From Legionella donaldsonii (GTDB taxonomy: Bacteria > Pseudomonadota > Gammaproteobacteria > Legionellales > Legionellaceae): DNA of 64,000 nucleotides. The notes beneath the pieces are model-generated. The model had not been told where the DNA came from. It searched no databases and worked only from the letters and a program-made list of their open reading frames with translations. The DNA lies in contig NZ_UGOA01000001.1 of the NCBI RefSeq assembly GCF_900452385.1, positions 1,249,501-1,313,500 on the forward strand. The letters run 5' to 3'. This document shows, one piece after another, positions 1 to 64,000 of this stretch; within the stretch, counting starts at the first letter, position 1; each line of letters starts with the position of its first letter. The position numbers and the translations under genes were made by a program.

Positions 1-969
1 CAGCGGTAAGACGATACTTTCATGGGGATTACCGTAGAAGATTGCTTTGGCAAACATATTGGGCTTTAGTCGTCCGTCTTGATTGTCGTGAATCATTTGA
101 ATATTGACCGTACGCGTATTGGGGTTCACGACGGCGCCAATGTGATGAACGACGCATTGTATAGGTTGGCGATAAGCATCCAATACTATTTTGACTTTTT
201 GACCAGGATAAATGTTACTGATATCTTTTTCCTGAGCATTCGCGGTAATGTATACCTTCGATAAATCAGCTACGGTCATGATTGGCTGGGTTGTATCATT
301 CCAATAGCCTCCTATCGCAGCATTTAATTCGATAACATGCCCGGAAAGCGGAGAGCGAACAACCAGGACATGCTTGTCGTCATTGCCAGTATTTTCTACA
401 CGTAATTCAATTAATCGGGCTTTGGCCCGTGCAAGTTCACTGACTGCTTGCTCATAATTATTCTGCGCCTCTTCTGTATCATGGCGAGCGGCGATATTGG
501 AGACAGTCAGTTTTTCCTGGCGTTTGAGATTCTGTGTTGCAAATACCCATGCAGCCTTCGCTTTATCGACATCACTCAATGCTTGAGCCAGCTCAGCGGA
601 ATCAATGGTAAACAAGATTTCACCTGTTTTGACTGAATCACCAAGGCGTTTATTAAGAGTACTGATTCGTCCTAAAAGGGGGGGTAGCACCTTAACCAAT
701 GTGGCTGGATCGGCCTCAACCATCGCTGGAATAGTAAAAGGATCTTCTATGGTTTGTTTGGTAGTCGTTTGAATAGTAATTAATTTTCGTAGTGGTGATT
801 TTTCAGGAATAATCAGGCGGCGTCCCTGGTGCACTAAAGGAATAACGACCTCAGGCGGCTTGGAGAAGTGTTTTGCACAACTCACAATCAGCCAGGGAAT
901 AAGTATCATAATAGCGAAACCTGCCAAGATCCAAAAAATGCGTTTGGAGACAAGTAATTTCCAATTCAA
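1..969 (-). CDS. RND efflux periplasmic adaptor (HlyD/CzcB type), 3' end missing
   Basis: The reverse frame stays open from a TTG start at 969 to the window edge (323 codons). AAAGG lies just upstream of that start. The protein begins with a membrane anchor (ILAGFAIMILIPWLIVS), continues with a lipoyl/barrel part (LPPLLGRISTLNKRLGDSVKTG), an Ala-rich alpha-hairpin around residues 125-185, and a second barrel part (VVRSPLSGHVIELNA, then LKPNMFAKAIF). This order is typical of membrane fusion proteins that link an inner-membrane RND pump to an outer-membrane channel. The resemblance is to heavy-metal adaptors, but the substrate cannot be told. The pump gene would be expected to the left of the window. 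The start is uncertain because no ATG lies nearby. Confidence 0.85.
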   Translation of the reverse strand, partial: MNWKLLVSKRIFWILAGFAIMILIPWLIVSCAKHFSKPPEVVIPLVHQGRRLIIPEKSPLRKLITIQTTTKQTIEDPFTIPAMVEADPATLVKVLPPLLGRISTLNKRLGDSVKTGEILFTIDSAELAQALSDVDKAKAAWVFATQNLKRQEKLTVSNIAARHDTEEAQNNYEQAVSELARAKARLIELRVENTGNDDKHVLVVRSPLSGHVIELNAAIGGYWNDTTQPIMTVADLSKVYITANAQEKDISNIYPGQKVKIVLDAYRQPIQCVVHHIGAVVNPNTRTVNIQMIHDNQDGRLKPNMFAKAIFYGNPHESIVLPL

Positions 970-993
970 AGCAATTATCCTTTTACTTTGATA

Positions 994-1010
994 CTGGATT
1001 AAGAATCCAG
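994..1010. promoter_or_regulatory. Short perfect inverted repeat upstream of the efflux adaptor
   Basis: CTGGATT-AAG-AATCCAG lies 25 bp upstream of the adaptor start. Its position fits an operator or 5' leader hairpin. The binding protein is unknown. The rest of 970-1310 is AT-rich and shows no gene. Confidence 0.3.
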
Positions 1011-1310
1011 CACGTTTTGATTACAGACAATATTAAAACTTATTCATTTATAAATGATTTTTATCAATACATTACTCGTTTCTTTTGAGGTGAGCAAACT
1101 AATTTCTTAAAGAAATTCTATTTATGAATATAATTTTCATTTGCAGAGAGATAATAGCGTGATGAGATTTATTAAAAATGATACGCATCGCTTTTTTTAT
1201 AGCAAGATCGATTTTTGAAAACACAGTATTAATGGATTAGTTTTATCCCCTCTTTTTTTGCTGACGGGCATAGGCTAACATGGGAGATAAGTTACTAAAG
1301 GATTGTTATA

Positions 1311-1916
1311 ATGATTGTTTTTTACCGATATCTCGTAATTTGTGTATTAGCGCTATCGATATTGCCTAATACCTATGCAGGGATGAGTAAAGATAATTTT
1401 TATCGCAGTTTTTGGCTTCCTACTTATCATGGGGAGCGTTTGAATTATTGCATGCTCGGTGGCAAGATTTGTGGTATCCAGGTAGCCACTCGTTATTGCC
1501 GGATAATGGGTTATGCCTATGCGAATCAACAAATTATTGATTACAACGTCGGTTTGACCAATTACATGTCTACTTCTCCAGCGTGTAGGGCACAGTGTAA
1601 GGGTTGGCGTTGCAATGGTTTTAAAACGATTCGCTGCGTTGCTAATATGAGCCACAAACCACCAAAATCCTACCACTATCGTTTAAGACGCTTTGTCTAC
1701 CCCCGTTATAATAATTACCGTGTTGATTGGTGTTATGACGGACGAAAGGGGTGTGGAGAGCGAGCGGCTTATTCATTTTGTCGCCGCTTGGGTTATTTAG
1801 CCGCGCGTCGATATGCCAAGCAAGATAAAGTAGCTGCCACGAAGGCTATTGGTAATCAAAAACTATGTTTTGGTAATGCATGTAATGGATTTGCTTACAT
1901 CAATTGCTATCGATAG
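1311..1916 (+). CDS. Secreted cysteine-rich protein with two tandem modules
   Basis: A 201-residue protein with a clear signal peptide (hydrophobic YLVICVLALSILP, likely cleavage after NTYAG). The mature part contains the same module twice, about residues 35-110 and 125-200. Each copy has a W or Y followed by C-x5-C-G, then an aromatic residue, CR-x2-GY, an Ala-rich stretch, and an ending of the form CNGF-x3-x-C. The conserved cysteines suggest disulfide-bonded periplasmic or extracellular domains. I do not recognise a named family with certainty. The gene stands alone, upstream of fleQ and in the same direction, 127 bp away. Confidence 0.8.
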   Translation: MIVFYRYLVICVLALSILPNTYAGMSKDNFYRSFWLPTYHGERLNYCMLGGKICGIQVATRYCRIMGYAYANQQIIDYNVGLTNYMSTSPACRAQCKGWRCNGFKTIRCVANMSHKPPKSYHYRLRRFVYPRYNNYRVDWCYDGRKGCGERAAYSFCRRLGYLAARRYAKQDKVAATKAIGNQKLCFGNACNGFAYINCYR

Positions 1917-2043
1917 GAAAAACAAGGAAAGACACCGTGTTAATTATTTATGACACTAATAAAAAATATAGTCATTTATTTGACAGTGTGTTGGTTATTA
2001 ACCAATACTCAACATTAGATAACCAGGATACAGGGATACGGTT

Positions 2044-3459
2044 ATGAGCAACAATGAAGCAATTTATATCATTGATGACAACGAAGAACGTTGTCACAAG
2101 CTCAGTACGATCTTGAGTTTTGTGGGTGAAACCTGTTTTCATGCCAATTATAGTAATTGGCAATCCCAATCTTACAAGGATGCTCAGGCAATCGTAGCCG
2201 GTGTACGTTCCTCTTACAACGATACCATTGAATTTTTGGATGAACTGGGTACTAATGCCCCCAAATTACCCGTTATACTGGTTGATTCTCCTATACCCGA
2301 GAGTCGTTACTATACTAAAAACGTCTTGGCAAACCTTTGTTTCCCATTTAGTTATGCACAGATGCTGGAAGCTTTGCATAAATGTCAAATTGCTCAGGAA
2401 ATTGCTTTGGCCCAATCCAGTCATGAAAAGCGAACTTCTTTATTTCGTAGTCTCGTAGGTAATAGTGATTCAATCAGGCAAGTACGCCGGCTGATTGAGC
2501 AGGTTGCGAATACTGAGGCAAGCGTATTATTACTAGGGGAGTCTGGTACAGGTAAAGAGGTTGTAGCACGAAATATACATGCTCTATCGTCACGCCACAG
2601 CAAACCGTTTATTCCTATTAATTGTGGTGCCATTCCAGCTGAGTTATTGGAAAGTGAATTGTTTGGCCATGAAAAAGGTGCGTTTACTGGGGCAATTACC
2701 TCCAGACAAGGGCGTTTTGAATTGGCAAATGGTGGCACATTATTTCTTGATGAAATTGGCGATATGCCTTTGGCCATGCAGGTTAAGCTATTACGGGTCT
2801 TGCAAGAGAGATGCTTTGAGCGCGTAGGCTCTAATAGGAGTGTCGAGGTCAATGTCAGAATTATCGCTGCAACGCACAGAAATCTTGAGCAGGCTATTGA
2901 AGAAGGGAAGTTTCGCGAAGATCTTTTTTATCGTTTAAATGTATTTCCTATTGATATGCCTCCGTTACGGGCCAGGCGTGAAGATTTACCCTTGTTAGTG
3001 AATGAGTTAATTGCCAGGATTGAAGGTGAAAATAGGCCGAGTGTACGTATTATGCCTGGGGCTTTGGAGGCTTTAAGCCGTTATCAGTGGCCTGGTAATG
3101 TGCGTGAACTTGCTAATCTTGTTGAACGGTTGTCTATTTTATTCCCTAACGGGATCGTTGATATTGATGATTTGCCAAGGCGATTCAAGACGGATAATAA
3201 TTTTCCTACAACGAATACTGCAGTCAGCGGCAATGAGCGCGAGAGCCTGCTTGAAATGGTTAGTCAGGAGCAAGCTTTTTCGGGAGATGGTATTGATCTT
3301 AAAGAGCATTTGGTAAAAACGGAGCTAGCGCTTATTAGTCAGGCTTTGGATGAGTCCGATTGGGTAGTAGCTCATGCTGCAAGCTATTTAAATATGCGTC
3401 GTACTACGTTGGTAGAAAAGATGCGTAAGTATGGTTTAACACGCCCGGAGCGCGCCTGA
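2044..3459 (+). CDS. fleQ: Sigma-54-dependent transcriptional activator FleQ
   Basis: A 471-residue enhancer-binding protein. The N-terminal ~120 residues form a receiver-like FleQ domain. The AAA+ domain has Walker A GESGTGKE (165-172), the sigma-54 contact loop GAFTGA (212-217), and Walker [12 protein letters not shown] (230-240). A Fis-type helix-turn-helix closes the protein ([20 protein letters not shown]). In Legionella and Pseudomonas, FleQ controls flagellar genes with RpoN, and in Pseudomonas it also binds c-di-GMP. The ATG follows CAGGGATACGGTT; spacing to the Shine-Dalgarno is ordinary. FlrC or NtrC paralogues are alternatives, but the short receiver-like domain without an obvious phospho-Asp pocket favours FleQ. 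Confidence 0.9.
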
Positions 3460-3539
3460 CCTTTCTCACCCCCCAGTTTCTTCCTGGAGGACCAGGGGGG
3501 AAAGAATTCTATCTGTGTATAAATAGAGGGGACGCTTTT

Positions 3540-3875
3540 TTAAGCTTGTCCGCTATCGGCGTTTTCGTCTTTTCCCACGTTTTCTTCAGCAGCAGGCTTC
3601 GGTTTTTTTGCTTTGGCAGGGGATTCTTCTGCTGGTCCAGGTTCTGGTTGCGGAGCTGGAGGTTGTTGCGGAGCTTGAGCTTGAGGAGGAGCCGCCGGTG
3701 TAGGTTTAGGCGGGGTTTTAGGCTGGGCTGCGGCTGCAGCCTGTTCTTCTGCTTCGCGTTTTTTCTTATATTCGTCAATAATTTCACCGACGCTGGTTTT
3801 AACATCCTTGAAAAGCTTACCCGCAAAGGAGCTCAATTCTTTAAAATCCGGTAGCTTTGATTTGAAATCACCCAT
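3540..3875 (-). CDS. Small Pro/Ala/Gln-rich hypothetical protein
   Basis: A 111-residue protein preceded by GGAG 6 bp before its ATG. The first ~45 residues are mixed and probably helical (LSSFAGKLFKDVKTSVGEII). The remainder is low-complexity, rich in Pro, Ala, Gln, Lys and Glu, and likely disordered. It has no signal peptide and no membrane segment. It faces fleQ tail to tail. Overlapping long frames on both strands are by-products of the biased composition. Function unknown. Confidence 0.7.
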   Translation of the reverse strand: MGDFKSKLPDFKELSSFAGKLFKDVKTSVGEIIDEYKKKREAEEQAAAAAQPKTPPKPTPAAPPQAQAPQQPPAPQPEPGPAEESPAKAKKPKPAAEENVGKDENADSGQA

Positions 3876-4152
3876 GATTTACTCCGTGCTGACAGTTTAA
3901 TTTCTTTATTCGTTAAGTATATACAACTATATGGGAAAAAAACCTGAATGGGAATCTAATGACGGAATTTAGCAAAAAATTCCCTGCGTGCGTGGAGAGG
4001 ACAAGGAATAAGCAGGGATAGTACAACAACAATTTGCCTTTCTCATTTACAGGAGAAGAAAGCCTGTTGTAGAGGAAATGATATATAAAATTAATTGCCA
4101 GGCTACGATTGAGAACCGACCTCGTCGAGAGGGACGAAAAGGGGTTGCTGAT

Positions 4153-5106
4153 TTAATTTTTAATATAGCGTTGTTGCCCCGCGCCTGATTGACTCCAGTC
4201 ATTATTGTCTGAAAAGGTTGTATCAACAACGAATCGACTTGCCCAATCATCTCGGACAACACGCTTTTGATTCAGTAGTTTTTGAAAAAAATAATTGGAG
4301 GATTGTTCTTTCATTGTTGCATTAATGGGCCCTAACTGGGGTTGATATTTTTTCCTAAATTCTGCAAGGCGACTTTCTAAAAAATTAACAGTCTCTACTT
4401 TCTTGGCCGGAGGCAACCAATCATCGGGAACTTTAGAAACTAGCAGCATTAGGTCATTTCTTTCGATATGGAATAATTTAATAAGTGCCCGCTTTCTATG
4501 TTCGGGAGTAAGGTTATCAAATAAATGTTTATATCGCTGATTATAATGAGTGACGTTATCAACTAGAAAAACTTTAAGATAAGTATGGTTGAGGGAGTCA
4601 TCATCACATAAGGTTGAAATCCCTTGGGGAAATTCTTTATCTTGCTGTTTTAATTGAAAAAAATGCAAATAAAATTTTAATTTTTCAGAAGATAAAACCT
4701 GAGTTCCACCATCATGCTTCGTGAGCCGGACTTTGTCTCCTGTCTGTTTTTTACCGATGTTATCGAAAACCCATCCACTCAGATCAATATCTGACAGGAT
4801 TGCTGCGGCTAATTCAAGTTCTGCTAGGCCGTCTAGATCAGAGGGTAAGCTCGGAGTTTCAGGAGAATTATCGTTGAAACGAAGACCTTGCCAATTCTTA
4901 ATCATTTTACTGATAAGAACAGCATCGTTTGCTGATGATCCCAAATAAGTTTTGGGAGTAGAAATCCCCATTAACCTATAAAAGCCCAGGGCAAGAAATT
5001 CATCAACCACTTTTTCTTTTGTTAAAGGCAAGGTCACTTGAGGCCCATTAAGCCAATATACCTGTTCTACATTTTTGAATCTGGATTTAATAAAAAAGAA
5101 TCTCAC
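4153..5106 (-). CDS. Kinase-like protein, possible effector
   Basis: A 317-residue cytoplasmic protein with a GTG start and GGAG about 8 bp upstream. Its layout resembles the HipA/PI-kinase-like group seen in several Legionella proteins: an N-terminal segment with E-FLALGFYRLMGISTPKTYL (helix C region), a hinge-like VLISKMI, then LAAAILSDIDLSGWVFDNIG (catalytic loop with D and N) and RLTKHDGGTQ (metal-binding D-G). A clear ATP-binding lysine or P-loop could not be assigned. It lies 60 bp downstream of sohB on the same strand. The kinase fold is an inference from motif order, and translocation into host cells is speculation. Confidence 0.6.
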   Translation of the reverse strand: MRFFFIKSRFKNVEQVYWLNGPQVTLPLTKEKVVDEFLALGFYRLMGISTPKTYLGSSANDAVLISKMIKNWQGLRFNDNSPETPSLPSDLDGLAELELAAAILSDIDLSGWVFDNIGKKQTGDKVRLTKHDGGTQVLSSEKLKFYLHFFQLKQQDKEFPQGISTLCDDDSLNHTYLKVFLVDNVTHYNQRYKHLFDNLTPEHRKRALIKLFHIERNDLMLLVSKVPDDWLPPAKKVETVNFLESRLAEFRKKYQPQLGPINATMKEQSSNYFFQKLLNQKRVVRDDWASRFVVDTTFSDNNDWSQSGAGQQRYIKN

Positions 5107-5166
5107 AACAACTCCATTTGTAACTCAGTAGCCGCAGTGCTGTATCCGCGGCTACTATTTTCTTTT

Positions 5167-6117
5167 TTAAGCCCATCGATGCAGCAATTTCATCGCAGGT
5201 TGCATCAGTTTGTCAAGGAGAGAGCGTTTGCCGTGAATTGCAATCTTAAATGCATTGTAGTTTTCCATTTTTTCAGTGATGTAATCATCACTGGTTTTCA
5301 AACTATCCACCAGTCTTAAATCATAGGCATCTTTGGCTATCCAATGTTCACCAGTCGCTACCTTTTCGATATCCAATTGCTGACGATGGCCAAGCACATA
5401 ATCTCTAAAAGCGCGATGAATTTTTTCCAATTCTTCCTGGAATTTTTCACGCCCTTTTTCCGTATTTTCAGCAAAAAGAGTGAGTGTGCGTTTGTATTCA
5501 CCGGCGGTTAATAATTCGAAATCGATATTATTTTTCTTCAACCAACGGTGAAAGTTAGGTAATTGAGCAACAACACCAATGGAGCCCACAATAGCAAAAG
5601 GAGCAGCAATAATCCGGTTGGCAACGCAAGCCATTAAATAACCGCCGCTAGCAGCAATTTTATCAATGCAAACGGTCAATGGTATTTTTTTATCGCGTAT
5701 ACGTTGTAATTGGGAAGCGGCTAATCCATAGCCATTCACTGCACCGCCAGGGCTTTCAAGACGAACAACAATCTCATCTTTCTCTTGAGCTATTGCAAGA
5801 ACAGCAGTGATAACATCGCGAAACTCATTCACTTGCGACGCTTTTATATCACCCTGGAAATCAATCACATACAGCGATGATTTTGCTTCTTTATTTTTAT
5901 TCTTCTTTTTCTTCTCAGGTTTTTTATTTTTTATTTCATGCGCCATTCGCTGTTGAATTTCATCATACTGCTTATTGAGCGAGGTGATTTCCAGTTTATG
6001 TTTCGATTTGGAACCACGGCTTAGTGCTAAAATACCAGCCAGCGTCAGTAGTATTGCGATGACCAATGTGAGGCTTTTTAAAACAAATAAACCGTATTGC
6101 ATCAGGAAATCCATCAT
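5167..6117 (-). CDS. sohB: Inner-membrane signal-peptide peptidase-type protease SohB
   Basis: A 316-residue S49-family protease. An N-terminal membrane segment (residues ~8-33) is followed by a Lys-rich linker (KPEKKKKNKNK) and the protease domain. The nucleophile is the Ser of KIAASGGYLMAC and the general base is the Lys of GEYKRTLTLF, the SppA/SohB Ser-Lys dyad. Length is close to that of E. coli SohB. It probably degrades membrane-associated peptides on the periplasmic side. It stands alone, with a repeat element upstream. Confidence 0.9.
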   Translation of the reverse strand: MMDFLMQYGLFVLKSLTLVIAILLTLAGILALSRGSKSKHKLEITSLNKQYDEIQQRMAHEIKNKKPEKKKKNKNKEAKSSLYVIDFQGDIKASQVNEFRDVITAVLAIAQEKDEIVVRLESPGGAVNGYGLAASQLQRIRDKKIPLTVCIDKIAASGGYLMACVANRIIAAPFAIVGSIGVVAQLPNFHRWLKKNNIDFELLTAGEYKRTLTLFAENTEKGREKFQEELEKIHRAFRDYVLGHRQQLDIEKVATGEHWIAKDAYDLRLVDSLKTSDDYITEKMENYNAFKIAIHGKRSLLDKLMQPAMKLLHRWA

Positions 6118-6172
6118 ATACCTTAATTAAATTTTATAAAGCAATGATTATCACCATGACCGCTCTGTAGTG

Positions 6173-6333
6173 CAAGTCTTGTCGACTTCTTTTGAAACTC
6201 TACTGCATTGGCGCATCGCTTCGTCGAACCGGTGCTCGAATCCTCATGTACTGACGTGTACACTGCGGTTCTGCGCGCCGTCTCTCCTCGCGCTGCTCTC
6301 ACTGCAGCGAGTTTCGCAAGACGTCTACTCTTG
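6173..6333. repeat. Intergenic element with imperfect ~33-bp terminal inverted repeats
   Basis: The left end (CAAGTCTTGTCGACTTC through ACTGCATTG) and the right end, read on the other strand (CAAGAGTAGACGTCTTGC through CTGCAGTG), match at most positions. The ~95-bp core is GC-richer than its surroundings and has no reading frame. This is the form of a non-autonomous miniature element. It sits between sohB and ccmA, which are divergent, and could carry promoter or hairpin function. Confidence 0.55.
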
Positions 6334-6384
6334 ATTTGCTCTTGCCAGAATAAGCAAATATAGATAGGCTGCCCTTTTTAATTA

Positions 6385-6999
6385 ATGAAATCCTGCATGC
6401 TCGACGTTCAATCCCTCACTTTTGACTATCAGGATAAGCCTTTGTTACAGAAGGTCCAATTTTCTGTAGCTGCAGGACAATTACTGCATTTGCGGGGCAA
6501 TAATGGTGCAGGCAAAACAACATTGCTCAAATTATTGACAGGGTTGCTTCAGCCCCATGAGGGGGAAATTCGTTACGATGGACAAGCGATCATGGCGGAT
6601 CTTGCGGCTTACCAACAAAAGCTTTGTTATGTTGGGCATAAAGGAGGGATTAATCCTTTACTTACCATCAAAGAAAATTGTTTTTTTGATATGCACTGGG
6701 GTAGACGCACCCTCAGTTTTGACCATCTATTAGCAGGCTTTGGTTTACAAGGGTTTGGTGATGAACTGGTTTATCATCTCTCGGCGGGGCAAAGAAGGCG
6801 GGTTGGATTATTACGCATAGCAATGACTGATGCGAAATTATGGTTGCTGGATGAGCCTTTGGTCGCTTTAGATAAAGAAGCCATTTCTACCTTGATAACT
6901 TGCCTTGAAAGCCATCTTGCCCAGGGTGGGCAGGTTATTTTGACTTCACACCAGAATTTGCCATTAAACCGGACGAGTTATCAGGAGTATTCTCTGTGA
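6385..6999 (+). CDS. ccmA: Cytochrome c maturation ABC transporter ATPase CcmA
   Basis: A 204-residue ABC ATPase with Walker A NNGAGKTTLL, signature LSAGQRRRVG and Walker B LWLLDEPL. With CcmB it forms the ATPase complex that releases holo-CcmE from CcmC during haem delivery. It is the first gene of ccmABCDEFGHI and overlaps ccmB by 4 bp. An in-frame ATG at 6397 (MLDVQSLTFDY) is an equally plausible start; neither has a strong ribosome site. Confidence 0.95.
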   Translation: MKSCMLDVQSLTFDYQDKPLLQKVQFSVAAGQLLHLRGNNGAGKTTLLKLLTGLLQPHEGEIRYDGQAIMADLAAYQQKLCYVGHKGGINPLLTIKENCFFDMHWGRRTLSFDHLLAGFGLQGFGDELVYHLSAGQRRRVGLLRIAMTDAKLWLLDEPLVALDKEAISTLITCLESHLAQGGQVILTSHQNLPLNRTSYQEYSL

Positions 7000-7679
7000 T
7001 GATGAGTCTGTTAACCCTCTTTCGCCGCCAATTCCGCCGAGAAATGCTCATTCATCTTCGCCAACCACGACTTTTGTTTCAGGCGGCCTTATTCTTTTTA
7101 ATGGTGGCTGTTTTTTTTCCATTAACCATGCCACCCGACATCATTCTCTTACGTACCGTCGCACCAGGATTAGTATGGATAGCAATGTTACTGGCTATGT
7201 TGTTAGCTTCAGTGGGGCTTTTTCAACAGGATTATGAAGACGGTGTTGTGGAACAATGGTTGATTTCTGGTTACCCCCTAAGCGTGATTGTGGGAGCAAA
7301 AATTTTAGTGCATTGGTTACTCAACCTGATACCCATGCTGATTTTTTGTCCCTTGTTAGCTTTATTGTTTAATTTGACTGCCTATGAAACAACCATTTTA
7401 CTTTGTAGTTTGATTGTCGGTACACCGGCCATTCTTTTTCTATGTGCTCTGGCTGCTGCATTTAGTGCGGGCATGCAGCAAAAAGGAGTGTTGATGGCAT
7501 TGATCTTATTGCCTCTTACTATCCCGGTAATGGTTTTTGGCAGTGGTAGTTTAACCGCGGTGATGCAAGGATTGCCTGTACTGGGCTATTTAGCACTCTT
7601 GCTGGCTTTATCCATTCTTGCGGTTGGTTTTTTACCTTTTGCGATTGCAGCGGTGATTCGTATTAGCCTTGCTGAGTAA
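6996..7679 (+). CDS. ccmB: Haem exporter membrane protein CcmB
   Basis: A 227-residue polytopic membrane protein with about six hydrophobic segments, the partner of CcmA. It starts inside the ccmA stop region. The motif GLFQQDYEDGVVEQWLISG and the following LLNLIPM segment are typical of CcmB. A gap of 43 bp, the largest in the operon, separates it from ccmC. Confidence 0.95.
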   Translation: MMMSLLTLFRRQFRREMLIHLRQPRLLFQAALFFLMVAVFFPLTMPPDIILLRTVAPGLVWIAMLLAMLLASVGLFQQDYEDGVVEQWLISGYPLSVIVGAKILVHWLLNLIPMLIFCPLLALLFNLTAYETTILLCSLIVGTPAILFLCALAAAFSAGMQQKGVLMALILLPLTIPVMVFGSGSLTAVMQGLPVLGYLALLLALSILAVGFLPFAIAAVIRISLAE

Positions 7680-7722
7680 TGCATGGTAAAATTTTTGTTT
7701 TTTTCTGATTCAATTATTCCCT

Positions 7723-8466
7723 ATGTGGAAATTTTTATACCAACTGGCATCGCCAAAGGCATTTTATGAGCTGACACGATCATGGCTACCTTGTCTGGGT
7801 GCTGGTGCTTTGCTTTTTCTTTTACTTGGTATGATCTGGGGTTTGGTTTTTGCACCACCGGATTATCAGCAAGGTGATGCTTTCCGTATTATCTATGTGC
7901 ATGTTCCGACAGCTTTTTTATCGATGGCAATTTATGGCTGGATGGGATTTTTGGCAGTGCTTTTGCTGGTCTGGCGCATTAAAATGGCTGGTTTAATGTT
8001 AGGGATTGCTGCCCAAACAGGGGCCATTATGGCTTTTCTGGCGCTAGTGACGGGCAGTATCTGGGGTAAGCCCATGTGGGGAACATGGTGGATTTGGGAT
8101 GCGCGGTTGACCTCCGAACTTATTTTATTGCTTTTATATTTGGCGATTTTAGCGACTGGAACGGCTTTTCAGAATAAAGAGCAGGGCGATAAAATCGTCG
8201 CTATTTTGACGTTGGTGGGTTTAGTAGATTTGCCCATTATTCATTATTCTGTTTATTGGTGGAATACCTTGCATCAAGGCGCAACTTTATCTGTTTTTGC
8301 CAAACCAAAAATCGCGATTACTATGCTTTATCCTTTATTATTGACGCTGGCTGGTTTTTCTTTTTATTGCCTGTGGGTTATGTTACATAAGGCTCGAAAT
8401 GAGGTGGTTCTGCGTGAACGCCGGCAGCAGTGGGTAAAGAACCTGGTGGAGAGAGAAGAATTATGA
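7723..8466 (+). CDS. ccmC: Haem-handling protein CcmC
   Basis: A 247-residue membrane protein with six predicted spans and the tryptophan-rich haem-binding motif WGTWWIWDARLTSELIL. Histidines in YVHVPTAF and IIHYSVYWW flank it as expected for axial haem ligands. It loads haem onto CcmE at the periplasmic face. It ends in ATGA, overlapping ccmD. Confidence 0.95.
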   Translation: MWKFLYQLASPKAFYELTRSWLPCLGAGALLFLLLGMIWGLVFAPPDYQQGDAFRIIYVHVPTAFLSMAIYGWMGFLAVLLLVWRIKMAGLMLGIAAQTGAIMAFLALVTGSIWGKPMWGTWWIWDARLTSELILLLLYLAILATGTAFQNKEQGDKIVAILTLVGLVDLPIIHYSVYWWNTLHQGATLSVFAKPKIAITMLYPLLLTLAGFSFYCLWVMLHKARNEVVLRERRQQWVKNLVEREEL

Positions 8467-8630
8467 CACAGTTTATGCACTGGCTTGCCATGGGAGGCTA
8501 TTCTTCCTACATATGGTCTGCGTATGGTCTGGTAGTCGTCGTTTTGGCAATGAATACTGTTGGCCTAAGACTACAACGCGCCCGTGCCCGCAAATTATTA
8601 CAACAATGGTTTAAGAGACAGTCTTCATGA
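8463..8630 (+). CDS. ccmD: Small haem-exporter accessory protein CcmD
   Basis: A 55-residue single-span protein starting at the ATG overlapping the ccmC stop (ATGA). The sequence [20 protein letters not shown] followed by a hydrophobic helix and an Arg-rich tail is typical of CcmD, which is needed for release of haem-loaded CcmE from CcmABC. A longer frame from 8430 exists but would overlap ccmC by 37 bp. Confidence 0.9.
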
Positions 8631-9076
8631 ATGCTGTACGTAAGCGTAAAATGTTACTGCTTTTATTTATCATTTCTATTCTCGCGCTGGTGACGGGTTT
8701 AGTGCTTTATGCATTGCGCCAGAACATCAGTTTATTTTATACCCCAACTCAGATTGTTAATGGAGAGGCTTCCAGTAAACATACAATTCGTTTAGGTGGT
8801 ATGGTGGTAAAAGGCAGTATTGTACGGGCAAGCAAGGGGTTGGCGGTTCAATTTAAGCTCACTGATTTCAAGCAAACAGTGACTGTCAATTATGAAGGTA
8901 TTTTACCCGATCTATTCCGTGAAGAGCAGGGAATTGTCGCGCTTGGTGAGCTCAGCACAGATGGGCAATTCAAAGCGCAGGAAGTATTAGCGAAACACGA
9001 TGCCAATTATATGCCTCCGGAGGTTAAAGATGCCTTGGCTAAAGCGGCTCAACAAGGAGAAAAGAAAAGCGCATGA
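8627..9076 (+). CDS. ccmE: Periplasmic haem chaperone CcmE
   Basis: A 149-residue protein with an N-terminal membrane anchor (residues ~8-30) and a beta-barrel periplasmic domain. The covalent haem-binding histidine is in [14 protein letters not shown] near the end. It carries haem from CcmC to CcmF. It overlaps ccmD and ccmF by 4 bp each. Confidence 0.95.
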
Positions 9077-11025
9077 TTGCTGAAATTGGTTTATTTTCTC
9101 TAATATTGGCGTTGCTATTTGCTTTTTTGCTGGCGATTATTCCTGCCTGGGGGCTTGTGCGAAACAAAACAGACTGGGTTGCTGCCGCACCGCTTTATGC
9201 ATCTGGGCAATTTGTTTTTATAGCCTTTGCCTATTGCTGTCTTACGGCTTGTTTTCTGAGTGATGATTTTTCTGTGACTTATGTACTCACTAACTCCAGT
9301 ATTTCACTCCCCTGGTTTTATAAATTATGCGCGGTCTGGGGCGGACATGAAGGGTCGATGCTACTGTGGGTTGCCATATTAAGTGTATGGATGCTGGCAG
9401 TTAGTTTTTTTAGTTCCGCTTTGGATTCGGCAATGCGTGCACGGGTTTTAGTAGTGCTAGGCTGGCTTAGTATTGGATTCATTCTTTTCCTGCTTTCAAC
9501 CTCTAATCCCTTCACACGGCAATTTCAATTATTAGAGACAGAAGGGCGTGATCTGAATCCTTTGTTGCAAGATCCAGGATTTTTATTTCATCCACCAATG
9601 CTCTATATGGGATATGTCGGTTTTTCGGTTGCGTTTGCTTTTGCGATTGCTGCACTTTGGGTGGGGCGTGTTGAGGCGTCTTGGGCAAAATGGACCAGAC
9701 CATGGACTTTAGCTGCCTGGTGCTGTCTCACTGCTGGAATCACTCTGGGTAGTTGGTGGGCTTATCGTGAATTAGGTTGGGGCGGTTGGTGGTTTTGGGA
9801 TCCCGTTGAAAATGCCTCTTTTATGCCTTGGCTCGTTGGTACCGCTTTATTACATTCACTCGCAGTCAGTGAACAACGACAGCAATTTAAGGCTTGGACT
9901 TTATTACTGGCTATTACTGCTTTTTCACTTAGCCTGGTAGGCACTTTTTTAGTTCGCTCAGGCGTATTAACGTCGGTCCATGCGTTTGCTGTTGATCCTC
10001 AGAGAGGTCTTTATATTCTATGCTTCTTATTAGTCGTGATTGGTGGCTCGTTAACCTTATTTGCATTGCGGGCACAGACTTTACAGCGCCGTGATAATCC
10101 TTCACCGCTTTCGCGTGAGAGTGCATTACTGCTGAATAATGTCTTTCTGGCAGTTATGATGCTGACTGTATTAATGGGGACTGTGTATCCGTTACTCATT
10201 GACGGGCTTGGTTTGGGTAAGCTGTCCGTTGGGGCGCCTTATTTTAATTCAGTGTTTGTTCCATTGATGATTCCCTTAGTGATCCTCATGGGAATTGGCG
10301 TTCATTTAAACTGGCAGCGAGACAGTTGGCAAAAACTAGGGACTAAATTGCGACTTGTATTTTTTGCCAGTCTTCTGTTACCTCTGGGTTTACAGTTTGC
10401 TTTAACCGGACGTATTGATGGTTATGCACTCTTAGGGTTAATACTTGCTTTCTGGGTGATATTGAGCACAGTAAAACTGATTCATATTCGTAGCAAGCAG
10501 CGAGGGTTAAGAAATCTTGGTCAGGCTTTTTGGGGAATGGTTCTTGCTCATTGCGGTGTTGCCGCAACAGTAATTGGTATTGCGGTATCGAATTCTTATG
10601 GCATTCAAGATGATGTAAAAATGGCACCCGGTGAGTCTGTATCACTGGCAGGTTATACAATTAAGTTTTTGCGGGAAATTCCTTTAGAAGGTGCAAATTA
10701 TCACGGCACACAGGCGCACTTTGCGATTAGGCACAAGGATAAAGGCACGGTTATCTATCCTGAAAAACGTATTTACAATGTTGGGCAAATGGCAATGACT
10801 GAGGCAGCTATTGACGTGAATCCCTTTCGTGATATTTATGTTGCTTTGGGTGAGCCTCTTGATGATAAAGCCTGGTCGGTACGTTTGTATTACAAGCCTT
10901 TTGTGCGCTGGATCTGGGGGGGCGGTTTTATGATTTTAGCAGGGGGATTACTTGCCCTGGCGGATCGTCGTTATTACCAGAAACGCCAGAAGCTCGCTAA
11001 TCAGATACAAGAGGTTGCAGTATGA
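9073..11025 (+). CDS. ccmF: Cytochrome c haem lyase subunit CcmF
   Basis: A 650-residue, many-span membrane protein with the WWD-type motif [18 protein letters not shown] and conserved HEGSMLLWV and [14 protein letters not shown]. It transfers haem from CcmE to apocytochrome c, working with CcmH and CcmI. Length matches the family. Confidence 0.96.
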
Positions 11026-11555
11026 AAGCACTGTATTGGCGGTTAATTCCCTTAGCAGTTTTTAGTCTGCTGGTCGTTTTTCTCTGGCGTGGTTTAAGTT
11101 TGGAACCACAGACTCTTCCTTCTGTACAGATAGGGAAAATGTTACCTGAATTTCAATTATCAACCTTGGGTAAAGAGCAAGTATTCACCCCACAATCGAT
11201 GCACGGACGCATAGCTTTATTAAATGTGTGGGCGAGTTGGTGTGCTGCTTGTACGGATGAACAGGTATTTTTGTTACGGCTTGCTCGTGAAGGGGTGCCA
11301 ATTTATGGCTTGAATTACAAGGATAGCAGCGAAAATGCTAAACGATGGCTTGCAGAATGGGGCAATCCTTATCAGGTGATTGGCGAAGACAAAACAGGGA
11401 AAGTAGCTATGGATCTGGGTGTTTATGGGGCTCCTGAGACTTTCCTTATTGATAAGAAGGGTATTATTCGTTACCGCCATGTTGGTATTCTGGACGAAAA
11501 AACCTGGCAAGCTGATTTCTTGCCGCTTATGAAAACGTTGCAGGGTGAAGCATGA
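11022..11555 (+). CDS. ccmG: Thiol:disulfide oxidoreductase CcmG (DsbE)
   Basis: A 177-residue membrane-anchored thioredoxin-fold protein. After an N-terminal anchor come the active site WASWCAACTDE and the family-typical GVYGAPETFLID cis-proline loop. It reduces apocytochrome or CcmH cysteines before haem attachment. It overlaps ccmF and ccmH by 4 bp. Confidence 0.95.
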   Translation: MKALYWRLIPLAVFSLLVVFLWRGLSLEPQTLPSVQIGKMLPEFQLSTLGKEQVFTPQSMHGRIALLNVWASWCAACTDEQVFLLRLAREGVPIYGLNYKDSSENAKRWLAEWGNPYQVIGEDKTGKVAMDLGVYGAPETFLIDKKGIIRYRHVGILDEKTWQADFLPLMKTLQGEA

Positions 11556-11953
11556 TGAGATTGACAGCTTGTTTAAGCCTGCTCCTGGTTTCCTTGTTTT
11601 TCTCTACTGGGTATGCGAATACCCTTTATCCTTTGGAAACACCGAAACAGGAAGCGCAATTTTTACATTTATTAAAAGAGCTGCGTTGTTTGGTTTGTCA
11701 AAATCAGGATTTGGCTGACTCCCATGCAAGTCTCGCCAAAGATTTGCGTAGGCAAGTGTATGAGTTGGTTAAAGAGGGAAAAAGTGACAGCGAAATTATT
11801 AGTTATTTAACTGCCCGCTATGGTGATTTTATTTTATTTAAACCACCAGTTAAGCTCTTGACGGTATTATTATGGTTTGGTCCTGCATTGTTTCTTTTGC
11901 TGGGATTATTAATTTTTTGGCGTACTTGTTTGAAGCGAACGACAAATGAATGA
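11552..11953 (+). CDS. ccmH: Cytochrome c maturation thioreductase CcmH
   Basis: A 133-residue protein with a signal peptide, the redox motif LRCLVCQNQDLADS, and a C-terminal membrane span. It is the short CcmH form, with the TPR part encoded separately by the next gene, unlike the fused E. coli protein. Confidence 0.95.
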   Translation: MMRLTACLSLLLVSLFFSTGYANTLYPLETPKQEAQFLHLLKELRCLVCQNQDLADSHASLAKDLRRQVYELVKEGKSDSEIISYLTARYGDFILFKPPVKLLTVLLWFGPALFLLLGLLIFWRTCLKRTTNE

Positions 11954-12611
11954 ATGGTGGCTTCCGCTGTGTTTTATCACCCTGGTTCTGCTGGCATTGC
12001 CAGTGGCCTTATACCCATTGCGTAAAACGAAGTGGTTTGCTGCTGTTTTGGCGCCAATAGTAATTATTGGGGTAGCTGCTGCCTACTGGCGATGGGGTGC
12101 GTGGTCTACCTGGCAACATTATAGGCAGGAAACAGAAAGGCAGCGCCGAGTAGAAGCGGTTCTTCAGACTATCAAAAGCCCGACGGAGTTAGTTGATCGA
12201 TTAAAGGCGCGTTTACAAGCCAATCCTGACAGTGCACGCGGATGGTACTTATTGGGTAGGCTTTATGTCAGCCAAGGACAATGGCAAATAGCGTCTGAAG
12301 CATTTGCCAAGGCCCATCAACTCGCTCCCAACGATACAGCCACCACCGTCAATTATGGACAAAGCCTTTGGCAGTTAAATCAACAGCGTTTTGATGAGCC
12401 GATTAGAGCTTTATTTACTAATTTGCTGCGGCAAGATCCTGACCAACCCGATGCCTTAGCCATGTTAGCGATGGACTCATTCATGAATCATCATTATCAG
12501 CAAGCCATTAACTATTGGCAGCATTTATTGAAATTGGCTCCTGAGCAATCAGAAGAAGCGCAAATGATTCGCAAAGCCATTGCCAAAGCCCAGCAACAGC
12601 TTCAAGAATGA
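11946..12611 (+). CDS. ccmI: Apocytochrome chaperone CcmI (TPR protein)
   Basis: A 221-residue protein. Two N-terminal hydrophobic segments anchor it, and the C-terminal ~140 residues form tetratricopeptide repeats (ARGWYLLGRLYVSQGQWQIA). It presents apocytochrome c to the CcmF/H complex. The first 8 bp overlap ccmH. It is the last gene of the operon. Confidence 0.9.
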   Translation: MNEWWLPLCFITLVLLALPVALYPLRKTKWFAAVLAPIVIIGVAAAYWRWGAWSTWQHYRQETERQRRVEAVLQTIKSPTELVDRLKARLQANPDSARGWYLLGRLYVSQGQWQIASEAFAKAHQLAPNDTATTVNYGQSLWQLNQQRFDEPIRALFTNLLRQDPDQPDALAMLAMDSFMNHHYQQAINYWQHLLKLAPEQSEEAQMIRKAIAKAQQQLQE

Positions 12612-12693
12612 TTGAAGACTTTTCTTTATAGTCGTTTTTCGTCTACACTCAAATTCAGGTTCAATGTATTGCCAATGATTTCAAGGAGAGAAA

Positions 12694-12900
12694 ATGAACA
12701 GTCGAGTTTATCAAATTGTTGAACTGGTCGGCACATCGGAAGAGGGTATTGAAGAAGCAATCAATAATGCTGTGGCTCAAGCAGCAAAAATGCATGGTAA
12801 ACTGGATTGGTATGAAGTCGTGGAAACACGTGGCTTTATTGAAGGAAGTAAAGCCAAATATTACCAGGTTCATTTGAAAATAGGTTGCCACGCACACTGA
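12694..12900 (+). CDS. Dodecin (flavin-binding storage protein)
   Basis: A 68-residue protein with the dodecin pattern: VYQIVELVGTSEEGIEEAI, the flavin-stacking Trp of GKLDWYEVVETRGFI, and VHLKIG at the C-terminus. Dodecins assemble into 12-mers that store riboflavin or FMN in the cytoplasm. A strong AAGGAGAG precedes the ATG. A reverse-strand frame across it is a by-product. Confidence 0.93.
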   Translation: MNSRVYQIVELVGTSEEGIEEAINNAVAQAAKMHGKLDWYEVVETRGFIEGSKAKYYQVHLKIGCHAH

Positions 12901-12929
12901 TTTGGTAGAAAAGCTATTCCTAAACAAGT

Positions 12930-13058
12930 GTAGCCTTGATGCAGCGTAGCGAAATCAAGGTTTATTTATCTCAATGTTTGTATTATAAGCGTGGGCATAT
13001 TCACTGTTTAATTTTGGAGAGTGAATACCTTGATTACGCTACGCTGCATCAAGGCTAC
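12930..13058. repeat. Miniature element with 31-bp terminal inverted repeats
   Basis: The arms 12930-12960 and 13028-13058 are inverted copies differing at one base; the arm starts GTAGCCTTGATGCAGCG. The 67-bp AT-rich core has no coding capacity. The form matches a MITE or large intergenic hairpin, and it sits between dodecin and the end of recQ, where it could also end transcription. Confidence 0.75.
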
Positions 13059-13099
13059 TAGACGACGGTATGACAAAAATACGGCGAAGTGCTCACATG

Positions 13100-14926
13100 T
13101 CACACTAATTCGACATAGTCGCGCAGGGCTTTTAGAAAGTACATGCCATAATGGTTGAGTTTATGTTGGCCTACCCCGGAAATATTCAATAAATCTTCCA
13201 TCGTTTGCGGTCTCTCACGCACCATTTCATGCAAGGTTGTATCGCTAAAAATCATGAAAGGTGGTTTATTTTCTTCATCGGCTAATTGGCGGCGCAGGGC
13301 ACGCAATGTTTCAAACAGTGGATGATGCGTGGCAGTGAGAAGATTGCGTGCTTTTGTTTTAGCTGTTTTATTTTTCGCATCCACATTCACGAGAGCAAGA
13401 GAAACTTTTTCTTCTCCTTTTAATAGGGCGATAGCCTTTTTAGACAGGCGCAACACATTGAACTGGTTCAGATCCTGATAACAATAATCCCGATGAATCA
13501 ATTGCCATGCTAATTGTTTCCAGTAAGCAATTGATTTGTCCTTGCCAATGCCATAGGTGCTTAAAAGATGATGGCCTGATTTTTCGATTTTTTCGGAATT
13601 CTGACCGCGCAATACTTCAATAGTATGGGTTAAACCATAACTTTGGCGTAATCTGTAAATACAGGAAAGCAATTTTTGCGCATCTTCAGTTGCATCGACG
13701 GTTTGGGGCGGATTATCGCAGACATCGCAATTACCGCAGGCTTGATCACTTGTTTCAGCGAAATAACGCAATAAAATTTGCCGACGACAATGAGTTGCTT
13801 CGGCAAAGGCCAGCATATGATTCAATTTAGACGTTTCTACCCTTTGCTGAGCTTCGTTGTTGCCTGTAGCAATCCAGCCCCGTAATCTGGCACTATCGGC
13901 AGGATCGTAGAGAAGCAGGGCTTGTGCAGCCAGGCCGTCGCGGCCAGCTCTGCCAGTTTCTTGATAGTAGCTTTCTATATTTTTGGGCAAATCGTAGTGC
14001 ACGACAAAACGCACATTGGACTTATCAATACCCATACCAAAAGCAAGTGTTGCGACGACAATCTCAACGCGATCGTGGCGAAATAAAGATTGCACTTCGC
14101 GGCGCTCACTATGAGACAAACCAGCGTGATAGGCTTTGGCACTGTAACCCGCTTCCTGCAGTTTCGTTGTAAGGCGTTCCACCCCGTTGCGAGTACCGCA
14201 GTAGATAATGCCTGACTGTTGTTTTTGGGTTTGTAGAAATTGGTTTAACTGTTTTAGGGGATTATTTTTGGCAAGCACAAGATAGTGAATATTAGGGCGA
14301 TCGAAAGAAGCAATAAATTGTTTCGGATTGTAATTCAGTTTAACAATAATATCCTGCCGTGTTTGTTGATCAGCGGTTGCTGTCAGCGCAATGACAGGCA
14401 CTTCAGGGAAATGCTGTTTCAATAAACCCAACGCGGCATATTCAGGACGAAAATCGTGCCCCCACTGAGAGATGCAATGGGCCTCATCAATAGCAAACAA
14501 AGCTATAGGGCAGTCTTGTAACCGTTCAAGAAAAACCTGGCTTAGCAAGCGCTCAGGGGCAATATAGAGTAAATCGAGTTCGTTATTGTGTAATTGCGCC
14601 AATACCTGCCTTGCCTCATTGCTGCTCAATGACGAGTTATAATAAGCGGCGCGAATTCCCTGTAATTTTAGGGCTGCAACCTGATCTTCCATGAGCGCAA
14701 TAAGTGGAGAGACGACAACCCCGACTCCCGCACGTACTAACGCTGGAACCTGGTAGCAGAGCGATTTACCACCACCGGTCGGCATAAGTACAAGTAAATC
14801 ATTACCTGCAATTAGTTCGTTGATAATTTCTTCTTGAGGATGGCGAAAAGCGTCAAAACCAAAATAATTTTTTAAGACATGAGCAGCCTTTGCCTGTTTA
14901 ATATCAAAATTTGTGGTGGTCTCCAT
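13100..14926 (-). CDS. recQ: ATP-dependent DNA helicase RecQ
   Basis: A 608-residue superfamily 2 helicase. Motif I is MPTGGGKSLCYQ, motif II DEAHCISQWGHDFR, motif VI QETGRAGRDG. A zinc-binding cysteine cluster (CRRQIL...CGNCDVC) follows, then winged helix and a C-terminal HRDC domain (ISGVGQHKLNHYG). It works in recombination repair and fork restart. Length is that of E. coli RecQ. Single gene. Confidence 0.97.
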   Translation of the reverse strand: METTTNFDIKQAKAAHVLKNYFGFDAFRHPQEEIINELIAGNDLLVLMPTGGGKSLCYQVPALVRAGVGVVVSPLIALMEDQVAALKLQGIRAAYYNSSLSSNEARQVLAQLHNNELDLLYIAPERLLSQVFLERLQDCPIALFAIDEAHCISQWGHDFRPEYAALGLLKQHFPEVPVIALTATADQQTRQDIIVKLNYNPKQFIASFDRPNIHYLVLAKNNPLKQLNQFLQTQKQQSGIIYCGTRNGVERLTTKLQEAGYSAKAYHAGLSHSERREVQSLFRHDRVEIVVATLAFGMGIDKSNVRFVVHYDLPKNIESYYQETGRAGRDGLAAQALLLYDPADSARLRGWIATGNNEAQQRVETSKLNHMLAFAEATHCRRQILLRYFAETSDQACGNCDVCDNPPQTVDATEDAQKLLSCIYRLRQSYGLTHTIEVLRGQNSEKIEKSGHHLLSTYGIGKDKSIAYWKQLAWQLIHRDYCYQDLNQFNVLRLSKKAIALLKGEEKVSLALVNVDAKNKTAKTKARNLLTATHHPLFETLRALRRQLADEENKPPFMIFSDTTLHEMVRERPQTMEDLLNISGVGQHKLNHYGMYFLKALRDYVELV

Positions 14927-15047
14927 GTGATTTTTTCTTGTTTTTTATTTCACGGACGCCAAAAATTGGCAATAATAACATCTTTATCGAACTGTCATAA
15001 GGTTGTTTGGTCTTTGAATTGATTTCACGTTTAACTAAGGATGGGCT

Positions 15048-16202
15048 ATGGATTTTAAATTCAGTGAAGAGCATCTCGCTTTTCGTGATATGGCTGCAGA
15101 ATTTGCGCGCAATAAATTAGCGCCCAATGCAGCGAATTGGGATGAACATAGTTTTTTCCCGGTTGAAACCTTGCGAGAAGCGGCAGGCCTCGGCATGGCC
15201 GGAATTGTCTCTGCTGAAGATATTGGGGGCTCTAATCTCAAACGGCTTGATGCTGCTCTTATTTTTGAACAATTAGCGACTGGTTGTATCACGACCAGTG
15301 CGTATCTTTCTATCCACAATATGGTGACCTCTTTGGTCGATCGTTATGCCGATGAAGCTTTACGCAGGACCTGGGGGCCACGTCTGACTTCCATGACCGC
15401 TTTAGCTAGCTATTGTTTGACTGAACCTGAGTCTGGTTCTGACGCAGCTTCATTAAAAAGCCGTGCAGTTTTAGAAGGTGATCATTATGTTTTAAATGGT
15501 GCTAAAGCGTTTATTTCCGGCGGCAGTGTCAGTGATGTCTATTTATGTATGGTAAGAACAGGTGATGAATCCCATCACGGGATCTCCTGTTTATTAATAG
15601 AGAAAAATACGCCGGGGTTGAGTTTCGGTAAGTTGGAAAGGAAAATGGGATGGTGCAGTCAACCTACCTGTATGGTGTATTTTGAGGATTGCCGTGTCCC
15701 TGTGGCTAATCGGGTCGGTGCTGAGGGGATGGGGTTTAAAATTGCGTTATCAGCATTAAATGGAGGTAGGGTTAATATTGCTTCCTGTTCTTTAGGAGGG
15801 GCGATTGCCTGTTTGCGTTTAACTCAAAACTATTTAAATGAACGTAAGCAATTTGGTAAATCTTTAAACCAGATGCAAGCGTTGCGTTTTTATTTTGCTG
15901 ATATGTTGACGGATTTTGAGGCTGCCCGTTTAATGGTGTACCGCGCTGCTGATGCTCTGGATAAAGAAGATCCCCATGCGCCCATGTATTGTGCAATGGC
16001 TAAGCGTCTAGCGACTGATATTGCTTTTCGTATCAGTGACAAAGCAATGCAGCTGCATGGAGGTTATGGTTACTTACACGATTATCAGATTGAGCGCATT
16101 TTCCGTGACCTCAGGGTGCATCAGATCCTTGAGGGTACTAATGAAATCATGCGCGAAATTATTGCTAAAGCAAGTTTGGATGAAGAGTATTTTATTGATT
16201 AA
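15048..16202 (+). CDS. Acyl-CoA dehydrogenase, isobutyryl-CoA type
   Basis: A 384-residue FAD enzyme with the family signature YCLTEPESGSDAASL, the C-terminal QLHGGYGYLHDYQIERIFRDLR and the catalytic-Glu segment ILEGTNEIMREI. It makes the 2,3-double bond in acyl-CoA and passes electrons to ETF. The two downstream genes (enoyl-CoA hydratase, 3-hydroxyisobutyryl-CoA hydrolase) point to valine breakdown, hence the isobutyryl-CoA assignment. AAGGATG lies 4-5 bp before the ATG. Confidence 0.88.
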   Translation: MDFKFSEEHLAFRDMAAEFARNKLAPNAANWDEHSFFPVETLREAAGLGMAGIVSAEDIGGSNLKRLDAALIFEQLATGCITTSAYLSIHNMVTSLVDRYADEALRRTWGPRLTSMTALASYCLTEPESGSDAASLKSRAVLEGDHYVLNGAKAFISGGSVSDVYLCMVRTGDESHHGISCLLIEKNTPGLSFGKLERKMGWCSQPTCMVYFEDCRVPVANRVGAEGMGFKIALSALNGGRVNIASCSLGGAIACLRLTQNYLNERKQFGKSLNQMQALRFYFADMLTDFEAARLMVYRAADALDKEDPHAPMYCAMAKRLATDIAFRISDKAMQLHGGYGYLHDYQIERIFRDLRVHQILEGTNEIMREIIAKASLDEEYFID

Positions 16203-16215
16203 CAGGAGTTTCTAA

Positions 16216-16992
16216 ATGAATTTAATTGCCCAAGAATTGGATAGCAACGGTATCTTGACCCTTACTTTAAATCGTCCGGAAAAATTGAATGCTCTAAGCA
16301 GTGATGTCTTGCATGCTTTGGCGGAAATTTTTGCCTCGGCAAAAGAAAACAAAAAAGTCAAAGCATTGCTTTTAACCGGAACAGGGAAAGCTTTTTGTGC
16401 GGGTGCGGATATCTCCCGCCTGGCAGAGTGTAATGCACAAAGCGGCTATCAATTTGCCTGTGAGGGGCAACATGTCTTTAGACAATTGGAAACCTTGGGC
16501 AAGCCTTCTCTGGCCGCAATCAACGGTTTTGCATTTGGTGGTGGTTGTGAATTGGCAATCGCAGCAACGATGCGGGTTGCAGCAACTACAGCACAGTTCG
16601 GTCAGCCGGAAGTAAAACTGGGAGTTATCCCGGGTTATGGCGGGACACAGCGTTTGGCAAGGCTGATAGGTAAAGGTCGTGCGATAGATCTGTGTTTAAC
16701 GGGCCGTTTTATCAATGCAGAAACAGCGCTGAATTGGGGACTGGTCAGCGAAGTCTTTGCACCCGACGTATTGATAGAGGAAAGCAAACGAATTCTAACG
16801 GGCATTTTAGCAATGGCTCCCTTAGCTATTGCTAGTGTCATGGAAGTGATTGATCATGGCTATGACTTGTCTTTGACTGATGCACTGCATTTAGAAGCCG
16901 TTCATTTTGCCAAGGTTTGCGCCAGTGAAGACAAACAAGAGGGTGTAGCTGCTTTTTTGGCAAAACGACAGGCAAAATTCAAAGGAGTGTAG
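16216..16992 (+). CDS. Enoyl-CoA hydratase
   Basis: A 258-residue crotonase-fold enzyme. The oxyanion region GFAFGGGCELAIA and the segment FGQPEVKLGVIPGYGGTQRL carry both catalytic glutamates, so it should be an active hydratase. It lies 13 bp after the acyl-CoA dehydrogenase and is probably co-transcribed; methacrylyl-CoA is the likely substrate by context. Confidence 0.9.
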   Translation: MNLIAQELDSNGILTLTLNRPEKLNALSSDVLHALAEIFASAKENKKVKALLLTGTGKAFCAGADISRLAECNAQSGYQFACEGQHVFRQLETLGKPSLAAINGFAFGGGCELAIAATMRVAATTAQFGQPEVKLGVIPGYGGTQRLARLIGKGRAIDLCLTGRFINAETALNWGLVSEVFAPDVLIEESKRILTGILAMAPLAIASVMEVIDHGYDLSLTDALHLEAVHFAKVCASEDKQEGVAAFLAKRQAKFKGV

Positions 16993-16993
16993 T

Positions 16994-18052
16994 ATGACAG
17001 CGGATATTGCTTTTGCTCGTGAGCGGCATATTGGTTTAGTGACCTTAAATCGCCCCAACGCGTTAAATGCGTTAACTCTGGAGATGATCAAAGCCTTACA
17101 GCAGCAGCTGGAACTGTGGCAGAGCGACGATGATATTCATGCGGTCATTGTTCAGGCTGAAGGCGAAAAAGCATTTTGTGCTGGAGGTGATGTACGCTGG
17201 CTTTATGACGCAGGACTTAACAAAGATCCTGGGCAAATGCAGTTTTTTTGGCATGAATATCGGTTAAATCACTATATTCACGGCTATAGCAAGCCCTATA
17301 TTTCCTTGATGAATGGGATCACAATGGGAGGGGGGGTTGGCATTTCTTTGCACGGTTCCTACCCCATTGCCAGTGAACGGTTTGTTTTTGCTATGCCTGA
17401 AACGGGGATAGGGTTTTTTCCCGATATCGCTGCCAGTTATTTACTGGCTCGTTGTCCAGGAAATTTCGGGGTTTATCTGGGTTTAACAGGGGATCGTTTA
17501 AATGCGCAGGAGGCACTTGCGTTGGGTTTGGTGAAGCAAGTGATTCGTTCAGATAAATTGCAAGATGTTCTAATGAGTCTTATTGCTGCTGATTTATCAC
17601 ACAACGCTTCTCAAGCGGTTGCTAATTGCCTGCAGCAATTTGCTATGCCTGCTGAGCGAGCTGTGTTTGAGAAGAAGCAAGCCATTATTGATCAATGTTT
17701 CGCGCAGGACAGTGTAGAAAAAATCTTTGCTTCATTGCAGAGAAGTGGTGATGACTGGGCTCTTCAGACTTTAGATCATTTACAGCAAAAAGCACCTTTA
17801 AGTCTTAAGGTGACTCTGGCACAAATTCACAAAGCAAAAAACCTGTCGATGGCCGAATGCATTAAGATGGATTATTGCCTGGTTGGCCAATTTATGCGTG
17901 ATCCGGATTTTTACGAAGGAGTAAGAGCTTTATTGGTCGATAAAGATAAAGCTCCACGCTGGCAACCCGAAACGCTGGCTCTGGTGAGTGCCGCCAAAGT
18001 TAATGATTACTTTGTCTGTGAAGGAGAAGCGCTTTCATTAATCAATGAATAA
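16994..18052 (+). CDS. 3-hydroxyisobutyryl-CoA hydrolase
   Basis: A 352-residue crotonase-superfamily hydrolase, longer than hydratases and with the HIBCH features NGITMGGGVGISLHG, FAMPETGIGFFPDIAASYLLAR and a C-terminal extension (MDYCLVGQFMRDPDFYEGVRALLVDKD). It starts 1 bp after the hydratase stop. The mmsA and mmsB genes that would complete valine degradation are not in this window. Confidence 0.92.
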   Translation: MTADIAFARERHIGLVTLNRPNALNALTLEMIKALQQQLELWQSDDDIHAVIVQAEGEKAFCAGGDVRWLYDAGLNKDPGQMQFFWHEYRLNHYIHGYSKPYISLMNGITMGGGVGISLHGSYPIASERFVFAMPETGIGFFPDIAASYLLARCPGNFGVYLGLTGDRLNAQEALALGLVKQVIRSDKLQDVLMSLIAADLSHNASQAVANCLQQFAMPAERAVFEKKQAIIDQCFAQDSVEKIFASLQRSGDDWALQTLDHLQQKAPLSLKVTLAQIHKAKNLSMAECIKMDYCLVGQFMRDPDFYEGVRALLVDKDKAPRWQPETLALVSAAKVNDYFVCEGEALSLINE

Positions 18053-18147
18053 CTAGTCAGGATAAGTTCTCGATTCCGCGCGGAAGGTAAGGAAGGACTA
18101 GTTGTGGTGTTCTACGGACCGCATCCAAAACACCCTCTGTTTTAATT

Positions 18148-18175
18148 CCTCTCTTTCTTGCCCTGACAAGAGAGG
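18148..18175. terminator. Hairpin between convergent genes
   Basis: CCTCTCTT (18148-18155) pairs with AAGAGAGG (18168-18175) around a 12-nt loop. It lies between the hydrolase gene and the convergent GGDEF gene, with its 3' side 1 bp from the latter's stop. No long T-run follows immediately. Confidence 0.5.
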
Positions 18176-18176
18176 A

Positions 18177-20318
18177 TTATGTCTTTTTATAATAAACAAC
18201 TTTATTTCTGCCTTGTTTTTTTGCCTGGTAGAGTGCGCGATCTGCGATTTCAATCAATGCGCTTTGAGTGTCGGCATGTTCGGGCATCATCGCAATGCCA
18301 AAAGAAGCAGTGATTCTTTCGAGTAATTTCCCCTGAAAAGAAATTTCTAATTTACCAATCTCCTGACGCAGCTGATCGATCCGTTCATAAACTTCTTCTG
18401 CACTATTAACCTCGACTAACAAAAGTAAGATTTCTTCGCCACCATAGCGGCAAACAATATCTGTTTCTCTAATATTGCGTGCTAATAAATTAGCGACCTC
18501 AATTAAGACGATATCGCCTGCTTCATGGCCATAAGTGTCATTGACCTTTTTAAAGTGATCAAGATCCATCATGACTATTGCCAAGTTATTATTTTGCCGT
18601 TTTGCACGTTGTAATTCTCTGGAAAAAAATTCTTCCAGGTAGGAGCGATTGTATAAATTGGTGAGTGGATCTCTAATGGAGCGCATTTTTATACTCACAT
18701 GCAATTTAATATTTGAGAGGGATAGTGCTATCGATTCGGCAATGCTAATAATTAATTGTTCATGGTTCTCCACGAGTTGCCGAAATTCCTTTTCATTCAG
18801 GTCTTGGCTATTTAGAAATTCCAGGTATAGCAGACCTATGTTTTCATTTTGTGCTTGAAGCGGTATACAGACATAACAGGGTATGGGTTTAACTGCTTTC
18901 ACATGCTGGCATGGAATACTTTGCCCAGAGTTATAATAATGATAAATTTGCCCACGTCTGATAGCCCAGCATTGTTCGGTACCGATTATTTTTTCTTCTA
19001 TAATAGGCTTGCCCCAACCTGTCATACAGTCCATATAATTTTTAGAAGGATGGGCTAAATATAAACTACCTGCAGTGGTGGGTAAGATCTTTTGCCCATA
19101 CATTGCAATAGGTTCTAAAGTTTCCTCAACATTTAAACACATTTGCAACGTACTGCTTAATTGATTGAGCAGATACACAGCATGATTCCTTTGCCTGGTT
19201 TCCTCTATGTTTTTTGTTAGTTGTGCGTTGGCTCTTTCCATCTCTTTTTCTATTTTTAAACGTTCCGTCACATTTCTTGCAATTTGTGAGGCGCCAATGA
19301 GTATATTGTCTGCATTATGAATGGGGCTATAAGTAATTTCATAACTGTTACGTGTCAGTTTTGAATCACCCAACTCTTCAATAATGGAAAATTTTTTATT
19401 GCTGAGTGCTTTTTTCCATAGAGTAATCAGGTTGGTTTGTTCAGCAGGAAGATGTTGTAAAAGATCGTTTAAATTGTCACCCAGGGAAATGGATTTACCA
19501 AAAAGTTGCAGAAAATCCTGGGCGTAGGAAGGATTAAAGGCGATCAAATTATAATTGTTGTCAATTGCTGCGATAGAATCATTTGTCCCGCTAATGATGC
19601 CTTTTAGTTGATCTTCTGCCTGTTTTCTTCTCTGAATAAGTTTAACGGTGCGCGAAAATTGTATATTGAATATTCCAAGGAACAAAAAAAACAGAACAAA
19701 CGTCAGGGTATTGGTCATTTTGATATAGCTAAGCGCTGTATCGCTGGTTTTTTGTAGCTCATCATCTCTTGCGTTTAGCAGGGATTTTTCTGTATTAATC
19801 ATAGTAAAGATGACTGTTTGAAGCTGGTGCAGTAAAGCGCCTCTTTGTTTGGTTAATAGGTCTTCAGCCGCTTCTTCCCCTTTTTTTTGATAAATCGCAA
19901 TAACGGAATTACTGAAATGAATGCGCTCTTTTAATAGAGTGCTTAAATGGTTCAAACGTTCAAGTTGTTTCGGATTGTCTTTAATGAGTCGTTTAAGATT
20001 TTGTACTTTTGTTGAAGCGGCAGCGCTGGCATTATTCAATGCTTGCACAGAGTTGGCATCACCTGTAATGACATAGCCTCTCGTATACACGCTAATTTCT
20101 AGAATATTACCCCATAAGTCATTAATCGCGCTAATTAGCTCTTGTGTATGTAATACCCATTGCTTGGCATTAAGCAGGTGCTGGATCTGTACATAAGACG
20201 AAACATTAACGCCTATTTGCAAGAAGAATAGAATTAATAAAAAAAGATTTAATAAAACCCTTTGATTAAAATTTTTCATGGCATTTAGGTTCAGGTTCTT
20301 ACTACAGTTTAGTCTCAT
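18177..20318 (-). CDS. Membrane diguanylate cyclase (CHASE3-like, PAS, GAF, GGDEF)
   Basis: A 713-residue sensor. Two membrane spans (residues ~20-42 and ~200-222) bracket a periplasmic helical domain of CHASE3 type (SVYTRGYVITGD). A PAS domain (~240-370), a GAF domain (~400-545, with CWAIRRG and a downstream CQHV) and a GGDEF domain follow. The active-site motif reads RYGGEEI, with Ile at the fifth position instead of the usual Phe, but the Glu residues are intact. It should make c-di-GMP in response to an envelope signal. Starts at 20318 and 20279 (MKNFNQ) are both possible. Confidence 0.88.
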   Translation of the reverse strand: MRLNCSKNLNLNAMKNFNQRVLLNLFLLILFFLQIGVNVSSYVQIQHLLNAKQWVLHTQELISAINDLWGNILEISVYTRGYVITGDANSVQALNNASAAASTKVQNLKRLIKDNPKQLERLNHLSTLLKERIHFSNSVIAIYQKKGEEAAEDLLTKQRGALLHQLQTVIFTMINTEKSLLNARDDELQKTSDTALSYIKMTNTLTFVLFFLFLGIFNIQFSRTVKLIQRRKQAEDQLKGIISGTNDSIAAIDNNYNLIAFNPSYAQDFLQLFGKSISLGDNLNDLLQHLPAEQTNLITLWKKALSNKKFSIIEELGDSKLTRNSYEITYSPIHNADNILIGASQIARNVTERLKIEKEMERANAQLTKNIEETRQRNHAVYLLNQLSSTLQMCLNVEETLEPIAMYGQKILPTTAGSLYLAHPSKNYMDCMTGWGKPIIEEKIIGTEQCWAIRRGQIYHYYNSGQSIPCQHVKAVKPIPCYVCIPLQAQNENIGLLYLEFLNSQDLNEKEFRQLVENHEQLIISIAESIALSLSNIKLHVSIKMRSIRDPLTNLYNRSYLEEFFSRELQRAKRQNNNLAIVMMDLDHFKKVNDTYGHEAGDIVLIEVANLLARNIRETDIVCRYGGEEILLLLVEVNSAEEVYERIDQLRQEIGKLEISFQGKLLERITASFGIAMMPEHADTQSALIEIADRALYQAKKQGRNKVVYYKKT

Positions 20319-20436
20319 TAGAAAGAAACCATCAATAGAAATTAAAAAAACGATGTATGCAGCGGAGCATATTTTCTATTGGTAGTAACCAAAAAGAGCC
20401 ATAAAGATTAAAAGGTCAGTGTGCGAAGATTGCGGT

Positions 20437-20859
20437 TTAAATTTTTTTAATCAGGTAGCAGCCTATGCAATTATTGGCATGCCCTGGACGTTCGTATTCA
20501 ACTGCAAAACCCAGTGTCTGATACCAGGCATAAGCTGGCCATTCCTTGAGGGTAAAAACAGTGACGGCTTTGCATCCTTTGCTTTTAGCCCATTCTTCTG
20601 CCTTGGTAACCAGGGCTTTCCCATAACCCTGATTGCGGAACCGCTCATCAACCCACAGCCCCCCAATTTCTGCCGGACCAAAATTGTCGAAGCCGGAAAT
20701 AGCAGCGATAATTTTGTTGACGTTATCGTAGGCTGCAAAAAAATACCCACCTGTACCGGCCATACCTTGTTGGGCCGCGTAATGGTTGATCCCATGATAA
20801 ATGGTGCCATGATCTTCTTCGCTGGGATTCTCAATAAATACGATCGATTCAATAGACAT
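20437..20859 (-). CDS. GNAT-family N-acetyltransferase
   Basis: A 140-residue acetyltransferase with the acetyl-CoA loop RNQGYGKALV, the preceding beta strand IGGLWVDERF, and the C-terminal AYAWYQTLGFAVEYERPG. Substrate unknown. Long frames on both strands overlap it and lack such motifs. It is divergent from ndh. Confidence 0.85.
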   Translation of the reverse strand: MSIESIVFIENPSEEDHGTIYHGINHYAAQQGMAGTGGYFFAAYDNVNKIIAAISGFDNFGPAEIGGLWVDERFRNQGYGKALVTKAEEWAKSKGCKAVTVFTLKEWPAYAWYQTLGFAVEYERPGHANNCIGCYLIKKI

Positions 20860-20970
20860 TTTATGCTCTTAAAATTCCAAGGCTATTTTCATTTCGCTTT
20901 TAGCTTCTTGAAAAAGCCGGGATAAACTAAACTAAGATAATATCTTTATAGCGAATAAAAGCGAAGGTAG

Positions 20971-22302
20971 ATGATGCCTCAGGAACCGATCAAACACAAA
21001 ATTGTTATTGTAGGTGGTGGTGCAGGAGGACTGGAGTTAGCAACTCGGCTTGGTAAAAAACTGGGTAAAAAGCATAAAGCGGATATTACGCTTGTTGATG
21101 AAACATCCACTCACGTATGGAAACCTTTATTACACGAAGTGGCTGCAGGTTCTCTCGATTCTAATATTGATCAAATTAATTACTATGCCCATGCCTCTAA
21201 CCATTATTATCATTTCCAGCCAGGAAAAATGATAGATTTGGATCGAGAAAGTAAAGTGATCATGATTGCCCCCTTACTCGATGAGCAGGGTAAAGCGATT
21301 ATTCCATCAAGGACACTGCATTATGATTCGCTGATTTTTGCTGTAGGCAGCCGCTCTAATAGTTTTGGTGTACCTGGAGTGGGTGAGTTTTGCTTAACGA
21401 TCGATGATCTCGAGCAGGCAAATGTGTTTCAAAAAAAATATCTCAATAAAATTTTATCGATTAATTATTTTCCCAACTCCCCACCAAAACCCCTTAATAT
21501 TGTCATTGTAGGAGCGGGTGCTACAGGGGTGGAGCTTGCAGCAGAATTACATCACTCACTCACACAAGTTCAAGCGTATGAACTCGATAACTCAGCAATA
21601 AAATTAGCTCAAATTACACTGATTGAATCCTCCAATCGTATCCTGTCAGGACTGCCAGAAGGAGTCACTGACTCGGTCTGTAAGAAGATGGAGTCGCTCA
21701 GGATGAATGTTTACACCAACACGAAAGTGATTCAAGTGCAGGCAAATGGACTTCACACCGAAAAAGGCGAATTTATCCCGGCTGATCTCTGTGTCTGGGC
21801 AGCTGGTATAAAAGCACCCGATTTTTTAAGTAAAATAGCAGGTCTGGAAACGGATCCTATTAATCGCCTCATGATTAAACCAACACTGCAAACGACGCGG
21901 GATGACAGTATTTTTGCTATCGGTGATTGTGCGCATTTAATGGATCCCAATACTGGTTTTCCGATGCCTGCGAGAGCGCAAACAGCGCATCAGCAAGCCA
22001 GTTTTTTAGCTGATAGATTCAACGCTGAATTTTCCGGCCATAAACCAAAGAACGTGTTTAAGTATCGCGATCGAGGTTCTATTGTTGCCCTGGCCTGTTA
22101 TGGCGCTTATGGCCATTTGACCAGTTTTGCCAAAATCCAGCATTTTATCAGTGGTAAGGTTGCACTTTACACTTATCGGAGTTTGTATTTTTATCATTTG
22201 GCAACTTTATATGGTTTTTGGCCTGCCTTATGGCTGAAACGTGCCCGTAAGCAATTATTAAAAGTAAGGCCCCGGTTAAAGTTACACTTTAGTAAATATT
22301 AA
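20971..22302 (+). CDS. ndh: Type II NADH dehydrogenase (NDH-2)
   Basis: A 443-residue flavoprotein. The FAD-binding motif is IVIVGGGAGGLELAT, the NADH-binding Rossmann motif IVIVGAGATGVELAAEL, and the second FAD segment IFAIGDCAHL. A C-terminal amphipathic region (KARKQLL...RLKLHF) fits membrane association. It feeds electrons from NADH to quinone without pumping protons. Confidence 0.93.
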   Translation: MMPQEPIKHKIVIVGGGAGGLELATRLGKKLGKKHKADITLVDETSTHVWKPLLHEVAAGSLDSNIDQINYYAHASNHYYHFQPGKMIDLDRESKVIMIAPLLDEQGKAIIPSRTLHYDSLIFAVGSRSNSFGVPGVGEFCLTIDDLEQANVFQKKYLNKILSINYFPNSPPKPLNIVIVGAGATGVELAAELHHSLTQVQAYELDNSAIKLAQITLIESSNRILSGLPEGVTDSVCKKMESLRMNVYTNTKVIQVQANGLHTEKGEFIPADLCVWAAGIKAPDFLSKIAGLETDPINRLMIKPTLQTTRDDSIFAIGDCAHLMDPNTGFPMPARAQTAHQQASFLADRFNAEFSGHKPKNVFKYRDRGSIVALACYGAYGHLTSFAKIQHFISGKVALYTYRSLYFYHLATLYGFWPALWLKRARKQLLKVRPRLKLHFSKY

Positions 22303-22409
22303 TTTGCAAATAAATAGCAGCCAATATTCCGTAATTGAATGTGGTAAAATTGTCTGTTTTTGTTATTTCACTTAGAATGCGCATATCGAATGCGCAGCAG
22401 GTTTTCTTT

Positions 22410-23990
22410 ATGTCTGATTTTTACCAGGATTTTACCAAAAGGCGGACTTTCGCCATTATTTCTCACCCGGATGCCGGTAAAACAACCGTTACCGAAAAAC
22501 TGTTGTTATTCGGAGGTGCAATTCAGCTGGCCGGAACCGTAAAAGGGCGCAAAGCAGATAGGCATGCGACTTCTGATTGGATGGAGATGGAAAAAGAAAG
22601 GGGTATTTCCATTACCACGTCAGTGATGCAATTTGTCCACAACCACCATGTGATGAATTTGCTGGACACACCAGGCCACGAAGATTTTTCCGAAGATACC
22701 TACCGTACACTGACTGCCGTTGATTCCGCACTAATGATTATCGATGTGGCAAAAGGGGTAGAAGACAGAACCGTTAAATTAATGGAAGTTTGTCGTTTGC
22801 GTGATACCCCTATTATGACCTTTATCAATAAATTGGACCGTGAAGGGCGAGAGCCGATCAGTTTGCTTGATGAAGTAGAAACTGTTTTGGGCATTCAATG
22901 TGCTCCAGTAACCTGGCCGGTGGGAATGGGTAAACGCTTTAAAGGGATCTACCATCTTTATCAGGATACAGTTTATCTCTATGAGCCCGGTAAAAATACA
23001 CAAAAGCAAGAGGCGATGCAGATTAAAGGGTTAGATAACCCGCAGCTGGATCAACTCCTGGGTCAAACGGCACAAGAGTTACGTGATGAAATTGAATTGG
23101 TCAAAGGGGCTTCTCACGAATTTAATCTGGCTGATTATTTGGCTGGAAAAATGACGCCGGTCTATTTTGGTTCAGCGATTAATAATTTTGGTATTAAAGA
23201 ACTATTGGATGATTTTGCCAAATATGCCCCAGGCCCGATGCCACGTGAGACCGTTGAGCGGATAGTAGAGCCGCAAGAAGACGCTTTCACAGGCTTTGTA
23301 TTTAAAATTCAGGCCAATATGGATCCTAAACACCGCGACCGCATTGCCTTCTTACGTATTTGCTCTGGAACCTTTAAAAAGGGAATGAAGTTAAGCCATT
23401 TACGCCTAGGTAAAGAAGTGCAAATTGCCAATGCGTTGACCTTTATGGCTGGTGACCGCAGCCATGCGGAATTGGCGATGGCAGGTGACATTATTGGTTT
23501 GCATAATCATGGCACAATTCGTATTGGCGATACGTTTAGTCAAGGCGAACTGTTGAAATTCACAGGTATCCCTAATTTTGCCCCTGAACTGTTTCGCTTG
23601 GTACGTCTGAAAGATCCTTTAAAAAGTAAAGCGTTGCTCAAGGGGTTGATTGAATTGTCTGAAGAGGGGGCGACCCAGATATTTCGACCACTCAACTCTA
23701 ACCAATTAATTCTGGGTGCTGTTGGCGTTCTTCAATTTGATGTGGTGGCGCATCGTTTAAAGCACGAATACAAAGTAGATTGCGTCTATGAGGCAGTGAA
23801 TGTAAGTTGTGCTCGTTGGGTTTACAGCGAGGATGACAAGGCAATGACTGAATTTCGTACCAAGGCTCACGACTATCTGGCGCTGGATGGCAGTGATTCT
23901 CTCATGTATCTGGCCCCTACCAAAGTGAATCTGACCATGGCACAGGAGCGTTATCCGAAAATTCATTTTTCGGCAACGCGTGAACATTAA
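22410..23990 (+). CDS. prfC: Peptide chain release factor 3
   Basis: A 526-residue translational GTPase with G1 [11 protein letters not shown]3 DTPGHEDF, G4 NKLD, and RF3-specific downstream domains. It recycles RF1/RF2 after termination. The frame is open from 22335, but the ATG at 22410 gives [20 protein letters not shown], the normal RF3 beginning and length, with AGG 8 bp upstream. Confidence 0.96.
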
Positions 23991-24129
23991 TTGATCATGT
24001 GCTAATCTAGCGCGGCTAATTTGGACTTTTATTAACGGAATATGAATTTTACGGGTTTGCCTTAATAATCCCTTAAGGTTTCCTAACTAGTATTAACAGC
24101 ATTGCTTTAGACGTTTTCAGGTGTAAAAC

Positions 24130-26733
24130 ATGGCCAAGATTAAATTTAGAGAAACTCCCTTTATCAGAAACATCTTAGGTATTTATGATCATGAGCGTGC
24201 TATGGCTAGCATGAGCTCAAGCATTGTAATTAATGATGCTCCCCAAGGATGGCTGTACACCTTTGGAATAACGAATAAAGAGTGTTTTATTGATGGATTG
24301 GAACAGCCTAAAGCCGGTGGCCTTTCTGATGTTTATCGACGTATTTCAGAGAGTAATCCTGAAAAGGGAGTAAAAAGAAACTGCGAATTTTTTAATTTTG
24401 TTTACAATACTTGCTACCAATACATCACGGATAACCAAACACGTTATTTCGGCCGTGCTGATTTGACCGATATTTCCCATGGCAAAGTGTTTGCCATGAT
24501 CTTGATTGCCCATCTTTGTCAAAAAGCAATGAACCTTCCTGAGGAAGAACAGGATAAATACCGTTCAAGAATTTATAAGTTCACCGTTGAGCTAATGAAC
24601 AATGACGATATCCGCAGATCCTCCAGTGTAGATGGTGAGATGCTTAGTTGTATTACTGCGCTTGATAACATTTGTATCGCTCATCAGAAACAGCCGGCAC
24701 AAGAAGAAGATGCCATTGAAAAGCTGTTTTTAGAGGTTGGAAAGACGATTGGCACTATGGAGGAGATACTTCTTCGGGTTGATCAATATACATTGCCTTT
24801 AATTACTGGCCAGGAAGGAATCAGTGGGGATCAACTACGCAGTTATTATACCAGAGCAGAAGATATTACTCTTACTCTTAAGCAACAAGGGCTTTTAAAT
24901 AATCCTTTGGTTGTTGAGTTGTACCGCAAGCCACATGATAAATATACGGAAGAAGGCGGTTATAAAGACCTCTATGCTGGATTGGCTTATGATTTAAGTG
25001 CAGCGGAGGATAATTCCTTTTTGTTAAAGCACTTTGATCAAGGTCAGAAGGAAAATTTTATTCGCCTGTTGCAACTACGTGATCGATTGCAGGTTTTAAA
25101 GTCCGAGCTCGACAGGCTTTACAAATTTACGAAGACCAATCAAATCACTTATTTAAATGATTTTCTTTACCTTGTTGATCCTTATCTGAAAGAAATGCAC
25201 CGCGTTAGAGGGGAGTTGCAAGCTTGTGCAGAAAGGTTTGATGCCGATTGCAGCAGGGTTTATCGTGCTCGCCAGGAAGACAAAAGTTGGTTTCAAGAGG
25301 CTAGAAGACAATGGGAAAAAATCTATTATAACAAAGATTTTCTTGATGGCTTAAGAAGTGGTATTGTCGCATTAGCGCATAATATTGCCTCTACCTTCGC
25401 AAGGATTCCTTTCGATCGTTTTAATGCTTTGGAGGAACGAAGTGTTGAAGCGGGAGAAGTTGTTGCGCGCGGTGAAGTTCTATTTGGTGCTGATTTTAGT
25501 AAAGCAAAAAGTAATTTTCAGGAAGCAATAGCGACAGCACAACAATCTGAATTGAATAGACAGGCTGAATTAATTTTAATTAAGCAGCAGGATATTTCTG
25601 AAGAATATGAACATCTGATAAAAAAGGCTGAAGCCTCTTCTGATCCGCATAGAGACAGATTAATTGAATTACTGAAACACCGTAAAAAAATCATCGACGA
25701 CATGATCAAGGCAATGATGCAACAGGCCCGCGATGTTGAAGTAAGCGGGATTGTTGACGAAGATGATTTTGTGGTCATTGAGCACAGTGGCGTTACGCTT
25801 GGTATGATGGAAATCGAGCATCAGTCGGGGAGTTTTTTCCAACTCATTCGTAACTATTTAGCCTCTCCCTCTACCGCTGCTTTTGAAAAATTAAAACTGG
25901 AGCTTGAGGAAAGCAAAGCCCGATTGGCAGAAGTAGAAGAAACCGTTAAGGCAAAAGACGAGCTTATTAGTGCCAAAGATAGAGAAATTGTAGTCTTGAG
26001 AAGTGATGTAGAAGCGCGTGATAGAAAAGTTTCTGCGTTTCAAGAGCGTTTTCAAGTTGTGAACGGAGTTACGGCTACCTTGTTGGGTTTAAAAAGCCCC
26101 GAGTTAGTAGAGAAATTATTAACCGATGATGTAATAAACGTAGATGGCCTTGCTCTTCCTGAGGCTAAAAAACTGCAAAACGTATTGGTTAATTATTCGA
26201 ACATTATTAAGCAAGGATTCAATTATGAAAAAGCCTATGCTGATAATGCGAGTCGATACGAAATTACCCGGTTTTTCTCTCACAATGAGAACGGTAAAAA
26301 ACATGCGAAGTTGGTCATGGCAGATTGGCAGGCTCATTTAATAGCTCTTTTAAAGCACCATGTAGAGCAGGCTCTCATAAAAAATGACAATAAAGTGGAT
26401 GAAGCGTTTATTACAGAGTTATCTGCCAGGCTTTCGGAAGTCATCGGAGCCTCAATTGATCACTTGGTGATTGACGACAAGTACAGCAGTTATAAACAAC
26501 ACTCTTACCGTAATTATTTATATCATTTCCATCAGCAAATAGTTGACTCACACCATACAAAGATCGACTTGGTTGAGGAGCCTGCAGCGATTTTAAGTGT
26601 GGATGAGGTGGAAGAGGTTGTTGATGCAGGTTTTGATGAAAAAACTTTGCGTGACTTTAGTAAGAGTCTTTATCCTCAACAAAAAGTTGAAGACCAGCAA
26701 CCAACAAGCTCCTGGCTCCCCAGGATATTCTAA
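24130..26733 (+). CDS. Large coiled-coil protein, possible effector
   Basis: An 867-residue soluble protein without signal peptide or membrane span. The middle has long helical regions, and residues ~600-665 form a strong coiled coil (ELEESKARLAEVEETVKAKD). The C-terminus ends in a short polar and hydrophobic tail (QQPTSSWLPRIF). I recognise no enzymatic motif. It is monocistronic and followed by a strong terminator. In Legionella such proteins are often Dot/Icm substrates, but nothing here proves secretion. Confidence 0.8.
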   Translation: MAKIKFRETPFIRNILGIYDHERAMASMSSSIVINDAPQGWLYTFGITNKECFIDGLEQPKAGGLSDVYRRISESNPEKGVKRNCEFFNFVYNTCYQYITDNQTRYFGRADLTDISHGKVFAMILIAHLCQKAMNLPEEEQDKYRSRIYKFTVELMNNDDIRRSSSVDGEMLSCITALDNICIAHQKQPAQEEDAIEKLFLEVGKTIGTMEEILLRVDQYTLPLITGQEGISGDQLRSYYTRAEDITLTLKQQGLLNNPLVVELYRKPHDKYTEEGGYKDLYAGLAYDLSAAEDNSFLLKHFDQGQKENFIRLLQLRDRLQVLKSELDRLYKFTKTNQITYLNDFLYLVDPYLKEMHRVRGELQACAERFDADCSRVYRARQEDKSWFQEARRQWEKIYYNKDFLDGLRSGIVALAHNIASTFARIPFDRFNALEERSVEAGEVVARGEVLFGADFSKAKSNFQEAIATAQQSELNRQAELILIKQQDISEEYEHLIKKAEASSDPHRDRLIELLKHRKKIIDDMIKAMMQQARDVEVSGIVDEDDFVVIEHSGVTLGMMEIEHQSGSFFQLIRNYLASPSTAAFEKLKLELEESKARLAEVEETVKAKDELISAKDREIVVLRSDVEARDRKVSAFQERFQVVNGVTATLLGLKSPELVEKLLTDDVINVDGLALPEAKKLQNVLVNYSNIIKQGFNYEKAYADNASRYEITRFFSHNENGKKHAKLVMADWQAHLIALLKHHVEQALIKNDNKVDEAFITELSARLSEVIGASIDHLVIDDKYSSYKQHSYRNYLYHFHQQIVDSHHTKIDLVEEPAAILSVDEVEEVVDAGFDEKTLRDFSKSLYPQQKVEDQQPTSSWLPRIF

Positions 26734-26750
26734 AATATCGTAAATAAATA

Positions 26751-26779
26751 AAAGGGGAGTTTGATACTCCCCTTTTTTT
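26751..26779 (+). terminator. Rho-independent terminator
   Basis: AAAGGGGAG pairs with CTCCCCTTT around a 7-nt loop and is followed by a T-run. It ends the 867-residue gene 18 bp after its stop. Confidence 0.9.
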
Positions 26780-26843
26780 ATGTTTACTTAGTTTGACCGG
26801 ATCTCCACAAAATGTCGCTTTTTGTGGAATAACTTACATTCTT

Positions 26844-27230
26844 TTAAGTAGAGCAATGGGCTTTGACCAGATACGAACCCTGGTTAATTAGTTTTACTTT
26901 CGCGCCAGAGTCGGCACTAATCGTTATTTTTTCCCCATGATGAATAACCATGGACTCTCTAGCTCCTTTTTCAAAAAGTTTGCCATTAATTTTTGCTTTT
27001 TTATTAATCATTTCTGCATACAGTTCAGTATGAGAGCCTTCAATGTGGGTCGTGCAAATAGCTGTAATTGTCCAAAACCAAGAGTTTGCGAAGACTACGG
27101 GTTCATTGGGAGCTAGTCGATATTCAATACTGACACCTGGTGAAGTAGCATACATATAATTCATTGCTAGGGTTTTTGCGCTAAATAGTGCACCGGCACA
27201 TAGTAAACTACAACCGATTTTTCGCAGCAT
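26844..27230 (-). CDS. Small secreted hypothetical protein
   Basis: A 128-residue protein with a signal peptide (GCSLLCAGALFSAKTLA). The mature ~105 residues are rich in beta-prone segments, with two or three cysteines (AICTTHIEG, KAHCST) that could form a disulfide. Family not recognised. Convergent with the coiled-coil gene; the shared gap holds the terminator. Confidence 0.75.
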   Translation of the reverse strand: MLRKIGCSLLCAGALFSAKTLAMNYMYATSPGVSIEYRLAPNEPVVFANSWFWTITAICTTHIEGSHTELYAEMINKKAKINGKLFEKGARESMVIHHGEKITISADSGAKVKLINQGSYLVKAHCST

Positions 27231-27388
27231 AAAAATTGTCTCCTAAATGACACACAAAAATACCATAACGTGATTTTCCCAGCATGGCAATTTAAGCCAT
27301 GCCCCTATAAAGGCTTATATCAAGAGTCGCAGAGGTATACAACTATTGAAATAAGTGATCGAATAAAAGTTTTACAGGATTGATAATT

Positions 27389-27416
27389 GGCAGTCTGTTT
27401 AATGCTTAAGACTGCC
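27389..27416 (-). terminator. Hairpin downstream of pntB
   Basis: A perfect 8-bp stem, GGCAGTCT / AGACTGCC, begins 7 bp beyond the pntB stop on its coding strand. There is no clear T-run, so its terminating strength is unsure. Confidence 0.5.
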
Positions 27417-27423
27417 TCTCCGG

Positions 27424-28821
27424 TTAAATTTCAGCCAAGGCTTTGGCAATTGACTCCGTCATGGTCTTTGCATCTCCAAAGAGCATGTAGGTGTTGTCGC
27501 GGAAAAATAAATCATTTTCCACACCGGCGTAGCCGGGTGAAAGACTGCGTTTTACAAATAAAACAGTTTTAGCCTTTTCAACTTCCAAAACAGGCATGCC
27601 ATAAATAGGTGAGTTGGGATCGGTTTTGGCAGCAGGGTTGGTGATGTCATTAGCACCGATAACAAAGGCAACATCACAGGTAGCGAAGTCACGATTAATC
27701 TCACTTTGCTCAAAGACTCTATCGTAAGGGATATTCGCTTCTGCCAGGAGCACATTCATATGCCCAGGCATACGACCAGCGACTGGATGAATGGCAAAGC
27801 GAACTCGAATTGAATGTGCCTCCAGTGCGCTGACCAGCTCTTTAACGGCATGCTGAGCATGGGCAACCGCCATACCATAGCCGGGAACAATAATGACATC
27901 CCTAGCATTGCTTAACAAGAACGCTGCATCTTCGCCATTGGCTTGTCTAACTTGCTGTGATTCATGATGGGCTGAGCCACTGCTGACAGTGCCCGCATTT
28001 TTTAAACCACCAAAAATGACGTTAATAATGGAGCGGTTCATACCGACACACATGATATAACTCAAAATGGCCCCGCTCGCACCTACTAAAGCACCCGTGA
28101 TGACCAACAGATGGTTACTCAGCGTAAAACCGATACCGGCTGCTGCCCATCCAGAATAGGAGTTCAGCATGGAAATAACTACCGGCATATCAGCACCGCC
28201 GATAGGGATGATTAACAAAAAGCCAATCAAGAAAGACAAGAGTGCAAGTAAGCAAAATGTATGGAAGGGTTGCGCGACAATAAAAAAGATAAACAAGCCA
28301 AGAATGGCCAAACCAATGAGGATGTTAAGCGCTTTTTGTCCTGGAAAACGAACGGGTTGCCCTGACATCCAGCCTTGTAGTTTCAAAAATGCGATAATCG
28401 AGCCAGAAAAGGTGATGGCACCGATAATTAAACCCAGGCTCATTTCTACCAGACTTGCTTTTTCAATGTTTCCCGGGGTACCGATATTAAAGGAGTTAGG
28501 GGATAGAAAGGCACAGAATGCTACAAGGACAGCAGCCAAACCCACTAAGGAGTGAAAACCAGCCACCAATTGGGGGATAGCGGTCATATTGATTTTTAGG
28601 GCGATAAAAGTACCGACAACACCGCCAGCCAGGATTAATGCAATAAGCAGCCAATGATGATTCATGGAAGGCATCATCAGGGTAGCAATAATGGCGAGAG
28701 CCATCCCAAAAATTCCCAGCAGGTTACCTCGCCTTGCAGAAGACGGGCTTGCCAAACCTTTAAGAGCCAAAATAAAGCATACTGCTGCAATCAGATAAAA
28801 AAAAGGAAACAATGAAGTCAT
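27424..28821 (-). CDS. pntB: NAD(P) transhydrogenase beta subunit
   Basis: A 465-residue protein. The N-terminal ~260 residues hold about nine membrane spans of the proton channel; the C-terminal domain III binds NADP(H), with VPGYGMAVAHAQH, HPVAGRMPGHMNVLLAEA and FVIGANDITNPAAK. It couples proton flow to hydride transfer between NADH and NADP+. Last gene of pntAA-pntAB-pntB. Confidence 0.96.
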   Translation of the reverse strand: MTSLFPFFYLIAAVCFILALKGLASPSSARRGNLLGIFGMALAIIATLMMPSMNHHWLLIALILAGGVVGTFIALKINMTAIPQLVAGFHSLVGLAAVLVAFCAFLSPNSFNIGTPGNIEKASLVEMSLGLIIGAITFSGSIIAFLKLQGWMSGQPVRFPGQKALNILIGLAILGLFIFFIVAQPFHTFCLLALLSFLIGFLLIIPIGGADMPVVISMLNSYSGWAAAGIGFTLSNHLLVITGALVGASGAILSYIMCVGMNRSIINVIFGGLKNAGTVSSGSAHHESQQVRQANGEDAAFLLSNARDVIIVPGYGMAVAHAQHAVKELVSALEAHSIRVRFAIHPVAGRMPGHMNVLLAEANIPYDRVFEQSEINRDFATCDVAFVIGANDITNPAAKTDPNSPIYGMPVLEVEKAKTVLFVKRSLSPGYAGVENDLFFRDNTYMLFGDAKTMTESIAKALAEI

Positions 28822-28842
28822 ATTATCATCCTTAATAAGGCA

Positions 28843-29148
28843 TTATTTTTTTGAGCTTTTATACATCAGCAACATGCGTTGAGTAACCACAAAACCACCA
28901 AAAATATTAATGGCAGTGATAAAAATCCCAATACCGCCAAGCCAGGTAATCGTACCTGTTAATTGGCTGCCCGCAGCAATCAAAGCGCCAAGAATAATGA
29001 TACTGGAGATCGCGTTGGTCACAGACATCAACGGTGTATGCAGGGCAGGGGTTACCTTCCAAACCACGTAGTAGCCGACAAAACAGGCCAGGATAAAAAT
29101 AGTCAGAATAGCGATATAGGGATTACTGAGCGTATTAATACCAGTCAT
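28843..29148 (-). CDS. pntAB: NAD(P) transhydrogenase alpha-2 (membrane) subunit
   Basis: A 101-residue protein with three or four membrane spans ([19 protein letters not shown] is the conserved region). The ATG at 29148 follows AAGGAG at the end of pntAA and gives [15 protein letters not shown]. The frame extends 75 bp further upstream into pntAA, but that N-terminus looks non-native. The split alpha subunit is the three-gene type, unlike E. coli. Confidence 0.93.
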
Positions 29149-29149
29149 A

Positions 29150-30274
29150 TTAGTTCTCCTTAACCGTTTGGAAGGGGAGGTAGTTACCCTCATGGCAGAG
29201 CAGGGCTTGTTTAATAATTTCATCCTCCCTGCTAAAAGTCAGTACAGGTGGTGTAGATGGCAGCAAAAGGCGAATCAAATTAACCAGATTGGTAGCATAT
29301 AATTCGCTGGCTGTTGCTGGGACCAGACCGGCTACGTTGCTGTAACCGACTAAAGTCACTTCACCATGTTTAATGATTTTGTCACGTTTGCTCAGTTCGC
29401 AGTTACCACCGCGAGCGGTTGCCAAATCGACAATAATAGAACCTGGCTTCATCCCTTCTACCGTTTTTTTAGTCAGTAAAATAGGTGCCTTCCGGCCGGG
29501 AATTAATGCTGTGGAAACAACGATATCAGACTGCCTGGCGTATTGATCAATCAGTTCAGCTTGCCGGCGTTTGTAGTCTTCACTGGTTTCTCCCGCATAG
29601 CCGCCACTGGTCTCGCTGTCTTCTTCACTGACTTCAATAAATTCGGCGCCTAAACTTTCTACCTGTTCTTTCGCCGCCCGGCGAACGTCAAAGGCATAAA
29701 CGACCGCACCCAAACGCTTGGCAGTAGCGATGGCTTGCAAGCCTGCAACGCCTGCACCCAGGATTAGGATCTTGGCTGGATGAATCATTCCAGCAGCAGT
29801 CATCATCATGGGGATAGCGCGATTAAAATGGTTGACTCCCTCAAGTACTGCACGATAACCAGCTAAATTCGCCTGGGAAGATAAACTATCCATACTTTGT
29901 GCACGACTGATGCGTGGGATGAGATTCATTGAAAAAGCACTCACTTTTTCTTTACAGCACCAAGTCAATAGTTCGCCTTCCTGTTCATTATCAAGAGGGC
30001 CAATCACTAAAGAACCAGCAGGTAAGCCTTGCAAATCTTTAGGAGAGGGTTCATTGACCGTGACAAGGATCTTGGTCTTTTTCAGGAGGTCTTTTTTATC
30101 GGCGACAATAGTAGCGCCAGCTTCTTCATAGTCAGCATCACTAAAGCCAGATGCTTTGCCAGCACCTGCTTCACAAGTGACCTCAAGACCAAGTTTCAAA
30201 TAGTGTTTTACTGCATTAGGGGTAATGGCCACCCGGGTATCACTGTTACTTTCGTTTAAAGCCGCGATAATCAT
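29150..30274 (-). CDS. pntAA: NAD(P) transhydrogenase alpha-1 subunit
   Basis: A 374-residue soluble NAD(H)-binding subunit of the alanine dehydrogenase/PNT family. Key segments are [16 protein letters not shown], the Rossmann loop [20 protein letters not shown], and the mobile-loop region following [20 protein letters not shown] precedes the ATG. First gene of the operon. Confidence 0.95.
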
Positions 30275-30496
30275 CGAAACATCCCTTTACCTTAGATGGG
30301 ATCTATCCTATTGGAATCTGTTTGATATTGCTAGCATTTCAATAGCTGTTCTTGTGGAATTTGCTCATGGCTGCATTATCTTTTGCTTGCCAGAAAAAAT
30401 TCTTTGTAACCTAATGCCTCCATCGCCGGTCATTATTGAGAATTAATTTTATTTACTCTAAAGTAAGCACTATTGGAGCAAGCCAATCGATGGAAT

Positions 30497-32707
30497 ATGG
30501 AAATTCTCGCCTTTTTTGCCGGGATAGCTTTTGCTTATACAAAGTCTATCTATCCCTTGTTATTAATTGTCGCTGCCTTATTTTTAAGAGCGCATTGGTC
30601 GCTTATTGTTTGGTTTTTAACGGCTATTCTGTGGGTGCTTTTTCATCAACTCTGGATTGCTGATCGGGGAATGCCTGAGCAGTTGGTTATTGCCAAAGCG
30701 GTACTGCAGGGCAGGGTAATCTCTGTTCCTGCCATTAGTCCGGGTAAAGCACAATTTCAATTTGCTGCAACCCGTTTGGATAATAAGCCAGTACAAGCTA
30801 CTCTGTTGTTATCCTGTTACCAACGCTGCCCCATTTTTAAACTTGGACAGGTTTGGCAATTGCAGGCCAAATTGAGAAAACCAGCCAATTTAGGTAATCC
30901 TGGCCACTTTGATTATGTCAGTTCGCTCGATGTACGCCATATCCACTGGACCGGTTATATTAAGCTTAAACCATTGCCACCCAAGCGTCTTGAACAAAGA
31001 GCGCACCCAGAGCGTTTACTTAATTTACGTCATCATTTAGCGGACTCAATGGCGCAGTTAATGCCTAAAGGTCATGCGTTGGGTATTTTACAAGCACTAA
31101 CGTTGGGAATAACGGTTAATGTGGATAAGCAGCAATGGGATTTATTTCGCCGTACCGGAACGACGCATTTAATGGTTATCTCCGGTTCCCACATTGGTTT
31201 GGTAGCCGGCTTAACCTATTGGTTGATAAAATGGTTGTGGTCGCGCGCCAGTCGCCTTTGCCTTTATTGGCCGGCGCTTCAGGTTGCTTCTGTGGTTGCT
31301 TTTTGTATGGCGCTTGCTTATGCCTTGTTGGCGGGTTTTTCTGCGTCGACACAGCGCGCGCTGGTTGCCTGTTTTTTTCTTTTTTTACGTCATTTCCTAA
31401 GCCAGCGTTTTACGGTCTGGCAAGCCTGGCGTTATGCCTTGCTTGCCGTTTTGCTATTTGAACCCCATGCCGTCTTAATGCCTGGATTTTATTTATCATT
31501 TATAGCGGTGGCAATCTTAATTCTCGTTACCCAGCGTTTTCCTTTTAAGGGAGTCAAACAAGGCCTGTGTTTGCAATTAGCTTGTCTGCTGGGTTTGATG
31601 CCGCTCACTTTATATTGGTTTTCCTATGGGGCAGTGAATGGATTGGCAGCCAATTTATTAGCGATTCCCTGGATAGAGTTTGTCATTGTGCCGCTTGCTT
31701 TAGTGACAATGCTAGTGACGCAATGGCTTGCTTTACCGGTCTTGGTGATGCCTGTTTATTGGGCAACAGAGGGATTGCTTTATTATTTACGATGGATTGA
31801 TTCCTTTGCCTGGCTCAATCTGGATTTTTCTTTTACCCAATTACTTTCGCCTTTGGCCTTGATGGCAGCAATGAGCCTGTTACTGTTATTACCCATTAGA
31901 ACCATTCTTCCAGCTGCACTTGTCCTGGGACTTGCGGGGCTTTTTCCTGCTTACCCACGTGTGAAGGAAGGCGATGCATGGATTGATGTTTTAGATGTAG
32001 GCCAGGGTTTGGCTGTTGTAGTGAATACTGCGAGGCATACACTTGTTTATGATACGGGTGTGAAATTTTACAAAGGGGGTGATATGGGAAAACTGGCGAT
32101 CATTCCCTATCTCAATACCTTGGGAGTCACCAAACTTGATAAAGTCATTATTAGCCACCCTGATTTGGATCATCGCGGTGGCTTGCCCTCTTTGCAGGCA
32201 AACTATCCCATCGGAGAACTGGTAGTGGACCAGGTCGCTTTTTATAAACAGGGGACTACTTGCCATCATTATCCAGCCTGGCAATGGGATGGGGTTTTCT
32301 TTCGTTTTTTTACAGTTGTGAAGGCTTTTAAAGACAAAAATAATACCTCCTGTGTTCTCCAGATAAGCAATAAGAAGGGAAAAGTTTTATTGACTGGCGA
32401 TATTGAAAAAGCAGGCGAAGAGGATCTGCGCGGCACTTACGGCAAACAATTGCGCTCGACTGTCTTAGTCGTGCCGCATCATGGCAGTAAAACCTCTTCC
32501 TCAGCTGCTTTTATACAACAGGTGTCACCACAATACGCAATCATTTCAGCCGGTTTTGATAATCGCTACCATTTTCCCCATCAACAAACGATTAATACGT
32601 TACAGAAAAATAAGGTGAAAATTTATAATACTGCCGATTGTGGTATGGTAACGATCAAGCTACATCAAGATACTAGCGGTATTAAGTTTTCCTGTTACAA
32701 GGGATGA
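30497..32707 (+). CDS. comEC: DNA uptake channel ComEC/Rec2
   Basis: About 736 residues. An N-terminal OB-like region, a polytopic competence domain with GTTHLMVISGSHIGLVAGL, and a C-terminal metallo-beta-lactamase-like domain (ISHPDLDHRGGLPSL, LLTGDIEKAGEEDL, VPHHGSKTSSS). It moves transforming DNA across the inner membrane. The frame opens with a TTG at 30473; the ATG at 30497 gives a conventional hydrophobic start (MEILAFFAGIAFAY). Confidence 0.93.
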   Translation: MEILAFFAGIAFAYTKSIYPLLLIVAALFLRAHWSLIVWFLTAILWVLFHQLWIADRGMPEQLVIAKAVLQGRVISVPAISPGKAQFQFAATRLDNKPVQATLLLSCYQRCPIFKLGQVWQLQAKLRKPANLGNPGHFDYVSSLDVRHIHWTGYIKLKPLPPKRLEQRAHPERLLNLRHHLADSMAQLMPKGHALGILQALTLGITVNVDKQQWDLFRRTGTTHLMVISGSHIGLVAGLTYWLIKWLWSRASRLCLYWPALQVASVVAFCMALAYALLAGFSASTQRALVACFFLFLRHFLSQRFTVWQAWRYALLAVLLFEPHAVLMPGFYLSFIAVAILILVTQRFPFKGVKQGLCLQLACLLGLMPLTLYWFSYGAVNGLAANLLAIPWIEFVIVPLALVTMLVTQWLALPVLVMPVYWATEGLLYYLRWIDSFAWLNLDFSFTQLLSPLALMAAMSLLLLLPIRTILPAALVLGLAGLFPAYPRVKEGDAWIDVLDVGQGLAVVVNTARHTLVYDTGVKFYKGGDMGKLAIIPYLNTLGVTKLDKVIISHPDLDHRGGLPSLQANYPIGELVVDQVAFYKQGTTCHHYPAWQWDGVFFRFFTVVKAFKDKNNTSCVLQISNKKGKVLLTGDIEKAGEEDLRGTYGKQLRSTVLVVPHHGSKTSSSAAFIQQVSPQYAIISAGFDNRYHFPHQQTINTLQKNKVKIYNTADCGMVTIKLHQDTSGIKFSCYKG

Positions 32708-32801
32708 CAGTGAATGCCCTGTATTTATCCAATACTCGTTGACAACAAAATATACATACTATAGCATCATCCCACTTAATTTTATTCTTGGATTTTTACT
32801 C

Positions 32802-33944
32802 ATGGTGCGCATAGCTATTTTTTTATTTTGTATTTTTTCTACGCTTGTAGTTAATGCGAGTACCACCTGTAAGTTCCATGAATGTATAGCCGTCGTTGAT
32901 GCAGGAAGTACCGGTTCCCGTTTACATATTTATGCCTATGACGTTGATCAAACGAACTCTCCAATTAATATCAAGGAATTATGGTCAAAAAAAATTAAGC
33001 CCGGTATTGCTACCATTGAGGCTAACCAGGCAACCATGGATGCTTATCTCACCACCTTGTTTAGTGGTGCTCCGGAAGAAAATTTAGAGGTTTATTTTTA
33101 TGCTACGGCGGGTATGCGTCTCTTGCCGCAACCCAAACAACATCAATTGTACGTTTTGTTGAGACAATGGTTTAGTACGCACCATGAATGGCAACTGCGT
33201 AATTCCAGAACAATTACTGGCAGTGAAGAGGGGATCTTTGGCTGGTTAGCAGTGAACTACCAGTTGGGAGTGCTTAGCAATGCGGCTAAGGAAAAAGCAG
33301 TGGGTGTGATGGATATGGGTGGTGCTTCCGTGCAAATTATTTTCCCGGTAAAAACTGCGGAAGGGTTAAGCAAAAAAGATGTGCGTGAATTTAGCCTTTA
33401 TGGCCGTCATTTGATTTTATTTGTCCACAGCTTTCTCGGTTTAGGTCAAACCGAAGTCGCCCATCAATATCTCGATACGGCCGCTTGTTTTTCTGAGGAT
33501 TATGAGTTACCAAAAGGGATGCCTGCCGCAGGTGATGCTTACTCCTGCAAAGAAGCAGTGTCTCCTTTAATAACAGGTGTGCACCACGTTGACAGTATTG
33601 TACAGCCCACTATGCAGGCTAATCCGGTAGACCAGTGGTTTGTCCTTGGGGGAACAGCCGAGCTTGCACAAAGTAAGCCCTTTACTTTTAAAAGGCAGCA
33701 ATTCACTAACCAATCGTTGCTGAGTCAAGCGGATGCTCAGATTTGTCACCAGCGCTGGGGGAGTTTAAGCAATCAATACCCGGGAAATGATTTTCTCTAT
33801 GGTTATTGTTTATTCCCTGCTTACTACTATGCGTTGATGGTAGACGGTTATGGGCTCCATCCACAAGAACCAGTCAATTTCCTGTCTGCCAATCAGAGCG
33901 GTGACTGGACCTTGGGTGTGGTTTTACACGAGCATAGTGCCTAA
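32802..33944 (+). CDS. Secreted ecto-NTPDase (GDA1/CD39 family)
   Basis: A 380-residue apyrase. After a signal peptide (VRIAIFLFCIFSTLVVNAS) come the apyrase-conserved regions: VVDAGSTGSRLHIY (ACR1), FYATAGMRLL (ACR2), TGSEEGIFGWLAVNY (ACR3) and GVMDMGGASVQIIF (ACR4). Cysteines in the C-terminal half fit the CD39 disulfides. L. pneumophila has enzymes of this family that hydrolyse ATP and GTP inside the vacuole. An upstream TTG would add 21 residues ahead of the signal peptide. Confidence 0.93.
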   Translation: MVRIAIFLFCIFSTLVVNASTTCKFHECIAVVDAGSTGSRLHIYAYDVDQTNSPINIKELWSKKIKPGIATIEANQATMDAYLTTLFSGAPEENLEVYFYATAGMRLLPQPKQHQLYVLLRQWFSTHHEWQLRNSRTITGSEEGIFGWLAVNYQLGVLSNAAKEKAVGVMDMGGASVQIIFPVKTAEGLSKKDVREFSLYGRHLILFVHSFLGLGQTEVAHQYLDTAACFSEDYELPKGMPAAGDAYSCKEAVSPLITGVHHVDSIVQPTMQANPVDQWFVLGGTAELAQSKPFTFKRQQFTNQSLLSQADAQICHQRWGSLSNQYPGNDFLYGYCLFPAYYYALMVDGYGLHPQEPVNFLSANQSGDWTLGVVLHEHSA

Positions 33945-33997
33945 TCCGTTTCTCTGGTCTACAGGTAAAAGTAGAGTAGGAGAGACTAAAGACAATC

Positions 33998-34027
33998 TTG
34001 CTTCGCTAACTTCAGCAAGTATATACT
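33998..34027 (+). promoter_or_regulatory. Likely promoter of tRNA-Thr
   Basis: TTGCTT and TATACT, 18 bp apart, end 11 bp before the mature tRNA. This fits a sigma-70 promoter. Confidence 0.45.
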
Positions 34028-34038
34028 TGCGCATGATT

Positions 34039-34111
34039 GCCGTTGTAGCTCAGTCGGTAGAGCACTTGATTCGTAATCAATAGGTCCGCGGTTCGATTCC
34101 GCGCAACGGCA
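34039..34111 (+). tRNA. tRNA-Thr (anticodon CGT)
   Basis: A 73-nt cloverleaf. Acceptor GCCGTTG pairs with CAACGGC, with A as discriminator. The D-arm has AGCTCAGTCGGTAGAGCA, the anticodon loop is TTCGTAA with CGT, and the T-arm has GGTTCGATTCC. The outermost anticodon-stem pair is C-T. CCA is not encoded. The ParA/Fic accessory region begins immediately downstream. Confidence 0.95.
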
Positions 34112-34138
34112 TTAGTCTTCTAATAAAAATAAATTTTT

Positions 34139-34159
34139 ATGGGGCACTGGTGGGGCATT
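34139..34159. repeat. G-rich motif, left copy (possible element boundary)
   Basis: ATGGGGCACT and GGGGCATT adjoin each other 28 bp after the tRNA. The same two words occur in inverted orientation at 35933-35955. Together they bracket the ParA-like gene and the small membrane-protein gene. Confidence 0.4.
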
Positions 34160-34191
34160 CCGCTGCAAATATTAAATAATAAATTATAGTG

Positions 34192-35241
34192 TTAAAGTTT
34201 AGCCACTAAAGTTTCTATTGTTTCCTTACATTTATCTCTTTGTTCTTTAGCTACCTGTATTATTTCGTCATAGATTTTGTAAGTGTGGTTATCCATCGCA
34301 CTTAAGGGAATTCCGGAGTTTGAAGCAACAACCCCTGCACTATTAAAATCTCTCAGCTCAATAGTAAATTCTTGTTCAAAATCATCTTGAGACGAAATAT
34401 CATTAGAGTGATCGCGAAACCATTTTTTGTTATCTCTATACTCTTGGTACATTTTTTTTGTTGCTTCATTTGATAATGCTTTGAAAGCATGAGCTGCCCC
34501 TTTTTTTTGTGTAAATCTATTCCCGAGTAACAAATGAATTTTAGGTCTATCTAGTTGGTTTTCTTGCACTCTTTTTACAAAAGTATATTTACCATAGACT
34601 GGATGTTCTTTTTTTGAACCATAAATTAAATTAAATAAACCTGATATTGCAAAAATTGATGAATCATCCGCATTAATCGGAACTAATAAAAAATCTCCAG
34701 CAGCTACAGCCATTTGGGTATATATTGAGAAGCTTGGATTTGTATCAACAAAATAAGTAACCGGTCTGCTATCTGTAATGCGTTCTTTAGTAAGATTTTT
34801 TATTATAGAATGGATTTTTTTCCATGGCTTATCTTTTTCCGAAATAGGGTCTGCTTCCGCGCGTCTAGATAGTAGAGGAGAAATTAGTTCTAAATTTCCA
34901 TCACCTGATAGTAAATAGATATTGGGGGGCAGTTTATTGTTTTTATCGTTTACCTTTATTAAATAATCGCTGTTGTTATGATTTTCTCCAATGATCACAT
35001 CCGTGATATACCCGACAACAGTTTTTGGAGTTTCTAAAGCTATTAGCTCTTGTAATACGACTTCACCATTACGTCCACCACCAAGAAGCATAGTAGAGCA
35101 ATTCGCTTGAGGACACATATCGATAACTACAATATCTCTATCTGGGTTTTTTTCAGCATAAACACACGCTATATGAAAAGTAATCGTGCTTTTACCAACG
35201 CCGCCTTTATTGTTCCATATCACGTAAGATTTATTTTCCAT
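34192..35241 (-). CDS. ParA/Soj-like ATPase
   Basis: A 349-residue protein with the deviant Walker A NNKGGVGKSTITFH near the N-terminus, VVIDMCPQANCSTM (Walker A' region) and TYFVDTNPSFS (Walker B). ParA ATPases segregate plasmids, position protein complexes, or act in integrated elements. No ParB or centromere-like array is seen beside it. Its place just after a tRNA suggests a mobile-element gene. The residues after the ATPase core match nothing I recognise. Confidence 0.85.
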   Translation of the reverse strand: MENKSYVIWNNKGGVGKSTITFHIACVYAEKNPDRDIVVIDMCPQANCSTMLLGGGRNGEVVLQELIALETPKTVVGYITDVIIGENHNNSDYLIKVNDKNNKLPPNIYLLSGDGNLELISPLLSRRAEADPISEKDKPWKKIHSIIKNLTKERITDSRPVTYFVDTNPSFSIYTQMAVAAGDFLLVPINADDSSIFAISGLFNLIYGSKKEHPVYGKYTFVKRVQENQLDRPKIHLLLGNRFTQKKGAAHAFKALSNEATKKMYQEYRDNKKWFRDHSNDISSQDDFEQEFTIELRDFNSAGVVASNSGIPLSAMDNHTYKIYDEIIQVAKEQRDKCKETIETLVAKL

Positions 35242-35361
35242 AATTAAAATCCTTTTTGTAAAAATTATTAATTAAGTATAGATAATAGTCTATTGAAAAA
35301 AGAAAAAGTGCTATTTTCTTAAATAATACCGAATCATTTTAAATATTTCTTTTTCATCAAA

Positions 35362-35829
35362 TTATGACTTCACACAGCACTGCTTTATCTTTTGATATCC
35401 TCGATAGATCAATGTCGGTGTAACATCCCCTAAATTACTAATTAATCGGGTAAAGAAAACTCCTAGAGCCAAGATAATCAACATTGGCCAAGGGGGTATG
35501 TAACTTAGAAAACCAGCTTGCTCTATTGTAGAAAGTGCAGCTTCTTTTTTGTTTTTTTCTTGCTCCAATATTGAGCTCAAAATTTCTTGATTATCCTGAG
35601 GTGAAGTTGAGGTATATGAAGTTGGTGCAATGCTCAAAAAATTAGTTCCAAACTTGTTATCAAAATTTTTTAGGTCCTGATGAGTTAATTGATTCTGATG
35701 AGCTAACAAATTCTTTAATGACGCTATTTCGCTTTCTAACATCAGCTTTTTAGATTGAACAACGGGTTTCTGTTCATATATAGAATCGACAATGTGGTTA
35801 TAGGTACAGAGTATAAAAAGCGCTGTCAA
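35362..35829 (-). CDS. Small membrane protein of unknown function
   Basis: A 155-residue protein with an N-terminal hydrophobic stretch (MTALFILCTYNHIV), a Gln/Asn-rich helical middle, one C-terminal span (PPWPMLIILALGVFFTRLI) and a basic tail. It lies 120 bp upstream of the ParA-like gene on the same strand, so the two could act together. Not recognised. Confidence 0.65.
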   Translation of the reverse strand: MTALFILCTYNHIVDSIYEQKPVVQSKKLMLESEIASLKNLLAHQNQLTHQDLKNFDNKFGTNFLSIAPTSYTSTSPQDNQEILSSILEQEKNKKEAALSTIEQAGFLSYIPPWPMLIILALGVFFTRLISNLGDVTPTLIYRGYQKIKQCCVKS

Positions 35830-36298
35830 AACAGCTAACCCTAATTTATTATGCTAATAAAAAAGTTTTTAGCCATTTTTACCATTGGTTAAATTATTAT
35901 CATTCGCCTTTATTATTAAGCAATTCTGATCTTAAGTGCCCCATAAATGCCCCTCAATCACATAATAGCTAAAGTAATTATTATATTTATTAAAGTAATA
36001 AAAGTCTTTAGCATAAGATTAATTATCAAGCGTAGCAAATGTTTTATCAAAGAGTTTGCTTACAACGAAATTCAATTTCAGATTTGTCGCAGGGGTGGGA
36101 GGGGATAGTCGGGGTTTTTGGGACTGTAGAGTCATCCGGTAGTGCACAAATCTCTGAGTTTTTCTGCCAGTTGTTTTTAGGTAGCTATCCAAGTAATCGC
36201 TTTGATGTGATCGCTATCTTTAAAATGTGCTAGAAAAATTAATGACAAGAAACTAACAATTTCAAGCTCAACCATACATCTTATCTCCAACAAGAACA
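35830..36298. other. Gene-poor interval within the accessory region
   Basis: An AT-rich stretch without a convincing gene. It contains the right-hand inverted G-rich motif (35933-35955). Short frames near 36040-36360 on both strands have no start context or motif. Confidence 0.5.
35933..35955. repeat. G-rich motif, right copy (inverted)
   Basis: AAGTGCCCCAT and AATGCCCC are the reverse complements of the words found at 34139-34159. They may mark the far end of a ~1.8-kb unit inserted at tRNA-Thr. No integrase is present. Confidence 0.4.
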
Positions 36299-37159
36299 TT
36301 ATTTTAACAGTGCCAATCGGTATTTTCCAATCTGGTGAAAACCGAGGGTTTGGTATGCGCATATAGCGGCATTATCATTGGTGAACAAAATTGCTCTTTT
36401 GACTTGTCGGTTAGCAGCTTGTTTTAGGCAAAGATACACTGCAATTCTGGCAAAACCTTTATTTCTTAATGAAGGCGGGGTATAAACGGGGCCGATCTGT
36501 ACAATATCAGGTAGATTGGCATTAAATCCACATAGGGAAACAGGCGTGTTATTTACAAATAAAACCCATCGATTTTGGCTAAGCTGCGTATCTTGAATTT
36601 CATCAATAATGGATTGTTCAAGTGTGGGATTATCAGCATCATCCCCGAGTGCTTCAATATGATAAGCGATAAGCCATTCTTTGATGATATCCATGTCGCA
36701 ATCTTGTACTGGTTTGAGTGTGCAGCTATATGAATGAATTGCTTGAGGTATAATCATTTTCCCAAGATTAAGTAAGAATAATTTTTCCTGATAATTAATG
36801 GCAAATAGGGAGAGGTCTAGGTTTAGCTTATCAATGACAAAACCGGCTTGGGTGTCTTCGCCAAGTATTCCGGCAATTGGTCTTGTTCTTTTTAGCTCAA
36901 ATTCTTCTACTAACGCTGATAATGCAGAAAAATTTTCTGTTTGCATCATCACATTACCATTCCAATAATGAGCTAGAACACCATTAATTTTATTGTTTTC
37001 AAAGGAGCCGTAATATTCTCCGTGAAAGGGTGCATCTTGGTAGGTAATTCCCGAGTGATATAAGTTGTTCCTAATGAACATAGTCGTTTCTTGGTGATGA
37101 TTGAGATAGGATGACAATTCATTTCTATGCAATTCGTCCAGCTTTTTTATCACAATCAT
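36299..37159 (-). CDS. GNAT-family acetyltransferase, two-part
   Basis: A 286-residue protein. The C-terminal half is a clear GNAT domain: VQIGPVYTPPSLRNKGFARIAV carries the acetyl-CoA loop, then AILFTNDNAAICAYQTLGFHQIGKY. The N-terminal half is a degenerate domain, as in FR47-like acetyltransferases. Substrate unknown. GC is as low as in its neighbours. Confidence 0.82.
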   Translation of the reverse strand: MIVIKKLDELHRNELSSYLNHHQETTMFIRNNLYHSGITYQDAPFHGEYYGSFENNKINGVLAHYWNGNVMMQTENFSALSALVEEFELKRTRPIAGILGEDTQAGFVIDKLNLDLSLFAINYQEKLFLLNLGKMIIPQAIHSYSCTLKPVQDCDMDIIKEWLIAYHIEALGDDADNPTLEQSIIDEIQDTQLSQNRWVLFVNNTPVSLCGFNANLPDIVQIGPVYTPPSLRNKGFARIAVYLCLKQAANRQVKRAILFTNDNAAICAYQTLGFHQIGKYRLALLK

Positions 37160-37246
37160 TTTTTACCTCGATATGAAGAGTTCTTTTAATGCATTTTTAG
37201 ATATATGTTAAGATCTAATAAAACCAGGCTATAAAGAGATGTTAAT

Positions 37247-37278
37247 GGACTAAGTAAAAATTGACACCCACTTAGTCC
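37247..37278. repeat. Inverted repeat near gene remnants
   Basis: GGACTAAGT and ACTTAGTCC form a 9-bp stem with a 14-nt loop. It could end transcription of the GNAT or antitoxin genes, or be the end of a decayed mobile element. Confidence 0.4.
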
Positions 37279-37309
37279 AGAAGCTGTTGCCGAGCAATTT
37301 CCATAATTT

Positions 37310-37667
37310 TTATCGCGGCTTCATTAAAGGCTTATGATCACTAATGCAGCTTGCAATTCCTAAAATTAAAAATGTTCCTAAACAATGACTTGCAAGCATG
37401 CCTAGGGTCAGATCTTGCTTTTTACCACTAATATATGCTTGAGTAACGCCCATCAGAGTGGCTAATTCTTCTTGAGTTAACCCCAGCTTGAATACGAGCT
37501 AAAGCTACTGGATTATCAACGTAATCAGCAGGATTAAAGATCTCATAATCTTCTTGAGAATGCTTTAATTGCTCAGTAATTTGATGACGTAAAGCATTAT
37601 AAGTAGCTACAGGCAATAAAACATATTCTACTTTGTCATCAAGAGATTTAATGGTTTGCAAATTCAT
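37310..37667 (-). pseudogene. Frameshifted XRE-type antitoxin
   Basis: The frame from ATG 37667 (GGAGGTG upstream) reads an antitoxin N-terminus down to PVALARIQAG, then leaves the conserved frame at a run of four C (37481-37484). Shifting by one base restores a helix-turn-helix: LTQEELATLMGVTQAYISGKK, ending at a TAA at 37310. As sequenced, the product would be 79 residues without the HTH. A single-base indel explains it. The restored C-terminus after ISGKKQDL looks replaced by a repeat (37398-37423). No cognate RelE-like toxin is adjacent. Confidence 0.75.
37398..37423. repeat. 26-bp direct repeat, copy 1
   Basis: Identical over 26 bp to 39741-39766 (begins ATGCCTAGGGTCAGATC). This copy forms the altered 3' end of the frameshifted antitoxin. 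The two copies bracket the Phd-type antitoxin and the 497-residue Fic gene. Confidence 0.85.
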
Positions 37668-37732
37668 TTGTAAGCACCTCCATAGGGTTTAATTTTTTCG
37701 ATAGAGATAATTCTCACAAAAAATTAATTCCA

Positions 37733-37969
37733 TTATTTATCCGCTAAGGCTTTAATAGTTGCAGCATATCGCTCTTTTAATTTGGCCACAGTTTGGGCGC
37801 GTTTTTTATGTTTTGCTTCTTCAAGCTGAGCCTCGGTTAGTGAGCCAACTTTGGCTATGATAAAAGGTTCTTGTCCTTTGTGAGCAAAGCAGATTTGTTC
37901 GCCATTGGCGATTCTTTCCATGATTTCACATAAATGTTTGCGCATATAAGTATAAGATACTGTTTGCAT
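37733..37969 (-). CDS. Phd/YefM-type antitoxin
   Basis: A 78-residue protein with the Phd N-terminal DNA-binding fold (SYTYMRKHLCEIMERIANGEQ, then GQEPFIIAKV) and a charged C-terminal tail. Phd antitoxins neutralise Doc or RelE-family toxins. Its neighbours are the broken antitoxin downstream and, 49 bp upstream, a Fic gene; Doc is a small Fic-fold protein, but this neighbour is a much larger Fic enzyme. Confidence 0.85.
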   Translation of the reverse strand: MQTVSYTYMRKHLCEIMERIANGEQICFAHKGQEPFIIAKVGSLTEAQLEEAKHKKRAQTVAKLKERYAATIKALADK

Positions 37970-38018
37970 GGTATTTCCGATATTTTCTATACAAGTACAT
38001 GTTGCATCTGATTATCTT

Positions 38019-39512
38019 TTAACTAGCAATATCTGATAGCTTTAATGTCCTTAATATTCTGTTAAATAATGGGATTCCTTCATCAGCGGTTGAGTTAGCA
38101 TGGTCTGATTCGATCTTATCTCGTGCCTCTCCATAATCCTTCCAGTTAATTGATGCAGTATAAGCTTGCGCTTGATCCATGACCTTTACATAAGTTTTGA
38201 AATTTTTATCCCGAGAAGCAAGCCTTAACCCATTAAGATAATTATCTCGATGAACAGTAGGAATTATTATTTTATAATCTTCATGACTGACCAGCTCAGC
38301 ATTCATCATAATTCTTGATAAGCGGCCATTGCCATCATCAAATGGATGTACTTCGCTAATCAAAAAATGCATAAATAGAGCTCTCTCAAAACCTGGATTG
38401 AGAATATTATAACGTTCAAATCCTTGATATAAAGTGCCCAATGATTCTTTGGGGGAAACAAAATACGTATTACCAGCTTTGTTTTGTTCAATCTTAAATT
38501 CACCTGGTCTTTTTTCGGGTCTTTCTTTCATTAAGATTGAGTGTCTTCGTTGGAGAATTTCAATCAACTCTTTTGGAGTTCTGGGAGTTATACTCATCTC
38601 GTATAAATCATTAGTTATCGTGAAATTAGATAACACATCGTGACTATCAGCATGACGATTGTTAATTTCTTCACCTTTAAAAACGATGTCTTCTGCCTCA
38701 TCAATTAAAAACTCAGTTCCCTCTATGAAATTAGAAAAATAAGATTCGTAGAAGCTTAAGTTTTTGAAGGAATTTTTTTCGTATTGACATTGGCGAAAAA
38801 TGAATTCACATTTTTTAAAATAAATAATTAACTCGTCAAATAGTTGGACTCGATAGTCATCATATGGTTTATTTTGAGCAATTGCTTTAGCGTAGGGTGA
38901 GACTAATGTATTTTTATCATGATGGGTTGAAAGTAGCGCGCTAATAATTTTCGTTAATTTTTCATATTCCTTATTAAAATTGAGTTCTTGCGCTATTATT
39001 CTAGCCTCATCACGTATAGCGTTTAATTTTTCTTCGCCTCTCAAATGTAATTCTTTACTAAGAATTTTTTCAATACCTTCTATTCCTACAGTTTTGGTGC
39101 CTATATAAGATGCGCCCCTGACTGTTGTCAGATTTTCTAATAGTGACCTAGGCAAATTACTCCGTGCTAAATTAGGCGTAATTTGTTCAAAGAATTTATC
39201 GGGTTCCCCCTGATACACTTTTATAACAAGACCAGGAAGATTGATTGTTTTTTCATATGTGCTGACGACAAAAACAATTGATGATTTTGAGTCAAATCGG
39301 ACAGGTTTTAACACCAGGGCGGAACTGTATCCAAGAATGCCTTGGGAAACTATGTAAGGAATAATTTTCATCCATTCTTGTAATACAATATTTTCAATGC
39401 TGGTAGTTAAATCATCAGTATAAATACCTTGATAGATTCTTCTAAGTTTTTTATCCCTATATCGTCTGGATAAATTTTTTGCTGTCTTATTATCTGCTGC
39501 GAATTCTAGCAT
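38019..39512 (-). CDS. Fic-domain AMP-transferase with N-terminal AbiEi-like domain
   Basis: A 497-residue protein. Residues 1-~130 resemble an AbiEi-type winged-helix antitoxin or regulator (AKNLSRRYRDKKLRRIYQGIYTDDL). Residues ~230-480 form the Fic domain with the full active site HPFDDGNGRLSR (389-400). An inhibitory helix motif S-NFI-EG (260-265) matches [S/T]xxxE[G/N] of N-terminally autoinhibited Fic proteins. It should transfer AMP to a protein target when relieved. The start codon lies inside the first unit of the repeat array upstream. The AbiEi assignment is by eye and less sure than the Fic call. Confidence 0.85.
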   Translation of the reverse strand: MLEFAADNKTAKNLSRRYRDKKLRRIYQGIYTDDLTTSIENIVLQEWMKIIPYIVSQGILGYSSALVLKPVRFDSKSSIVFVVSTYEKTINLPGLVIKVYQGEPDKFFEQITPNLARSNLPRSLLENLTTVRGASYIGTKTVGIEGIEKILSKELHLRGEEKLNAIRDEARIIAQELNFNKEYEKLTKIISALLSTHHDKNTLVSPYAKAIAQNKPYDDYRVQLFDELIIYFKKCEFIFRQCQYEKNSFKNLSFYESYFSNFIEGTEFLIDEAEDIVFKGEEINNRHADSHDVLSNFTITNDLYEMSITPRTPKELIEILQRRHSILMKERPEKRPGEFKIEQNKAGNTYFVSPKESLGTLYQGFERYNILNPGFERALFMHFLISEVHPFDDGNGRLSRIMMNAELVSHEDYKIIIPTVHRDNYLNGLRLASRDKNFKTYVKVMDQAQAYTASINWKDYGEARDKIESDHANSTADEGIPLFNRILRTLKLSDIAS

Positions 39513-39720
39513 AGTCTAACCTTGGATAAATATATAATATAAGCATGTTATACCACAATCTAGCGAATTATAGCATGTTTTGTTGTTTATCCTGCGAATA
39601 TAAGAATTATTTGATGGTTATTTTGCGAATATTAGATTGTTTTAATTGTCTGTCGATGAGAATATTAGGGCGTTTTGAGTGCTTTTATGCGAATTATAGT
39701 ATGGCTTATAGATGGTATTA
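39499..39720. repeat. Seven-unit operator-like array, period ~31 bp
   Basis: Units begin at 39499, 39533 (degenerate), 39563, 39594, 39625, 39658 and 39689, giving steps of 34, 30, 31, 31, 33 and 31 bp. The conserved core is GCGAAT followed by two or three A/T-rich bases and TAG (or AAG). On the Fic-coding strand each unit resembles a -10 element (CTATAATTCGC). The first unit covers the start codon of the AbiEi-like/Fic gene. Spacing near three helical turns puts all units on one face of the DNA. Confidence 0.75.
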
Positions 39721-39740
39721 GTACTTGAAAAAGGTGAACA

Positions 39741-39766
39741 ATGCCTAGGGTCAGATCTTGCTTTTT
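39741..39766. repeat. 26-bp direct repeat, copy 2
   Basis: Identical to 37398-37423. It lies between the operator array and the second Fic gene's promoter. Words like GGGTCAGATCTTG recall ends of small transposon-related repeats, but no transposase is present. Confidence 0.8.
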
Positions 39767-39825
39767 GCCAACTTCTAGTCAAAAGACAAATGTCAGGTTA
39801 TTAGCCTTATTTAAAATTAAGCAGT

Positions 39826-39897
39826 GATTAATAAAACCATACTTTATTAATCATAATTATGCTATATTTTGATTAATAAAAAGTGAGGTTATTAATC
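39826..39897 (+). promoter_or_regulatory. Two identical-geometry operators of the second Fic gene
   Basis: GATTAATAA at 39826 and 39871 each pair with TTATTAATC 18 bp later (39844 and 39889), giving two inverted repeats with 9-nt spacers. A -10-like TATATT lies between them, and the second operator abuts the ATG. This is the arrangement of an autorepressed promoter. Confidence 0.75.
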
Positions 39898-41007
39898 ATG
39901 AAATGGAATTGGCAGCTTGAGGATTGGCCTAATTTTACTTGGGACTCGGATAAATTAGTTGTGTATGAACAGTCTTTTACTGAGAGTGGTGGGATTATTA
40001 TTGGGTCCTCACAACATATTTCTCAAGAAGGTAAGCAAAATTTATTTATTGATTTAATGTGTACTGATGCTTTAGATAGCTCTGAAATTGAAGGTGAGCA
40101 TTTAAACAGAGATAGCGTTCAATCCTCCATAAAAAAAGAGTTAGGGGTGTCTACAGAAGCTACTAGAGCTAGCATGGCAGAGCGTGGGATCGCTAAAATG
40201 ATGGTTAATTTATATCAAACGATTCCTAGTCCGCTAACGCATCAGGTTCTATTTGAATGGCATCAATTTTTAATGGGTAATAGCCATCATTTGGAACATA
40301 TTGGTCAATATCGTAAGCATCAAGAAGCAATGCAAATTGTTTCTGGGCCTGATTATGATCGAAAAATCCATTTTGAAGCGCCTTCTTCAAAATGTGTTCC
40401 GGCCGAAATGGATCAATTTATTAATTGGTTTGAACGGAGTTCCCTTACTGGCTCAGCTCCTTTACCCACATTAACCCGAGCAGGAATAGCTCATTTGTGG
40501 TTTGAGAGTATCCATCCTTTTGAAGATGGAAATGGAAGAATAGGGCGAGCTATAGCAGAAAAAGCCTTATCGCAAGGATTTTCAAAACCAGTAATGACAG
40601 TATTGGCAAAAATATTATTACAAAAGAGAAAGGAATATTATCAGCAATTAGGTTTAGCAAGTAAAACTTTAGACTTAACGTCATGGTTAATATGGTTTGC
40701 TAACATCGCTTTAGAAGCGCAACAAAACACTTATTTGTATATTGATTTTATTATTAAGAAATCGGTAATTTTAAGGGAAGTGGAAGGGAAAATTAATCCA
40801 AGGCAAGAAAAGGTATTATTAAGATTATTTCATGCTGGGCCTGAAGGATTTGTAGGTGGTTTAAGTGCTAAAAATTATATGAGCATAACAGGCGCGCCCA
40901 TCGCGACAACAACCAGGGATCTAAATGACTTGGTTAAAAAAAATATTCTCAAACGAACTGGCGAACTTAAAGCGACTCGTTATTTTTTAAATCTCGAGAA
41001 GGCTTAA
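39898..41007 (+). CDS. Fic-family protein with winged-helix C-terminus
   Basis: A 369-residue protein. The N-terminal domain carries SSEIEG (61-66), the [S/T]xxxE[G/N] inhibitory motif; the Fic active site is HPFEDGNGRIGR (206-217). The C-terminus (PRQEKVLLRLFHAG through TTTRDLNDLVKKNIL) is a winged-helix DNA-binding domain. It probably AMPylates a protein and may repress its own gene. ATG 39898 has GAGG 9 bp upstream; a GTG at 39883 is in frame but would overlap the ribosome site. Confidence 0.88.
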   Translation: MKWNWQLEDWPNFTWDSDKLVVYEQSFTESGGIIIGSSQHISQEGKQNLFIDLMCTDALDSSEIEGEHLNRDSVQSSIKKELGVSTEATRASMAERGIAKMMVNLYQTIPSPLTHQVLFEWHQFLMGNSHHLEHIGQYRKHQEAMQIVSGPDYDRKIHFEAPSSKCVPAEMDQFINWFERSSLTGSAPLPTLTRAGIAHLWFESIHPFEDGNGRIGRAIAEKALSQGFSKPVMTVLAKILLQKRKEYYQQLGLASKTLDLTSWLIWFANIALEAQQNTYLYIDFIIKKSVILREVEGKINPRQEKVLLRLFHAGPEGFVGGLSAKNYMSITGAPIATTTRDLNDLVKKNILKRTGELKATRYFLNLEKA

Positions 41008-41277
41008 ATAGAGTTTGTTGAATTGAGTGCGCAGTGAGTGCACCAATCTAAGTTCCTCGTAGGGAGTTCCAAAATGGAACTTAGTGAAGCTTATAATTTG
41101 CCAGACATTGTTTAAAATTATATGTGTTCTTTAATTACTCTGTTACACAAGCAAAACAGACTCTTGGTTTTGATAACCATGAAATATCCTTACTTCAAGC
41201 AGCCACATAATCGGTTACATGATAAGTGGGTAGAGGTTTGTCAGTGAAGGTGGATTTTTGCCTTGTTGGTAATCTGA

Positions 41278-43803
41278 TTAGAAAGTAAATTTTTTCTTTT
41301 CCAGCGCATCCCAAAATGCTCTGATTGCCTCTTCTACTTGATTATATGTGTTGGCGAGTTGCTGACTGTCCTGCGGTTTTAATTTTACTGCTTCATGAAA
41401 ACGTGCCAGTGCCCTATTGAGTTGGGGTAGGGTAAGGTAATTGATGCCGCCTCGAACACGATGCAATTCTTTGCGAAGGGTTTCATCATCATGACTCGCA
41501 TAAGCTTTTGCCAAGGTATCGAGACTCATTTTAAGATCAATCTCCAGCACTGATAATAACTCACGAAGAAGACTCTCATCCCCATTCATTTGATCAAGGC
41601 TTGCTTGCCAGTCGATTACCGCTGCTTTTTCCTCATCACTGATTTGGATTTCAATCCCAAGTGAGGCGGACTCTGATTGTCTCTTTTTAAACACGTACTG
41701 TTGTAAAAGGCTTTCTAACTTGGATTGCTGTAATGGCTTGCTGCAAACTTCTTGCATACCGGCCTCCAATGATTCATTCACCTTTTGAGCATCATCGGCG
41801 TGTCCTGTGATGGCTACAATGGGTACTTGTAATGCGTTTTGATTATTCAATGCACGGATCTGTTTCGTAACTTCAATACCGTCGACGTCAGGTAATCCTA
41901 TATCCATCAAAATTAAATCATAGTCGTTATTTTGAACCATGGTGAGTGCTTCCATGCCATTTTCTGCATGATCATGAGCGCACTGAAAGCGATTTAAGTA
42001 AGCTTGCAGGCTTTTAGCGGCAAGGGGATTATCTTCTACTACCAGGACAGAGGCCACAGCATCGACTTTTGTTATTCCCTCTGGCTTTATGGTACGGTCA
42101 AATGGCAAGGTTTGCACGGTAGAGATTGGTGGCTGACGCACCGGTATTTTTTCTCTATCAGAATGATCAGAGACAACCAGTGGAAGATTAATAATAAAAC
42201 AAGTTCCTTTACCTACTTCACTTTGTATATTAATTGTGGCATTCATCGCTTCGATGTAACGCTTCACGGTATATAGACCTAAACCTGCACCTTTGTATAA
42301 TCCTTGATAAGCAGGCGTCAGGCGAGAAAAATGTTCAAATATTGTTTCAAATTTATCTTCTGGAATACCAATGCCACTGTCCTCTACCAATAATTGTAAG
42401 TTCATCTTATCGCCCAAGCGATAAGATGAGTCCCTTTCATCAAGCGATTTCACGTTGATTTTGACAAAACCGCTGTTGGTAAATTTTAAAGCGTTAGATA
42501 AAAGATTAAGCAGGGTGCGGTCAAGGTAATTCCGTAATCCACTAAAATAGGTAGGGATAGATTCCTCTATATCAAAAGACAATTTTAACTTTTTGTGAAA
42601 AGCAACCGGTTGTAAAAGATCAATGTTGTGTTTAACTAAATCACGAAGATTAAAGGACTCTACTTCTTCTGGCCGATGTCCTGATTCCAGGCGCATGGTT
42701 TCCAGAATTTCATTACAAAGTTCTAATAGTTGATCGGTTGCTCCTATTAGAAGCTGGGTATCCTCCTGTACGGTTTCAGTAATCTCTTTTAATAAAGAAA
42801 AAAAGGTTTGGGGGGTAGCTAAGTTTGCTTCTTCTGGCGTTTGTTGTAAAAAGGAACGGGCATTGTCCGCTATATTAAACATCTCTTGTGACATCCCAAT
42901 AATCCCACTTAACGGGGTGCGAATATCATGGCTCATATTGGCAATGAAATCAGATTTTGCCTGGTTGGCTGCTTCAGCTGCTCTTTTAGCTTGAAGTAAG
43001 TCTTCTTCCATTTTCTTACGTTCGGTAATATCAACGGAGATGCCAACCATCCCTACAATTTCACCCTTTGTATTATGCAAAGGAACTTTATTGGATAAAT
43101 AAATTTCTTTAGTTCCATCAGGGTAATGCAAAGGTTCTTCTACAGTTAATGATACTCCTTTATCCATAACCGCTCTGTCTGCTTTCCTATAGTGGGATGC
43201 TGATTTATCATCATAAAGATCGGCATAGGTTTTCCCAACGATCTCGTGTCTTGATTTTAGATGTAATAATTTAGCCATATTGTTGTTACATCCAAGGTAT
43301 ACGCAATCCCTGTTGATCCAATAAACACTGACTGGCATCTCGGCAATAATATTTTCCATGTAATTATAAATATTTCTCACTTGCTCTAATGTGCTTTTGC
43401 TCTCATCAATTAAATGGCTAGACAAAAGTAGGTTTAGATTACTGATTTCCTGATGAGTAGAGTCCTCAAATTCTTTTTGCATGTTTAAAAGAGACTCGTT
43501 CTTTTGATCCTGGACTGTCCCAATCAGGATGAGTTCATTCTCCTCTGGAAGGTTGGCTATATGCCACAGAACCGTTTTATCTCTGGTGTGGGAAACTAAA
43601 TGTTGAGACTGTAGGGGGCTGTTTGGATCAAGATTGGGGCATACAACTGAAAAGGGTTTACCTATCGTGGTGGCTTTTTTTATTTTAAATTCCGTTTTTG
43701 CTTTAACATTGAGATCTAAAATAATGAGTTCGGATGATACCAAGATGATGGGCTGGTCAACCAGGTTTATAAACGTCGATAATATCTCTGTGGTTTTAGG
43801 CAT
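41278..43803 (-). CDS. Hybrid sensor histidine kinase (PAS, HK, REC, Hpt)
   Basis: An 841-residue cytoplasmic kinase. PAS domains (~10-90 and ~165-265) precede the phosphoacceptor [20 protein letters not shown], an HATPase domain with [15 protein letters not shown] and [12 protein letters not shown], a receiver with [13 protein letters not shown], and a C-terminal Hpt domain ([11 protein letters not shown]). This ArcB/BarA-like relay would pass phosphate to a separate response regulator not found here. No membrane spans are seen, so the ligand is likely internal. The gene stands alone. Confidence 0.92.
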
Positions 43804-43908
43804 GAAATCAACCCGGTTTAATGTTCAACCAAGTAAATGGTAGGCTAGGGAAAAAATAAAAACAAATAAGCCTGAATCATTATGCCCGCGAGTTAATTCA
43901 AATATCTA

Positions 43909-46900
43909 TTAAAATTCTAATAAATCACCTCCAATAACTTCATTTAATAGGGAAGGTTCAATATTTTTCTCACTTAAACTCTTGTTGAGTTTGCTGGCTA
44001 AGGTTTGGATGTTAGGCTCGTAAAACATACTTTCGTGATCTCCTGGAACGATGTGGAGTTCGATGGGGCGTTTCGAATAATTTTCCCACCAATTTAAAGG
44101 GGCATCATATTGAAACATCTCGGTCAGCTTTTCGGCTTTAAACAAAATTAATTGGCTATTAATAATAGGCAATTTGTATTGCGTTAACATGTTTTCCCTA
44201 TGCCACTGTAGGTCTAGCAAAAATTGAGAATTATAGACATTATTTTCTACATACTTTTTTAATAGTCTCGAATTTTGTTCCTTCATGATGTCTTGGAAAT
44301 AAAGCTCATTACTTTGAAGTGTGGGATAAAATGCCCAGCCATCGAGAGAGATAATGGCTCTAACAGTTTCCCCTTTCTCCTCTAACTGTCTCGCCATTTC
44401 AATCGCGACAGTACTGCCAAATGATGAGCCGCCAAGTAAATAAGGACCATAAGGATAAATAGCCTGAAGTGAATCGATGTATGCGCTAGCCATCTCTTCC
44501 AGGGTATTAAAAATGAATTCGTTTTTATCAATGCCTGGGTCTTGTATCGCGTATAAGGGCCTTTCTTTGTCTAAATATTTGGCAAGAAGTTTATACCAAA
44601 ATACACTGCCGCCAATAGGGTGAACTAAAATAAGAGGTGTTTTATCACCGGTTTCTTTGAGGGCAATAAAATTTTCAGATGGATTATAGATAGTTAATCG
44701 ATCATCCGCTGTACGAGTCTCCATTTCAATTTCTTTCGCCAAAGAGTGTATCGTTGAGAACTCAAAAAAATTTCTAAGGCTTAAACACACTGAAAATTGC
44801 TCATGAATTAGCGAAATGATATTCATAGCGGAAAGTGAGTTACCTCCCAGCTCAAAAAAATCGTCATGAATTCCAAGATGGTCAATTTTTAACACAGAGC
44901 GCCAGATATTTTTTAATTGCAATTCAATATCATTATTTGGCTCTGCGTAATCATTGCTAGAAGTCAATTGTTTACAGGGTGTGGGTAAATTCTTTCTATC
45001 TACTTTTCCGCTTGGGGTTATTAAAAATTTGTCTACAACAAAGAATCGAGAAGGGATCATGTAGTCAGGAATCATTGCTTTGAGGGTGGAGCGAATATCT
45101 GTAGCAGATAGTTGAGCGTTTTGATCCAGTACAACGTAGGCTGATAACGATATTGAATTATCAGAGCCAGGTTCTGGTATGACAATGCATTGATGAATGG
45201 AGGGAATTTTTTCCAAATGGGATTCAATTTCATTCACTTCGATCCTAAATCCGCGGATTTTGACCTGACTATCACGTCGACCAATATATTCTATAATTCC
45301 GTCAGATTGCCATTTGACTAGATCACCGGTCTTGTACAACCTGTCATTCTTTTTGTTGCTGAACGGATTAGCTATGAATTTTTGCTCTGTAAATTCTTGA
45401 TTATTTAAATAACCACGCGCTAAACCCTCCCCAGCGATATAGAGCTCACCTGTCATTCCGATGGGCACAGGCTGCAGTTTGTCATCCAAAATATAGGCTT
45501 TTGTATTAGAGATGGGTTTACCGATTCGACTTGCATCGCTTTCTGCATCCGCTTGTGTACAAGTCAGTGTTATTGCGTCAATAGTCGTTTCAGTTGGGCC
45601 ATAAAGATTGTGTAGTTTTGCGCCAGAGGCGTTATTTTTAAAAAAAGCACCAATTGTTTCTGGCAAAAGCGCTTCACCTCCACAAAAGACCTGTTTAAGT
45701 GAATGACAGCTATCAAAACCTGGTGTAGACACTAATTCTTTCAACATGGAAGGGACAAGCTGTAAAACACTCACCTGATTGTCTTTGACTAAATTAGTCA
45801 TTTGGATGGGACTGGCATGAGCGTCTGCTGGTGCTATTACGAGTTTACCTCCTATGAAGAGAGGCATAAAAAATTCCCAAACGGAGGCGTCAAATGAAAA
45901 GGGAGTCTTCTGTAGAAAGACATCCGTATTGCTAAAGGAATATTCTTTTTGCATCCATACCATGTGATTACAAATAGCACGATGGGAAATCGCTACGCCT
46001 TTTGGTTTACCAGTTGTTCCTGATGTGTAAATAACATAAGCTAAATTTGAAAAATTACTGACATGTTGTAGATTTTCATCCGGTAAATTTTTTAAATCCA
46101 GTACGGAGTTTATGTCAATAATTTTGCCTGTGTATCGATGAGGTCTTTTCTTTATTGATTGCTGATCCACGATTAATAGGTTTGCTTTACTATCATTCAG
46201 CATATAGGAAATGCGTTCATCAGGATAATTGGGGTCTAAGGGAAGGTATGCCCCTCCTGATTTTAAGATTCCCAAAATACCAACAACCATTTCTATGCTG
46301 CGATCTAAACAAATCCCTATCAAATGATCCTTCCGCACGCCCTGGTTTCTCAAGTAGCAAGCTAATTGATTAGCTTTTTGATTGAGCTCGTTATAACTAA
46401 TTCCTGTACCTTGAAATACAGCAGCGATTGAATCGGGCGTTTTAGTAACTTGTTCTTCAAAGTACTGATGCAGCAGTTTTTTATAGTTATATTTAAACCC
46501 TGTATTATTCCAGGCATGCAGCACATTATTTCTTTCTTTTTTACCCATTATTGAAAGAAGGAAAATAGTTTTATCAGGACTATCAACTAAATCTTCCAGT
46601 AGTGTTAAAAAATGTCCATTCATATTTTCAAATAATGCATAAGATCCTGGCTGTGAGTTGTCATTGACATTGCTATGAAAATGGAACCAGTCGTGATTTG
46701 CTGAGATAAAAATAGTTAATTTTTTATTCGTCTTGCAGGGGGGGGGATTGTTTGCATCGATGAACCTGATACTGGCGTCAATTTGACTGGAAGACTTTTT
46801 TAATTGTGGGTAGCGAATAAAAATCTCTTTCGTGTAGGTGCTCTTTTGCAACAGCTTTGTTTTTTCGATTGAGACCAATGTTAATACATCCTTGAATGCC

Positions 46901-48234
46901 ATAGTACTATCAAACCTGGTTGACAACGGGAGATGGTCTGATAAAAAATTATGTAGGAATAAAGGTTTCGATTGTAATTCCAGGGGGCTCAATTCTACGG
47001 ATAAATTTCTATAATTGTTTAGCCGGTATAAATAAATTAAGGTAGCTGTTAACAAGATGTTCTCTAAAGAATGACCGTCACTGTCACTCGATAGTTTCTT
47101 TAGTTTCTTTAGCAAGGTATTGGGAATTCTGGTTTTCATCTCGCCAAATACGGCAACTGATTCCCCTCGTCTCGGTAGCTTAGACAAAAATGAAATCTCT
47201 TCCTGGGCACATTTTAAAAACTCATTAACCCAGAATTTTTCTACTTTAGGGTTTTGGGCAGGACTCGTTGATATTTTTTCGAGCAATCCAGCATCAATTG
47301 GGTCAAGCTTTGTAGGGATAGTGATATTCAATAAATGAACCAATGTTGGAATATCGTAATTTTCTCCATCAAGATCAGTAAGCTCTAAAATGGCAATATC
47401 GAAAGTTGCGGTAGCTACTTGAATATAACTATTTGAAAGCTTAACAATTGTTCCTGGCTCCATTCCTGAGAGTGCATTTAATTTTTTTAGCGCTTTTACG
47501 ACAAAAATCTTTCCATTCATTATAATTTTGGGAACGACTAATTGATTTAAATAGTTTCCCATGGAGAGAGCCCTACACAATCGATCGATATCATCAGCGG
47601 ATTTTTCCCAAGCGATAAACCCGAAATTAGCGGGCTTATCTTTTAGGCCGTAGTAGGAGCGGTATGATAAATTTTGTTTGACTGGTTTAGTGGTATTTGT
47701 AGCAAGCTCATCAACAAGTTCACGAAATGAGTGGATAGCCTTTTCGTAACATTTTAGATTTAAACTAAGTGCTGTATCAAAATCATCTATGGGAATGAGG
47801 GGTTGTTTCAGGATATTACCGGCATCAATCCTTTCATCCATAATGTGCCAACTAATCGCATGTTGTGTTTCGCCATTAAGAATCGCCCATGTCGTTGCAT
47901 ACAAACCAGCATATTTGGGTAATGGAGAATTGTGATAATTGATAGCGTAATAACGCGGAAGCGCCAGAATTTCTTTGGAAAGGATTTCACCATTGACTAT
48001 GCTAAAGAGGAAATCAAATTTCCCACCCATGTGTTTTTTTTCAAATTGCCTAACGCTCTCAATATAAGGAATGAAATTAGCAGTACACCATTTTTCGATT
48101 TTTTCTGACGGAGATATCAAGCCAAGCAACTCATGGCCGCTAGCCAAGATAATATTTGCACATTCTAATGTCATATTATCGTCACCAATAATGTAACAGC
48201 TAAAGGTTTTTTTTGCGCTCATACATAGGCTCAA
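43909..48234 (-). CDS. Single-module NRPS: formyltransferase, degenerate C, A, T, TE
   Basis: A 1,441-residue synthetase. Order: formyltransferase (~10-310, with INYHNSPLPKYAG and MDERIDAGNIL), a condensation-like remnant (~330-580) with no HHxxxDG, adenylation (~590-1090, core motifs YTSGTTGKPKG, NLYGPTETT, YKTGDLVKW, PSGKVDRK), carrier protein (FFELGGNSLSA) and thioesterase (GGSSFGSTVA, DGWAF, GDHESMF). Binding-pocket residues read by alignment to GrsA are D-A-W-Q-F-G-L-I-D-K, a code I recall for glutamine. The likely product is an N-formylated amino acid derivative. No phosphopantetheinyl transferase or exporter is adjacent. Confidence 0.92.
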   Translation of the reverse strand: MSLCMSAKKTFSCYIIGDDNMTLECANIILASGHELLGLISPSEKIEKWCTANFIPYIESVRQFEKKHMGGKFDFLFSIVNGEILSKEILALPRYYAINYHNSPLPKYAGLYATTWAILNGETQHAISWHIMDERIDAGNILKQPLIPIDDFDTALSLNLKCYEKAIHSFRELVDELATNTTKPVKQNLSYRSYYGLKDKPANFGFIAWEKSADDIDRLCRALSMGNYLNQLVVPKIIMNGKIFVVKALKKLNALSGMEPGTIVKLSNSYIQVATATFDIAILELTDLDGENYDIPTLVHLLNITIPTKLDPIDAGLLEKISTSPAQNPKVEKFWVNEFLKCAQEEISFLSKLPRRGESVAVFGEMKTRIPNTLLKKLKKLSSDSDGHSLENILLTATLIYLYRLNNYRNLSVELSPLELQSKPLFLHNFLSDHLPLSTRFDSTMAFKDVLTLVSIEKTKLLQKSTYTKEIFIRYPQLKKSSSQIDASIRFIDANNPPPCKTNKKLTIFISANHDWFHFHSNVNDNSQPGSYALFENMNGHFLTLLEDLVDSPDKTIFLLSIMGKKERNNVLHAWNNTGFKYNYKKLLHQYFEEQVTKTPDSIAAVFQGTGISYNELNQKANQLACYLRNQGVRKDHLIGICLDRSIEMVVGILGILKSGGAYLPLDPNYPDERISYMLNDSKANLLIVDQQSIKKRPHRYTGKIIDINSVLDLKNLPDENLQHVSNFSNLAYVIYTSGTTGKPKGVAISHRAICNHMVWMQKEYSFSNTDVFLQKTPFSFDASVWEFFMPLFIGGKLVIAPADAHASPIQMTNLVKDNQVSVLQLVPSMLKELVSTPGFDSCHSLKQVFCGGEALLPETIGAFFKNNASGAKLHNLYGPTETTIDAITLTCTQADAESDASRIGKPISNTKAYILDDKLQPVPIGMTGELYIAGEGLARGYLNNQEFTEQKFIANPFSNKKNDRLYKTGDLVKWQSDGIIEYIGRRDSQVKIRGFRIEVNEIESHLEKIPSIHQCIVIPEPGSDNSISLSAYVVLDQNAQLSATDIRSTLKAMIPDYMIPSRFFVVDKFLITPSGKVDRKNLPTPCKQLTSSNDYAEPNNDIELQLKNIWRSVLKIDHLGIHDDFFELGGNSLSAMNIISLIHEQFSVCLSLRNFFEFSTIHSLAKEIEMETRTADDRLTIYNPSENFIALKETGDKTPLILVHPIGGSVFWYKLLAKYLDKERPLYAIQDPGIDKNEFIFNTLEEMASAYIDSLQAIYPYGPYLLGGSSFGSTVAIEMARQLEEKGETVRAIISLDGWAFYPTLQSNELYFQDIMKEQNSRLLKKYVENNVYNSQFLLDLQWHRENMLTQYKLPIINSQLILFKAEKLTEMFQYDAPLNWWENYSKRPIELHIVPGDHESMFYEPNIQTLASKLNKSLSEKNIEPSLLNEVIGGDLLEF

Positions 48235-48523
48235 TAGATAATTTGAAAATTAATAGGCAAATCAAAACTCAAGTGGAAAAACAATTCATCTGAATGAAAA
48301 GCTACTCACCAGAACTAGTCGAGTGCGGCGGTGATATGATGGCTCAGATGAGCTCCATTAGCAGGTAGTATTTTATCATAAATTTGTTGTTAAACTAATC
48401 AATGATAATAAATTTGATTCAAAGTAGCCGGGATATGTTTTTCAAATCAATAGGCTACGAAAATTTTTTAATGCTAAAGAGGTAAGACTAAATTTTCCTT
48501 AACACACCATAAAACCATCTCCG

Positions 48524-48824
48524 AAAATTTAAAAATCGTCGAGTCAAGACTGTTTTTTTATTATTTATTTGTTTATGATGCTCCACCGAAGACTTATTTT
48601 CTACGTCCTTAGCTATTGTGGATAATTCTTTACTCGCCTCGTCCATTTTTTATAATACAACATCTAATTCTCATCCGACCCCCTTATTTTAAAAGGGTTT
48701 TGCCATTTTTTCTTTCATTATTGATTTTTACGTTATCCACAAAAACTGTGGATAAAAATGTGTATAGAGTGGTAAATCTCAATGAACTAAAGCAGTTGAG
48801 TAGGTGCTCAACAACTTAACATGG
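48524..48824. other. DnaA-box element, copy A
   Basis: Perfect DnaA boxes (TTATCCACA or its complement) lie at 48617-48625, 48733-48741 and 48747-48755; a near match, TGTGTATAG, lies at 48759-48767. A T/A-rich run (GACTGTTTTTTTATTATTT) begins ~70 bp before the first box. The whole segment is a diverged repeat of 57256-57564 with the same box order and spacing. The short + frame at 48616-48819 overlaps the boxes and is not considered a gene. The rest of 48235-49015 shows no gene. Confidence 0.8.
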
Positions 48825-49015
48825 TTGATCATCCGCTAAGCCGCATAGATTTTACGTACAGTGGCTACTGATGCTTATTGCTCCTAATTTGCGCTTTAAA
48901 ATTAATGTGGGCTTGGTGGCTACTTCCATTCATAGTCGAGCTAATTCCTGTAGGAATGAATCAATAACCTAAAAAAATTACTGAATTCAGGTTAAAAGAC
49001 CGGCATACAAGCACT

Positions 49016-49170
49016 TTAGTTGCTTGGCTCATTAAACGCATAGTAGTTATTGACAGGAATGAAACCGTCTTCCGTACAAAATGCTTGGAAAACAACATCG
49101 CGCAGCGAAGGCATCATAGGGTTGTTAAAAAATGTAATAGCATGATAAATTGAATTTTTTAATAACAGGG
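49016..49170 (-). pseudogene. C-terminal fragment of an unidentified protein
   Basis: About 50 codons on the reverse strand end in TAA at 49016. They read like real protein: SIYHAITFFNNPMMPSLRDV, then AFCTEDGFIPVNNYYAFNEP. An in-frame stop lies at the upstream end and there is no start codon or ribosome site. The parent family is not recognised. It overlaps the chitinase promoter region. Confidence 0.45.
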
Positions 49171-49180
49171 AAGGTCAAGG

Positions 49181-51523
49181 ATGAGATATCTACACGTTGG
49201 ATTAGGTATTTTAACGGCGGCAACAGGGATGGCACATGCTTCTCTACAATCCACTAGGGCTCAACCCACAACCTGTATTACCTCTCATTTCAGTGCGACA
49301 GGCAGTCAATACTGGAAATCAATTGTTTTAAAGTTGACGAATAATTGCAGTCAGGCCGTCGATTTTCAAAATACAACGATATCGTTTCAGACAACCGAAG
49401 CGTTAAATACGTCATTTTGGGGTGATTTTTCACCGCTGTCTTACCCTGACAACGTATTAAATATTACTTCACAACAACAACCTGGCAATCAGTTTTTAGC
49501 AACCCTTAACCTGCATTTCCCGAGCTTCTCTGGTGCTAATAGCCTTTTACCCATCGGCAGCTCTATTTCAATTAAATATGGCGCAACGACCGATAGCCAT
49601 ATAGAGGGTACTACCAATGTTTACCTCAGCACCGTGGTAGAAACAGGCAGTATTCAAATAACTAATTCCTCAGCGAAGCCAACGAATGTTTCGCAAAATT
49701 ATGCAATGGTTCATTTGACAATGAATGGTCAATCGGTTGGCGATATCCAGTTACCCTGGCAAAGTTCAAAAACGTTATCCGGTCTTGCTGCCGGTAACTA
49801 TACGATTTCAGCCGATACAGTCACCGACAGCGCCGGCAACAATTATGTAGGCCAGGCCAATCCCAGCAGTGTTAATTTAGTTGCCAATGAGACAGTGAGC
49901 TCAATAATTAGTTACGCACAGCGACAGCAACTCGGGAAATTACGCATCAATTTACAAAATGTACCTAATGAGATAGCCGGTTACAGTGAAAATCCTTCTG
50001 TCTTAATTACCCAGGCCAACTCAGGTAACTCACAAACACAATCATTAAGCTGGGGCAGTGTGACAACCGTCTCTCAATTAGCTGAGGGCTCAACTTACCA
50101 ATTCTCGACATCGACCATTAATTACAATGGTTACAACTGTTTGCCAACCTTTACTCCTGCTTCTTTAGCGGCCAACGCGACCAACGTCCCAGTGACTAAT
50201 TTAACCTATCAATGTATTCAGGTAGCACAAGATTCTGTGCGATTAGAGGTGAATGGCGCACCGCCTTCTTTATCTGCGTTAAAAATTACTTTAACACCCA
50301 ATAACGGTTCACAGTCTGTCGAACAAACTATCGATTTAACGAATGGCAGTGGCTCAGCGTCTGTCTCTTTAACCGATGGCGTTATCTATACCGTTTCAAC
50401 TAATGCGGTATCTGGCTACACGGTACGATTTTCCCCTCAGCCTTTAACAGCCACTCCAGACGCCGTTGAAATAATTAGCTTAACTCAAGAGGTTGCTTCA
50501 GGGGGACGTATTATTGGTTATATCCCGGGCTGGAAAACCCCGCCTACCGCGCAAGCCTTAGCGAATGCGGGATATACCCATGTAATGATTGCCTTTGGAG
50601 TATTTAGTACAAGTACACCTGGAGTCATCACCCCGGCTTTCGATACGGTTACGAAAGACTATATCCAGTCGCTTCATGCCGCTGGCATTAAAGTGCTTCT
50701 TTCTTTAGGCGGTGCGTTAACAAGTCTTCCTAATACAAGTGTTGATTTTCATCAAGTATTAACTGCAGCTGCTTCAGCAGAAGACTTTAAACAAACCTTT
50801 ATTAATTCTTTAAATGGCTTAATCACGCAATACCATTTTGATGGTTTTGACATCGATATTGAGCACGGCATTAATGGTGGTGGGACTTTTTCTCAACCAC
50901 AAGGGGATATTGCCGTACTCGCTAGCATTATCAATACGATGCACAATCAAAATCCTTCTCTCCTGATTACCTTAACGCCGCAGGTTGCTAATATTGCAGC
51001 GACAAGGGGGTTTGATCAGACCTGGGGTAATTATGCCTCGTTAGTGATGCAGACTCATACCTCTCTGGCCTGGGTTGGGATTCAGCTCTACAATACAGGC
51101 TGTGCATTTGGTATTGACCTGGTATGTTACGGTCCCATTCCTACGAATACCCCTGATTTCTCCGTCGCGATGGCTACTGATTTACTGGCAAATTGGCCTG
51201 CTAGTGTGAATGGGCAAACTACAGGCTTTCAGCCTTACATTAGCCATTTACAACCGTCACAAGTTGTCATTGGTTATCCGTCTGCTAACGCAAATGGACA
51301 AAGTGACGGCTCGCCTATAACGCCAACCGCCACGATTAAGCGCGCAATTCAATGCCTTAAAACAGCGGTTGCTGGTAATACAAGCTGCGGCAGTTATATT
51401 CCACCTCAAGCCTATGGCAATATTGGCGGTGTCTTTAATTGGGAAGTCACTTATGACCAAAGTAATAGTTTCAAATTTGCGACGGAACTAAAAAACTGTG
51501 TCATTAATGGGATTTGCAATTAA
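49181..51523 (+). CDS. chiA: Secreted family-18 chitinase, ChiA-like
   Basis: A 780-residue protein. Signal peptide (LHVGLGILTAATGMAHA), then ~430 residues of beta-rich N-terminal domains (carbohydrate-binding or Ig-like), then a GH18 domain with the catalytic FDGFDIDIEHG, the substrate strand VKVLLSLGGA-like region and a conserved C-terminal GGVFNWEVTYD. It hydrolyses chitin. In L. pneumophila, ChiA is exported by type II secretion. GGAAGG precedes the ATG. The gene is flanked by a remnant upstream and a hairpin downstream. Confidence 0.92.
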   Translation: MRYLHVGLGILTAATGMAHASLQSTRAQPTTCITSHFSATGSQYWKSIVLKLTNNCSQAVDFQNTTISFQTTEALNTSFWGDFSPLSYPDNVLNITSQQQPGNQFLATLNLHFPSFSGANSLLPIGSSISIKYGATTDSHIEGTTNVYLSTVVETGSIQITNSSAKPTNVSQNYAMVHLTMNGQSVGDIQLPWQSSKTLSGLAAGNYTISADTVTDSAGNNYVGQANPSSVNLVANETVSSIISYAQRQQLGKLRINLQNVPNEIAGYSENPSVLITQANSGNSQTQSLSWGSVTTVSQLAEGSTYQFSTSTINYNGYNCLPTFTPASLAANATNVPVTNLTYQCIQVAQDSVRLEVNGAPPSLSALKITLTPNNGSQSVEQTIDLTNGSGSASVSLTDGVIYTVSTNAVSGYTVRFSPQPLTATPDAVEIISLTQEVASGGRIIGYIPGWKTPPTAQALANAGYTHVMIAFGVFSTSTPGVITPAFDTVTKDYIQSLHAAGIKVLLSLGGALTSLPNTSVDFHQVLTAAASAEDFKQTFINSLNGLITQYHFDGFDIDIEHGINGGGTFSQPQGDIAVLASIINTMHNQNPSLLITLTPQVANIAATRGFDQTWGNYASLVMQTHTSLAWVGIQLYNTGCAFGIDLVCYGPIPTNTPDFSVAMATDLLANWPASVNGQTTGFQPYISHLQPSQVVIGYPSANANGQSDGSPITPTATIKRAIQCLKTAVAGNTSCGSYIPPQAYGNIGGVFNWEVTYDQSNSFKFATELKNCVINGICN

Positions 51524-51571
51524 TCGCCAGGTTGCACACCGTTTGAAAGAGGGCTGTGTAAACGAAGTCCG

Positions 51572-51608
51572 GGCTTGAATTTTGTATTCAACAATCAAAA
51601 TTCAAGCC
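51572..51608 (+). terminator. 13-bp hairpin after the chitinase
   Basis: GGCTTGAATTTTG pairs perfectly with CAAAATTCAAGCC around an 11-nt loop, 49 bp after the chitinase stop. No T-run follows. From here to 51877 no gene is seen. Confidence 0.6.
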
Positions 51609-51877
51609 TTGCTCCATAGGTACTCCCTAGTAAGAAAATTCAGAGAATAGCATTCAGAGTAATGACAGGAATAGAAACGCAGTTGTTAATTGAAACGCTT
51701 TGTAGAGGAGCTAATTTGCTCCTTTAGTGTCTGCTGAATTCTAAAAATTCATTGCAAGACACTAAAGAATCAAATAGTATAAAAAGCGCGTTTGAAGTAT
51801 TAAATGCAACAAGCGCTGACAGAGAGGAATTCGAGCGCCTCCCCGCCAGCTGACCAAATTTATCACAGGAGATAAAG

Positions 51878-51970
51878 ATGGCTAAAGGAATCTTAGTCTA
51901 TTTCAGTTTTGTATTTCAATGGCATGTCCGTAAGAAGCCACCAAAATTTCCCATTATTTACACCGGTTGA
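51878..51970 (+). CDS. Possible 30-residue small protein
   Basis: ATG with ideal AGGAG spacing starts MAKGILVYFSFVFQWHV and ends in TGA after 30 codons. The first half is hydrophobic and aromatic, the second basic (RKKPPKFP). It could be a small membrane peptide or a leader for the regulator gene 142 bp downstream. Only the strong ribosome site supports it. Confidence 0.4.
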   Translation: MAKGILVYFSFVFQWHVRKKPPKFPIIYTG

Positions 51971-52112
51971 ACATTAAGGGCATGGTTTACAGCGTGCTTT
52001 TAATTCGCTTTTAGCCAGAAATCTTAATTATTTCAGCGACTAGAGACACAGGAATTATTTTTTCCATTAATTCCTGTGCTAAGTCACACCTTTAAAAAAT
52101 AAAGGAAGAATA

Positions 52113-52511
52113 ATGGTGAAAACAAAGCAAGAAAGCTTGAGGAAAACGAATTTAATCGACAGTCCCTTTTTTAAAGTGTTTGCAAAGAATTACCTGGACT
52201 ACTTAGGGAATAGCAGTCCTACCAACAAACAGCTAGCTGAAATCCAGGCCTTACTTTCCAATACCTGGATACGACTTCCGATTTGTTTCGACCTACGTTT
52301 AAGTGAGCAGGAAAAACAGTGCCTGTATCTATCCGCACAAGGTAAAGAGGTGAAAGAAATAGCTGCGTTTTTAAAGGTATCCACCCGAAGAGTGACTCAG
52401 CATCGGCAATCCATCTTTCAAAAATTGAATTGTAAAAATATAACCAGTGCAATTATTGTCGGGCTGCGGTTTGGGGTAATCAAAGCTGAACATCTATTAG
52501 ACGAAAAGTAG
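52113..52511 (+). CDS. LuxR-type helix-turn-helix regulator
   Basis: A 132-residue protein whose C-terminal half is a LuxR/GerE DNA-binding domain: LSEQEKQCLYLSAQGKEVKE, then FLKVSTRRVTQHRQSIFQKL. The N-terminal ~60 residues are too short for a receiver or autoinducer domain. AAGGAAG is upstream of the ATG. Targets unknown. It resembles the short LuxR proteins common in Legionella. Confidence 0.85.
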   Translation: MVKTKQESLRKTNLIDSPFFKVFAKNYLDYLGNSSPTNKQLAEIQALLSNTWIRLPICFDLRLSEQEKQCLYLSAQGKEVKEIAAFLKVSTRRVTQHRQSIFQKLNCKNITSAIIVGLRFGVIKAEHLLDEK

Positions 52512-52623
52512 ATTGCTTGGGTAGATGGCAAATTCCAGATGGGGGAGATGTAAGATGTGAATCTTGATATAAATTTTGTTGTACAACTATTTAAAATAAA
52601 TAGGACATTTGGCGTATTGGGAC

Positions 52624-52736
52624 AATAAAACGATGCTTTATTAAGCATAATGCTGCTATATTCTGATTAATAAAAAGTAAGATTATTAATCATGAAATGG
52701 AATTGGCAGCTTGAGAATTGGCCTAATTATACTTGA
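52624..52736 (+). pseudogene. Relic of a Fic gene with its operator
   Basis: This stretch matches 39830-39942, the promoter and first codons of the second Fic gene, with about ten differences by eye. The start ATG at 52692 reads MKWNWQLENWPNYT then a stop. The inverted repeat next to the ATG (GATTAATAA 52665, TTATTAATC 52683) is kept exactly; the upstream one has decayed. The remaining gap to 52958 contains no gene I can support. Confidence 0.85.
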
Positions 52737-52958
52737 ATTAAAAATAATTGCTGTTTCGGATCCAGTACACGCAAGGTTATCTCATCGACCCTATCGCCTC
52801 CAGTAGGGATCAATGTAGCACTGGACGAAATTCAAACGTTTAAAGGCCTGTTATTTGATTCTGATGAGTAAATGCTGGTCAAAAATGATTTCTCGAAAAA
52901 CCGATCTTTAAGGTGAAATTGAAGTTGGATATTCTCTTGGATGAGGAGCACTGGATTT

Positions 52959-54248
52959 ATGTCCGATAAAATTGATGAAAAGGAGTTACCATTTAAATCG
53001 GTTCTTGATCAGACTGATGATGTCGTTATCATCACTGCAGTTGAACCTCTCAATGAGCCATTTGGGCCAAAAATCCTTTATGTCAACAAAGCGTTTACAA
53101 CGCTTACCGGCTATACCCAGGAGGAAGTTCTAGGTAAAACACCCCGTATTTTACAAGGAGATAAAACGGATAAAAACACGCTAAAACGAATTAGGATCGC
53201 TTTGGAAAAAAAAGAAGCTATCCATGTTGAATTATTAAACTATGCCAAAGATCAAACAGAGTATTGGCTCGATTTTACTATTATCCCTATTAAAGATAGT
53301 AAGAAGAGGATTCAGTATTTTGCTGCGATTGAACATGATATTACTGAGCGAAAAAAACTGGAAGATGCAAAGGCTATGCTTTCTGCTCTTGTTGAGTTTT
53401 CAGGGGAAGCAATCATAGGAAAAAACCTGGAAGGGATCATACAAAGCTGGAATGAAGCAGCCAGGAATCTTTACGGTTACACTGAAAAGGAAGCCATAGG
53501 GGCTAATATAAAAATGCTATTTCCTAAGGAGAGGAAGAGAGAGTTTCAATATATCATGGATAAAATGGTTAAGGATCAACCCATTAAAGGCTTTGAAACA
53601 GTCAGAATGCATAAAGAGGGTCATATTATTCCAGTTTCTCTTACGATAGCGCCAATAAAAAATGCTCGGGGAAAGATAATAGGAGCATCAACAACAGCTC
53701 GCGATATTACCCAACAAAAAATAAACGAAGAAAAATTAAAACACCTCGCAGAACATGATGTTTTGACAGGATTGATTAATCGCCCACTCTTTGAAGATCG
53801 CCTGGTTCAAGCACTGGCTATTGCAAAAAGAACAAATTGTAATATGGCCGTTTGTTTTTTAGATATCGATGGTTTTAAAAACATTAATGATACTTACGGT
53901 CACGATATAGGCGATTTGGTATTGTGCACGGCAGCTCAATGCATGCAAAAATGTATACGGGACATTGATACGCTAGCACGGTTTGGTGGAGACGAATTTG
54001 CATTAATATTGTCCTACCTTAATGAAGAAAAGGATGTTATTAAAATAGTGAAGAAGTTAATTCGTTTATTCTCAAAAGGATTTTTGATTGAAAATTATAA
54101 CCTCAAAGTTACTTTGAGTATTGGTATTTCATTGTACCCCAGAGATGGCATGAATGATCTTCTTAAGAAAGCGGATGCTGCGATGTATTACGTGAAAAAA
54201 CACGGCAAGAATAATTTTATTTTTTTCAATGCAATTGATAAGAACTAA
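52959..54248 (+). CDS. Cytoplasmic PAS-PAS-GGDEF diguanylate cyclase
   Basis: About 429 residues with two PAS domains (each closed by a PAC-type segment, EHDITERKK and TTARDITQQK) and a GGDEF domain with the intact active site RFGGDEFALIL and an NDTYGHDIGD motif. It should synthesise c-di-GMP. AGGAG 10 bp before ATG 52959 favours this start over the in-frame ATG at 52941. First of three closely spaced genes in the same direction, though the 308-bp gap downstream argues against one operon. Confidence 0.88.
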   Translation: MSDKIDEKELPFKSVLDQTDDVVIITAVEPLNEPFGPKILYVNKAFTTLTGYTQEEVLGKTPRILQGDKTDKNTLKRIRIALEKKEAIHVELLNYAKDQTEYWLDFTIIPIKDSKKRIQYFAAIEHDITERKKLEDAKAMLSALVEFSGEAIIGKNLEGIIQSWNEAARNLYGYTEKEAIGANIKMLFPKERKREFQYIMDKMVKDQPIKGFETVRMHKEGHIIPVSLTIAPIKNARGKIIGASTTARDITQQKINEEKLKHLAEHDVLTGLINRPLFEDRLVQALAIAKRTNCNMAVCFLDIDGFKNINDTYGHDIGDLVLCTAAQCMQKCIRDIDTLARFGGDEFALILSYLNEEKDVIKIVKKLIRLFSKGFLIENYNLKVTLSIGISLYPRDGMNDLLKKADAAMYYVKKHGKNNFIFFNAIDKN

Positions 54249-54380
54249 TTTAGGTTGGTATTATTTGTCCTGAAATTAGGGATAAACAGTCTGGTGGCAC
54301 TCGCAGGGCACGAGATAACAAGAAATCATGATTGATGACAGCCGATGGTAATGATTAATTTAACCTAATTTATTGATTAT

Positions 54381-54398
54381 ATTGCTATTAATAGCAAT
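54381..54398. promoter_or_regulatory. 18-bp perfect palindrome
   Basis: ATTGCTATTAATAGCAAT lies within the 308-bp gap upstream of the GNAT gene. It could be an operator. Nothing else stands out in the gap. Confidence 0.35.
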
Positions 54399-54556
54399 TC
54401 CTGCGATTAGTTTCATTCTCCAAATTCAAACGGTTTCCTTGGCGTAGATAGCCAATTAGCCTTAGTTTTGGATAGCAGGCAATACGTAGCATGTTCTATG
54501 AATATAAAAATAAATGGATTACAGTAAGCTTCAATTTTTAAAGAGGAGCGTCTCCG

Positions 54557-55027
54557 ATGAGTATTACCATCTCCTATCTTAAAAATCATCCTCAAGTAAT
54601 TCCTGCTCTAGCAAGGATTTGGCATTCTGTTTTAGGACGTGTTTGGGTGCCAGACATTCCCATCGAACGTGTCGAGCAGCGTTTTCGTGAGCATTTGAAC
54701 GATGTGGTGTTGCCAATGACCTTTGTTGCTTTTGATGGAAATAAACTCGTAGGTAGTGTTTCTTTACGTGAAAATGATGGAATTCAGCCGCATTTGACGC
54801 CCTGGCTTGGTTCTCTTGTGGTCGATACAGCCTATCAAAAATGTGGTATTGGAAAAATGCTAATTGATGTCACCAAGCAAAAGGCCATTGAATTAGATTT
54901 TAAGACATTGTACCTGTTTACTTTCGATCCAACACTTCCTGCTTATTATGTGCGACAGGGATTTAATAAAATTGGTATGGATGAATTTAGAGGGCATCCT
55001 GTCACCGTGATGGAAACATCGCTGTGA
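54557..55027 (+). CDS. GNAT-family acetyltransferase
   Basis: A 156-residue acetyltransferase with LGSLVVDTAYQKCGIGKMLI (acetyl-CoA loop KCGIGK) and AYYVRQGFNKIG. GAGGAG precedes the ATG. Substrate unknown. It lies between two GGDEF genes. Confidence 0.87.
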   Translation: MSITISYLKNHPQVIPALARIWHSVLGRVWVPDIPIERVEQRFREHLNDVVLPMTFVAFDGNKLVGSVSLRENDGIQPHLTPWLGSLVVDTAYQKCGIGKMLIDVTKQKAIELDFKTLYLFTFDPTLPAYYVRQGFNKIGMDEFRGHPVTVMETSL

Positions 55028-55230
55028 GCCGTTATTGGCTACAGTCAATTGCTTTCTTTTGAAGCAGGGACTCCTATCCCGGAAATCCGCAGCAAACTCT
55101 TTTGCACATCGCCGAATTCTTCTTACAGGAGTATGGAGTTCTTTGAGCTGAATGATTAAATCTTATGCTATCATTTACTATGTCTTATTGATTATATCTC
55201 TTAAGGCCAAGGAATCGGTAATGAGCGGAC

Positions 55231-57204
55231 ATGAAAAACAAAGACATTCAACATTTCAAAGAAGACGCTAAAGCCATTTTGGAGGCAGTTCCAGATTTGT
55301 ACCTTATTTTATGCCCCCGATTTAATATTGTTGGTGCAAGCGATGCGTATCTTAAAGCAACGATGCTGAAGCGAGAGGACATACTGGGACACTCTGTCTT
55401 CGATATTTTTCCAGACAATCCTGATGATACGTCAGCAACCGGCGTCAGTAATTTGCGTTACTCGTTAAATCGGGTATTAGAAGGCAAAGTTTCTGATGCG
55501 ATGGCTATACAAAAATATGCTATTCGACGCCCTTCTGCTTTAGGCGGGGGTTTTGAGGAGAGGCACTGGAGTGCCATTAATTGCCCCATTCTGGATCAAG
55601 CTAACCGCGTCAAATACATTATTCATCGAGTCGTGGATGTAACAACCTTTATTCATCAGCAATCTCATGACGACCAATCAAAAATTATGGAAATCTTGCA
55701 AGGTCATGAAGGGCAGGTTGGTTGGGAAATCATGGAGAGAGCTAATAATCTTCAAGAGGTTAATAAGACGTTGCAAGAAAGAGAGGGGTATAATTCGGCT
55801 TTTTTGTCTGCTATTCCTGATGCAATGATTTTAGTGAATCGTGACGGAAAAATTGAATTTAGTAATACTCAGGCAGAAGTCATGTTTGGCTACACCAAAA
55901 AGGAATTATTAGGACAAGCAGTCGAGTTATTAATGCCTGAAAATGCGGCTAAAATACATCCTCAGCATCGTGAGGATTATTTTAATGCGCCGCGCGTACG
56001 TCCCATGGGGCTTGGCATGGAGCTTCAAGGAAAGCGAAAAAATGGGGACATATTTATCATTGAAATTAGTTTAAGTCCGTTGCAAACCCCTCAAGGAGGT
56101 AGTGCAATTGCTATTATCCGCGATGTAACGCTGCGAGTTGAACAAAACAAATTATTACAACAAAAAGAAAAGTCTCTCAGAGAATTGTATGAAACGGTTG
56201 AGAAAGAGAAATCGCAACTTAAATCGATTAATCAAAAGATGTTTATTATTACACAATTAAGTGAAACTTTTCTTGCTTGCAACACAATTGATGAAATACT
56301 GGAGTCCTTCTCATCGTTTGCTAATAAAATTCTGGGTTTCTCTAAGGGCGCTCTATATCTAATGCATAATTCACGCAACTACCTGGAAAAAAAAATTACA
56401 TGGGATGATGTAAATCATTATCCAGTGATTTTTTCTTCCAATGAATGTTGGGCTTTAAGACGAGGTTGTATTCATGAGGTCAGTGAAGTGCAGCCCGGGG
56501 TTGTATGTCGGCACATCAAAGAGATGAAACAAGAACAGCAGGCATCCTTGTGCATCCCCTTAATGGCTCAAAATGAAATACTAGGCCTGTTATTGATTAA
56601 TAGGGATTCTGACGAACAGAATACGTTAATTCCAGTGGTTGCAGAAACAGTCTCACTAGCGATTGCAAATATCAGATTGAAAGAATTACTTCATTCCCAG
56701 TCTATTCGTGATCCACTTACCGGCTTATTAAATCGTCGCTTTCTTGACGAATTTATGATCAAGCAAATAGGGCAAGCAAAACGTACCAAGACATCCTTGG
56801 TATTTATTATGGTTGATATTGATAATTTTAAAGCAATCAATGATAGTTTTGGCCATGAAATAGGAGACTATGTGTTATCTCGCCTGGGTAATTTACTTCC
56901 GTCTTTGGTTCGAGAAGGTGATTTGGCCTGTCGCTACGGAGGGGAAGAGTTTTTAATTGTTATACCGAACTGTGATGCTAAGAATGCAAAGCTCTTTGCT
57001 GAAAAAATACGAAATAAAGTGAGCAGAATGCGGATTGTAATTGAAGAACGGGTCTCTAATATTGCTATATCACTTGGCGTTGCAATCTATCCAGGGGATG
57101 GTTCGTCATTGAAAGAGTTAGTCGATGCAGCCGACCAGGCATTATATGCAGCTAAAAGACAAGGTAAAAATAAGACAATTATATTCACTGAAATTAATAA
57201 ATAA
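55231..57204 (+). CDS. PAS-GAF-GGDEF diguanylate cyclase
   Basis: A 657-residue soluble protein. An N-terminal PAS-like domain (~10-150), a second PAS (~185-305) with PAC ending, a short coiled linker, a GAF domain (~335-490, containing CWALRRG and CRHIKEM) and a GGDEF domain with RYGGEEFLIVIP. The GAF domain shares its Cys/His pattern with the GGDEF protein at 18177-20318. No membrane spans. Active-site residues are intact. Confidence 0.9.
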   Translation: MKNKDIQHFKEDAKAILEAVPDLYLILCPRFNIVGASDAYLKATMLKREDILGHSVFDIFPDNPDDTSATGVSNLRYSLNRVLEGKVSDAMAIQKYAIRRPSALGGGFEERHWSAINCPILDQANRVKYIIHRVVDVTTFIHQQSHDDQSKIMEILQGHEGQVGWEIMERANNLQEVNKTLQEREGYNSAFLSAIPDAMILVNRDGKIEFSNTQAEVMFGYTKKELLGQAVELLMPENAAKIHPQHREDYFNAPRVRPMGLGMELQGKRKNGDIFIIEISLSPLQTPQGGSAIAIIRDVTLRVEQNKLLQQKEKSLRELYETVEKEKSQLKSINQKMFIITQLSETFLACNTIDEILESFSSFANKILGFSKGALYLMHNSRNYLEKKITWDDVNHYPVIFSSNECWALRRGCIHEVSEVQPGVVCRHIKEMKQEQQASLCIPLMAQNEILGLLLINRDSDEQNTLIPVVAETVSLAIANIRLKELLHSQSIRDPLTGLLNRRFLDEFMIKQIGQAKRTKTSLVFIMVDIDNFKAINDSFGHEIGDYVLSRLGNLLPSLVREGDLACRYGGEEFLIVIPNCDAKNAKLFAEKIRNKVSRMRIVIEERVSNIAISLGVAIYPGDGSSLKELVDAADQALYAAKRQGKNKTIIFTEINK

Positions 57205-57255
57205 TAATTCAGATTGGTTATTTTGACAGAGTCTGCAAGGTAAGCAGTTAACAAC

Positions 57256-57564
57256 TTAAATTTAAAAATTCTAGAGTCAAGACTGTTTTTTTAATATTTA
57301 TTTGTTTATCATCACCCACGCATAGTTCTTTTTTTATTTTCTTATAAAGTCTGTGGATAATTCTTTGGTCTTCCCGTCTATTTTTTAGAAAAAAATACCG
57401 TTTAATAATTCAAAAGCCTTATTTTAAAAGGGTTTAATAAAACGCTTTAGGGATTGTTGTTTTTTTATCTTATCCACAATATCTGTGGATAAGCGTGTGT
57501 ATAGAATGCTAAATCCTAATGAACTAATACAGTTATCCATGTGCTCAATTACTTAACACGGTTC
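57256..57564. other. DnaA-box element, copy B
   Basis: Perfect DnaA boxes at 57352-57360, 57470-57478 and 57484-57492, and the near match TGTGTATAG at 57496-57504. Distances between box starts are 118, 14 and 12 bp, versus 116, 14 and 12 in copy A. The same T/A-rich run precedes the first box. A further near match (TTATCCATG) follows at 57533. It lies between convergent genes. Confidence 0.8.
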
Positions 57565-57613
57565 TCTTACTTAAGAACACGATGAGGTAGCTAGAAACCC
57601 CTATCCAACATTC

Positions 57614-58948
57614 CTAGTACTCCCAAGGTGGTTTAGGGGTAGTTGGGTAAGCGGTGGGTGTCTGTGTTTTTTCAACCTTCTCGGTTGTTTGATCGCCTAT
57701 TTGTTCTTCATTCTGCATGGCAGACTTTGTCTTGTAGGCCTTTTCTTTTAATTCCGGGTTTAAAATTTTTGGATTTACTCCGTGAAAATCAGTGCCGTCT
57801 AATTCTTCGACGTTCCGAGCAAAGCCATAGGTTGGGAAAAAGTAATTGAGTGCGGGCTCTAACGTAGAAGGTAAGACGTGTTCGGCAAGGATATGACCAT
57901 TGTGCGAATTGGCGAAATAAACAGTCGTTGCTATACCACGTTGAGTTTGCGGATTTATTTCGGCACCAAAACCAGCCCTTGCGTTATTCATGTCGCCGGT
58001 GTGGTAAGCGCCTATTATTTGGCCCTGATTATTTTTGACTAACCCTATGCCTAGACCCCAAGTCACCTGTTCTCTATCGCTTTTAGAAACCCTTATTTTT
58101 TCAACCAGTTTATCTTCTGAATAGGGGAAGAAATCGTTGATCATCGAATAAATGGGTTCAATAGGCCTGAAGGCATAGTTTAATTGGTCGTCATTGATCC
58201 AGGCGGTTATGAATTTGGCATACTCTTCCGCTGTTGTTCTTAGACTGTTGGCGGCGACAGGTTTATTGCCATAGCTACTGTTTGGCATATTTAAAGCCCG
58301 CGGCCCAAATACGTATTCTCGAGCTAATGTTTCCAGATCCACACCGGTCAGTTCTTTAATTGCTCCTTGCAAGCAGTCAATACCAGGTCCTGAATAGGCA
58401 TAATATTTACCCGGTGGAAACTGGAATTTAAATGGTTCTTCATCCGTGATATGTAAACCAGTTCTATGGGATAGTACCATTTCAGCGGTCAAGAGTTTTG
58501 CCTGTTCGTTCTGGTTCGGGAGAAATCGCTTGAGGAAGGGGTTTTCGTCATCTGGAATTATTTGTCCCTCTGTATCCCGGAACAGAGTATACAAAGGCGT
58601 TTTTAAATCAAATTCAGTCTTAAATTTCCCCAGGAATGCAGGGCGCTCTCTGTTGATTTTATTCATTTCGATTAGTTTTAAGACCAAATAAGCAAAGACG
58701 GGTTTACTCAGCGAAGCGGCCTCAAAAATTGTTCCGGGCCTAACAGGAGTAGGGGAGGACTCTTCTGTGCCAAGCGTTTCTCCTATGGGCATCGTAAAAA
58801 TACCCCCATTTCTACAAGCAGCAACAGCTGCTCCCTTGATCTTGCTTGATCTCATTAAATGGTGAGTCGACTCGCGGGTAATTCCATTAACCTCATCGAC
58901 TTCCTGAAGTTGAACGGTGTCTTCAGGTTCAAATTTTTCGGTAGACAT
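57614..58948 (-). CDS. Serine hydrolase, beta-lactamase/PBP-like
   Basis: A 444-residue protein of the class C beta-lactamase-related family. The nucleophile motif is EAASLSKPVFAY (SxxK), the second YSGPG (YxN position), and the third HTGD in place of KTG. No signal peptide is apparent, which is unusual for a cell-wall enzyme and fits an esterase or exported effector. The last ~40 residues are Pro/Thr-rich. Substrate unknown. Confidence 0.85.
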   Translation of the reverse strand: MSTEKFEPEDTVQLQEVDEVNGITRESTHHLMRSSKIKGAAVAACRNGGIFTMPIGETLGTEESSPTPVRPGTIFEAASLSKPVFAYLVLKLIEMNKINRERPAFLGKFKTEFDLKTPLYTLFRDTEGQIIPDDENPFLKRFLPNQNEQAKLLTAEMVLSHRTGLHITDEEPFKFQFPPGKYYAYSGPGIDCLQGAIKELTGVDLETLAREYVFGPRALNMPNSSYGNKPVAANSLRTTAEEYAKFITAWINDDQLNYAFRPIEPIYSMINDFFPYSEDKLVEKIRVSKSDREQVTWGLGIGLVKNNQGQIIGAYHTGDMNNARAGFGAEINPQTQRGIATTVYFANSHNGHILAEHVLPSTLEPALNYFFPTYGFARNVEELDGTDFHGVNPKILNPELKEKAYKTKSAMQNEEQIGDQTTEKVEKTQTPTAYPTTPKPPWEY

Positions 58949-59109
58949 TGTTTAGCTCAAGCTTAAGTGTTTATTTATTATACTATATCTTCTCTGGATC
59001 CCGGTAACGTATCCCTAACGCCAGTGTGATGATGATATTTTTATAATAATTAGTTGATATTAAAAAGAGATATGGCAAACTTCGCTTTTTTAAACGAGGA
59101 TGTCTTAAC

Positions 59110-59436
59110 ATGAAAAAAAGTTTTGTAGCAGCTTGCCTGATTATGTTGGTTCCAGTGATTTCTTTTGCGAGCATTAACTATAAGAATACCTATTGCGGTA
59201 ATGAAAAATATTTAGGAAACCCCAAGACAAAGCGGCCACATCTGCACTGCGGCAAGGGTTTTATGTCTTATAAAAAAGCGAGCGGTGACCATACGGTTAT
59301 AACTGGGCTGGGTGATTGCAAACGAACAGATACTGTTTTTGATGATATAAAAGCGAATCGAACTGCATTTGCAAATTATACTGCGATTTATAATGCCCTT
59401 GTAGCCTACCATCAAAGTGGTTGCCCAAATCAATAA
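59110..59436 (+). CDS. Small secreted cysteine-containing protein
   Basis: A 108-residue protein with a signal peptide (FVAACLIMLVPVISFAS). The mature ~87 residues contain four cysteines (YCGN, HCGKG, DCKR, SGCPNQ), enough for two disulfides. Family not recognised. Divergent from the serine hydrolase. Confidence 0.78.
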   Translation: MKKSFVAACLIMLVPVISFASINYKNTYCGNEKYLGNPKTKRPHLHCGKGFMSYKKASGDHTVITGLGDCKRTDTVFDDIKANRTAFANYTAIYNALVAYHQSGCPNQ

Positions 59437-59484
59437 TTACCCGTTAAACCGTTAAGGGAGTGAGTGGTACTCCCTTGATGGTTG

Positions 59485-60435
59485 TTAGAAAAGCGATTGC
59501 AAGTGGGAACGGGCTGCATCCGTTAGTTCATGGGCTTCTTTGGGGACAGGCATAGGCCCTTTGGGTTTAAATAGACTATCGCAGGCAACGCCCGCAGTAA
59601 TAACGCTCGGGAAAGCGGTAGTCGCTGTTAGTGTAGGCAAGGCTGTCTCTGCTGATCCCAGAAAAGGTGCAATAAAGAGAGCGGGATAATAGGAGCACAG
59701 TGTTAAGCCAACTCCATATCCTATTGCACCTGCAAATAAAGTGATAATTGCCACAGCGGCAATTTTTAAAACAATATTGAGAAAAGGATGCGCTTCTTCT
59801 TCAAGAATAAGCTGAGTATTAGCAATAAAGTCAGTAATGGATTTTTCTTTATCTAATCCATTGATAATCGATTCCTCAAGTTGCTCCAAGGCAGCTTGCA
59901 ATTGCTGCTTTTTATCCTGCGATAAAGGGTCCATTTCTTTGGCATATTTTATTTTTGCCTCGCTCCACAAGGAAAGACGTTGCTTATTAGCTAACTGTTG
60001 TTGCTTCACAACCTCTTCGACTTGTTGGCGTAAATCTGAATTCATATCGTGATGGGCTACAACGACGTGTTTGCTAATTCCCTGAAGTGGCAATTGAGAA
60101 AGTGTTTGCATCGCTGGGAATTTGCTCGTGCAGTATTGAACTGTTCCAAGCATCATTAATGGCGTAGCAGGGTTTTCTTGGAGGAAAGCATTGATAGCTG
60201 ACTGGATTTTCTCTATTTCTATGGGTTGGTTTAAATCAATGCAGCAAAATCCTATTTTGCCCTCGTTATGCTCGACAGTGATGATACTTCCTTGCAATCG
60301 GTAATGTTCTAAAAGCCAGGTACTTAATAGGTTGTTTTCAAGGTCTTGAAACGCTGTTTTTGTTGGCGTTCCACTACCAGTGGTTAACCGTTTAAAAAAA
60401 GAAATTTGTTCTTTACCCATGCTGGTTCCTGGCAA
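59485..60435 (-). CDS. Hypothetical protein with C-terminal membrane hairpin
   Basis: A 316-residue protein. The first ~220 residues are soluble, with a Gln/Lys-rich helical stretch (KKQQLQAALEQLEESI); residues ~222-290 hold two hydrophobic segments (IAAVAIITLFAGAIGYGVG and an Ala/Thr-rich one). A soluble domain followed by a late hairpin is frequent among Legionella proteins targeted to host membranes, but secretion cannot be shown here. Confidence 0.7.
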   Translation of the reverse strand: MPGTSMGKEQISFFKRLTTGSGTPTKTAFQDLENNLLSTWLLEHYRLQGSIITVEHNEGKIGFCCIDLNQPIEIEKIQSAINAFLQENPATPLMMLGTVQYCTSKFPAMQTLSQLPLQGISKHVVVAHHDMNSDLRQQVEEVVKQQQLANKQRLSLWSEAKIKYAKEMDPLSQDKKQQLQAALEQLEESIINGLDKEKSITDFIANTQLILEEEAHPFLNIVLKIAAVAIITLFAGAIGYGVGLTLCSYYPALFIAPFLGSAETALPTLTATTAFPSVITAGVACDSLFKPKGPMPVPKEAHELTDAARSHLQSLF

Positions 60436-60608
60436 ATTTTGCCTAGTGTATTGCAGTTACATTAACGGAATCTTAAATAGGATTTTTCCATTGAACTAAG
60501 TCTTTATACGAACGAAATGGCACTGAACAAAACGTGCCTCAGCGTTCCCATGTCTGGTTTTGAGACAAGGAAGCAACAGGGTTATTACAAGAACTCATTG
60601 TACCTGTG

Positions 60609-61784
60609 TTACCCATATTCAATGTGTTTGCCTTTGGTAATTTCATAAATAACTGACTTCACTTTGAAACGCCGGTCAGCGCTTAAACTGTTTGCCAGGG
60701 TCATATAAAGTGAACCATCCATTGAAAACACATGGGAACTAACGCCACCAAAAGTGGGTATTGTTTGAATGATGGCAAATTGTCCCTCTTTCCATTGATA
60801 TAAAGGAGATTGCAAGGCGGGGTTTGGATTAGTGTGATTACCGGTAATAAAATTAATCCGGAAAAGGTAGTGCTCATCCCTTAAAGTGAAATAACTAAAA
60901 TGGCGTCCTCCTTCGCCTTGTAAAAGTTGATAGGGATTAAATTTTTTTCCATCCCACTGATAGAGTACCGAATCTGTTTTAATATTGGCGTACGCGAGAT
61001 AAAATTTATTATCCAGCATAAAAAATTCAAAGCCTCGCCCGCCATCACCTTTAAACTGTTGATACAGATTAAATTGAGCCCCATCCCACAAATAAAGGGA
61101 CGATTGCTTCAAGTGATCGGCAAAGGCTAAAAATAATTTGTTATTAATAGAGAAGGCTTTAAACGAATAACCCTGACGTGATGGAATGGTTTGAAAAGGA
61201 ACAAATTTTTTACCATCCCACTCGTAAATCATGGAATTAGTTTCTTGAGGATGGCCTTTGTTTTCGGAAGTACCCCCTCCATTTGCAACCGCTAAAAAGT
61301 GCCGTTGGCCAATATTGAAAGAGTACCATTGCTGTGCACCGTAAGTTAAAAATTCTTGTACGGGATAAAAATAACGCCCATCCCATTGATAGAGCATGGA
61401 ATAAGTATGCAAATTAAAAGGAGGATGAGGACCTGAGTGTGCACTGGCAATCGCTAAAAAAGAATTTTTGCCAATCGAAAAAAAAGTAGCTGATTCATTA
61501 CCATGTCCGGGGATGCGTTGGTATTCACGGAATTGACTACCTGCTTTCTTGAAAATGATCACATCAACATCGGCGTTACCTCCGTCCATCTTGGCAGGGG
61601 TGTCAGGGATGTCTTCAGCGAACTGGGCTACTGCAATGTAGTACTCATCCTCCAGAGTAAATGGTGTTAATTGGCGAGCGCCAGTTGTTTCCAGGTATTG
61701 GATAGGAATCAATAGTTGTTCTGCAAAAACCGAAGTGGAAAAACCAATCAGTAAATAGGTGATTAACCATTTGATTATTCTCAT
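60609..61784 (-). CDS. Secreted EAR/EPTP-repeat beta-propeller protein
   Basis: A 391-residue protein with a signal peptide (WLITYLLIGFSTSVFA) and seven repeats of ~45-50 residues. Each has an F-x-L/I-A-x-A strand followed by Y-x-W-D/E-G-x2-F/Y-x-P/L-Y/F-Q, as in YQWDGKKFNPYQLLQGEGG. This is the epitempin-associated repeat, which builds a seven-bladed propeller in animal LGI and VLGR proteins. A role in binding outside the cell is likely. Confidence 0.85.
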   Translation of the reverse strand: MRIIKWLITYLLIGFSTSVFAEQLLIPIQYLETTGARQLTPFTLEDEYYIAVAQFAEDIPDTPAKMDGGNADVDVIIFKKAGSQFREYQRIPGHGNESATFFSIGKNSFLAIASAHSGPHPPFNLHTYSMLYQWDGRYFYPVQEFLTYGAQQWYSFNIGQRHFLAVANGGGTSENKGHPQETNSMIYEWDGKKFVPFQTIPSRQGYSFKAFSINNKLFLAFADHLKQSSLYLWDGAQFNLYQQFKGDGGRGFEFFMLDNKFYLAYANIKTDSVLYQWDGKKFNPYQLLQGEGGRHFSYFTLRDEHYLFRINFITGNHTNPNPALQSPLYQWKEGQFAIIQTIPTFGGVSSHVFSMDGSLYMTLANSLSADRRFKVKSVIYEITKGKHIEYG

Positions 61785-62044
61785 AATATCCTAATTATTT
61801 TCTGTTACTTGAAAATATCAATGTGAACTGGCATAGCCAAGACGAGTGAATCATTTATTTCAAAACATTTAAAAAAATATTTTTTAATTAACTAGTTCTA
61901 TCACAGCAAAGTCTCCGCATCAATTAGCAGAATTTTTTCATTGTCAGTTCGACTCCATAATATTCACATAAGAAATACGTAATATTGCGATAATAAATTA
62001 GTCATACAATTTATATAGAGCAACGCACTTTGTTGTGGTGTTGA
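61785..62044. promoter_or_regulatory. AT-rich divergent promoter region
   Basis: This gap separates two divergent genes and must hold both promoters. It is very AT-rich. I could not assign a definite -35/-10 pair or a known regulator site. Confidence 0.4.
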
Positions 62045-64000
62045 ATGCACGTATTTTCGGCAATGCAAGAGCCTTATACTAAGGTTAAGGCTACAGTTGA
62101 TAAGTTTAAGACCTTAGGGTTATCTAAGAAGTGCAATGCGATTCGACATACGTTGACGATGTTGTTAACTAATCCTGAGATTATGTCTGAGCAACTTGCT
62201 GAAAAGTTGTTGCCTTCAGCAAGAGGGGTACCTTACCACATCGATTCCTCTGATCCCGAACAAGTCGTTGTGCTTAAAAAAGCAATCAATATGTTGTTCA
62301 ATATTGAAAAAATGCTACAAGAGCTTGAACAAATCAATCTGAGTGAAACAGCAAGCCTCACAGAATTAGTAGCACTTGCTCCAAAAATCGCAAGAAGCCT
62401 TTATTGTGTGATTAATCAAGTGTATGAGGCGATCCAATTAATCAATCACTCAAACGCCTCTGTTCAAGCCATTTTGGGCCCTCATTTTAATCAGCTTAAA
62501 CAAAAAATGGCTCCACTATTGGAGCAGCTAGGACAATTTACACCCCGTGGTGCTCTTTTAGATCAACCTTGGGGTGAAGTGTTTGGTAAAGCAGTTGAGC
62601 TTTTACCCAAAGAACAGATCACCTCTGACGAGGTAAGTTTCAATGCTCTGGGACAAGCTGTTTTTAATATTCCAGACTATTTTAAACAATTACAAACCAT
62701 GCTTGAAACCGGCTCCTTATTCTCTGAGCCAGACTTATCTATGGATCCCCCTAATCCTGCCCTTTTAAAACAAAAGGAAAAAAGAGAAAAAGAAGCGAAT
62801 GCCTTTGTTGCCAATTTGGATAGCATGGCCGTTAAAACCTGGTCCCAAGGACTCGGTATTGAATATGTTGCTGCGATTGGGCGGTTGGCAGGTTTCTTAA
62901 AAGATCATACGAAGGCCTTAGTCCAGACTGCCATACCAACCTCTAAGGCAGCCTACTTAAGACTCGAAGAAGCCTTACTTAATTTTAAACGCAAAGTACT
63001 ACCAGCTATCATAGATGAGTTGGAAGCGCTTGAGATAACGATGGGTTTAAAACCTGGCCTCTTGGTTGAGCCAGCGTTAAGTGCAGCAACGACTTATTAC
63101 AATAAATTGATTGAAACCCTTACTACTAAAATTGAAGAAGCAAGGGTTAAAGCGGATAACGTCGGTGTAAAGGCTTTCTTATATGTCACTGAAAAAGATG
63201 AAGATAAATTAGAGTTAGGCACGAAATTCGAAGTAGGGGAAGAAGTCGCGCACTTAATTGATGAGACCTTCGTAGCACAAAGGATAAGTCGGCAACATGC
63301 GAGACTCGATGCAGCAAGAGAAAGGATGTATGAGGTACAAGAGATTGCCGGGGCTGCGGAATCATTTTTTGCAAAAATTAGTACGCGACCTGAAAAATTA
63401 ACTATCCAGGATAGACAAGAATTAGCTTTCCTTTATCAGCAATTCCAACCTCATATGAGGGCTAGAGATCCCCGATTGGATGCGGAAATTGTAAGTTACC
63501 TGAATTTAACAGAGCAAGAAAAAGAGCGCTTGTCTCAGGGAGCAGCTAGCGCCTCACCAGAACCTGAGGAACAACCCTTTCTTAGAACCGTCGGTGACTA
63601 TGGTTTACGGTTGGTTGGACAGACCTTATTTGACAGGATTTTAAAACAAGACACGGCAGTGATGAATGCGATAAACAGAGAAATAGCTACCGTAGCAACG
63701 CAAATAGATTTAATTCAATCCAGCCAGGCTCAAGTGAAAGCGTCCTCCTATGAGAGAATGGGTAAAAAAACTACCCTTGAAGCGATTTCTGATAGCAATG
63801 GGTTAAATCCAGTCACCACTGCCGAAAACTTATCGTCTAGGCAACTCAACAAAAAAATGGCTGATTTGGATGATCAACTCGATGAATTGGCACAAGCAAG
63901 AAAGGCATTTTCAACGTTTATTGATACGCTCAATGAAGTCGCAAAAGGAAATAAACCACTCAGTGGTGTGGATGCAGAGACTAAAGAGCAATTGCGGAAA
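62045..64000 (+). CDS. Very large helical protein, effector-like (3' end missing)
   Basis: The frame is open from ATG 62045 (a TGA lies directly before it) to the window edge, 652 codons; ATG 62063 is an alternative start. The protein is Glu/Lys/Leu-rich, almost wholly helical, with coiled-coil stretches (KQKEKREKEANAF; LNKKMADLDDQLDELAQARK) and no signal peptide. Size and composition recall the SidH/SdhA group of Legionella effectors, but this is an impression, not a match. Confidence 0.8.
   Translation, partial: MHVFSAMQEPYTKVKATVDKFKTLGLSKKCNAIRHTLTMLLTNPEIMSEQLAEKLLPSARGVPYHIDSSDPEQVVVLKKAINMLFNIEKMLQELEQINLSETASLTELVALAPKIARSLYCVINQVYEAIQLINHSNASVQAILGPHFNQLKQKMAPLLEQLGQFTPRGALLDQPWGEVFGKAVELLPKEQITSDEVSFNALGQAVFNIPDYFKQLQTMLETGSLFSEPDLSMDPPNPALLKQKEKREKEANAFVANLDSMAVKTWSQGLGIEYVAAIGRLAGFLKDHTKALVQTAIPTSKAAYLRLEEALLNFKRKVLPAIIDELEALEITMGLKPGLLVEPALSAATTYYNKLIETLTTKIEEARVKADNVGVKAFLYVTEKDEDKLELGTKFEVGEEVAHLIDETFVAQRISRQHARLDAARERMYEVQEIAGAAESFFAKISTRPEKLTIQDRQELAFLYQQFQPHMRARDPRLDAEIVSYLNLTEQEKERLSQGAASASPEPEEQPFLRTVGDYGLRLVGQTLFDRILKQDTAVMNAINREIATVATQIDLIQSSQAQVKASSYERMGKKTTLEAISDSNGLNPVTTAENLSSRQLNKKMADLDDQLDELAQARKAFSTFIDTLNEVAKGNKPLSGVDAETKEQLRK

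What the first reader, a model, noticed from the sequence alone, without database searches (positions are those of the whole stretch)
48524..57564. Twin non-coding elements with conserved DnaA-box geometry
Copies at 48524-48824 and 57256-57564 share a T/A-rich run, three perfect TTATCCACA boxes and one near match in the same order and orientation, at 116/118, 14 and 12 bp. The sequence between the boxes has diverged, so the boxes look selected. The layout resembles an origin (unwinding region plus boxes) or a DARS/datA-type DnaA-control site. No dnaA or other origin gene is near, and a duplicated site within 9 kb is unexpected.
Basis: partly seen in the sequence, partly recalled or inferred. 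Interest (0 to 1): 0.88.

Follow-up and report, generated by a model that had tools for sequence, protein, structure and literature searches.

The report
Multicopy DnaA-reactivating (DARS-type) sites in Legionella
The two matching stretches look like recharging stations for DnaA, the protein that starts DNA replication: they have the layout of E. coli's two known sites of this kind, but Legionella relatives carry several per genome with an added upstream part of their own.

Summary
Both copies share a T-rich motif, a distal DnaA box, a head-to-head box pair and a weaker third box. The last three are laid out 9-5-9-3-9, box I opposed to II and III, as read in E. coli DARS1 and DARS2 (defining feature in PMC5742627, passages). 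It is neither an origin nor just a pair: the genome holds nine chromosomal and two plasmid-sized-contig copies of the head-to-head pair. The core, at up to one mismatch, is in 136 of 140 family genomes (median 5 matches) and 168 of 271 other Gammaproteobacteria sampled (median 1). In 22 genus genomes 76 of 77 head-to-head pairs have exactly 5 bp between boxes. A copy beside recG occurs in 9 of 9 genus genomes sampled and as 3-5 tandem copies in five other Legionella genomes. A family-specific module, GTCAAGACTGTTTTTT near -190 and box IV near -118, precedes 35 of 49 cores. Best reading: multicopy DARS sites that reload ADP-DnaA with ATP, under a control arm unlike that of DARS1 or DARS2. Layout is shown; nucleotide exchange and the motif's partner are inferred. 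New variant of a known kind.

The parts
48542..48575 (+). Copy 1: T-motif AGTCAAGACTGTTTTTTT plus T-rich tail, 190 bp before box I
   Evidence: GTCAAGACTGTTTTTT identical in 34 of 35 modules
48617..48625 (-). Copy 1: DnaA box IV (distal), 116 bp before box I
48733..48741 (+). Copy 1: DnaA box I of the DARS-type core
48747..48755 (-). Copy 1: DnaA box II, head-to-head with box I, 5-bp spacer
48759..48767 (-). Copy 1: DnaA box III (TGTGTATAG), 3 bp after box II, same orientation
57275..57308 (+). Copy 2: T-motif plus T-rich tail, 194 bp before box I
57352..57360 (-). Copy 2: DnaA box IV (distal), 118 bp before box I
57470..57478 (+). Copy 2: DnaA box I
57484..57492 (-). Copy 2: DnaA box II
57496..57504 (-). 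Copy 2: DnaA box III (TGTGTATAG)

Best explanation
The two elements are members of a multicopy family of DARS-type (DnaA-reactivating) sites. SHOWN: a core of three DnaA boxes with E. coli DARS1/DARS2 orientation and spacing, plus a family-specific upstream module (T-motif near -190, box IV near -118). INFERRED from E. coli work: ADP-DnaA binds boxes I and II head to head; contact between the AAA+ domains makes it drop ADP; box III stabilises the complex; the released DnaA picks up ATP and can fire oriC. INFERRED without direct support: the T-motif is bound by a DNA-bending or other architectural protein that, with DnaA on box IV about eleven helical turns from the core, controls when the core is active, as IHF, Fis and box V do at DARS2. 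Several copies per chromosome would make ATP-DnaA supply depend on the number and position of sites.
For: Exact geometry match with DARS1 (TTATCCACT-ATTCC-TGTGGATAA-CCA-TGTGTATTA) and DARS2 (TTATCCCAG-CTTTC-TGTGGATAA-CAT-GGTGTAAGA) read from E. coli MG1655. PMC5742627: spacing of boxes I-III is the same in both DARSs and box I is opposed to II and III (passage). With spacers of 0-25 bp allowed, 77 exact head-to-head pairs in 22 genomes, of which 76 have N5; backwards-read control 0. Of 56 T-motifs found by their own pattern, at least 47 are followed 160-200 bp on by the exact pair (counted by hand). Box III within my thresholds at +3 in 49 of 51 palindromes examined. In 35 modules, mean major-allele frequency is 0.96 for box IV and 0.87 for box III against 0.52-0.56 for the sequence between and around. 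Core in 136 of 140 family genomes. recG-side site in 9 of 9 genus genomes sampled. Hda, the RIDA protein that makes ADP-DnaA, is present (271 bits, over cut-off). DnaA keeps R227, R285, L290 and D269 and is 76/94 identical to E. coli over domain IV. E. coli DnaA prefers box pairs 2-3 bp apart, the box II-III spacing (PMC11317965, passages).
Against: No binding or nucleotide-exchange data exist here. IHF and Fis sites could not be told apart from the conserved boxes: IHF at 1 mismatch, 19 matches against 23.0 in shuffles; at 2 mismatches and for Fis at 1 mismatch there are position clusters above the shuffle maximum (21 and 20 against 9; 13 against 8), but they coincide with box IV and the T-tail. 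Copy numbers of 3-14 would, by analogy with plasmid-borne DARS2 in E. coli (overinitiation, PMC4245941, passage), be expected to over-stimulate initiation unless each copy is weak or regulated. The copies are not held at one chromosome position. The strong distal box of DARS2 points the other way from box IV. DnaA H136 and E21 differ from E. coli (F and Q). Invariance of boxes I and II in the fetched relatives is partly by selection, since those loci were chosen for an exact pair.
Confidence: 0.75

Rival explanations
1. DnaA sinks: the sites titrate DnaA or promote its ATP hydrolysis (datA-like), delaying rather than promoting initiation.
For: Many consensus boxes in several copies per genome; titration by chromosomal boxes is argued for E. 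coli (PMC12371093, search listing and start of abstract only).
Against: Titration needs boxes, not a fixed head-to-head 5-bp layout held in 76 of 77 pairs. The order equals DARS. No separable IHF site between boxes.
Confidence: 0.12
2. A selfish or drifting dispersed repeat that happens to carry DnaA boxes (MITE-like), with no cell function.
For: Paralogues at unrelated loci; lineage-specific copies (among the exact-pair sites of nine genus genomes, the twin copies have a counterpart by neighbour genes only in G006); tandem arrays beside recG.
Against: T-motif, box III and box IV stay while spacers have decayed. In the closest relative the module's spacers are better conserved (172/182 and 161/185) than sequence just outside it (476/653 and 121/163). 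No terminal inverted repeats seen. A recG-side site is kept in two genera. No match in the plasmid or phage collections. May still describe how copies spread.
Confidence: 0.07
3. DnaA-controlled promoter or operator sites for the neighbouring genes.
For: DnaA is also a transcription regulator in E. coli (PMC11317965, passages).
Against: Of 35 modules, gene arrangement could be classed for 33: 12 convergent, 4 divergent, 17 co-directional; copy 2 is convergent. Promoter-like hits do not exceed shuffles (3 against 3.5, 2 against 2.2). Neighbour genes differ from copy to copy.
Confidence: 0.03
4. Auxiliary or relict replication origins (AT-rich unwinding run plus boxes).
For: T/A-rich run beside DnaA boxes; the two copies on the small contigs lie beside parB and a putative rep gene.
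Against: Head-to-head layout and nine chromosomal copies; the T-rich run ends about 40 bp from box IV and about 160 bp from the core; no helicase or initiator gene among the four ORFs next to the window copies; oriC-like boxes lie at dnaA.
Confidence: 0.02
5. An RNA hairpin (terminator or small RNA) encoded by the 9-5-9 inverted repeat.
For: Perfect inverted repeat.
Against: No T-run after the hairpin in either copy; the one terminator-like hit, 48795-48812, is elsewhere. No Rfam match there. Box III and box IV are conserved though they do not pair in the hairpin. The lack of covariation in the arms is weak evidence, since sites were mostly chosen for exact arms.
Confidence: 0.01

Closest known systems
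E. coli DARS1 (bioD-uvrB interval)
   Same: Boxes I, II, III: identical orientation and 5-bp and 3-bp spacings; box II sequence identical; box III TGTGTATTA against TGTGTATAG. Intergenic. Fractional ori-ter position 0.66; this genome's nine sites 0.32-0.97, seven of them 0.48-0.78 (terminus assumed opposite dnaA).
   Different: DARS1 is 101 bp with a regulatory region of about 50 bp (PMC5742627, passage). It has no T-motif in the 260 bp upstream (sequence printed) and no box within one mismatch near -118. One copy.
E. coli DARS2 (rppH-mutH interval)
   Same: Same core geometry; a further exact DnaA box, which I take to be box V, 105 bp from the core; regulatory arm of comparable length. GTCAAGGCTGT, one base off the first 11 bases of the T-motif, lies 42 bp before the DARS2 core (may be chance).
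   Different: That distal box has the opposite orientation to box IV. The required IHF and Fis sites (PMC4245941, passages) could not be identified here. DARS2 is single copy; here sites are multicopy and at other genes.
E. coli datA
   Same: DnaA-box cluster in non-coding DNA.
   Different: No DARS-type head-to-head core is described for datA in the passages read; datA needs an IHF site (PMC4585315, passage), not identified here.
oriC
   Same: DnaA boxes near a T-rich run.
   Different: Head-to-tail boxes in oriC (PMC10380432, passage); this genome's dnaA-side interval lacks the 9-5-9-3-9 layout.

Membership tests
DARS (DnaA-reactivating sequence) core | Boxes I and II head to head | tested here: met
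   Both window copies and the 11 sites of the genome; hallmark per PMC10380432 and PMC5742627 (passages)
DARS (DnaA-reactivating sequence) core | Box III in the orientation of box II; I-II and II-III spacings equal to DARS1 and DARS2 (5 bp, 3 bp) | tested here: met
   Compared with MG1655 sequence; 49 of 51 palindromes have box III at +3 within my thresholds, 44 of 49 with TGTG exact; N5 in 76 of 77 pairs
DARS (DnaA-reactivating sequence) core | Conserved across related genomes | tested here: met
   136 of 140 family genomes, 168 of 271 others of the class at up to 1 mismatch
DARS (DnaA-reactivating sequence) core | Non-coding location | tested here: met
   47 of 49 cores overlap no ORF of 100 aa or more; exceptions L056 and L094
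DARS (DnaA-reactivating sequence) core | Preferential ADP-DnaA binding and ADP release | not testable with these tools
   Needs biochemistry
DARS (DnaA-reactivating sequence) core | Host has an ADP-DnaA cycle (Hda) and DnaA with the residues used at DARS | tested here: met
   Hda 271 bits, over cut-off; R227, R285, L290, D269 conserved
DARS2 specifically | IHF and Fis sites in the regulatory arm | tested here: inconclusive
   Consensus scans on 35 modules: clusters coincide with box IV and the T-tail and cannot be separated from them
DARS2 specifically | Position beside mutH | tested here: not met
   Neighbours of the window copies: NRPS-type and GH18 genes; GGDEF and beta-lactamase-family genes
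oriC | Head-to-tail box array with unwinding region, single site | tested here: not met
   Head-to-head core, nine chromosomal copies, dnaA elsewhere
datA | IHF site beside DnaA boxes | tested here: inconclusive
MITE or other mobile repeat | Terminal inverted repeats | tested here: not met
   Inverted repeats of 9 or more found in the two copies are the DnaA boxes plus short AT-rich matches

The most novel reading that the evidence does not exclude
Legionellaceae run a multicopy DnaA-recharging system. Several DARS cores per chromosome, some in tandem arrays beside recG, are each wired to a family-specific control arm: a GTCAAGACTGTTTTTT site read by an unidentified protein, plus a DnaA box held about eleven helical turns from the core. 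Number and position of sites would set how fast ATP-DnaA builds up, an evolvable copy-number dial on replication initiation.
Probability: 0.4. Interest if true: 0.75.

Novelty: new variant of a known kind. Interest (0 to 1): 0.62.

Why it matters
E. coli is described with at least two DARS sites, and extra DARS2 on a plasmid drives overinitiation (PMC4245941, passages). A family whose genomes hold a median of five core matches, with tandem arrays, raises a direct question: how is initiation kept in check, and what does copy number buy? The conserved spacing offers a sequence test of the head-to-head model of DnaA reactivation across a whole class. The near-invariant T-motif points to an unknown partner of DnaA. 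In the held library, searches for Legionella with DARS or DnaA-reactivating sequence found 0 papers; wider searches returned listings only, none of whose titles or abstract starts concern this. The two papers that I looked for and that are not held (recalled as the 2009 DARS paper and a 2019 paper on DARS mechanism) could not be checked. A review states that DARS-like sequences are conserved in many proteobacteria (PMC10380432, passage), so conservation as such is known.

Tried and rejected
Origin, RNA hairpin, promoter and MITE readings were tested and set aside. IHF and Fis sites were sought by consensus and could not be separated from the boxes and T-tail. An E. coli-type dif pattern gave 0 of 14 genomes, so ori-ter fractions assume the terminus lies opposite dnaA. 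The plasmid and phage collections gave no DNA match to copy 2. Clustering of chromosomal sites: 7 of 9 lie within 528 kb, simulated P 0.002; not tested in the other genomes, whose sites look spread by eye, so I give it no weight.

Limits of the counts. Matches are counted on both strands, so a symmetric site can count twice (seen in G025 and G115). Match lists were cut ('more matches are not listed'); tallies were not. The genomes are also. Rows left out: one search kept 49 of the 51 palindromes fetched (L068 and the C2 site in L054 failed the box III threshold); searches used the 35 of those 49 with the T-motif; neighbour arrangement was classed for 33 of 35. In the nine genus genomes sampled only exact pairs were fetched for the relatives, so copies with one mismatch were not seen there.
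Full report
CHECK. Both copies are present as described: T-rich run, three perfect TTATCCACA boxes, one near match, at 116/118, 14 and 12 bp. Boxes with up to one mismatch are not enriched in the window as a whole (23 against 18.2 expected), so the signal is the arrangement. Between copies, boxes agree at 36 of 36 positions, the T-motif at 27 of 28, spacers at 113 of 187.

A FAMILY. A DNA search of the genome (3.61 Mb, 3 contigs) found nine matching stretches, on both strands. The head-to-head pair with a 5-bp spacer occurs at nine chromosomal places (eight exact, one with one mismatch) and once, with one mismatch, on each of the contigs C2 (103,635 bp) and C3 (82,224 bp); the backwards control gave none. 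In all 11 a TGTG follows at exactly 3 bp in one of the two orientations. Six of the nine chromosomal copies carry the T-motif and a distal box; of the other three, one has a distal box with one mismatch and two have none.

WHAT IT IS. E. coli MG1655 sequence shows the same 9-5-9-3-9 layout at DARS1 and at DARS2. PMC5742627 (passages) states that the spacing of boxes I-III is the same in DARS1 and DARS2 and that box I is opposed to II and III. PMC10380432 (passages) calls the head-to-head pair characteristic and functionally essential, with box III stimulating. The E. coli geometry was not used to find the window elements, so it is an independent match.

IS THE GEOMETRY SELECTED? With any spacer of 0-25 bp allowed, 22 genus genomes gave 77 exact head-to-head pairs; 76 have N5 and one, in G005, has 9 bp. 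Of 51 palindromes examined (11 of this genome, 40 of eight relatives) 49 have box III at +3 within my thresholds. Of 56 T-motifs found by their own pattern in 22 genomes, at least 47 are followed by the exact pair 160-200 bp on (by hand; one G021 pair is unlisted). In 35 full modules GTCAAGACTGTTTTTT is identical in 34, and box IV is present within one mismatch in 35 (exact in 21) at -107 to -119, with the T-motif at -179 to -194. Mean major-allele frequency is 0.96 for box IV and 0.87 for box III against 0.52-0.56 for sequence between and around. Boxes I and II are 1.00 there, but most loci were chosen for an exact pair, so that figure is partly by selection.

DISTRIBUTION. With up to one mismatch the core is in 136 of 140 family genomes; the order sample, 55 of 58, holds only this family; outside the family it is in 168 of 271 class genomes. 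Matches per genome: median 5, mean 5.1, 75 of 140 with five or more in the family; median 1, mean 1.0, 1 of 271 with five or more outside. The family misses are G039, G052, G056 and G062; G039 and G062 are 0.5-Mb genomes. The T-motif plus distal box, searched exactly over the public genome contigs, gave 85 stretches: 84 titled Legionella, Legionellaceae, Tatlockia or Fluoribacter, and one titled Gammaproteobacteria bacterium, L137.

POSITION AND HISTORY. A site beside recG (NCBIfam RecG, 1047 bits in this genome; BLAST relatives elsewhere) is found in 9 of 9 genus genomes sampled. In five other Legionella genomes the recG side carries tandem arrays with spacings of 391-418 bp: 5 copies in L. 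sp. 515359, 4 in G117, 3 each in L. parisiensis, L. anisa and G104. A second site beside lolC is shared between this genome and G117. Outside the family, 3 of 12 sites fetched lie beside priA, 2 beside rimO and 1 beside lon; the other six were not named. In eight genomes the fractional ori-ter position of the listed sites runs from 0.09 to 0.97; recG-side sites lie at 0.38-0.60 in the six genomes where both were known, against 0.66 and 0.41 for DARS1 and DARS2 (terminus assumed opposite dnaA).

THE HOST HAS THE CYCLE. Hda is present. DnaA is identical to E. coli at 314 positions of E. coli's 467, 190/239 in the AAA+ domain and 76/94 in the box-binding domain (domain limits recalled); R227, R285, L290 and D269 are conserved, H136 and E21 are not. 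PMC5742627 ties L290 to ADP release at DARS2 and D269 to that at DARS1 (passages).

MECHANISM. Shown: the DNA layout, its conservation, its multiplicity. Inferred from E. coli work: ADP-DnaA on boxes I and II interacts head to head, loses ADP, leaves as apo-DnaA and reloads ATP; box III raises occupancy. Inferred without direct support: the T-motif binds an architectural protein, and box IV, near 118 bp from the core, takes part through a loop. At DARS2 this role is played by IHF, Fis and box V (PMC4245941, PMC8682772, PMC10380432, passages). Matching consensus sites could not be separated from box IV and the T-tail here, and the strong distal box of DARS2 has the other orientation, so I do not file these as DARS2. 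A Fis-like cluster over box IV (13 of 35 in the best window, shuffle maximum 8) would parallel the Fis site over DARS2 box V, but it may only reflect the box sequence.

WEAK POINTS. No function was measured. The class-wide pattern is strict enough to miss DARS2 itself, so copy numbers outside the family are lower bounds, and the family contrast may partly reflect consensus-like boxes in AT-rich genomes. The copies on C2, beside parB, and on C3, beside a gene that I take by eye for a replication gene (no NCBIfam match), could serve plasmid replication instead. The rpmH-dnaA identity of the origin interval was recognised by eye, not by a call.

VERDICT. A real, constrained, multicopy DARS-type element with a family-specific regulatory arm: new variant of a known kind.

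Noticed in passing
L182, L185, L114, L116, L162: Tandem arrays of 3-5 cores (spacing 391-418 bp), nearly all with the full module, directly beside recG in other Legionella genomes.
   Followed up: partly
L189, L195, L196 (outside the family): The same core layout lies directly beside priA in 3 of 12 sites fetched from other Gammaproteobacteria, and beside rimO in 2 (L191, L198): possible class-wide DARS positions.
   Followed up: partly
L054 (C2:16292) and L055 (C3:37589): Both small contigs carry a core with one mismatch right after parB or a putative replication gene, so Legionella plasmids may carry DARS-like cores at their replication or partition loci.
   Followed up: partly
L048, 42 bp before the DARS2 core: E. 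coli DARS2 contains GTCAAGGCTGT, one base off the first 11 bases of the T-motif, but at another distance from the core.
   Followed up: partly
window 43909-48234 and 49181-51523: An NRPS-type protein (adenylation domain) and a GH18/EndoS-like glycosidase flank copy 1.
   Followed up: no
window 60609-61784: Protein with six EPTP repeats (PF03736), a domain that I recall from animal proteins.
   Followed up: no
window 31120-31128: One isolated exact DnaA box on the - strand with no exact partner beside it.
   Followed up: no
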